Shown: positions 1-34,011 of the stretch, one piece after another
Numbering within the stretch: position 1 is the stretch's first letter
Layout of the letters: each line of letters begins with the position of its first letter
Assembly: GCA_029862125.1 (NCBI GenBank)
Contig: JAOTXY010000032.1
Span: 1-34,011, forward strand
Origin: Gammaproteobacteria bacterium
GTDB lineage: Bacteria > Pseudomonadota > Gammaproteobacteria > GCA-001735895
Reading direction: 5' to 3'
DNA: 34,011 nucleotides
Program-made: the position numbers and the translations under genes
The notes under the pieces: model-generated
Told to the model about the DNA's origin: nothing
Database searches by the model: none
What the model saw: the letters and a program-made list of their open reading frames with translations, nothing else

Positions 1-1
1 C

Positions 2-793
2 ATCGATGACGCGCGTCGCCACGGTATGCGCTCCGTCAACATTGACCTGATTTACGGCCTGCCCCATCAAACCCTTGAAAGCTTTGCCGCTACCCTGGAT
101 CGAATTATCGATCTGAATCCGGACCGTATTGCAATGTACAACTATGCCCACCTGCCGCACCGGTTTCCGCCACAACGGCGTATCCAGGCGGACGATTTAC
201 CGGATGCAGCTGAGAAACTGGCGATCCTGCACAGCGCAATCGACAAGTTATGCGCCGCGGGTTACGAGTATATCGGCATGGATCATTTCGCCCTACCAGA
301 GGATGAACTTGCAGTGGCACAACGCAGCGGCAGCCTGCATCGAAACTTCCAGGGATATTCTGCCCACGCGCAGTGCGATTCGATCGGCTTCGGGGTGTCT
401 GCCATCAGTCACGTCAGCGACAACTTCAGCCAGAACACCACCAGCCTCGACTCCTATCATGACAGCCTTGATCAGCAACAACTTCCGGTAGTGCGAGGAT
501 TTCAGAGCGAGGACGATGACCTGCTACGACGCGAGATTATCCAGAGCCTGGTGTGTCATTTTCATCTCGATATGCAACGTATTTCGTCACGCTGGGGAAT
601 CGATTTTAGCGACCACTTCGCCGATGAACTGAAACAATTGCGCGACATGGAACAGGATGGACTGGTCAAGGTGACTGACAACCAGATTATCGTGCTCGAA
701 CCAGGGCGTTTGCTGGTGCGCAACATCTGCATGATTTTTGACCGCTACCAACGCGAGGGTAAAAGCGGCGGGAAATTTTCCCGAACGGTTTAA
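2..793 (+). CDS. hemN: Oxygen-independent coproporphyrinogen III oxidase, 5' end missing
   Basis: This is the C-terminal part (about 263 codons) of the radical SAM enzyme that converts coproporphyrinogen III to protoporphyrinogen IX without oxygen, in the cytoplasmic heme pathway. The frame is open to the left edge, so the first in-window Met at base 26 is internal. The motif DLIYGLPHQT (from about base 47) is typical of HemN after the radical SAM core. The N-terminal part with the CxxxCxxC cluster lies outside the window. The C-terminus (LVRNICMIFDRY) matches the HemN C-terminal domain. The gene sits beside the cbb3 oxidase locus, which fits anaerobic or microaerobic heme supply for that oxidase. 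The main uncertainty is HemN versus the HemW-like paralogue; the C-terminal region favours HemN. Confidence 0.92.
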   Translation: MDDARRHGMRSVNIDLIYGLPHQTLESFAATLDRIIDLNPDRIAMYNYAHLPHRFPPQRRIQADDLPDAAEKLAILHSAIDKLCAAGYEYIGMDHFALPEDELAVAQRSGSLHRNFQGYSAHAQCDSIGFGVSAISHVSDNFSQNTTSLDSYHDSLDQQQLPVVRGFQSEDDDLLRREIIQSLVCHFHLDMQRISSRWGIDFSDHFADELKQLRDMEQDGLVKVTDNQIIVLEPGRLLVRNICMIFDRYQREGKSGGKFSRTV

Positions 794-809
794 AAGACCG
801 TTACTTTAG

Positions 810-851
810 TTGACATGAATCAATTAAGCCGGGTCCGCACCACCTTACAAT
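810..851 (+). promoter_or_regulatory. FNR-like class II promoter downstream of hemN
   Basis: TTGAC-atga-ATCAA at 810-823 differs from the FNR/ANR consensus TTGAT-N4-ATCAA at one position. A -10 element TACAAT lies at 846-851. The box is centred at 816.5, so a start near base 858 puts it at about -41.5, the classical class II activator position. It lies 17 bases after the hemN stop and faces no protein gene on the plus strand, only a terminator at 891-921. Activity is inferred from geometry alone. Confidence 0.5.
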
Positions 852-857
852 TCTTTT

Positions 858-921
858 CGACTCCTACTCTTAATTACATCTTAGAGTATTTAGCCGGCAT
901 CTCCCCGCCGGCTATTTTTTT
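858..921 (+). ncRNA. Candidate FNR-dependent small RNA, about 63 nt
   Basis: The predicted transcript runs from a start at about 858, set by the -10 at 846-851, to the T run of the terminator at 891-921. Its 5' part is pyrimidine-rich and includes CTCCT at 861-865, which could pair with Shine-Dalgarno sequences. A weak stem can form between ACTCT (866-870) and AGAGT (883-887), followed by the strong terminator stem and a U tail suited to Hfq. Anaerobically induced sRNAs such as FnrS in E. coli and PhrS in Pseudomonas are the functional precedents; I see no sequence identity to claim. The 3' end is antisense to the last codons of ccoS. Confidence 0.4.
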
Positions 922-1075
922 GCGGTTCGACAATTCGGTCCTCGTCCATCAGGATACGATGCGCGGGACCTTCGAGATCGTCATATTGCCCGTCTCGAAC
1001 CGCCCACAGTAAAATCCACACGATTACCCCCAGCAGTATCAGCGAGATTGGAATCAGCAGGTAGATAATTTCCAT
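890..1075 (-). CDS. ccoS: Cbb3 oxidase maturation protein CcoS
   Basis: CcoS is a small single-span inner-membrane protein needed to insert cofactors (heme b and CuB) into the cbb3 oxidase. The 61-residue product starts MEIIYLLIPISLILLG and has one N-terminal hydrophobic helix. Next comes the conserved WAVRDGQYDDLEGPAHRIL region, which is the CcoS/FixS signature, and then a short charged tail. The start codon overlaps the ccoI stop codon by one base (TAATG), so translation is probably coupled to ccoI. The end of the gene overlaps the plus-strand terminator at 891-921. Confidence 0.93.
   Translation of the reverse strand: MEIIYLLIPISLILLGVIVWILLWAVRDGQYDDLEGPAHRILMDEDRIVEPQKNSRRGDAG
891..921 (+). 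terminator. Intrinsic terminator between hemN and ccoS
   Basis: TAGCCGGC (891-898) pairs perfectly with GCCGGCTA (907-914) around an 8-base loop and is followed by seven T on the plus strand (915-921). On the minus strand no T run follows, so it acts only rightward. It would end hemN transcripts and the candidate small RNA, and it overlaps the stop codon region of ccoS on the other strand. Confidence 0.85.
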
Positions 1076-3573
1076 TAGCGTGTCAGCCTCAATGCGTTCA
1101 AAACCACCAGTAACGAGCTTAGCGACATTCCGATGGCGGCAAGCCAGGGCGCAATCAGGCCCATCGCCGCGATCGGGATCGCGCCGAAATTATACATCAG
1201 GGCCCAGCCCATATTCTGGTAAATATTACGCTGGGTTCGAACCGCGACAACCATTGCCTGTGCAATCGCCGGCAGATGATTAGCGGTTAACACGATATCG
1301 GCACTCGTCTTGGCCAGCGAACTGGCGCCTCCCATCGCGATCGATACGTTCGCACTCGACAACACCGGGGCGTCATTCACACCGTCGCCGATCATCAACA
1401 CCACAGCTGAGTCCTGCTGCAATGCCTGCACCGCCTCCATTTTCGCCTGCGGTGACATTTGCGCCCGATAATCCCGGATTCCGGTCAGGTCAGCCACCTG
1501 GCGGGCGGCGGCGTCACCATCTCCGGTCATCAAAACCACCGATTTACCTAAATTTTGTAAATGCGTGATCAGCGTTTTTGCATCCTCGCGCAAATCATCG
1601 ACAAAGGTAAACATGGCGATTACACGATCGGCACGTGCCAGTACCACCGTGGTCACCGCATCGGCACCAATTTCATCGAGCCATTGTGCCGGAATTTCTG
1701 CGCTGCTGTGACTGGCAATATAGCTAACGTTGCCAATAAAGTAATCCTCGTCATCGATGCTGGCACAGATGCCACCACCCGCAGTGCTGGTTACCCGCGC
1801 CAGCTCGTGTTTTTCCAGTATTCCGGCCTCCTGCACCAGCACCCGGGCCAGGGGATGCTCGGAGTGCTGTTCGAGGGCAGCCGCAATTTGCAGGCACTGA
1901 TTCCGTTCGTATTGCGGACTGCAAATCACCCGCTCCAGCCTGGGGCGTCCCCGGGTCAGGGTACCCGTCTTGTCGAATACCACGTGGGTGATCCGGTTTA
2001 AGGTCTCGAGTGCCGAACCGCGCTTGACCAGTAGCCCGGCGGATTGCAGCTTACCCAGGCTGGCACTGATGGCGGTCGGCGTTGCAAGCGACAGCGCGCA
2101 GGGACAACTGACGATTAACACCGCAAGCGCTATTTCAAACCAGCGTTCAGTATCGTGCAGCCACCAGAATACGGCGACGCTGACCACGATCAGCAAAACC
2201 AAGCTGATAAAACGCGCAGCCACACGGTCCGCCAGGCGTGCCAGGGGAGGCTTTTCCGCCTGCGCGCGTTCGATAGTGCGCTGAATCTCTGCCATCACGG
2301 TGTCCGCACCGACAGACTTCACTTCCATCTGCAGCGGATTGGTCACATTGATACTACCGCCGAGTAAACGATCACCGATGTTTTTATCAACCGGGATGCT
2401 TTCACCATTCAGTAGCGATTCATCGAGCGCCGAGAATCCCGCAATGATTTCACCATCCGCGGGTACGGTCTCACCGGGACGTACCAGCACCCGGTCACCG
2501 ATGGCAAGCATCGCGGCCGCAACGGATTCTTCTGCACCCCCGTCAGGCGCCAGGCGGGTCGTCACCACCGGCAGCGACTGTGCTAGCTTTTCTACCGAGG
2601 CCGCACAGCGCTGACGTGCCATATTTTCGAAGTATCGACTGGCTGATAAAAAGAACACAAACATGACCACGGAGTCGAAATAAATTTCTCCGTGGCCGAT
2701 GATGGTTGCCCAGGCGCTACTGCCAAAGGCTATTCCGATAGCGAGCGACACCGGGACATCCATACCCACCCGGCGGCGCGCCAGGTCACGCCCGGCAGAG
2801 ATGAAGAATGGCGTCGCCGAGTAAAGCATTACCGGAAGCGTCAGGCCAAGGCTTAACCAGCGAAACAAACGCTCGAAAGACACTTCCATGCCGGACCAGG
2901 CACCTGCATAGAGGCTAATCGATATCATCATGACCTGCATACCGAACAATCCGGCGACCGCGAGGCGGCGCAGTTGCAAGCGCCGCTGTTGCCGGTGCAA
3001 TTCCTGCTGCTGATCAGGATTATACGGCAGCGCGCGATAACCGATCTTCTGGATCGACTGCAAAATCTCGCTGAGTTTTATTCGAGTCTCATCCCAGCGC
3101 ACCAGGGCGCGTTGCGTCGCGTAGTTGACGCGGACGTCGGTAACCCCTGGCAACCCGGCGATGTATTGCTCATTGAGCCAGATACAGGCCGCACAGGTAA
3201 TACCCTCCAGGATAAGGCTGGCTTCGCGCATGTCTGCACCAAGTGAGTGCACGAACTGGCCCTGAATCTCGGGCACATCATAAACTTCGGTGTCGCGCAG
3301 GAACTCCGGCACCGGGCCCTGCCCGGTCGGAGAAACCTCGGTCCTGACGCGATAGAAGTTTCCATGACCGGAGGCGATAATAGCTTCAGCAACAGCCTGG
3401 CAGCCGTGGCAACACATCGGCTGGTCGACACCATCGATGTTGACAGTCAGGCCCGGTGCGGGGGGTACCGGCAGGCCACAATGAAAACAGTCTCCGGCGT
3501 CAGTGACGGCTGATACTACACCGGTTTCGCTGGAATCCTGATCAACATCTCGCTTGGCAATGGCCAACTTCAA
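1075..3573 (-). CDS. ccoI: Copper-transporting P1B-type ATPase CcoI for cbb3 assembly
   Basis: CcoI is a CopA2/FixI-type copper export ATPase that supplies copper for CuB of cbb3 oxidase. The 832-residue protein has an N-terminal cysteine-rich metal-binding segment (CFHC at 29-32 and CCHGC at 54-58). An HMA domain with GITCAAC (C127, C130) follows. The eight-helix ATPase core carries the membrane CPC motif (490-492), DKTGTLT with phosphorylated D534, and a C-terminal GDGVNDAP hinge motif. The start is TTG at 3573, preceded by GAGGA at good spacing; no better start is visible. It is divergent from the Yip1-ccoNOQP operon and heads ccoI-ccoS. The FNR-like box at 3649-3662 could serve both directions, but the -10 for this strand is weaker. 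Confidence 0.95.
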   Translation of the reverse strand: MKLAIAKRDVDQDSSETGVVSAVTDAGDCFHCGLPVPPAPGLTVNIDGVDQPMCCHGCQAVAEAIIASGHGNFYRVRTEVSPTGQGPVPEFLRDTEVYDVPEIQGQFVHSLGADMREASLILEGITCAACIWLNEQYIAGLPGVTDVRVNYATQRALVRWDETRIKLSEILQSIQKIGYRALPYNPDQQQELHRQQRRLQLRRLAVAGLFGMQVMMISISLYAGAWSGMEVSFERLFRWLSLGLTLPVMLYSATPFFISAGRDLARRRVGMDVPVSLAIGIAFGSSAWATIIGHGEIYFDSVVMFVFFLSASRYFENMARQRCAASVEKLAQSLPVVTTRLAPDGGAEESVAAAMLAIGDRVLVRPGETVPADGEIIAGFSALDESLLNGESIPVDKNIGDRLLGGSINVTNPLQMEVKSVGADTVMAEIQRTIERAQAEKPPLARLADRVAARFISLVLLIVVSVAVFWWLHDTERWFEIALAVLIVSCPCALSLATPTAISASLGKLQSAGLLVKRGSALETLNRITHVVFDKTGTLTRGRPRLERVICSPQYERNQCLQIAAALEQHSEHPLARVLVQEAGILEKHELARVTSTAGGGICASIDDEDYFIGNVSYIASHSSAEIPAQWLDEIGADAVTTVVLARADRVIAMFTFVDDLREDAKTLITHLQNLGKSVVLMTGDGDAAARQVADLTGIRDYRAQMSPQAKMEAVQALQQDSAVVLMIGDGVNDAPVLSSANVSIAMGGASSLAKTSADIVLTANHLPAIAQAMVVAVRTQRNIYQNMGWALMYNFGAIPIAAMGLIAPWLAAIGMSLSSLLVVLNALRLTR

Positions 3574-3648
3574 ATAAATTCCTCGCTCTTTTTACTGGTG
3601 TCGGTTCGGATGGTTGTAGTCATGATGCAACTTGAATATCATCGAAGT

Positions 3649-3689
3649 TTGATCTGGGTCAATACCACAACGCAAGCTTATCGAATAAT
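3649..3689 (+). promoter_or_regulatory. FNR-like promoter of the ccoNOQP operon
   Basis: TTGAT-ctgg-GTCAA at 3649-3662 has one mismatch to the FNR consensus. AATAAT at 3684-3689 is a 5/6 match to the -10 consensus and predicts a start near 3696, placing the box at about -41. The box lies between ccoI (minus) and the Yip1-type gene (plus). FNR/ANR control of ccoNOQP is well known in proteobacteria, so functional expectation is high. Confidence 0.75.
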
Positions 3690-3719
3690 TCGCGCTAACT
3701 AATAAAAAGATTTGGAGCC

Positions 3720-4322
3720 ATGTTTATACAGCACATCATAGGTCTGTTCACCGACCCCACGCGTGAGTGGGAAAAAATTCGCGACCAGCAGAAAGGCGGT
3801 GAAAAATCCCCCGTTGGACACGTTTTCATTCTAGCGTTGATACCGGCCATTTCGGGATACATCGGCACCACGCAGGTGGGGTGGCGCATCGGCGTGGGTG
3901 ACCCTATCCGCATTACCGGGGATTCTGCCTTCGCCATTGCTGTCATCTATTACCTCGCCCTGCTGGTAGGCGTCTTTTCAATCGGCTGGGTGATCCACTT
4001 GCTGGGTAAAGCCTACGAAGTCGTCAAGCCCATACCACTTTGTATTGCGCTCGCGGCCTATACGGCAACGCCCTTATTTTTAATCGGCATCATGCAGGTT
4101 TACCCGGTGTTATGGCTCAACATGCTGCTGGGTCTGCCGGCCCTCGCCTACACCGTATACCTGCTGTATTCGGGGCTACCCATAATGATGGAAATACCGA
4201 CCGAACGCGGTTTTCTCTACTCCTCCGCGGTACTTGCCGTCGGACTGGTAGCACTGGTTTCGCTACTCGCGATGACCGCGCTGCTCTGGGGTATGGGCCT
4301 GCAGCCAGTATTCACCTACTAA
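3720..4322 (+). CDS. Yip1-family integral membrane protein
   Basis: The 200-residue protein has a Yip1-domain layout: a short soluble N-terminus (GLFTDPTREWEKI) followed by about five hydrophobic helices from residue 35 to near the C-terminus. The N-terminal phrase with a tryptophan and an acidic/basic stretch is typical of bacterial YIP1-domain proteins. GGAG sits just upstream of the ATG. It is the first gene after the FNR-like promoter and lies 56 bases before ccoN, so it is probably co-transcribed with the oxidase. Its role is unknown; help with membrane assembly or quality control of the oxidase is only a guess from position. Confidence 0.85.
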   Translation: MFIQHIIGLFTDPTREWEKIRDQQKGGEKSPVGHVFILALIPAISGYIGTTQVGWRIGVGDPIRITGDSAFAIAVIYYLALLVGVFSIGWVIHLLGKAYEVVKPIPLCIALAAYTATPLFLIGIMQVYPVLWLNMLLGLPALAYTVYLLYSGLPIMMEIPTERGFLYSSAVLAVGLVALVSLLAMTALLWGMGLQPVFTY

Positions 4323-4378
4323 TTAATAACTGTTGGATTCAACTGTTTAATGCGAATCAAGCGTCGAGGATGCAATAG

Positions 4379-5800
4379 ATGACAAGCACTGAAACCTATA
4401 ACTATAAAGTAGTTCGGCAATTTTCGATCATGACGATCGTTTGGGGTCTGGTCGGCATGTCGGTGGGTGTTTTGATTGCCGCTCAGCTGGCCTGGCCGGT
4501 GCTCAACTTCGATATCCCGTGGCTTACCTTCAGCCGTCTGCGCCCACTGCACACCAACGCTGTCATCTTTGCTTTCGGTGGTTGTGCCCTGTTTGCAACA
4601 TCTTATTACGTGGTGCAGCATACCTGCCACGTCAAGCTGGCATTCCCGGCACTGGCCGCCTTTACCTTCTGGGGCTGGCAGGCAGTCATTCTGCTCGCAG
4701 CCATCACGTTGCCGCTGGGCATAACCTCCAGCAAGGAATATGCCGAGCTAGAATGGCCGATCGACATACTCATTACGCTGGTTTGGGTCAGTTACGCACT
4801 GGTGTTTTTCGCGACGATTGTCAAGCGCCGCATCCCGCACATTTACGTTGCAAACTGGTTCTTCGGCGCCTTCATCATAACCGTTGCTGTGCTGCACCTG
4901 TTCAATAGCGCCGCATTGCCGGTATCTTTCTGGAAATCTTACTCGGCCTACGCCGGGGTGCAGGATGCGATGGTGCAGTGGTGGTATGGCCACAACGCGG
5001 TTGGCTTTTTCCTGACCGCGGGCTTCCTCGGCATCATGTACTATTTCGTACCCAAGCAGGCAGGACGCCCGGTTTATTCTTACCGCCTCTCGGTGGTGCA
5101 TTTCTGGGCACTGGTGTTCACCTATATCTGGGCTGGACCGCACCACCTGCACTACACTGCGCTTCCGGACTGGGCGCAGTCGCTCGGCATGATCATGTCA
5201 CTGATCCTGCTGGCGCCCTCCTGGGGCGGCATGATCAACGGCATCATGACGCTATCCGGCGCGTGGCATAAACTGCGCACCGACCCGGTACTACGCCTGC
5301 TGATTGTATCAATTTCGTTTTACGGCATGTCGACTTTCGAAGGCCCGATGATGTCGATCAAGACCGTTAACGCCCTGTCGCACTATACCGACTGGACTAT
5401 CGGTCACGTGCATTCCGGTGCACTGGGCTGGGTGGCACTGGTATCGATGGGTGCAATGTATTACCTGATCCCGCGCCTGTTTGGGCGCGAGCTCTACAGT
5501 CTGAAGCTGGTCGAGGTCCATTTCTGGACCGCAACCATTGGCATCGTGCTCTATATCGCGTCCATGTGGGTAGCCGGCATCATGCAGGGCCTGATGTGGC
5601 GGGCAGTCAATGCAGATGGCACGCTGACCTACAGCTTCGTCGAATCGGTACAGGCAATGCACCCCTACTACATCGTGCGTACGCTGGGTGGCGCCTTCTT
5701 CCTGCTCGGTGCGGTGGTGATGGCTTATAACCTGTGGCGCAGCATCTCCGATGCGAAACCCATTGAAGTTGCTATTCCCGAACCGGCAAGTGTCCACTAA
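4379..5800 (+). CDS. ccoN: Cbb3-type cytochrome c oxidase subunit I
   Basis: CcoN is the catalytic heme-copper subunit that reduces oxygen to water with high affinity in the inner membrane. It has 473 residues, normal for the family, with about 12 hydrophobic helices. The expected ligands are visible: H58 (RPLHTN) and H345 or H343 (GHVHSG) for the hemes, and H205 (WWYGHN) plus H255/H256 (GPHH) for CuB. Y249 lies six residues before H255, matching the cross-linked helix VII tyrosine of cbb3 enzymes. GAGGA precedes the ATG. It is followed by ccoO, ccoQ and ccoP in the standard order. Confidence 0.98.
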
Positions 5801-5820
5801 GTATATAGCGAGATAACACC

Positions 5821-6432
5821 ATGGCTTCAGCACACGACAAAGTTGAAAAGAACATCGGCCTGATGATTATCCTGATCATCGGCGTGATATCGGTCGGCGG
5901 TCTGGTTCAGATTATTCCGCTGTTTTTCCAGGATTCCCTGACCGAACCGGTAGCGGGACTAAAACCCTATTCAGCACTGCGTTTGGAGGGACGCGATATC
6001 TACGTTCGTGAATCCTGTTACGTCTGTCACTCACAGATGATTAGACCGTTCAGGGCCGAGACCGAACGTTACGGACATTACTCGGTAGCCGGGGAATTCG
6101 TCTACGACCGACCTTTCCAGTGGGGCTCAAAACGCACCGGCCCAGACCTGCATCGGGTCGGCGGTCTTTACAGCGATGAATGGCATCGCGTGCACATGAT
6201 CAACCCGCGTGACGTCGTGCCAGAATCGATCATGCCCGGATACCCGTGGCTTGCGGATAACATGATCGACGGCAGTAACATCCAGACCAAGATGCAAACC
6301 CTGCGCACCCTTGGCGCGCCTTACACCGATGAGGAAATCGAGGCCGCACCGAAGGCGCTCGAAGGCAAGACCGAACTCGACGCGCTGATTGCCTACCTGC
6401 AGGGCCTTGGCACTGAACTGAAAAGGAGATAG
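5821..6432 (+). CDS. ccoO: Cbb3-type cytochrome c oxidase subunit II, monoheme cytochrome c
   Basis: CcoO is the membrane-anchored monoheme cytochrome c that passes electrons to CcoN. The 203-residue protein has one N-terminal membrane anchor (about residues 12-35) and a periplasmic heme-binding CYVCH motif (C66, C69, H70). The following SQMIRPF is characteristic of CcoO. A downstream Met in the MPGYPW region is the likely axial ligand. It begins 20 bases after ccoN and ends 2 bases before ccoQ. Confidence 0.97.
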
Positions 6433-6434
6433 CC

Positions 6435-6605
6435 ATGACGTTTACCCTGTTTCAATCGATATGGTCCATCGTCGTCATGATTACCTTTCTCGGTATCGTG
6501 GTGTGGGCCTTTAGCAGCAAACGAAAATCCGCATTTGACGAAGCAGCGCGCCTGCCATTCGAGGATGACCAGCTAACCGATAACAACAAACCTTCAGCGG
6601 AGTAG
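6435..6605 (+). CDS. ccoQ: Cbb3-type oxidase small subunit CcoQ
   Basis: This is a 56-residue protein. It has a single membrane helix from about residue 8 to 27 (SIWSIVVMITFLGIVVWAF) followed by a basic stretch (SSKRK). The segment FDEAARLPFEDD is the recognisable CcoQ/FixQ tail. CcoQ stabilises the assembled oxidase. AAAGGAG lies just upstream of the ATG. It lies two bases after ccoO and five bases before ccoP, in the position expected for CcoQ. Confidence 0.93.
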   Translation: MTFTLFQSIWSIVVMITFLGIVVWAFSSKRKSAFDEAARLPFEDDQLTDNNKPSAE

Positions 6606-6609
6606 ATTC

Positions 6610-7515
6610 ATGGCTGATTTTAATAGCGATTTCTGGCACTGGTATATCGCAATTCTCACCGTCCTAAGTATCCTCGCCTGTGTGTGGTTGTTACGCTGGA
6701 TGACTACGGGCCACCAAAAGCAGGATGAAGCCGAGAGCACCGGCCACATCTGGGATGGAGACCTGACCGAGCTCAATAACCCGTTGCCACGCTGGTGGCT
6801 GGGCCTGTTTTATATCACGATCGCTTTTGGTGGCTTTTACCTGTTGCTTTACCCTGGTCTTGGCACCTACGCAGGACTACTGGAATGGACCTCGAAGGGC
6901 GAATACGAACAGGAAGTGGAAGCTGTCGAGACCAGGGTCGGGCCCTTGTTTGCCCGCTACCAGGAAACCCCAATCCTCGACCTGATCAAGGATGAAAACG
7001 CACTCAAGGTCGGCGAGCGCCTGTATCTCAACTACTGTTCGACCTGCCACGGCTCCGATGCTCGTGGCGCCCGGGGCTACCCGAACCTGCGTGACAAAGA
7101 CTGGATATGGGGTGGCGATCCGGAAAGTATCAAGACCACATTAATGAATGGTCGAATCGGCGCGATGCCGGCCTGGGAAGGACCGCTGGGTGGGGAGAGC
7201 GGTGTCGATGAAGTCACCCAGTACGTGCTCAGCCTGTCGGGTCGGGCAACCATTGAAGACCTGGCCGAAAAAGGCAAAGCAAAGTACGAGGTTTTCTGCA
7301 TCGCCTGTCATGGCCCTACCGGTGCCGGCAATACCGCCCTGGGTGCGCCGAACCTGAGCGACGATACCTGGCTTTACGGTGGCTCGATTTCGCGCATCGC
7401 GGAATCGATTGCCAAGGGACGCAATGGGCAAATGCCGGCCCAGGGAGAACGCCTTGGCGACGCTAAGGTACACTTGCTCGCGGCTTACGTTTACGGGTTG
7501 TCGCAAGAAAAGTAA
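6610..7515 (+). CDS. ccoP: Cbb3-type oxidase subunit III, diheme cytochrome c
   Basis: CcoP is the diheme cytochrome c that accepts electrons from soluble cytochromes. The 301-residue protein has two membrane helices (about 10-30 and 62-82, the gammaproteobacterial form). Two heme c motifs follow: CSTCH (C143, C146, H147) and CIACH (C230, C233, H234). The N-terminal cytosolic GHIWDGDLTELNNPLPRWW segment is the CcoP hallmark. The stop codon shares its last A with the ATG of the next gene, showing tight coupling. Confidence 0.97.
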   Translation: MADFNSDFWHWYIAILTVLSILACVWLLRWMTTGHQKQDEAESTGHIWDGDLTELNNPLPRWWLGLFYITIAFGGFYLLLYPGLGTYAGLLEWTSKGEYEQEVEAVETRVGPLFARYQETPILDLIKDENALKVGERLYLNYCSTCHGSDARGARGYPNLRDKDWIWGGDPESIKTTLMNGRIGAMPAWEGPLGGESGVDEVTQYVLSLSGRATIEDLAEKGKAKYEVFCIACHGPTGAGNTALGAPNLSDDTWLYGGSISRIAESIAKGRNGQMPAQGERLGDAKVHLLAAYVYGLSQEK

Positions 7516-7790
7516 TGGATGTGCCGGTAACAGATAAGATTCCGCACACGCAGCAGGCCATTTCTGTGCTCTGGCCTTCATTTCTAATCGCGATTGTTGC
7601 GACCGGGGTTTTCTTTTCGGCTTTTAACCCAAGAGACCTGATTCCTTTTAATCTCGATATCGATATCAGTCCGCTGGCTGCCTACAGTATCGGCTTTTTT
7701 CTGTTCTGGGTAGTGGCAGCCATCTCCAGTTACGGAACGCTCTACTTCATCATTTCGAATAGCCGTTTTCTGAACAAGCAAAATCGATGA
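7515..7790 (+). CDS. Small two-helix membrane protein of the cco operon
   Basis: The 91-residue protein has hydrophobic segments at about 18-40 and 52-80, linked by a polar stretch (NPRDLIPFNLDIDIS). It overlaps the ccoP stop by one base and precedes ccoG by 26 bases, so it belongs to the oxidase operon. I do not recognise a named family. Small unnamed membrane proteins occur at this position in other gammaproteobacterial cco operons, and a supporting role in assembly is plausible but unproven. Confidence 0.8.
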   Translation: MDVPVTDKIPHTQQAISVLWPSFLIAIVATGVFFSAFNPRDLIPFNLDIDISPLAAYSIGFFLFWVVAAISSYGTLYFIISNSRFLNKQNR

Positions 7791-7816
7791 CCACTTATCG
7801 GTGGGCATAAACCGAC

Positions 7817-9208
7817 ATGAGCGCTTCGCAAGCAAACACGTCTGAAAACACACTTTACGCCGCGCATAAGAAAATATATCCGCGTGAAGTCAGCGGTCGT
7901 TTCACCCGCCTACGTATGCTCTCGGTCATCGTCCTGCTTGGCATCTACTACCTAACACCCCTGCTGCGCTGGGACGGACGCCAGGCCCTGCTGTTCGACC
8001 TGCCGGCACGCAAATTTTATATCTTCGGGCTGACGCTGTGGCCGCAGGATTTTATTTACCTGGCCGCACTACTGATCCTCGCTGGCCTGTCACTGTTCTT
8101 TTTTACCGCGCTAGTAGGCCGCGTGTGGTGCGGCTACGCTTGCCCGCAAACCGTCTGGACCGAGGCTTACCTATGGATGGAGCGAAAAATCGAAGGCAAG
8201 CGTACCAGCCGCATGAAGCTCGACAAGGCGCCTACCTCTGCCGCCAAGATTCGCACCAAGACCCTCAAGCACACGGTCTGGATTGCGTTTTCGCTGTGGA
8301 CCGGATTTACCTTCGTCGGCTACTTTACCCCTATCGACCAACTCGCCGCTAAACTATTCAGCGCGAGCCTAGGACCCTGGGAAACTTTCTGGATCCTGTT
8401 TTATAGTTTTGCAACCTATGGTAATGCCGGTTTCATGCGCGAACAGGTGTGTATGTACATGTGCCCCTATGCTCGTTTCCAGAGTGCTATGTTCGATTCT
8501 GACACCTTGATCGTCGCCTATCATCCAGAGCGCGGCGATCCGCGAGGATCACGCCGGCGAGGTACCGATCCCAAATCGGTGGGCCTCGGCGACTGTATCG
8601 ACTGCAATGTTTGCGTGCAGGTTTGCCCGACCGGAATCGACATTCGCGATGGTCTGCAATACGAATGCATCGCCTGTTCGGCCTGCATCGACGCCTGCGA
8701 TGAAATCATGGACAAGATGTCTTACCCACGCGGATTGATTCGCTATACCACGGAAAATGCGGCGCAAGGCAGAAAACAGCATATTTTACGCCCGCGTGTA
8801 ATGGTCTACGCTACGATCCTGCTGGTTCTGTGCGGCATCTTATTAACAAACCTGTTTTTACGTGTCCCGCTCGAGCTCGACGTGATACGAGACCGCAACA
8901 CGCTCTACCGCGAGACCCGCGAGGGCTTGATTGAGAACGTCTATACCCTCAAGATTCTCAACATGGACTCGAAGCCGCATCAGTATACCCTGACAGCCGA
9001 CGGCATCGACGGCATGAAACTGGTTACCGACGAGCCCGAGATCGTCGTACCAGCAGGTGCGGTGCAGGAACTAATCGTCAGACTGCAGGCCGATGAATTC
9101 AATATGGAAAGCCGCAGTGTAGCGGTTAAGTTTTACCTGCAGGCTAACCAGGCCAACCATTTGAACACGGTTGAAGAGGCGCGCTTTGTCGGCCCCGGGA
9201 AACCATGA
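7817..9208 (+). CDS. ccoG: Cbb3 maturation ferredoxin-type membrane protein CcoG
   Basis: CcoG (RdxA/FixG) is a polyferredoxin membrane protein implicated in copper reduction during cbb3 assembly. The 463-residue protein has several membrane helices (about 32-50, 78-100, 155-172 and 335-352). It has a CGYACP motif (C105, C109) and two 4Fe-4S motifs (C260/C263/C266/C270 and C284/C287/C290/C294). A C-terminal immunoglobulin-like periplasmic domain follows. Its last bases overlap the ccoH start (ATGA), so the two are coupled. Confidence 0.96.
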   Translation: MSASQANTSENTLYAAHKKIYPREVSGRFTRLRMLSVIVLLGIYYLTPLLRWDGRQALLFDLPARKFYIFGLTLWPQDFIYLAALLILAGLSLFFFTALVGRVWCGYACPQTVWTEAYLWMERKIEGKRTSRMKLDKAPTSAAKIRTKTLKHTVWIAFSLWTGFTFVGYFTPIDQLAAKLFSASLGPWETFWILFYSFATYGNAGFMREQVCMYMCPYARFQSAMFDSDTLIVAYHPERGDPRGSRRRGTDPKSVGLGDCIDCNVCVQVCPTGIDIRDGLQYECIACSACIDACDEIMDKMSYPRGLIRYTTENAAQGRKQHILRPRVMVYATILLVLCGILLTNLFLRVPLELDVIRDRNTLYRETREGLIENVYTLKILNMDSKPHQYTLTADGIDGMKLVTDEPEIVVPAGAVQELIVRLQADEFNMESRSVAVKFYLQANQANHLNTVEEARFVGPGKP

Positions 9209-9720
9209 TGAATTCGACCGAGGCAACACCGAGAAACTGGAAACGCGAGCCCATGGTTTGGCTGCTGATCGGGATTCCGCTTTCGGCAGTAATCATGGGC
9301 GTGGTTATGATAACGCTTGCGATCCAGTCTTTTTCCGGGCTCGTAGTTGACGACTACTATAAAAAGGGCAAGCAAATCAATCGCGTACTGGCACGCGATC
9401 AACTGGCATATGAACTCGGTCTCGCCGCCGGGCTTAGCCTCGAAGCCGGAGGCAAGATCGAGATCCGCTTCGATCCCAGGGTACAGTTTATTCCGGGCGA
9501 TACGATTGAACTCAAGTTAATCCATGCAACAATGCCCGGGCTTGATCAAGAGCTGCAGCTCCGCAGGAACGGTACCCACCTGCTTCGCGGCGTACTCAAG
9601 CTCCCCGGCGAGGGTCGCTGGAATCTCTTTCTGCAGACCGAGGATTGGCGCCTGACCGGCTCATTACAATATCCTGAAATGGCGACGGCAGAACTTTTAC
9701 CCAACTATATTCCCGAATAG
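9205..9720 (+). CDS. ccoH: Cbb3 maturation protein CcoH (FixH)
   Basis: The 171-residue FixH-family protein has one N-terminal membrane helix (about residues 14-36). The conserved VVDDYYKKGKQINR segment follows, then a periplasmic beta-rich domain. CcoH stays associated with the oxidase and is required for its assembly. It starts in a 4-base overlap with ccoG and is followed after three bases by the SafE-like gene. Confidence 0.93.
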   Translation: MMNSTEATPRNWKREPMVWLLIGIPLSAVIMGVVMITLAIQSFSGLVVDDYYKKGKQINRVLARDQLAYELGLAAGLSLEAGGKIEIRFDPRVQFIPGDTIELKLIHATMPGLDQELQLRRNGTHLLRGVLKLPGEGRWNLFLQTEDWRLTGSLQYPEMATAELLPNYIPE

Positions 9721-9723
9721 CCG

Positions 9724-10494
9724 ATGCCGATCGATCTCACATTTGGCGCCGCAATTATCGTAGGCCTGCTGGGCTCGAGCCACTGTCTCGGAATGTGTGG
9801 CGGTATCGTCGCGGCCCTGAACATGGGGGTTACCGATAAAGTCTCGGCGAAACCTCGTTCCCTGTTCGTCTATCAACTGAGCTACAACGGCGGACGCATC
9901 ACCAGCTATGGTCTGGTCGGATTGCTGGCCGGTTCGCTAGGCGCAGGGCTGGCACAACTCGGAGTCAGCCCCGTCGCGGGCAAATTGTTTGCAGCGGCTT
10001 TTATGGTCGCACTGGGCCTTTACCTCGCCAACTGGTGGCGCGGACTGGCGCTACTGGAAAAACTGGGCATGAAACTATGGCGCCACATCCAGCCCCTCGG
10101 TAAACGCCTGTTTCCGATTCAAAACCCGCTACAGGCTTACCTGCTCGGAATGCTCTGGGGATGGTTGCCCTGTGGGCTGGTATACGCGGTCGTCGCATGG
10201 TCGCTAACAACCGGCAACGCCTACCAGGGCGCAATGCTGATGCTGGGTTTCGGGCTTGGCACCCTGCCCGCGATGCTGCTCGCGGGCAACGTAATCAATT
10301 ACTTCAGGGGTTGGGCGAAATCGCCGTGGGTCAGATCTTCGGCAGGTTTAATGATTATTGCGTTCGGGCTTTACAGCGGGTTAAGCGTATTAAAGCCAGG
10401 CCACCATCATCACACGGGTTTGAGCTCGACCGTCCTGGTATGCGACTGTGACCCACTGGCACGGGTGCCGGCGATCTTACGCAACTTGTCGTGA
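9724..10494 (+). CDS. SafE/TauE- or UreH-type membrane protein linked to cbb3 maturation
   Basis: The 256-residue polytopic protein carries the HCLGMCGG motif near residue 20, typical of the family annotated as sulfite exporter TauE/SafE or UreH-like that follows ccoH in many gammaproteobacteria. The Cys/His/Met motif is compatible with metal handling. About six hydrophobic helices are visible. The last 28 codons, after a HHHH stretch, run into the 3' end of fnr on the opposite strand. This tail looks unlike a membrane domain and may have arisen by stop-codon loss. Direct copper transport is not shown by the sequence. Confidence 0.85.
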   Translation: MPIDLTFGAAIIVGLLGSSHCLGMCGGIVAALNMGVTDKVSAKPRSLFVYQLSYNGGRITSYGLVGLLAGSLGAGLAQLGVSPVAGKLFAAAFMVALGLYLANWWRGLALLEKLGMKLWRHIQPLGKRLFPIQNPLQAYLLGMLWGWLPCGLVYAVVAWSLTTGNAYQGAMLMLGFGLGTLPAMLLAGNVINYFRGWAKSPWVRSSAGLMIIAFGLYSGLSVLKPGHHHHTGLSSTVLVCDCDPLARVPAILRNLS

Positions 10495-11162
10495 TCCAGG
10501 ATTTCGACCTCGCGTCGATTTACCTGCAATATACCCGAGTCCTGGAAACGAGTCAGGGTCCGGCTCACGGTTTCCACCGCTAGTCCGAGGTAACAACCGA
10601 TATCCTGGCGCGACATGGTTAACAGGAATGCCGACGCAGAGTAACCGCGAGACCAGTAACGGCAGGCCAGGTCATCCAGGAAACTGGCAATACGACCATC
10701 GGCATCCTTGCGTGCCAGCATTAATACCAGGTTATGGTCACGCTGCATTTGTTCGGCGGTGATCTTCAACAGGTTTGAACCCTGCGCCTTATCGCTCAAA
10801 TAGGCATGTGGAAAGCGGCACAGGGAGGTCGTCTCAAGCGTAATCGCGGAAGACATGCGAAACTGTTCTTCCGAAGTATCGAGCCCAAAAACATCACCCG
10901 GAAGGTAAAACCCAAGCACCTGTTCTTCGCCATCCTCGGTCACCAGGTAGCTTTTTATTGAACCGCTGCGCACCACGAAAAAAGCGTCTGCTTCTTCACC
11001 CTCGCGAAACACATGCTCTCCCTTGCGACTGATGCGCTTGGTGTTGCAGAGTTGCTGGCGAATTTCCTCGCTATCGAGTAACTGTAAACCCAGGCATCCG
11101 CCACGTGGTTCACAGATATGACACTCTTGTACCATGTGATTATTTTGTGCCTGCATTAACAT
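10410..11162 (-). CDS. fnr: FNR-type oxygen-sensing transcription regulator
   Basis: This cytoplasmic CRP/FNR regulator binds a 4Fe-4S cluster without oxygen and then dimerises and binds TTGAT-N4-ATCAA. All four cluster cysteines are present: C14, C17, C23 (C-x2-C-x5-C) and C115 (TTSLC). The cyclic-nucleotide-like fold spans about 40-130 and the helix-turn-helix about 184-205. In the latter, E197, S200 and R201 match the FNR recognition residues E-xx-SR. GGGGAG lies six bases before the ATG. The product (250 residues) has an extra C-terminal tail of about 15 residues that overlaps the convergent SafE-like gene by 85 bases. The FNR-like sites elsewhere in the window are its likely targets. Confidence 0.96.
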   Translation of the reverse strand: MLMQAQNNHMVQECHICEPRGGCLGLQLLDSEEIRQQLCNTKRISRKGEHVFREGEEADAFFVVRSGSIKSYLVTEDGEEQVLGFYLPGDVFGLDTSEEQFRMSSAITLETTSLCRFPHAYLSDKAQGSNLLKITAEQMQRDHNLVLMLARKDADGRIASFLDDLACRYWSRGYSASAFLLTMSRQDIGCYLGLAVETVSRTLTRFQDSGILQVNRREVEILDHDKLRKIAGTRASGSQSHTRTVELKPV

Positions 11163-11226
11163 GATGATCTCCCCTGATTATGTTGAATTCTTAACAATGA
11201 AGTTTGCGATAAACCATTATTTTCCA

Positions 11227-11247
11227 CCATCGGGGTTTTCCTGATGG
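11227..11247. other. Inverted repeat in the fnr/kinase intergenic region
   Basis: CCATCGGG (11227-11234) can pair with CCTGATGG (11240-11247) through eight base pairs including one G-U, around a five-base T-rich loop. No T run follows on either strand, so it is not a normal terminator. It lies between divergent fnr and the kinase gene and could be an operator or a leader hairpin. I see no FNR box in this 146-base region. Confidence 0.3.
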
Positions 11248-11308
11248 GCATATCGGGGCGTTCCAGATACCATAAGCCTGAATTGTTAACCAGATAAGCA
11301 TTTACCAG

Positions 11309-12958
11309 GTGATTCAGCGTCAACCATTCAACCAGCTGTTCCTGATCATGGCCACTGCCACCCTGCTGGTCAGCGCGGTTTCGATCATCAGCCTCTACAA
11401 CACCGCTATTCGACAGCATCGATTTAGCCTCATTGAAACGGTTCAAAGCCGTGCTCGCCTGATCGAATCAAGCGCGCAGTTCGACCTGCGACAGCCAGAA
11501 CAGAATATTTCGACAGATGACCGCCTTGCATTAATGGAGCAAATCAGCGCAACCCAACGCGAGCACACTCACTTTGGCAAAACCGGTGAATTCGTTCTCG
11601 CCCGGCGTGACGGCGACCGGATCGTATTTCTACAGCAACTAAGGCATGCGCAACCCGAAACCCTGGAATCGATTCCGCTAAACGGAAACCTGGGCGAGCC
11701 CATGCGACGAGCGCTGGCAGGTGAATCGGGTCTTCAGACCGCGCTGGATTATCGCGGTGAGAAAGTGCTGGCGGCATTTGAACCCCTGCCGACACTGGGA
11801 CTTGGCCTGGTCGCAAAAATCGACACCGCTGAAATTCGTGCCCCTTTTGTTCGCGCCGGATTACTTGCGGGCGCAATTGCGATATTCATTATCTTTATCG
11901 CAAGCCGGTTCTTTCTGCGCATCTCGAGGCCACTCGAGGAAACGATTGATCAACAGGCAGAGACGTTTCAAATTCTTGCCCAGACCTCACCGGAAGCTAT
12001 TATCCTGGCTGGTACGGACGGCGTGATCCAGTTTGTTAACCCTGCTACCGAGCGTTTGTTTGGTTATCGCAAAAAAGAGCTGGTCGGAGAAAAGTTAAAC
12101 CTGTTAATGCCGCGTGAGCACAGTGTCGCGCACGATGGTTATATTCAAAAATACCTGCATACCGGAGTTCCGACGATTATTGGCATCGGGCGCCAGCTAA
12201 CCGCGATTCGCAAGGACGGTTCGCGTTTCCCGATTTACCTGTCGATCGGCGACATAAAAACCAGCCACACGCGCCTGTTTGCCGGGGTGATCATGGATAT
12301 CAGCGAACAGCAACAGTTGCAGAAAGAAATCCTGGAAATTCCGGTGCAGGAACAACGTCGAATCGGCCAGGAACTGCATGATGGCCTTGGACAGCAGCTG
12401 ACTGGCCTCGGCTTACTCGCAACAAGCCTGCTGAACAAGGCGAGCAAGCCCGAGCACGAGCTGGCGTCCAAACTGGCTGGCGGCTTGCAGGACGCAATAT
12501 CGCAGGTGCGCGCGCTATCACGTGGCTTGATGCCGGTCGATATCGATACCGAGGGTTTTATGAATTCGCTCGAAAAACTGATCGAGGAAATTCGCCAGCA
12601 AACCAATCTCGACATTCATTTGACGATCATTAACCCGGTACATATCGCGGATAATACGACCGCAATGCATCTTTATCGCATCGTTCAGGAAGCCCTGAAC
12701 AATGCGATAAAACATGCCGAAGCCGACCAGATAAGCGTCGGATTGGGTATCGAGGGAGCGCGCGGATGCTTTCTGATCAGTGACGATGGCAAGGGATTGC
12801 AAACCTCGGCCAAAGATACTGCGGGCCTGGGATTGCGTATCATGAAGCATCGCTGTGGCCTGATCGACGCTGAACTAGAGATCGAATCCTCGCCCGAAGA
12901 CGGCACCCGCATAAAATGTTACTTTCCTATCGAGAACGACGATAATTTGGGTCAATGA
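11309..12958 (+). CDS. Membrane sensor histidine kinase with FixL-like heme PAS domain
   Basis: The predicted oxygen (or NO) sensor has 549 residues. It has a membrane helix at about 9-30, an extracytoplasmic domain at about 31-180, and a second helix at about 184-203. A PAS domain spans about 218-330. The kinase core is HisKA_3 (NarX type, H357 in QELHDG) with ATPase boxes at about 460-540. The PAS segment closely follows the heme PAS of FixL. H275 corresponds to the proximal heme His200 of Bradyrhizobium FixL, and R295 in IGIGR to distal Arg220, with the same spacing of 20. The kinase core is not that of FixL. The start is GTG; an in-frame ATG at 11348 would cut into the first helix. It overlaps the response regulator by 4 bases (ATGA). 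Confidence 0.9.
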   Translation: MIQRQPFNQLFLIMATATLLVSAVSIISLYNTAIRQHRFSLIETVQSRARLIESSAQFDLRQPEQNISTDDRLALMEQISATQREHTHFGKTGEFVLARRDGDRIVFLQQLRHAQPETLESIPLNGNLGEPMRRALAGESGLQTALDYRGEKVLAAFEPLPTLGLGLVAKIDTAEIRAPFVRAGLLAGAIAIFIIFIASRFFLRISRPLEETIDQQAETFQILAQTSPEAIILAGTDGVIQFVNPATERLFGYRKKELVGEKLNLLMPREHSVAHDGYIQKYLHTGVPTIIGIGRQLTAIRKDGSRFPIYLSIGDIKTSHTRLFAGVIMDISEQQQLQKEILEIPVQEQRRIGQELHDGLGQQLTGLGLLATSLLNKASKPEHELASKLAGGLQDAISQVRALSRGLMPVDIDTEGFMNSLEKLIEEIRQQTNLDIHLTIINPVHIADNTTAMHLYRIVQEALNNAIKHAEADQISVGLGIEGARGCFLISDDGKGLQTSAKDTAGLGLRIMKHRCGLIDAELEIESSPEDGTRIKCYFPIENDDNLGQ

Positions 12959-13596
12959 CAAGAATTCTGATAGTTGATGATCACCCCCTGGTGCGCACCG
13001 GTTTTTCGCAATTGATCGGTGATTGCCCCGACCTCGAAGTCTGCGGGGAAGCGGGTGATATGGCGGAAGCACTAAACCAGATTGACGCAACCAGTCCGGA
13101 CCTGGCGATTATCGATCTATCGCTTGCCGGCGGTAGCGGTCTCGATTTAATCGAGCGCATCAGGTCCCGTAACAAGGACATCCTGATGCTGGTCGCCTCG
13201 ATGCACGATGAAGCGCTTTACGCGGAGCGCGTGCTGGCGGCGGGCGCACGCGGATATATCAACAAGCAGGAAGCACAGGAAAGTATCATTCGCGCGATTC
13301 GGCAGGTGCTGAGTGGAAAGGTTTACCTCAGCCAGCAGATGACGGATCGCCTGCTCAGCGGCCTGGTTGATGCAACTGGCGAAAAACGCGACATTGACAG
13401 TCTCTCCAACCGTGAACTCCAGGTGTTCGAGTTAATCGGCGAAGGCGTTTCCAGTAGCCAGATTGCCGAACAACTTAACCTCAGTATCAAGACCATCGAA
13501 ACCCACCAGGCGAACATCAAGAAAAAACTGAGGCTTGGCTCTGCGCATGAATTAAACCAGCGCGCAATTCGCTGGGCAATGGATCAACAGAGCTAA
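12955..13596 (+). CDS. NarL/FixJ-family response regulator, partner of the PAS kinase
   Basis: The 213-residue protein has an N-terminal receiver domain with the acidic pair D8/D9, phosphoacceptor D54 (AIIDLSL), switch S82 and K104. A LuxR-type helix-turn-helix follows at about 146-205 (LSNRELQVFELIGEGVSSSQ). It starts in an ATGA overlap with the kinase, so the two form an operon and a cognate pair. Its targets cannot be read from the window, but the neighbours make oxygen-responsive genes likely. Confidence 0.94.
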   Translation: MTRILIVDDHPLVRTGFSQLIGDCPDLEVCGEAGDMAEALNQIDATSPDLAIIDLSLAGGSGLDLIERIRSRNKDILMLVASMHDEALYAERVLAAGARGYINKQEAQESIIRAIRQVLSGKVYLSQQMTDRLLSGLVDATGEKRDIDSLSNRELQVFELIGEGVSSSQIAEQLNLSIKTIETHQANIKKKLRLGSAHELNQRAIRWAMDQQS

Positions 13597-13620
13597 ATAA
13601 CCCTACAATTTAAAAGACAG

Positions 13621-13661
13621 TTGATCCGCGTCAATACGCCTGTTGCGGCAATCCATATACT
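13621..13661 (+). promoter_or_regulatory. FNR-like promoter of the small heat-shock gene
   Basis: TTGAT-ccgc-GTCAA at 13621-13634 has one mismatch to the FNR consensus. TATACT at 13656-13661 is a 5/6 match to the -10 box. The predicted start near 13668 puts the box at about -41. The distance from box centre to -10 is the same as at the ccoNOQP promoter, which supports a real class II site. It lies 61 bases upstream of the hsp20 ATG. Confidence 0.7.
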
Positions 13662-13694
13662 TTCTTTGTTATCCATTTAGTTAAGGAGTGAATC

Positions 13695-14138
13695 ATGAAT
13701 ATGCAAGTTTGGAATCCGTTTCAGGAATTCGAAAATCTGCTGTCACGTTACAACAAGAGTGCGAGTGATTCCGGTTCTCAATTGAGTAACGACTTGAGTT
13801 TTGCCGATTGGGCACCGTCCTGCGACATCGAGGAGCAGGATGACAGGTATGTCATCAAGGCGGATCTACCCGGGGTCGACAAAAAGGACATCGACGTCAA
13901 ACTGGAAAATGGCGTAATCAGCATCCGCGGAGAAAAACAGACCGAAACGGAAACCGGTAAAGGCACCAAGCGCCATCGTACCGAACGCTTTCACGGCTCT
14001 TTCGCGCGCAGTTTTACGCTGCCGGACGCGGTTAAAGATGAAAGGGTAGAAGCGAATTACAAGGACGGTGTGTTATCGCTGGTAATTCCCAAGGCGGAAG
14101 AGGCCAAGCCGAAATCGATCGATATCAAGGTCAGTTAA
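13695..14138 (+). CDS. Small heat-shock protein, Hsp20/alpha-crystallin family
   Basis: The 147-residue ATP-independent holdase chaperone has an alpha-crystallin domain from about 40 to 140. Visible family features are ADLPGVDKKDIDVKLENGV, ISIRGEK and the beta-strand phrase DGVLSLVIPKAE. The C-terminus is IDIKVS rather than a longer I-x-I tail. AAGGAG precedes the ATG at good spacing. The FNR-like promoter upstream suggests induction when oxygen falls, rather than (or besides) heat control. A strong terminator follows, so it is monocistronic. Confidence 0.95.
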   Translation: MNMQVWNPFQEFENLLSRYNKSASDSGSQLSNDLSFADWAPSCDIEEQDDRYVIKADLPGVDKKDIDVKLENGVISIRGEKQTETETGKGTKRHRTERFHGSFARSFTLPDAVKDERVEANYKDGVLSLVIPKAEEAKPKSIDIKVS

Positions 14139-14155
14139 TTACCTGGCTTGAACTG

Positions 14156-14185
14156 GCGGCATACACTGTATGCCGCTTTTTTTTT
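14156..14185 (+). terminator. Intrinsic terminator after hsp20
   Basis: GCGGCATAC (14156-14164) pairs perfectly with GTATGCCGC (14168-14176) around a three-base loop and is followed by nine T. It separates hsp20 from the uspA-type gene. Confidence 0.92.
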
Positions 14186-14252
14186 GTCCTTTCACGCAGG
14201 CCCAACCTGGTTAATCCAACCCTACCAGGCAGGCAATAAACCCGAACATGCA

Positions 14253-14294
14253 TTGATTCAAATCAATACCGCGGTATGCTTTGTATCCCATTAT
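14253..14294 (+). promoter_or_regulatory. FNR-like promoter of the uspA-type gene, perfect box
   Basis: TTGAT-tcaa-ATCAA at 14253-14266 matches the FNR consensus in all ten positions. A plausible but weak -10 is CATTAT at 14289-14294, which predicts a start near 14301 and a box at about -42. It is 57 bases upstream of the uspA-type ATG. Confidence 0.78.
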
Positions 14295-14323
14295 CGTCTT
14301 AACTTCCCATCGGAGTAAGAACC

Positions 14324-15163
14324 ATGGAATTCAAGAATATACTCATCCACCTGGATCACAGCAGTGGTTGCCAAAACCGGCTGACTATCGCTTTTGAGCT
14401 GGCACGGAAATTCGATGCAAAACTCACCGGGCTATTCATCGTTCCCGATTATGTCGTGCCATCCTATGTCGAAGCCCAGATCAGTGTCGATTTGATTACC
14501 GATGTGACCGAAAAGGCAGTTGCAAAGGCCAGGGACAAGCTTGCTGGCTATCAAAAACTCGCTGATGATGCTGGGGTTACGATGGAAGCTCATGTCGTCG
14601 AAGGTCAGGTTATTCCGATCCTGCGCGAACATACCAAGTATTCAGACCTGTTGCTGCTGGGACAGGATCAGCCTGAGGATCCCGACAATTCAAGCTACGG
14701 GCTCGCCGATGCGCTACTGTTTGAAGGCGCCTGTGCTTGCGTGGTAGTACCACACAGTGGAAAACTCGAGGCCCCAGGGAAGCGGGTGTTGCTCACCTGG
14801 AATGCCAGCAGAGAATCGGCACGCGCGCTGCGCGAGGCCATGCCCTTTCTAACCCGTGCTGAGACGGTCGTGGTGCTGTCGTCTGAACCGGACGATGGCG
14901 ACAGCCAAACGGCGCGTGGTCATCCCCACGCACGGGAACTCGACAGGTTGCTAAAATCGCATGGGATCGAGTCAGTTTCCAGCGGCATCAGTGATCCGGA
15001 TATCAGTACCACCGACGCGATCATCGGACAGGCCGCCGATATGAATGCCGATATGATTATCATGGGTGCTTATGGTCACGCACGTCTGCGCGAAATTATC
15101 CTGGGTGGGGTAACCCGTGATTTACTCAAGCAGTCGCCGGTGCCCCTGTTTCTAGCGCACTAG
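14324..15163 (+). CDS. Tandem universal stress protein, UspA family
   Basis: The 279-residue cytoplasmic protein has two Usp domains (about 1-145 and 150-279). The second keeps the nucleotide-binding loop MGAYGHARLREIILGGVTRD, close to the G-2x-G-9x-G motif. GGAG lies upstream of the ATG. A perfect FNR box upstream suggests anaerobic induction, as known for several Usp proteins in pseudomonads and enterics. The stop codon overlaps that of the convergent PhyH-type gene in the palindrome CTAG. Confidence 0.93.
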   Translation: MEFKNILIHLDHSSGCQNRLTIAFELARKFDAKLTGLFIVPDYVVPSYVEAQISVDLITDVTEKAVAKARDKLAGYQKLADDAGVTMEAHVVEGQVIPILREHTKYSDLLLLGQDQPEDPDNSSYGLADALLFEGACACVVVPHSGKLEAPGKRVLLTWNASRESARALREAMPFLTRAETVVVLSSEPDDGDSQTARGHPHARELDRLLKSHGIESVSSGISDPDISTTDAIIGQAADMNADMIIMGAYGHARLREIILGGVTRDLLKQSPVPLFLAH

Positions 15164-16014
15164 CTGCCGGCCTGCTGATTAAAAAAAGAAGCCCCGGCAG
15201 GAATCTCCGGATTCTCCATCTCAAAAGCCACGGAACGTATGCGACCGGGGTCCACGCCATGCACCACTTTGCCTGAGTAAACGCTCGGTACCGCACAGGG
15301 TACCAGCGGTATCGCATCCGCGGCGGTCAGGGTGGCGATGTAAAGTGTACGCGGTTGCTGCGTCAGGTTCTCCGATGAAGCGTGTAATGCGCGCGTATGC
15401 ATCAGGCACAAACTGCCGGCAGGGCCCAGGCACTCGATCGCTTTAGCTTCACACTCCGAGGCTATCTCATCATCGACTGCCCCGGTAAATTTTCCCTGCT
15501 GCCACAGCGAGTGCAGCGGCCCACGATGCGAACCCTGAACAACCCGCGCCGGGCCAATATCGCTATCGATATCATCGAAAAAAAGCATGGCAGTGATGCA
15601 GTCATCGTTGCTGTGCGGGTCAAAGGTGAAATCCTGGTGCCATTTCACCGTGGTACCGCTGCCTGGCAACTTGCTATTGAGCTTGGCATGATGAAATCGC
15701 AAGTTTTCACCCAGCAGATCGGCCACCGCGTCGAGCATGGGCCCCTTCTCGATCAGCTTTAAAAATGCTGCAGAAATTTCCTCGGGAGACGCAACGCGAC
15801 GTAGCGCGGGTGCATCGGCACAATGACCCGGCTCCACATCGAAACGTGGCCGACCATCCAGCATTTCACCGAAGGGTCCGTCATGCTGTCGCGATTCCTC
15901 GATCCAGTGCTCGTGTTGCTGGCGGGCCGGCTCCAGCTCCGCAGCCGAGTAAACCGACTCCACCACGACCACCCCGCTTTGCCAAAATTCCGCTATCTGC
16001 GTTTCACTCAACAT
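15160..16014 (-). CDS. PhyH-family Fe(II)/2-oxoglutarate dioxygenase (first)
   Basis: The 284-residue enzyme is a predicted non-heme iron, 2-oxoglutarate-dependent hydroxylase of the phytanoyl-CoA dioxygenase family. The metal triad can be placed at H126 and D128 (KWHQDF) and H211 (or H206) in MHTRALHASSEN. R222 is a likely 2-oxoglutarate anchor. The presence of D128 argues against a halogenase. It is the last gene of a minus-strand operon after the ureohydrolase (19-base gap). The substrate is unknown; small amino acids or guanidino compounds are more likely than phytanoyl-CoA given the neighbours. Confidence 0.88.
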   Translation of the reverse strand: MLSETQIAEFWQSGVVVVESVYSAAELEPARQQHEHWIEESRQHDGPFGEMLDGRPRFDVEPGHCADAPALRRVASPEEISAAFLKLIEKGPMLDAVADLLGENLRFHHAKLNSKLPGSGTTVKWHQDFTFDPHSNDDCITAMLFFDDIDSDIGPARVVQGSHRGPLHSLWQQGKFTGAVDDEIASECEAKAIECLGPAGSLCLMHTRALHASSENLTQQPRTLYIATLTAADAIPLVPCAVPSVYSGKVVHGVDPGRIRSVAFEMENPEIPAGASFFNQQAGS

Positions 16015-16033
16015 AATCCCGCCATTTTACCAC

Positions 16034-17032
16034 CTATACCGATTGGTTTGTGTCTGCGATCAGGCTCAGGATTTCGAACATTACGGCGGTGGCGAAATGC
16101 GAGGTTTGCCGATTGGGATGATCCTTGGTCGGCATCAGGCAGACAACGTCACCACCGATGATGTTTTTACCGCGCACGCAACGCAATAGCTCCATCACTT
16201 CATCGACCTGGAAGCCCTGGATACCACATTCGAGGTTAGCCACGCCGGGACATATGGTCGTATCCATACAATCCAGGTCAAAGGTGATATAGAGCGGCGC
16301 ATCGCCAATGCGATCGTTAATCAACTCGATCGTTTTCAGCGGCCCCAACTCACGATAACGTTTGATCGGCACCACTTCATAACCGAGATCGGAACTGGTT
16401 TTCCACCAGTCGAGCGTACGCGGATTGCCGCGCATGCCGATCTGCACGCTATGCGCGGTATCGATGTAACCGTCACGCACCAGGTAAGCCGCCCAGTGTG
16501 CCGCGGATTTTACCGCACCGAGAAAATGCGGCACCTGCTCGTAAGCATCGGTATGCGCATCGAAATGCAGAAATGCAGCCTTGCGTCCTTCCGTCAGCCG
16601 GGCCTTGTCTCCGGAAATGGCCTGCATGATACCGCCAGTTACGGCATGATCACCGCCGATCGAAACCGGACGGGTGCCGGTGGCATCGAGTGCGCGATAA
16701 AAGTCGGTAATACGCTCGATACAGCGCTCATTGTCATTCGCTTCCGGCAGGGGTACGTCACCCATGTCGCCAATGCGGCAACTCTGCCAGGGATCGACCT
16801 GGAACTCGGAGTGCACCCGGCGCGACATCGCGGAGACATCGCGCACTGCACGCGGTCCGAGGTGCTGGTCACGCTCGGTGGTGCCGTTGCCGGTAGAATG
16901 CGGAACACCGACCAGGGCAATATCAAGCTTTGCCGGATCACGCTCAATCGGGCATCTGAACAGGGTCGGAATATCCCACCAGTAAAGGCCTTCCAGCATC
17001 ATCCTGTCATCGTCAGACAAGTTGTCACTCAT
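16034..17032 (-). CDS. Divergent ureohydrolase (agmatinase/arginase superfamily)
   Basis: This superfamily hydrolyses guanidino groups to urea with a binuclear metal site. The 332-residue protein keeps the metal ligands H129 (SIGGDH), D158/H160/D162 (HFDAHTD) and D252/D254 (TFDLD). The usual D-x-D-x-x-DP is altered to DLDCMDT, and the following loop reads CPGVANLECG instead of the normal PGTGTPEPGG type. The substrate loop is therefore unusual. GAGGA precedes the ATG. It lies between two PhyH-type dioxygenases in one operon. It could act on agmatine, guanidinobutyrate, another guanidino acid or guanidine itself; the sequence does not decide. Confidence 0.9.
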   Translation of the reverse strand: MSDNLSDDDRMMLEGLYWWDIPTLFRCPIERDPAKLDIALVGVPHSTGNGTTERDQHLGPRAVRDVSAMSRRVHSEFQVDPWQSCRIGDMGDVPLPEANDNERCIERITDFYRALDATGTRPVSIGGDHAVTGGIMQAISGDKARLTEGRKAAFLHFDAHTDAYEQVPHFLGAVKSAAHWAAYLVRDGYIDTAHSVQIGMRGNPRTLDWWKTSSDLGYEVVPIKRYRELGPLKTIELINDRIGDAPLYITFDLDCMDTTICPGVANLECGIQGFQVDEVMELLRCVRGKNIIGGDVVCLMPTKDHPNRQTSHFATAVMFEILSLIADTNQSV

Positions 17033-17050
17033 TTTATTTTCCTCGATGTA

Positions 17051-17881
17051 TTAATAGGCCCGCTTTTGGGATGCACCCTGATATAAAATATCTGCCCAGT
17101 TCCGGTTTGCCTTTTCACGTTCGCTAACTCCTTCGGAATCCATATCCCGGCGGGGCCGTTTGAGATAAATAAAATCTGGCTGAGCACAATCACCACGCAT
17201 CGGCAGCCAGTAGTTTTCACCCAGGGTCTGGCGGGCGCCGGCTGGCATATAAGCCTGCATTGCGAACCCGACCCGTCGCTGCTTACTCCGGTTTGGCTGC
17301 GACCCATGGATTACTTTTGCGTGGTGCAACGACATCTGCCCGGGTTTCAGAACCAAATCGACAGCGGTAGATGCATCGATATCCGAAATTTCCTGGCCTC
17401 GGGTCAGAATATTGTCCTGGTGAAAGGTTTCCTGGTGCGGATGTATCGAATTCTGATGGCTACCCGGAATCATACTCATGCAGCCGGTTTCACGGTTGCT
17501 CGTCGTTAACGCGATCCACGCGGTCACGTAGTTGTGCGGCGTGATCCCCATGTAGGTTGCATCCTGGTGCCAGCTTACGAAATGACCGGTTCGTGGCTCC
17601 TTGATAAATAGCACGCTACCCCAAAGCGCGAAGTCGGATCCAATCAAGTCCTCGACCGCATCCAGGATTACCGGGTGATGTACCAGTTCATCGAGAAATT
17701 TAAAGGCCAGGTGCGGATTGTTGCGATTCTCGGCATTGAGCTGTTCGGGGTACTTCGCTTCCGCCGACCTCAGGCGCTGTTCGTATTCGGCAGCCTCGTC
17801 CTCGGAAATCACATCGATGGGCGCGATGAATCCCTGCTCGCGATACTGCTCTACCTGTTGTTGCGAAAGTACTTTACTCAC
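17051..17881 (-). CDS. PhyH-family Fe(II)/2-oxoglutarate dioxygenase (second)
   Basis: I chose the GTG at 17881, giving a 276-residue product that starts VSKVLSQQQVEQYREQGFI, the normal N-terminus of this family. An ATG at 17971 is in frame but would overlap the divergent gene's start. Metal ligands are H105 and D107 (SWHQDATYMG) and H192 (AKVIHGS), with R202/R203 near the 2-oxoglutarate site. The family also includes ectoine hydroxylase and several amino-acid hydroxylases. It is the first gene of the operon with the ureohydrolase (18-base gap). It is only distantly similar to the other PhyH protein, so the two probably act on different steps. Confidence 0.88.
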   Translation of the reverse strand: MSKVLSQQQVEQYREQGFIAPIDVISEDEAAEYEQRLRSAEAKYPEQLNAENRNNPHLAFKFLDELVHHPVILDAVEDLIGSDFALWGSVLFIKEPRTGHFVSWHQDATYMGITPHNYVTAWIALTTSNRETGCMSMIPGSHQNSIHPHQETFHQDNILTRGQEISDIDASTAVDLVLKPGQMSLHHAKVIHGSQPNRSKQRRVGFAMQAYMPAGARQTLGENYWLPMRGDCAQPDFIYLKRPRRDMDSEGVSEREKANRNWADILYQGASQKRAY

Positions 17882-17969
17882 GGTGTTATTAACTCGTGAA
17901 TTGGGAATCCCGCGATAGTAGCGTAAACTCGCGCCGAACAAATAGCAGAAAGTTGCAATCTTTTCGGCC

Positions 17970-18173
17970 ATGAAAAAACTCGACAAACAAACGCTAATCG
18001 GCATTCGCGACCAGTTCGGCAGCTACGCCTGGGACGACGCGGAAATTTCAGAACTGGTAGAGCCGAAGCTGGGTATCATCACCGGCTTCCAGGAACTCCT
18101 CGACCAGCTCGAGGTACTGCGTAAAATCGACCTGGAAGCAACACCTCCGGCCGGCGACATATCCCCGAAATGA
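17970..18173 (+). CDS. AtzG-like small subunit
   Basis: The 67-residue acidic helical protein resembles the AtzG/DUF4089 family, which are GatC-like partners of amidases such as AtzE. It overlaps the amidase start by 4 bases (ATGA), as expected of a stoichiometric partner. No good Shine-Dalgarno sequence is visible before the ATG. The call rests on length, composition and position more than on strong motifs. Confidence 0.65.
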   Translation: MKKLDKQTLIGIRDQFGSYAWDDAEISELVEPKLGIITGFQELLDQLEVLRKIDLEATPPAGDISPK

Positions 18174-19531
18174 CCGCAACACTGGCTTTCGCGTCGCTCA
18201 ACGAAATTTCCACCCGCCTGCGTAACCGCGAGGTCAGTGCTACCGAGCTAATCGATCTCTATGCAGATCGCATCGAACGCCTTGCGGAGGAGAGCAAAGC
18301 CTTTATCTGCGTCGATATTGAAGCTGCTCGTGGCAGGGCCGCTAGCATCGATAAAAATTTCGATGATGAACTGCCACTCAACGGCATTCCCTATACCTGC
18401 AAGGATTTATTTGATGTGAAGGGCCTGCCAACCACGGGTGGTTCCCAGGTGCTACAGGATAACCTGGTGCATAAGGACGCGGAAGTTGTCAAGCGTATGA
18501 ACCAGGCCGGCGCTAATTTCATCGGCAAAAACAACCTGCATGAATTTGCCTACGGCGCAACCGGCGAAAATACGCTCTACGGTACCCCTCCTAATCCGTA
18601 TGACCCATCACGCCTCGCGGGCGGTTCCAGCAGCGGCTCGGCGGCGGCGGTCGGCTTCGGTCTTTGCGCCGCGGCGCTTGGTACCGATACCGGCGGATCG
18701 GTGCGTGCGCCCGCGTCACTCTGCGGCCTGGTGGGTTTCAAACCGACCTATGGTCGCATCAGCACCGAGGGCGTCATACCCTATTCGTGGACTCTTGACC
18801 ATGTCGGCACGCTCACCCGCAAGGTGGCAGATACCGGGCTTTTATTTGATTCGCTGGCGTCCGAGCCCAAAACCCCAGTGCAGACAAGTCTGCATAATCT
18901 GACCATTGGAATCCCGCAGTCTTTCTTTTTTGATCGCTGCGACAGCGAAATTCTCGACAGCATCGATGCGCTAATGAATTTTTTACGCCGGGAAGGCGCA
19001 ATTCTCAAACCGGTACCCATGCCATCAATGGAATTTACCCGCACGGTATCACTGGCGGTACAAATGCCGGAGGCACTGTCTTACCACAATCGATACCTCG
19101 AACAGCGTGGTCATCTTTACAGCCAGGACTTCCGCGCAGGGCTGGCGCTGGGCCAATGCCTGCTTGCCGAGCAATATATCCGCGGTAAACGCTTTATCGA
19201 AACCTACCGCAACGACATGGACAGGGTATTTGCAGAGGTCGATGTAATACTGACGCCGGCAACACCGGTGATCGCGCCGAAAATCGGCGTGATCGAAGTG
19301 ACCGTAGATGGATATGCCGAGCCCGCCGGAAACGCAATAACCCGGTACACCTCATTTTTCAACATGACCGGGCATCCGGCAATAACACTGCCCTGCGGCA
19401 TGCACAGCAAAGGCCTGCCGATCGGAGCGCAGCTAGTGGGCAAGCACTTTGGCGACGAGCAATTAATCGATATTGCACAACAGGTCGAATCGGACTACGA
19501 CTTCGAACTTCCCCTGCCAGACCTGGGTTAA
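18170..19531 (+). CDS. Amidase-signature hydrolase, AtzE/GatA-like
   Basis: The 453-residue amidase-signature enzyme hydrolyses C-N amide bonds. The triad is visible: K78 (YTCKDLFDVKG), cis-Ser S153 in GGSSSGSAAA and nucleophile S177 in DTGGSVRAPA. With its small AtzG-like partner it resembles 1-carboxybiuret hydrolase systems, but the substrate need not be biuret. A GatA role is unlikely because no gatB or gatC lies nearby. It diverges from the PhyH-ureohydrolase-PhyH operon across 88 bases, so the two may belong to one pathway for a nitrogen-rich compound. Its stop overlaps the next minus-strand gene in the palindrome TTAA. Confidence 0.92.
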   Translation: MTATLAFASLNEISTRLRNREVSATELIDLYADRIERLAEESKAFICVDIEAARGRAASIDKNFDDELPLNGIPYTCKDLFDVKGLPTTGGSQVLQDNLVHKDAEVVKRMNQAGANFIGKNNLHEFAYGATGENTLYGTPPNPYDPSRLAGGSSSGSAAAVGFGLCAAALGTDTGGSVRAPASLCGLVGFKPTYGRISTEGVIPYSWTLDHVGTLTRKVADTGLLFDSLASEPKTPVQTSLHNLTIGIPQSFFFDRCDSEILDSIDALMNFLRREGAILKPVPMPSMEFTRTVSLAVQMPEALSYHNRYLEQRGHLYSQDFRAGLALGQCLLAEQYIRGKRFIETYRNDMDRVFAEVDVILTPATPVIAPKIGVIEVTVDGYAEPAGNAITRYTSFFNMTGHPAITLPCGMHSKGLPIGAQLVGKHFGDEQLIDIAQQVESDYDFELPLPDLG

Positions 19532-20268
19532 ATACCCTGATTGATAAGCTGGTGAATCAAGACCTCCATCTCGGCCTCGGAAAACTCTTCGCGTGCAGTT
19601 AGCGAACTGCTCAGATTGGCGCCGGCGAGTACGGACGGGGATTGTTTGCGGAATAAACTCAAGGCCGCACCCTGCCCCTCGATCAGGTCACGCATCACCA
19701 GGGGGCTCAACATGCCGGCGGCCTCCATCACCGGGCACTGGATGATATTGTGCAGGGCCGTCAATAACTTGGGGCCGATAAACTGCGGCGCCATTCTGCC
19801 CCGGTTCAGCCGTAACAGGCGTTCCGCGGTATCGCAGTAAAAGTCGAGAAAGTGATTGCCGCGACGGAACATTAAAAAAGCATTGTGCACCTTGTTATAG
19901 GTCCTCAGCTTCGCGGCATTATCCCGTTGCACCCATATTTCTCTGCCGACCGCGAAATCGGAATCAGGCAGTAAAAATTGAGCCGGGTCGAAGATCAGGA
20001 AATCGGCATCGCACCAGATTACGCGGTCGTATCCCTCGACCAATCCCTGCTGCAGAATTTTGAGTCGCGCGAGATCACTCGCGATCACGGTTTGAGCCCC
20101 AATTTTTTCAAGCAGATCCGGCGCGATCAGGTTGAAGACTTCATCACCTAAAAAACGAATCTCAAACTGGTTATCCAGCGCCCAACTTGCGACTGAATCC
20201 AGGCATCGGCGCAACCATTTATATGGTAGTGGATCACGATGCGACTGGATTACCAGGGTGGCGGACAT
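19528..20268 (-). CDS. Glycosyltransferase-like protein with DxD motif
   Basis: The product has about 246 residues from ATG 20268; a TTG at 20298 would add ten. It has a GT-A-like pattern: an N-terminal strand (SATLVIQSHRDPLPYKWLRRCL) and a mid-protein WCDADFLIF, which is a DxD-type metal and nucleotide-sugar motif. A region like those of GT8/GT32-type enzymes follows. No membrane segment is visible. I cannot name the sugar or acceptor. The gene stands alone between the amidase and the CDGSH gene and shares its stop with the amidase stop. Confidence 0.6.
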   Translation of the reverse strand: MSATLVIQSHRDPLPYKWLRRCLDSVASWALDNQFEIRFLGDEVFNLIAPDLLEKIGAQTVIASDLARLKILQQGLVEGYDRVIWCDADFLIFDPAQFLLPDSDFAVGREIWVQRDNAAKLRTYNKVHNAFLMFRRGNHFLDFYCDTAERLLRLNRGRMAPQFIGPKLLTALHNIIQCPVMEAAGMLSPLVMRDLIEGQGAALSLFRKQSPSVLAGANLSSSLTAREEFSEAEMEVLIHQLINQGI

Positions 20269-20350
20269 CAACAAGGCGGTCTCATTATTCGTGCGCAACA
20301 GCTTATCATGCTATTTTTAAGGTGTTTGATACCCGCCAAAGAGTTAATTT

Positions 20351-20620
20351 ATGACCGATCCAACTATCGCAGACAACAAGCCCGTCAAGGTAGCACTCGA
20401 AACAGGTAAGAAATACTATTTCTGCATGTGCGGACGAAGCAGCAACCAGCCATTTTGCGATGGCTCACACAAGGGCAGTGAATTTTCACCGATGGCCTTC
20501 GAATGCGACACCAGCAAGGACTATTACCTGTGCCGGTGCAAGCATAGCGGCAACAAACCCTATTGCGATGGCACCCACAAACAATTCGATGATGACCAGG
20601 TCGGAAAGCCCGCCGGCTAG
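20351..20620 (+). CDS. Double CDGSH iron-sulfur protein
   Basis: The 89-residue protein carries two CDGSH zinc-finger-like motifs that each bind a 2Fe-2S cluster with three Cys and one His. The first is C-M-C plus FCDGSH (about residues 25-40) and the second C-R-C plus YCDGTH (about 61-76). Tandem-CDGSH bacterial proteins are known but mostly uncharacterised; electron transfer or cluster donation is the usual proposal. No operon partner is apparent, as it converges with the deaminase gene 13 bases away. Confidence 0.93.
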   Translation: MTDPTIADNKPVKVALETGKKYYFCMCGRSSNQPFCDGSHKGSEFSPMAFECDTSKDYYLCRCKHSGNKPYCDGTHKQFDDDQVGKPAG

Positions 20621-20633
20621 TTCAAAGTGAGAC

Positions 20634-21104
20634 TTATCCGCACAGTTGTGGACTTCCCCCTTCACTGGCATTTTTGCCATATACCATGCGCTCTATTCCG
20701 GCCCAGTAGGCTGCAGCCTCACACATTGGGCAAGCTGGTGAAGATGAATACAGTGTGCAGCGACTGAGATCGCGCGAATTGAGTCGGCGCGCTGCATCCC
20801 GAATGGCTTCCATCTCGGCGTGAGCGGTAGGATCCTTATTGATTATTACAAGACTCGGCGATTGGCCAACGATTTTGCCATCGCGAACCACAACCGCACC
20901 ATAACCCTGGTCACCGCTCTCGATAGCCCGTTGTCGCATGCTAATCGCACGTGCCATGAATGAAGTATCATCGCTAACTTCGGGCTGTTCGATTGTCCCG
21001 GTTTCGCTAATGCCCGCCTTTCCTTCACGAGTGGCGAACAACGGAAAAACAGCTGCCATTGCCAGCACCAGTGCCCTTCTTTTGACCTGTAGTTGTTTAA
21101 CCAT
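20634..21104 (-). CDS. Guanine/cytosine-deaminase-like protein with export signal
   Basis: The 156-residue zinc deaminase has H95-A-E97 (DPTAHAEMEAIRDAARRL) and C125/C128 in SSPACPMC, with AAYWAGI after them. The wording is closest to guanine deaminase (GuaD type). The usual C-terminal part is short. Unusually, the first 30 residues form a signal-like segment: KRR at 8-10, a hydrophobic stretch (ALVLAMAAVFPLFA) and a small-residue region. The twin arginine suggests Tat export of a folded zinc enzyme, but Sec is possible. It would act in the periplasm, which is not expected of this family. Confidence 0.8.
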   Translation of the reverse strand: MVKQLQVKRRALVLAMAAVFPLFATREGKAGISETGTIEQPEVSDDTSFMARAISMRQRAIESGDQGYGAVVVRDGKIVGQSPSLVIINKDPTAHAEMEAIRDAARRLNSRDLSRCTLYSSSPACPMCEAAAYWAGIERMVYGKNASEGGSPQLCG

Positions 21105-21159
21105 GATTAATCCCGTCCAGATAATTGATCCAGTTTAACATTTCCGGCACAAAACCCGC

Positions 21160-21189
21160 TTGTGCAGTACGCCGGCAAGCGCATAAAAT
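21160..21189 (+). promoter_or_regulatory. Possible promoter of the lysW operon
   Basis: TAAAAT at 21184-21189 (5/6 to the -10 consensus) lies 18 bases after TTGTGC at 21160-21165, which is only a weak -35. It is 33 bases before the lysW ATG. No FNR box or clear operator was seen in the 118-base gap between lysW and the divergent deaminase gene. Confidence 0.35.
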
Positions 21190-21222
21190 ACCCGGCCTTC
21201 TAACTGATACCTGGGGACTACC

Positions 21223-21387
21223 ATGGGCGAATGTCCGGTATGTGCGGCCGAAGTCGAAGTGGCCAAAGACGCTATATCTGGCGAGTTACTGGTCTGCGAG
21301 GACTGCGGCGCCGAACTCGAACTGATCAAAACCGTTCCGGTTGAACTGGCTGAAGCGCCATCGGCCGAAGAGGACTGGGGCCAGTGA
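21223..21387 (+). CDS. lysW: Amino-group carrier protein LysW-like, C-terminal Gln
   Basis: The 54-residue carrier protein protects the alpha-amino group of an amino acid during conversion of its side chain. A zinc ribbon is formed by C4/C7 (CPVC) and C25/C28 (CEDC), followed by an acidic tail ending EDWGQ. The Thermus LysW is the same length and ends EDWGE, where the gamma-carboxyl of Glu54 is the attachment point. Here codon 54 is CAG (Gln), so the carboxyl is an amide and must be deamidated or exchanged before normal ligation. GGGGA precedes the ATG. The stop overlaps the lysX GTG start by 4 bases. The gene is too short for simple ORF cut-offs. Confidence 0.95.
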
Positions 21388-22220
21388 AAATCGGCCTGCT
21401 GCATTCGCTGATTCGAAAAGAAGAAAAACTTCTGCTCGAGGCGTTTCATAAAGCCGGTGTGGAACCGATCATGATCGACGACCGCAAGTTGATCATGGAT
21501 TTTCACAGTGCCCCCGATATTGACATCCTGGTCGAGCGTTCTATCAATCACTCACGCGCACTGCACGCATTGCGGCTGTTCGAAAGCGCCGGGGTATGTT
21601 GTGTCAACTCGCACAAGGTCGCCCAGATCTGCGGTGACAAGCTGCTGACCACCGCCGCGCTGAAGGATCATGGTATCGCACAACCCGCAAGCAGAGTCGC
21701 ATTTACCGAGGAATCGGCGCTCGCCGCGATCGAGGAACTGGGTTACCCGGTGGTTTTGAAACCGGCGGTCGGCTCCTGGGGTAGATTGCTTTCCAAGATC
21801 AACGACCGCGATGCCGCCGAGACGGTACTCGAGCACAAGACCGTGCTCGGCAGCTATCACCACTCGATTTTTTACATCCAGCAATATATCGACAAGCAGG
21901 GTCGCGATATTCGCAGTTTCGTGGTCGGCGATGATTGCATTGCCGCCATTTACCGCAGCTCCGATCACTGGATCACCAACACCGCACGGGGCGCCCAGGC
22001 GAGTAAGTGCGAAGTGACTGCCGAGGTCGCCGAAATTTCGCTGGCAGCGGCAAAAGCAGTTGGCGGCGGAATTGTCGCCGTCGATTTGTTCGAAAGTGAC
22101 GAAGGTTTGCTGGTCAACGAAGTCAACTACACGATGGAGTTTCGCAACAGTATCGATACCACGGGAATCGATATTCCCCAGGTAGTTGCAAACTATGTCA
22201 TCGCCCTCGTAAACCAATGA
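21384..22220 (+). CDS. lysX: LysX-like ATP-grasp ligase for LysW
   Basis: This ATP-grasp ligase joins the carrier C-terminus to the amino group of an acidic amino acid (alpha-aminoadipate or glutamate) at the cost of ATP. The 278-residue product starts with GTG. It has the LysX core: [14 protein letters not shown] (nucleotide binding), [10 protein letters not shown], and the metal and substrate region [14 protein letters not shown], very close to the Thermus enzyme. The TMEF/RNSI wording is shared by LysX and does not by itself separate LysX from ArgX-type specificity. It is coupled to lysW by the GTGA overlap and to lysY by ATGA. Confidence 0.93.
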
Positions 22221-23239
22221 TCAAGGTCTCGATTGTCGGCGCCTCGGGTTACACCGGTGGCGATTTACTACGCATCTTGTTATTCCATCCGCAGGTCGAA
22301 ATTCAACAGGTTACCTCGGAGCGAAATGCAGGCAGGCTGGTTTCCAGTGTGCACCCCAACTTGCGCAAAATCTGCCGGCATAAATTTGTTCCAATCTCGG
22401 AACTCGAGCCCTGCGACGTGTTGTTCCTGGGATTACCGCATGGACAAATGATGAATCGCCTGGACGACTTTGAAGAACTGGCCGAAACCCTGATCGATTT
22501 ATCCGCCGACTTCCGGCTGCGCGACAGCGACACTTTCGAAAACTGGTATGGAAAACCGCACAGCTGCCCGCAAAAACTCGCCGAATTTGTCTACGGCATT
22601 CCTGAGCTTCACCGCGCGGAAATGAAAACTGCGAAAAGGATCTCGGGTGCCGGTTGTAACGCTACCGCGACCATTCTCGCGCTGTATCCGCTTTACCAGG
22701 CCGGCCTTGTCGAATCCGCCGTTGTCGAGGTAAAAGCCGGTTCCAGCCAGGGTGGCAATGCAGTCAGCGAAGGCAGCCATCACCCGGAACGCAGTGGCGC
22801 GGTGCGCTCTTATAAACCGACCGCTCATCGTCACCTCGGCGAAATCCAGCAGGAACTGGGGGCAGAAAATATTCATTTCTCGGCGACCTCGATCGAAATG
22901 GTGCGCGGGATCCTGGCAACCTGTCATGTATTCCTGAACCGGGACCTGGAAGAAAAAGATATCTGGAAACTCTATCGCAGTGCCTACGGCAACGAACCCT
23001 TTATCCGCATCGTCAAGGAACGTAGTGGCATCCATCGCTACCCGGAGCCGAAGATTCTCGCTGGCAGTAATTACTGTGATATCGGCTTCGAGCGCGACCC
23101 GCAGAGCAATCGGCTGGTTGTCATCAGCGCATTGGACAACCTCATGAAAGGAGCCGCCGGCCAGGCGGTACAGGCATTCAATATCGCGCAGGGATTCGAC
23201 GAAACCACGGGACTCGAATTCCCTGGATTGCACCCCTGA
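22217..23239 (+). CDS. lysY: LysY/ArgC-like N-acyl-gamma-phosphate reductase
   Basis: This NADPH-dependent reductase turns the carrier-bound acyl phosphate into the semialdehyde. The 340-residue product has an N-terminal Rossmann motif ([17 protein letters not shown]) and catalytic C147 in [10 protein letters not shown]. The [15 protein letters not shown] region replaces typical ArgC wording and is the LysY style, consistent with a protein-bound substrate. It overlaps lysX by four bases (ATGA) and lies 12 bases before the amidohydrolase gene. Confidence 0.94.
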
Positions 23240-23251
23240 TTCTGCGCCGGT

Positions 23252-23887
23252 ATGTGTCGCATTCTCTATGCCCGGGCCGAGAAGCAATTTCAGATTTCGG
23301 AATTGCTCGCACCCTTCGCCGAGCTCTCACGCGATAGCCGGGAGTTTCAGGGTCACGGCTGGGGCTGCGCCTGGCGCGAAGACGACGGCTGGCGCCAGTA
23401 TCACGATATCCGCCCGATCTGGGAAGATAACCTGGGGCAATTTGGGCACACTCAGCTGTTACTGGTACATGCGCGTAGCGCGTTTCGTGATGAGGGCATC
23501 GTCATCGAAAACAATATGCCCTTCTCCGACGGTGAGTCGATTTTCATCTTCAATGGTGAGTTGCGTGGGGTGCGAATCAAATCGGAAGGTCGTATCGGTG
23601 CCGAAAAAATCTACAACTACATTCGTCGCTTCGACAAGGGCGATAAATGCGCAGCCACCGACAAGGCAGTTGAAATCATCAAGAAACGCAGTGCCTACGT
23701 GCGCGCGATGAATATTATTCTTTCAGACGGGAAGCAGTCCTGCCTGTCGACCAGTTACAGCGAGGATCCGGAATACTTTCGAATGCACCAGAAGCGTCAC
23801 CAGGATCTGCATCTGGTATGCTCGCAACCGTTCGCTGGAGACAGCGACTGGTCCATAATCGCTAACAACACGACGATCGAATTATGA
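23252..23887 (+). CDS. Class II glutamine amidotransferase-like Ntn hydrolase inside the lysW operon
   Basis: The 211-residue single-domain protein resembles YafJ/EgtC/Dug3-type class II amidotransferases. Cys2 becomes the N-terminal nucleophile after removal of Met1. HGWG (35-38), R75 in VHARSA, NNMPF (87-91) and N101-G102 in FNGEL form the expected glutamine pocket and oxyanion site. No synthase or ligase domain is attached. EgtC and Dug3 show that this fold can cleave gamma-glutamyl amides other than glutamine. It sits between lysY and lysZ, and its stop overlaps the lysZ ATG, so it is an operon member. Likely roles are deamidating Gln54 of the carrier or hydrolysing the gamma-glutamyl bond that releases the finished product. 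Both are inference. Confidence 0.88.
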   Translation: MCRILYARAEKQFQISELLAPFAELSRDSREFQGHGWGCAWREDDGWRQYHDIRPIWEDNLGQFGHTQLLLVHARSAFRDEGIVIENNMPFSDGESIFIFNGELRGVRIKSEGRIGAEKIYNYIRRFDKGDKCAATDKAVEIIKKRSAYVRAMNIILSDGKQSCLSTSYSEDPEYFRMHQKRHQDLHLVCSQPFAGDSDWSIIANNTTIEL

Positions 23888-24675
23888 TGCTGATAAAAAT
23901 CGGTGGCGGTGAGCAAATCAACCTCGAAGCCGCAATCGCAGATCTGGCGACACTCGAGCAGCCATTTGTTATCGTGCATGGGGCCAACGTGTTACGTGAT
24001 CAGCTGGTGCAACAACTGGGCAAGGAAAAGACGGTGCTGACCTCGATTTCTGGCTACGCCAGCGTTTTATCCGACCAGGATGCAATCGATGTCATCATGA
24101 TGAGTTATTCCGGCCTGCGTAACAAGCAGATCGTTGAACTGTGCCAACGCAATAACATCAACGCCGTCGGTCTGACCGGTCTCGACGGTCGCCTGGTGCA
24201 GGGAGAACGCAACAAGGGCATCCGCGTGCGTGAAAACGGTAAAACCCTGATCAAAAGGGATCTCTCGGGTAAACCGCGCTCCATTAACAGCCAGCTATTG
24301 ATGCTGCTACTGGATAACGGTTACTGCCCGGTGCTGACAATCCCCATCGTCGACGAGAACGGCTTTGCGATAAACTCCGAGAACGACGACATCGTTGTCC
24401 AGATAGCGAGTGCACTTGATATCGATACGGTGATTCAGTTGATCGAAGCGCCCGGGTTTCTCGATGATCCCGCTGACGAAACCTCGCTGGTAAACAGCAT
24501 GAGTCTCAGTGAGTTAGAGCATCGTGAAGCGAGCGTCGAAGGACGAATCAAACGCAAACTACTCGCGCTGACGCGACTTTGCCAGGGCGGCAAAACCCGG
24601 GTCATCATCGCCGATGGCCGCTGCGAACAACCCATTATCAGCGCACTCGATGGCGCCGGGACACATATCTCATGA
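23884..24675 (+). CDS. lysZ: LysZ-like carrier-bound amino acid kinase
   Basis: This amino-acid kinase family member phosphorylates the side-chain carboxyl of the carrier-bound substrate. The 263-residue product starts MMLIKIGGGE, a kinase lysine with glycine-rich loop. VHGAN, GLTGLDGRL and NSENDD match the ArgB/LysZ pattern, and KRKLLALTRLCQGG follows near the C-terminus. A second ATG at 23887 is possible. It overlaps the amidohydrolase gene and lysJ by four bases at each end (ATGA). Confidence 0.92.
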   Translation: MMLIKIGGGEQINLEAAIADLATLEQPFVIVHGANVLRDQLVQQLGKEKTVLTSISGYASVLSDQDAIDVIMMSYSGLRNKQIVELCQRNNINAVGLTGLDGRLVQGERNKGIRVRENGKTLIKRDLSGKPRSINSQLLMLLLDNGYCPVLTIPIVDENGFAINSENDDIVVQIASALDIDTVIQLIEAPGFLDDPADETSLVNSMSLSELEHREASVEGRIKRKLLALTRLCQGGKTRVIIADGRCEQPIISALDGAGTHIS

Positions 24676-25826
24676 CCGATTACAAGGCTCTCGAACACGA
24701 ATATGGCGTGCCGTTACAGGCAAAACGCGACCTGGTTGCGGTCCGCGGAAACGGAGCCTTGCTTTACGACGAGCAGGATCGGGAGTATATCGATTGCGCC
24801 GCCGGAATCGGGGTCGCTTCACTCGGGCATTGCCATCCAAAACTGGTCGCCGCAATCAAGCAACAGGCCGAAACCCTGATTACCTGCCCCAACATCATGT
24901 ACAACGACGTGCGCTCGAAACTACTCAAAAAGCTGGTTGAGGTAAGCCCCGAGAGCCTGACTCGCGCCTACTTATGCAACTCGGGCGCCGAGGCGATCGA
25001 GGCCGCACTCAAGTTCGCGCGCCTGCACACCGGGCGGACTAACTTTGTCACCGCGATGCGGGGCTTTCACGGTCGCACCATGGGTGCGGTCAGTGCCACT
25101 TACACACCAAAATATCGCGAAGCATTTCAGCCGCTGATTCCCGGCTTCGACTACGTACCCTTCAATAAGATCGAAAAGCTCGATGCCGCGGTGACCGACA
25201 ATACCGCGGCCGTCATGTTTGAGCTGGTGCAGGGTGAAGGCGGCGTCAATCCGATCCAGGCCGACTATCTCGCGGCCGTGCGCAAGCTCTGCTCCGAACG
25301 TGGTGTGTTATTGATTATCGATGAAATCCAGACCGGTTTCTGTCGAACCGGGAGATTCTTTGCCTGTGATCATTTCGACCTGCAGCCTGACATCATGTGC
25401 GTGGCCAAGGCAATAGGCGGCGGCGTGCCCGTCGGCGCGACGCTGCTTAATGCCGACATTAATATCGAGCCGGGACTACATGGTACGACATTCGGCGGTA
25501 ACCCGCTGGCCTGCGCTGCGGCACTAGCGGCCATTGACGTCTATCAAACCGATAACCTGGCACAACGGGCGGCGGAACTGGGTGATTATTTCGAACAACA
25601 GTTAAACGTTGCGGACCTTCCCCAGGTTCGGTCGTTGCGCCGACTCGGCTTGATGATTGGTATCGAGCTCAAGCAAAAGGTACAGGACAAGCTGGCGGAA
25701 TTACTCGAAAATCGTATCATCGCGCTGCCGGCCGGCCCTAACGTGATTCGCATGCTGCCGCCGTTAATCATCGAGAAAGAACAGATCGATCGGGTCGTCA
25801 AGACCTTACGCGAGCTTTTGGCTTAA
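24672..25826 (+). CDS. lysJ: LysJ/ArgD-like PLP aminotransferase
   Basis: This class III aminotransferase aminates the carrier-bound semialdehyde, with glutamate as the usual donor. The 384-residue product has NSGAEA (PLP phosphate binding, about 103-108), GFHGRT, D217 in [10 protein letters not shown] and PLP lysine K246 in VAKAIGGG. The ATG at 24672, in a 4-base overlap with lysZ, is preferred over upstream in-frame starts. It is the last gene of the operon; pckA follows after 185 bases. No lysK homologue follows, so the usual final deacylase is missing here. Confidence 0.94.
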
Positions 25827-26011
25827 CCCGGTCACAGCAGGAAGGGATATCTGCATCGATAACTCGAGGAAGTTTGACAAGCATCACATTTTTATCTGTT
25901 TTTCGCTAACTGCAGGTTTTTGTCAATTCGATACTCTTATATACTCCCCCTTTTTCCTAATGATGGAACACTCGAAACGTGTCCAGTCCTGCTAATCAAG
26001 TTGAATCAAAT

Positions 26012-27613
26012 ATGACCACTACCCCGGATCTCGCTCCCTATCGCATCAGTGACACTATTGAAGTCGTATATAATCCCAGTTACGAGACGCTGTTCGTCGA
26101 AGAAACGGCTGCCGATCTGAATGGTTTTGAAGTAGGTCATCTGACCGAGTCGGGCGCAATCTCGGTCGACACCGGCGACTTTACCGGCCGTTCTCCCAAG
26201 GACAAGTACCTGGTACGTGACGATACCACGCGGGATCAGATCTGGTGGTCGGACCAGGGTGAAAACGACAACAAGCCGATCGATAACGAGACCTGGAACG
26301 CCCTGCGGCAACTGGTTACCGACCAGCTCTCGGGTAAAAAACTGTTCGTGGTCGATACCTTTTGTGGCGCCAGCCCCGAAAGCCGTCTCAAGGTAAGGTT
26401 CATTACCGAGGTCGCCTGGCAGGCACATTTTGTCACCAATATGTTCATCCGGCCCAACGGCGAAGAACTAACCGATTACGTACCGGATTTCGTCGTGCTT
26501 AACGGGTCCAAAACATCAAATCAGAATTATGCGGCGATGGGACTGAACTCGGAGAATTTTATCGCGTTCAACATGACGGAAGGAATGCAGATCATCGGTG
26601 GTACCTGGTATGGCGGCGAAATGAAAAAAGGTATGTTCTCGATGATGAACTACCTGCTACCGCTCAAGGGAATGCCTTCAATGCACTGTTCGGCTAACGT
26701 TGGCGAAGAAGGTGACGTCGCGATTTTCTTCGGCCTTTCCGGAACCGGCAAAACCACCCTGTCTACCGACCCCAAGCGCCGCCTGATCGGCGATGACGAG
26801 CATGGCTGGGACGATGACGGAATTTTCAATTTCGAAGGTGGCTGTTATGCCAAGGTGATTGACTTAAGTGCCGAAGACGAACCCGATATTTACCGGGCGA
26901 TCCGGCGCGATGCATTGCTCGAAAACGTGGTGGTTAAAGCTGATGGAGCAATCGATTACGCCGACAGTTCAAAAACCGAAAACACGCGCGTGTCTTACCC
27001 GATTTATCACATCGATAATATCGTCAAACCCGTATCCAGGGCCGGCCACGCGACTCGTGTCATATTTCTCACCGCCGATGCGTTCGGCGTGCTGCCACCG
27101 GTATCAAAATTAACCCCCGAACAGGCCGAGTATTACTTCCTGTCGGGCTTTACCGCCAAACTGGCCGGCACCGAGCGCGGCATCACAGAGCCAACCCCCA
27201 CTTTCTCGGCTTGCTTCGGTAAAGCCTTCCTGTCATTACACCCGACCCGTTATGCCGAGGTACTGAATAAAAAAATGGAGCAATCCGGCAGCCAGGCATA
27301 CCTCGTGAATACGGGTTGGGACGGCAGCGGTACCCGCATTTCGATCAAGGCCACCCGTGCGATTATCGATGCGATTCTTAACGGCTCCATCGACACCATG
27401 GAAACCGCAACACTACCAATTTTCAACCTCGGTATACCAACAAGCCTGCCCGCCGTAACCGCGGAGATTCTCGACCCGCGTAACAGTTATGAAGACGTTT
27501 CCGAGTGGCAGGCAAAGGCCGCCAAACTAGCCTCGCTGTTCATTAATAATTTCGAACAATACACCGACACCGATAGTGGCAAGAAGCTGGTATCCGCAGG
27601 TCCGTCAGTCTAA
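26012..27613 (+). CDS. pckA: ATP-dependent phosphoenolpyruvate carboxykinase
   Basis: The enzyme converts oxaloacetate and ATP to PEP, CO2 and ADP, the entry step of gluconeogenesis. The product is 533 residues from ATG 26012; a GTG at 25979 would add 11. The sequence follows E. coli PckA closely: TGRSPKDKY and FVVDTFCGA near the N-terminus, [13 protein letters not shown]-loop [19 protein letters not shown], and [10 protein letters not shown]. The 185-base leader contains a -10-like TATACT near 25940 but no convincing -35. A strong hairpin follows the gene. It is not an obvious part of the lysW operon. Confidence 0.97.
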
Positions 27614-27641
27614 TACCCCGGCTACACTTCATCACTGCAGC

Positions 27642-27668
27642 GCTTGCCTGGGCCTGGCTCAGGCAGGC
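27642..27668 (+). terminator. Hairpin after pckA, terminator-like without T run
   Basis: GCTTGCCTGGGC (27642-27653) pairs with GCTCAGGCAGGC (27657-27668) through 12 base pairs, with two G-U pairs, around a three-base loop. No T run follows. It may stabilise the pckA 3' end, may be a Rho-assisted stop, or may be a REP-like palindrome, since a RAYT-type transposase gene lies 2.1 kb away. Confidence 0.55.
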
Positions 27669-27703
27669 AGAATGTTGTAATTCAATGCAGTGAGTAAAAA
27701 CAA

Positions 27704-29701
27704 ATGAAAAAAGCTGGCTTCAAGATCCTCGAAAACGAATGGATTACGCTGTCGGACGGGCGTAGATTGTCGGCGCGGATCTGGATGCCCGATAGCGCCG
27801 CGAAGACTCCTCTACCCGCAATCCTCGAGTATATTCCCTACCGCAAACGCGACGGCACCGCGCAGCGCGATGAAAGTACCTACCCGGCGTTTGCCGAGGC
27901 GGGTTATATCGGGGTGCGCGTCGATATCTCGGGTACGGGTGAATCTGACGGTGACTGGGACGACGAATACTCAGCCCGCGAACTGGCCGATGGTTGTGAG
28001 GTCATCGAATGGATTGCAAGCCAGGACTGGTGCGATGGTAATCTCGGGATGATGGGAATCTCCTGGGGGGGTTTCAACAGCCTGCAGATTGCCGCTCTTA
28101 AACCATCAGCGCTCAAGGCCGTAATTTCGATCGGCACCACGGTCGATCGCTATAACGACGATATTCATTACAAGAATGGTTGCCTGCTCTACTCCAATTT
28201 CTTCTGGTCGAGCACCATGCTTTGCTATGCATCCAGGCCGCCCGATCCCGAGCTGGTTGGAGATAGCTGGCGCGAAACCTGGTTACAGCGCCTGAACACG
28301 CAGCCGTTTCCGTTGGAGGCCTGGCTTGCCCACCAGCGCAAAGACGAGTACTGGAAGCATGGATCGATCGGCGAAAATTACAACGATATCGAGATACCCG
28401 CGCTGGTAATCTCGGGTTGGGCCGATGGTTATATTAATGCGCCACCTGCGGCAGCAACCCATTTAAAGAACGCCAAGGCAATCAATGGCCCCTGGATTCA
28501 CCAGTATCCACATTTTGCACTCCCAGAACCGCGCCTCGATTTTCTCAAGGAAGCAATCAACTGGTGGGATAAGTGGCTCAAGGGTGCCGATAACGGTGTC
28601 GATAGCTTACCTGCCTACCGTGCCTACATCCTCGAAGACGCCCGACCGCTGTTACGTCACGAAGTTGCACCAGGCCGCTGGGTCGCGGAAGCACAACTAC
28701 CTTCACCCGACACCCACGAGTGTCACTACTACCTGGCTCCAAATCGACAACTGCTAGATATACCCGGCAGTACCAACGAAAAGAAATTGATCTCGCCACA
28801 GGATTGCGGCACCAGCTGCGGCGAGTTTTTTACCCAGAAACCCGATGGCGAGTTGCCTTCGGACCAACGCCGGGATGACTCCGGGTCGCTCGTATTCGAC
28901 AGCGTCAAACTGCATCAACCCATCGAGATCCTGGGGCGGCCAAGAATTCGACTAAAAGTTGCTATCGATAAACCGCTTGGAAATATTGCGATACGCCTGA
29001 ATGATATTCATCCCAATGGTGAAGTTTCGAGGGTTAGCTGGGGCGTGCTGAATCTCGCGCATCGTAACGGTAACGAAAATCCCGAGCCGATGGTTCCGGG
29101 TCAGCTGGAATCGATTGAAATTGAACTGAATGAATGTGGCTATCGGTTCATGCGCGATCACAAGATGCGCATCGCCATCTCCAATAACTACTGGCCGATG
29201 ATCATGCCTTCGCCCGAAATCGTCACCACCACCCTCAAACTAGGACCCGACGCGTTCGTGACCTTGCCGGTGCGGGAAGGTGTCGATGTCTACGAAGAGC
29301 CCGAACCCGAGGATCAAAATCCGCTGCCAGAATATGAAATCAGGGAACCCGGGTTGAGTCGGCGCTGGATCGAACAGGATTTTCAGACCGGGGAATCGCA
29401 CTACCGGGTTATCGATGATACCGGCGAGATTGAAGTACCGGGTAACGCCATGTGCACACGAAACAGGCATGATGAACGCTGGACCATAGCTGCCGACGAC
29501 CCTCTCAGCCATCGATCGATGAGTCGTTATATATGCTGGATGCAACGCGGCGACTGGTCGATCAGAACCGAGGCGGAAAGCGAGTTTCGTTGCGACGCGG
29601 AAAACTTTTATATCAAGGCCACGGTACGTGCCTACGAGGGTGAAGAATTGGTAAATCAACGTGACTGGGAGGAAATTATCGTAGCTCGAGATCATATTTA
29701 A
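27704..29701 (+). CDS. CocE/NonD-family alpha/beta hydrolase
   Basis: The 665-residue serine hydrolase belongs to the X-Pro dipeptidyl-peptidase (S15)/cocaine esterase family. The catalytic triad can be read as S120 (GISWGGFN), D241 (GWADGYINA) and H266 (GPWIHQYPH). The C-terminal half has the jelly-roll PepX_C domain, and a longer extra domain (about 540-665) ends the protein. No signal peptide is seen, so it is probably cytoplasmic. Substrates may be esters, amides or acyl-peptides and cannot be named. It is monocistronic. Confidence 0.88.
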   Translation: MKKAGFKILENEWITLSDGRRLSARIWMPDSAAKTPLPAILEYIPYRKRDGTAQRDESTYPAFAEAGYIGVRVDISGTGESDGDWDDEYSARELADGCEVIEWIASQDWCDGNLGMMGISWGGFNSLQIAALKPSALKAVISIGTTVDRYNDDIHYKNGCLLYSNFFWSSTMLCYASRPPDPELVGDSWRETWLQRLNTQPFPLEAWLAHQRKDEYWKHGSIGENYNDIEIPALVISGWADGYINAPPAAATHLKNAKAINGPWIHQYPHFALPEPRLDFLKEAINWWDKWLKGADNGVDSLPAYRAYILEDARPLLRHEVAPGRWVAEAQLPSPDTHECHYYLAPNRQLLDIPGSTNEKKLISPQDCGTSCGEFFTQKPDGELPSDQRRDDSGSLVFDSVKLHQPIEILGRPRIRLKVAIDKPLGNIAIRLNDIHPNGEVSRVSWGVLNLAHRNGNENPEPMVPGQLESIEIELNECGYRFMRDHKMRIAISNNYWPMIMPSPEIVTTTLKLGPDAFVTLPVREGVDVYEEPEPEDQNPLPEYEIREPGLSRRWIEQDFQTGESHYRVIDDTGEIEVPGNAMCTRNRHDERWTIAADDPLSHRSMSRYICWMQRGDWSIRTEAESEFRCDAENFYIKATVRAYEGEELVNQRDWEEIIVARDHI

Positions 29702-29812
29702 GCCAGGCGTCAAAAAATTGTCATTAACTGTTGGAAAACAAAGAAAATTCTTGCAGAATAACGATAAATTAGTGTTAAATTGCAACCTTTAGCCAGATAA
29801 CGAGTATTTTTC

Positions 29813-30499
29813 ATGGCAAGACTACCGCGGTACGCGATCAAAAATCAGCCGCAGCATATAATTCAGCAGGGACGAAACGGGCAACAAATCTTCTTTGAAG
29901 AACAGGATTACCAGTATTTTTACGATTGCCTCGAAGCCGCTGCTTACAACTATCACCTAAAAATTCATGCCTATGTGCTGATGCCTAGTCACGTGCATCT
30001 GCTGGCAACCCCGGGTGACACCGACAGCATCTCAAGAGCCACGCAATCCATCGGCCGGAACTACGTCCAATATTTCAACGAGTGCATTGGCGGCAGTGGC
30101 ACGATCTGGGAAGGGCGTTACCGGGCGACCGTCGTTGACAGCAAGAACTATTTGCTTACCTGCAGTCGCTACATCGAGTCAAATCCGGTTAGAGGTGGGC
30201 TGGTTAAAAAACCGGCGGATTATCGCTGGAGCAGCTATGCGCATAACGCGCTCGGGAAGGCTGAAGAGATGATCAGCGCGCACCAGGAATACCTGAAACT
30301 GGGTAACAGTAACAAGGAACGTGCAAATGCCTACCGCGCCCTGTTCAAACAAAACCTGTGCAGCCAGACGGTGGAGCTAATCACCGAAAGCGCACTTAAA
30401 GGCTGGGTACTGGGTGATAGCAAGTTTGCACGTAAAATCGAAAAACTCAGCGGTCGCCGTGCCTCGCAGCTGCCCAAGGGCCGTCCCCGAAGTACTTGA
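29813..30499 (+). mobile_element. Orphan RAYT-type Y1 (HUH) transposase gene
   Basis: The 228-residue HUH endonuclease belongs to the REP-associated tyrosine transposase group related to IS200/IS605 TnpA. The His pair is in MPSHVHLL (H60, H62). The candidate tyrosine is Y113 or Y120, in the conserved YLLTCSRYIESNPVRGG region. A basic C-terminal extension ends in KGRPRST. In other genomes such proteins process REP palindromes and have lost autonomous mobility. No matching REP pair was found in the AT-rich 111 bases upstream or just downstream, and no terminal repeats are visible. It reads as intact. Confidence 0.9.
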
Positions 30500-30512
30500 C
30501 CGGCAGACTCCC

Positions 30513-30986
30513 ATGAACGACGGTGAGGATAAACGTGGACCCGGCCTGAAGTTTCCACCTCCTTTACTGGTAATTGTGATCATTGGTCTGGGCTATCTCG
30601 CAGACTGGCTCAAACCGCTGCCAATAACAAGTGGAGACCTCCTGTGGCTGAGTGGCATCGCGCTAATCGTATTGTCCGTGATAATTGCGCTTATCGCACT
30701 ATTCCATTTCCTCGAAGCTAAGACCCATGTCGAACCCTGGCACCCCACCACCACAATCATCGACAGGGGTGTTTTCCGCTATAGCCGCAATCCTATCTAT
30801 GTTACTTTTTGCCTGGCTACGGTTGGCGGCGGCCTGGCATTAAACAGCTGGTGGATAGTCATGAGTGTCCCGGCATTGATGTACCTGTTGCAAAAGCTGG
30901 TGATCGAACGCGAAGAGGCTTATCTCGAAAATAAGTTCGGCAAGGTATATCTTGACTACAAGCAGCGGGTCAGACGCTGGCTTTAA
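30513..30986 (+). CDS. Isoprenylcysteine-methyltransferase-like membrane protein (ICMT/PEMT family)
   Basis: The 157-residue product from ATG 30513 has about four membrane helices. It has the family signature: HPTTTIIDRGVFRYSRNPIY near residue 90, then IEREEAYLENKFGKVYLDYK and RVRRWL at the C-terminus. These bind S-adenosylmethionine and the lipid-like substrate. Bacterial members methylate phospholipids or small lipophilic acceptors, and the substrate here is unknown. It begins 13 bases after the RAYT gene, and its stop overlaps the next gene's stop in the palindrome TTAA. Confidence 0.9.
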   Translation: MNDGEDKRGPGLKFPPPLLVIVIIGLGYLADWLKPLPITSGDLLWLSGIALIVLSVIIALIALFHFLEAKTHVEPWHPTTTIIDRGVFRYSRNPIYVTFCLATVGGGLALNSWWIVMSVPALMYLLQKLVIEREEAYLENKFGKVYLDYKQRVRRWL

Positions 30987-31420
30987 CGGACAACGGCAAT
31001 ATAGGTTGCCTGTAAAATGGCATGCGGACGATCGCCGACCTCAACTTCCAGTAATAGCTTCCCCTTTCCCGAATCAAGCAAACCCCGGGCAAAAGAATCG
31101 CGCTGTTGAGCGCTGACCCGGCATTCGCATTTCAGCGCTGAAGTCACCGGCGCACGATAGGAAATCTCGGCCTTTGCCACCACCAGGTCTCCATCCAGCT
31201 CGAGCTCATCCATCACATGGGTACACAAGGCCCAGCCCGTCAGGATCGCGGCGGAGTAAATACTGCCGGCAAAGCCGGTTCCGTGGACGTTGATATTTGG
31301 CTCGAGCGGTGCACTGACCTGGATTTCGTCCTGGCTTAAAACCTTGATCGAAAACTGCATCGCGGGGGAAAGCGGGATCGCATTGCGTATTTTCTGCTCC
31401 AGTACCTGTGCTGATGTCAT
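30983..31420 (-). CDS. YiiD C-terminal-type hotdog thioesterase
   Basis: The product has about 145 residues from ATG 31420; a start eight codons upstream would overlap the previous gene. It matches the YiiD_C (FabZ-like hotdog) thioesterase family: a conserved N-x-x-H-x-x-TGFAGSIYSAAILTGWAL region around residues 45-60 and a KAEISYRAPVTS strand. It follows the 2-hydroxyacid dehydrogenase by one base on the same strand, forming a two-gene operon. The acyl-CoA substrate is unknown. Confidence 0.85.
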   Translation of the reverse strand: MTSAQVLEQKIRNAIPLSPAMQFSIKVLSQDEIQVSAPLEPNINVHGTGFAGSIYSAAILTGWALCTHVMDELELDGDLVVAKAEISYRAPVTSALKCECRVSAQQRDSFARGLLDSGKGKLLLEVEVGDRPHAILQATYIAVVR

Positions 31421-31421
31421 G

Positions 31422-32357
31422 TTAATAACCCTGCCCGCGATCAACCAGGTTTAACAGCAATTCACCGTTTTGCAGGCGCCGATAATTCTCGGCAATATCA
31501 ACAATCGCATCGCCAAGATGATAGCCCGAAACATGTGGCGTGAGCTGTACCTTTGGATGTAACCACAACGGATTTTCAGCAGGCAGAGGCTCAACCGACA
31601 TGACATCAAGTACCGCGCCCGTGAGCAAGCCGGCGTCGAGTGACTCAATCAGCTCGGTTTCATTGACCAGGTCACCGCGTCCGACATTGATAAAGTATGC
31701 GTGCGGGTTAAAGTGCTCGAAAAGTCGACGCCTGAACATGCCGAGCGTCTGCGGCGTTGACGGCAATACCGAGATTACGTAATCGGCAGATTCCAGCACC
31801 CGGTATAAGCCAGCAACATCAGCATGACAGGCGACCCCGGGGATTTCCTTTGGCCGGCGACTCCAACCGATCACTTTGAATCCATTCTGTACAAAACGTT
31901 CAGCAACCAGTAATCCGATGCGACCCAGGCCAAGCAATGCCACCGTCGTATCGCCAGCCCGTCGCGGCGGGTAGGATATCCACTCTGAACGCGCCTGCTG
32001 CTGGTGATATTCACGCATGTGGCGCTGCTGCTGTAACACGTAGGCCAGTGCGTATTCGGCCATCTCGGTGCCCGAGGTATCAGTTCGCAGACGAACAACC
32101 TGAATCGATTCAGGTAGGTCTGGATCGGCAAGAATATTATTTACCCCGGCGCCGGTTTTTTGAATCACTTTCAAGTTCGGGTATTGCAATGCTTCACGTG
32201 GAGAATAACTGCTCACCGTCAGCATCTCGATTTCATCGAGGTTACCCGGATTAGCACCGGTTCGAATATCTGCTTCCGGGGTGTAGTGCAACAACTCTGT
32301 GCGCAGGTCATCGTCCTCCATCCAGTCGGGGTGCTTGATGTCGATCAACAGTGCCAT
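31422..32357 (-). CDS. D-isomer-specific 2-hydroxyacid dehydrogenase (GhrA-like)
   Basis: The 311-residue NAD(P)-dependent reductase acts on 2-keto acids such as glyoxylate or hydroxypyruvate. It has the Rossmann motif GLGRIG (143-148), catalytic R227 (INVGRGDLV), E256 (MSVEPLP) and H275 (TPHVSGY). The dinucleotide region GWSRRPK suggests NADP preference, as in GhrA. GAGGA lies just before the ATG. It is translationally linked to the thioesterase downstream. Exact substrate not determined. Confidence 0.92.
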   Translation of the reverse strand: MALLIDIKHPDWMEDDDLRTELLHYTPEADIRTGANPGNLDEIEMLTVSSYSPREALQYPNLKVIQKTGAGVNNILADPDLPESIQVVRLRTDTSGTEMAEYALAYVLQQQRHMREYHQQQARSEWISYPPRRAGDTTVALLGLGRIGLLVAERFVQNGFKVIGWSRRPKEIPGVACHADVAGLYRVLESADYVISVLPSTPQTLGMFRRRLFEHFNPHAYFINVGRGDLVNETELIESLDAGLLTGAVLDVMSVEPLPAENPLWLHPKVQLTPHVSGYHLGDAIVDIAENYRRLQNGELLLNLVDRGQGY

Positions 32358-32490
32358 TAATTCCTCGATGTTAATTCACGAATGTGCCGCGGCCATGCCG
32401 GTAATATGCTGCGATTATGCCATCTATTCAGCCCCGAAAGTCATGCGGGACCTTCATTTTTCGGTTAATCTCCATCTCGAGCCAACCGAC

Positions 32491-32718
32491 ATGCTGCATT
32501 TCATCATCATCGCGTTATTTGTCCTGCTACTGCTGAGCGTGGGTTTCTGGATGCTGGTTTACCGGCAGTTCGAGCCAAAGAATTTGACAGCACACCCGTT
32601 GTATAAACTGCACCAGGTATTGGTTGCCGTGATCGCTTTTTTGATCATATTGCTCACGATGCTGGTGGTATTATCGAGCGATCCGGGTGAACCCGAGAAC
32701 TATTGGTTCTGGCCCTGA
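32491..32718 (+). CDS. Small two-helix membrane protein
   Basis: The product is 75 residues from ATG 32491; an in-frame ATG at 32443 would add 16. Two hydrophobic helices (about 2-23 and 42-63) flank a short basic loop (YRQFEPKNLTAHPLYKLHQ), and the tail ends ENYWFWP. No family is recognised. The longer upstream extension overlaps the divergent dehydrogenase gene and is unlikely to be translated. It converges with the intradiol gene 15 bases away. Confidence 0.6.
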   Translation: MLHFIIIALFVLLLLSVGFWMLVYRQFEPKNLTAHPLYKLHQVLVAVIAFLIILLTMLVVLSSDPGEPENYWFWP

Positions 32719-32733
32719 TATCAATCGGTTCGA

Positions 32734-33351
32734 TTAAATTACGATATCCAGGCTGGCCCGCGGCAGTTGTTCCGTGGTACTGAAATTCATGGTCACCAGT
32801 TGGCGCTTATTTTTCGGAACACGTTGGTAGAGCCAGTCGCTTTTATTGTAAGGATGATCGGGTAGATAAAACTGCGTGGTCAGGCGCTCCCGATTATCGA
32901 GTATAACCTTGACGTGGATATGCGGGGTACGCCCCGGATAGGGCACCGGTTTTATGGTGCGAAACGAGTAGCGACCATCAGCGCCGGTCGTGTCATGACC
33001 AAAACCCTGGAAAGCCTTGTCGCGTGAACCTCCACCAGAATCGCCGCGATGCAGGTAACGCCCCTTAACGTCGCATTGCCAGATTTCGACGCGTGCTCCG
33101 CTGACGGGATTGCCGTTACGATCCAGTACCCGCCCGCCCAATTCAACGACTTCTCCACCGGCCTGCTCGACTACACCCGCAATTCTAACAAGATCGTTAT
33201 CGTCATCGGCAAAACGCATTCCCGCGGTCGGATAAAATGGACCTTCGCTTCCAGGTGGTGTCGGTTCAGCGATTGCAGCCAATCCGGAAACCGGCATCGC
33301 AAGCATGCCGATAATCAGGTCTCTGCGTCTTCGATTAACTGGATCTTTCAT
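32734..33351 (-). CDS. Exported intradiol ring-cleavage dioxygenase-like protein
   Basis: The 205-residue non-heme Fe(III) intradiol dioxygenase-family protein has ligands Y99 (GRYLHRGD), Y138, H144 and H146 (YPGRTPHIH), with R141 nearby. The Tyr-to-His spacing is shorter than in protocatechuate 3,4-dioxygenase, as in the short exported members. The N-terminus NRRRRDLIIGMLAMP-x-x-GLAA is a Tat signal, so it should act in the periplasm. The substrate may be a catechol, hydroxyquinol or another aromatic diol. No other aromatic-degradation gene lies in the window. Confidence 0.9.
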   Translation of the reverse strand: MKDPVNRRRRDLIIGMLAMPVSGLAAIAEPTPPGSEGPFYPTAGMRFADDDNDLVRIAGVVEQAGGEVVELGGRVLDRNGNPVSGARVEIWQCDVKGRYLHRGDSGGGSRDKAFQGFGHDTTGADGRYSFRTIKPVPYPGRTPHIHVKVILDNRERLTTQFYLPDHPYNKSDWLYQRVPKNKRQLVTMNFSTTEQLPRASLDIVI

Positions 33352-33490
33352 TTCGCTGGTCCAGGGATTGCCGGGTTCTGCCAGTGTATCGCAAATTTGA
33401 ACCCGATATAAACATCATCGATTGAACAGCTGGATAGATCCCGGATTCAGGCGACGTCAGGGTGTTGCCAAGCGATAGGATTATGCGACA

Positions 33491-33523
33491 ATGCTTCTTT
33501 TGTCTTACAAATTAATGTTATGA
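33491..33523 (+). CDS. Possible leader mini-ORF coupled to the class V aminotransferase
   Basis: ATG at 33491 opens a 10-codon frame (MLLLSYKLML) whose TGA (33521-33523) overlaps the aminotransferase ATG at 33520 in an ATGA junction. The aminotransferase itself has no Shine-Dalgarno-like sequence immediately upstream, whereas AGGA lies about 12 bases before the mini-ORF. It may allow coupled initiation, or be chance. Confidence 0.25.
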   Translation: MLLLSYKLML

Positions 33524-34011
33524 GCAATACTGATCTTTTGGCTAGTCTGCAGGCCAGCTTTATCGGGCGTGACACCGAATACCCAACCGTCGATGGCAAG
33601 CGCGGACCACGGATTTACCTGGATTCAGCAGCATCCACGTTGATGATGGCACCCGCTTACGATGTCGGCCACGAATTCCTGGTGCACTACGCGAGTACCC
33701 ACTCGGATCTGCATTACGCCGCACGCGGTGCCTCGCATGCCTTTGAGTGGGCGCATGAATCCGTGCTCGAATTTGTCGATGCCGATCCTGACCAGTACTG
33801 CAGCTTCTTCGCCGGCAGCGGTGCGACCGCGGGCTTCAACCGCATGGCAGCCAGCCTTTCCTGCGCGCGTCCTGAACGTGACATCGTACTGGTATCGGAG
33901 ATGGAGCATCATTCCAACGATCTGCCGCACCGGCACCATTGTTCGCACGTGGTTCATGTTCCCTGCCTCGGAGAATTTGAACGCTACGGCGGTCTCGACA
34001 TGGATCGGTTA
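33520..34011 (+). CDS. Class V aminotransferase/cysteine desulfurase-like protein, 3' end missing
   Basis: The first 164 codons run off the right edge. The N-terminus shows IYLDSAAST (the usual YLDxAA of SufS/CsdA-like enzymes), followed by HSDLHYAARGASHAFEW and FFAGSGATAGFNRMA. The latter matches the PLP-binding small-residue loop. EMEHHSN matches the class V motif around the PLP-stacking histidine. The PLP lysine lies beyond the window. It could be a cysteine desulfurase or a related class V enzyme; the missing C-terminus decides. Confidence 0.85.
   Translation, partial: MSNTDLLASLQASFIGRDTEYPTVDGKRGPRIYLDSAASTLMMAPAYDVGHEFLVHYASTHSDLHYAARGASHAFEWAHESVLEFVDADPDQYCSFFAGSGATAGFNRMAASLSCARPERDIVLVSEMEHHSNDLPHRHHCSHVVHVPCLGEFERYGGLDMDRL

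Follow-up and report, generated by a model that had tools for sequence, protein, structure and literature searches.

An amidotransferase-fold protein of LysW operons that probably releases the carrier's product in place of LysK

The LysW pathway, its hydrolase LysK and the fold of EgtC are already known. LysK ([LysW]-lysine/ornithine hydrolase; M20; NF003367/TIGR01902) shares the pathway place of GAT, the class II amidotransferase-like protein described here, and the reaction proposed for it. The two families are unrelated, so GAT would be a non-orthologous replacement. LysK uses a zinc mechanism, whereas a cysteine nucleophile is proposed for GAT. A second related system is Dop, which in passages of PMC8223512 is described as deamidating the C-terminal Gln of Pup and cleaving the isopeptide bond, reactions termed chemically equivalent there; the same passages make Dop a homologue of a glutamyl-amine ligase, and Pup marks proteins for degradation. 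GAT differs in having an Ntn fold rather than a ligase-like one, and LysW is a biosynthetic carrier, not a tag; any shared logic would therefore be convergent. For Caldithrix abyssi, which has a LysWXZYJ plus Hcs locus (Cabys_3146-3153), the excerpted account names neither LysK nor an amidotransferase-like gene, and a passage of the genome paper (PMC5317091) states that the lysine pathway calls for further investigation. The Calditrichota loci compared here were L100 and L148. Our literature search, whose coverage lay mostly outside subscription journals, returned no paper joining LysW with a glutamine amidotransferase or a C-terminal Gln, and none on Ignavibacterium and LysW. Within that coverage, LysW-mediated biosynthesis that combines a non-orthologous release enzyme with a carrier ending interchangeably in Glu or Gln would be new.

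The window, a stretch of 34,011 nucleotides of gammaproteobacterial DNA, contains a compact operon in the order lysW-lysX-argC/lysY-GAT-lysZ-lysJ/argD, all on the + strand. The features are as follows.

21223..21387, + strand: lysW, amino-group carrier, 54 aa (PF21344, 57.2 bits, cut-off 27)
21384..22220, + strand: lysX/argX, ATP-grasp ligase loading the carrier, GTG start (TIGR02144, 339.6 bits, cut-off 275.6; GSWGR intact)
22217..23239, + strand: argC/lysY, acyl-phosphate reductase (TIGR01850, 396.1 bits, cut-off 233.6)
23252..23887, + strand: GAT, class II amidotransferase-fold Ntn hydrolase, 211 aa (open reading frame, predicted fold, LysK exclusion); proposed role, LysW-gamma-glutamyl amide hydrolase (product release; Gln54 deamidation)
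23255..23257, + strand: Cys2 codon of GAT, proposed catalytic nucleophile once Met1 is removed (Cys in 120/120 relatives)
23474..23476, + strand: Arg75 codon of GAT (Arg in 120/120 relatives)
23552..23557, + strand: Asn101-Gly102 codons of GAT (each kept in 120/120 relatives)
23597..23599, + strand: Gly116 codon of GAT (Gly in 119/119 relatives having a residue there)
23884..24675, + strand: lysZ, [LysW]-amino acid (aminoadipate) kinase (NF010659, 246.4 bits, cut-off 223)
24672..25826, + strand: lysJ/argD, class III aminotransferase, last gene of the operon (TIGR00707, 450.5 bits, cut-off 410.05; match scored on 24666-25823, ATG placed at 24672)

Neighboring genes overlap by 4 bases at each junction except argC-GAT, which has a 12-nt gap. 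The end of lysW and the start of lysX share GTGA; ATGA is shared by lysX/argC, GAT/lysZ and lysZ/lysJ. No lysK was found in the operon or behind lysJ, and no ammonia-using synthase was present among the operon partners named by family models. Upstream of lysW (20634-21104, - strand) lies a gene for a cytidine-deaminase-fold protein with an N-terminal extension resembling a signal peptide; relatives of it occurred in 10 of the clustered loci.

The first-pass annotation had placed the gene between lysY and lysZ with an ATGA overlap to lysZ and had read its product as a free Ntn glutaminase domain without a synthase part, marked by Cys2, R75 and N101-G102. The open reading frame at 23252-23887 (+) and its single 211-aa domain agreed with this description, and all the named residues were present and invariant across the relatives. 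In the predicted structure (pLDDT 89.9), EgtC was the closest fold. With its Cys after Met1, Arg, Asn-Gly and fold, GAT qualifies as a class II amidotransferase/Ntn hydrolase; it lacks the motif Asp and the synthase domain or partner of a true glutamine amidotransferase. We take Arg75 to be the counterpart of the Arg that holds the glutamine alpha-carboxylate in the GlmS and PurF structures, and Asn101-Gly102 to be the oxyanion hole. Gly116 sits where fold relatives contact the free alpha-amino group of glutamine with an Asp, within the motif (S/T)D(S/T)E. This Asp was present in 7/7 references counted (GlmS, PurF, AsnB, YafJ and three plasmid-borne relatives), with an eighth, GltB, left uncounted because its alignment at this position was not clean. 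The loss of the alpha-amino-binding Asp would fit a substrate in which a peptide bond engages the alpha-nitrogen.

Searches at E 0.001 gave no Pfam match for the 211-residue protein, and no M20 model matched. The EgtC model TIGR03442 matched 26/26 diverse GAT members at E 0.01 (best E 5.3e-14); its scores of 44.9 bits for the window GAT and 40.7 and 39.8 bits for two others, far under the cut-off of 218.65, ruled out that GAT is EgtC itself. EgtC (ergothioneine gamma-glutamyl amidohydrolase; PDB 4ZFJ/4ZFK/4ZFL) is 21% identical to GAT and retains Asp (VDSA) at the place of Gly116. Unlike EgtC, GAT is bound to LysW operons.

The window LysW, the genome's sole PF21344 match at E 0.001, ends in EEDWGQ, with the Gln54 codon CAG at 21382-21384 and stop codon TGA. 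It has the Zn-ribbon of the family and lacks the terminal EDWGE with its Glu attachment residue. Two NCBIfam models missed it (TIGR01206, 51.9 bits against 53.2; NF041070, 59.8 bits against 75). Three solved LysW chains (3wwl, 5k2m and 3vpb) end in Glu. Glu54 of the window LysW could come only through deamidation of Gln54. We fetched 20 further loci of the genus, 2 of which stop short of lysW; every genus LysW in view had a Gln end (18 full sequences, window included, and one partial). This uniformity, together with 18 further distinct GAT loci beyond the genus with a Gln-ended carrier, rules out a sequencing error or a private oddity. Pure neutrality fails to explain the uniformity, which hints at selection. 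In other families, the same operon and the same enzyme occurred, yet with an ordinary Glu-ended LysW.

GAT was present in 21/31 genomes of the window's genus, which rules out a chance open reading frame or a MAG error, and in 0/10 genomes from the family's other genera. Specific LysX (E below 1e-150) was found in 17 of the 24 genus genomes searched with LysX. Sixteen of these 17 had GAT; in the remaining one (G025), 653 bases separate lysX from the contig end. The 7 genomes lacking specific LysX had no GAT. LysW was uncommon, scoring over cut-off in 4/274 genomes of the class sample and in 2/398 of the phylum sample, the second of these 2 matches lying within a 332-aa frame. The two class-sample LysW loci beyond the family, both from one other genus, had the GAT operon and a Glu-ended LysW.

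An alignment scan of genome contigs with GAT gave 231 relatives, and the best 80 of the 231 were analysed. These came from Gammaproteobacteria, Ignavibacteria and other Bacteroidetes, Calditrichota, Gemmatimonadota, Holophagae, KSB1, Phycisphaerales and others, and lysW was located in 61 of these 80 loci. At least six phyla have GAT as a recurring member of LysW operons. Among the 120 distinct GAT loci of the full count (below), argC or lysZ lay within the fetched stretch in every one. In 19 of the 120, lysW was not found, mostly through contig ends; four of them (L106, L117, L130 and L140) had several kb upstream in view. A homocitrate-synthase-like gene was in the stretch at 33/120, as a rule between lysW and lysX; the homocitrate model gave one such gene 334.3 bits against a cut-off of 413.55.

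Several variant layouts were seen. LysZ and LysJ were apparently fused (ORF of ~700 aa) in two GAT-type loci of Gemmatimonadota (L216, 3268-5394; L227, 880-2979). One GAT-type operon (L101) contained a tandem LysX pair (5236-6105 and 6087-6947), perhaps with glutamate and aminoadipate divided between the two enzymes. Four gammaproteobacterial loci (L117, L125, L132 and L146, the last with only ~2.4 kb beyond GAT in view) had no lysZ/lysJ after argC-GAT in the fetched stretch; these genes may lie elsewhere or be replaced.

If GAT is the release enzyme it should exclude LysK, and if Gln54 needs GAT then LysK-type operons should be without Gln. LysW loci were consequently gathered irrespective of GAT. 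LysW scored over cut-off in 19/345 Bacteroidota, 124/297 Acidobacteriota and 41/259 Gemmatimonadota genomes, from which 12, 66 and 34 stretches (112), respectively, were fetched, best scores first. The 7 other Bacteroidota places belonged to genomes already counted as GAT loci, and the sample comprised the better-scoring Acidobacteriota places. One locus each from a Deinococcus plasmid and a Streptomyces plasmid was added. Loci were annotated with profiles built in this analysis. We set aside 41 loci that had a LysW-like zinc ribbon and neither lysX nor GAT in the stretch: most had no DWG[EQ] terminus and resemble a different family, and one (L220) had a DWGE end, with GAT elsewhere in its genome. 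After removal of three duplicates, with near-copies kept, the counted set was 151 distinct loci with lysX or GAT.

Of these, 120 had GAT without LysK, 26 had LysK without GAT, none had both and 5 had neither. Among the 101 GAT loci in which lysW was located, 67 carriers ended in Glu and 34 in Gln (35 and 27, respectively, at an earlier, 62-row stage of the tally). All 26 LysK-type carriers ended in Glu; a Fisher test of Gln against type, kinship ignored, gave 1.2e-4. The LysK-type loci were acidobacterial in 22/26 cases. The Deinococcus operon read lysW-lysX-argC-lysZ-lysJ-lysK, with no GAT. In the loci with neither gene (3 Glu, 2 Gln), the contig stops shortly after lysX or argC in L192, L225 and L254, the genome has GAT elsewhere for L202, and 1.7 kb beyond argC was in view in L234. 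GAT was found in 2/4 genomes whose LysW locus showed neither gene, and was absent from those of L234 and L254.

Exclusion extended to whole genomes. The LysK model TIGR01902 (cut-off 163.1) was over cut-off in 0/50 GAT genomes (best 115.9), these being the genomes behind 50 of the 80 scanned GAT loci, with completeness mostly not established. As a positive control, 8/8 LysK proteins from LysK-type loci scored 254.7-329.8. Conversely, GAT was found in 0/25 LysK-type genomes searched, a set that leaves out the genomes behind two plasmid LysK loci. A normal lysK elsewhere in the window genome, which the first-pass annotation had named as evidence against its reading, was ruled out: the best TIGR01902 match was a DapE at 68.8 bits.

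Two side observations came from these searches. In Acidobacteriota (L255, L257, L263, L265-L280 and others), many short zinc-ribbon proteins over the PF21344 cut-off had acidic ends without DWGE, and their stretches contained no LysX; besides LysW, PF21344 seems to pick up a further family. In the Streptomyces plasmid locus (L184, 8009-20750), LysW was clustered with LysX, an M20 hydrolase, argC, a [LysW] kinase, transketolase-like genes and an adenylation-domain protein, an arrangement that resembles LysW-based natural-product pathways.

In a tree of LysX, GAT-type and LysK-type loci were parted by one branch (support 99), so that GAT/LysK changes once; the argC tree needed 2 such changes, not 1. 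The parsimony minimum for changes in the carrier's last residue was 15 for the LysX tree and 16 for the GAT tree, all on the GAT side, because Gln is missing from every LysK locus. Were rates per branch length equal, the LysK side should show 5.1 changes, and the chance of none is ~0.006, a rough Poisson estimate with the long Streptomyces branch left out. The trees were weakly resolved: on well-supported branches alone, the GAT tree requires no more than 2 Glu/Gln changes and the LysX tree yields 5 independent pairs.

Because of the mutual exclusion in loci and genomes, GAT is most likely the release enzyme instead of LysK. We consider it probable that GAT is a LysW-gamma-glutamyl amide hydrolase that substitutes for LysK within a large LysW-operon lineage. 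We infer both reactions, their order and the product. LysX would load Glu or alpha-aminoadipate onto the carrier by joining the substrate's amino group to the gamma-carboxyl of the terminal carrier residue, and LysZ, ArgC/LysY and LysJ would convert the loaded carrier to LysW-gamma-Glu-ornithine or -lysine. Cys2 of GAT would then attack the gamma-carbonyl; the diamino acid would leave and water would free Glu54. On a Gln54 carrier, the same attack would expel ammonia and give Glu54, so that one and the same enzyme would first convert a gene-encoded Gln carrier to its Glu form and later unload it. Chemically, loss of ammonia from Gln54 and loss of the product amine are the same step, which would explain why Gln was found only with GAT and not with LysK. 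These considerations suggest that one enzyme both activates and unloads the carrier. Gln54 could even be a selected pro-form, inert to LysX until GAT strips the amide, with charging only where the release enzyme is made, although we regard this as rather doubtful.

Three roles had been proposed for the gene from the window alone: (a) deamidation of Gln54, (b) release in place of LysK and (c) direct exchange of the Gln54 amide for the substrate amine. Roles (a) and (c) were ranked as the most attractive; the present data place (b) first, with strong support from the mutual exclusion. In the suggested comparison with lysK occurrence, 0/151 loci had both genes. In that with the carrier terminus, Gln was absent from LysK loci, and Glu was present in two-thirds of GAT loci. 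Since 67/101 GAT loci have Glu, GAT does not require Gln, and Gln54 as the reason for GAT's existence is ruled out. Terminal-Glu carriers in relatives, also listed beforehand as adverse, were found, but speak only against readings in which (a) or (c) is the main role. Role (a) stands as a second use of the same activity and falls as the gene's raison d'être.

A more exclusive form of role (a) would have GAT solely deamidate Gln54, as in Dop-like maturation, with an ArgE/DapE-type or other amidase releasing the product. LysX needs a carboxylate, and some enzyme must therefore deamidate Gln54; Gln-ended LysW occurred in 34/101 GAT-type and 0/26 LysK-type loci, and GAT genomes do contain M20 enzymes scoring under the LysK cut-off. 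However, a pure deamidase would be idle in the 67 loci that encode Glu54 already (23/26 GAT loci in the Gemmatimonadota sample), and this reading offers no account of LysK being under cut-off in all 50 GAT genomes searched. We consider it improbable. GAT might instead be a proofreading or recycling hydrolase that strips mischarged LysW, with release by another enzyme, which its fixed operon position and suitable chemistry would allow; such an enzyme should co-occur with LysK at least sometimes, and the lack of any locus with both among 151 makes this very unlikely. Ntn glutaminases are able to hand a gamma-glutamyl thioester to other nucleophiles, and a Gln carrier would be a ready acyl donor for role (c), a direct swap of the Gln54 amide for the amine of the incoming amino acid that needs neither LysX nor ATP. 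LysX with GSWGR was nevertheless kept in 34/34 Gln-type and 67/67 Glu-type GAT loci, and the route is closed to Glu carriers, so that role (c) is disfavoured and has a very small probability in our estimate. That GAT acts on free glutamine or a small gamma-glutamyl compound, like its fold relatives EgtC, GlmS and PurF, which act on small molecules, with its operon position incidental, deserves hardly any credence given Gly for the alpha-amino-binding Asp in 119/119 GATs and linkage to LysW-operon genes in at least six phyla.

As to the operon's substrate, the LysX stretch NYTME was found in 121/142 LysX, at loci with and without the homocitrate-synthase-like gene, and Glu and aminoadipate as substrates are thus not distinguishable by it. 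Beside the LysW operon, the window genome (G000; contigs C21, C71 and C26) has a canonical ArgB (253 bits), an ArgA-like protein, so named provisionally from a 438-aa frame with a kinase half, and DapE; the operon is therefore not the sole route to arginine or lysine. Canonical ArgB was over cut-off in 30/31 genus genomes, with or without the LysW operon. The operon may supply ornithine or lysine as an additional pool, or it may yield a different diamino acid.

If GAT has the proposed role, a function would be given to a family now named at most as a weak EgtC/class II amidotransferase relative, and the missing release step would be filled in the LysW pathways of Ignavibacteria, Calditrichota, Gemmatimonadota, some Acidobacteriota and many Gammaproteobacteria; the searched genomes of these GAT groups had no LysK at cut-off. 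Annotation would also gain, the window's Gln-ended carrier being missed by two NCBIfam LysW models. The equivalence of Glu and Gln becomes directly testable with purified proteins. Should the pro-form reading hold, the Pup/Dop logic would have arisen a second time independently, here in amino-acid biosynthesis, and about fifteen Glu/Gln switches (by parsimony) in five phyla would serve as natural replicates. Replacement of LysK seems to have altered which C-terminal residue the carrier may have.
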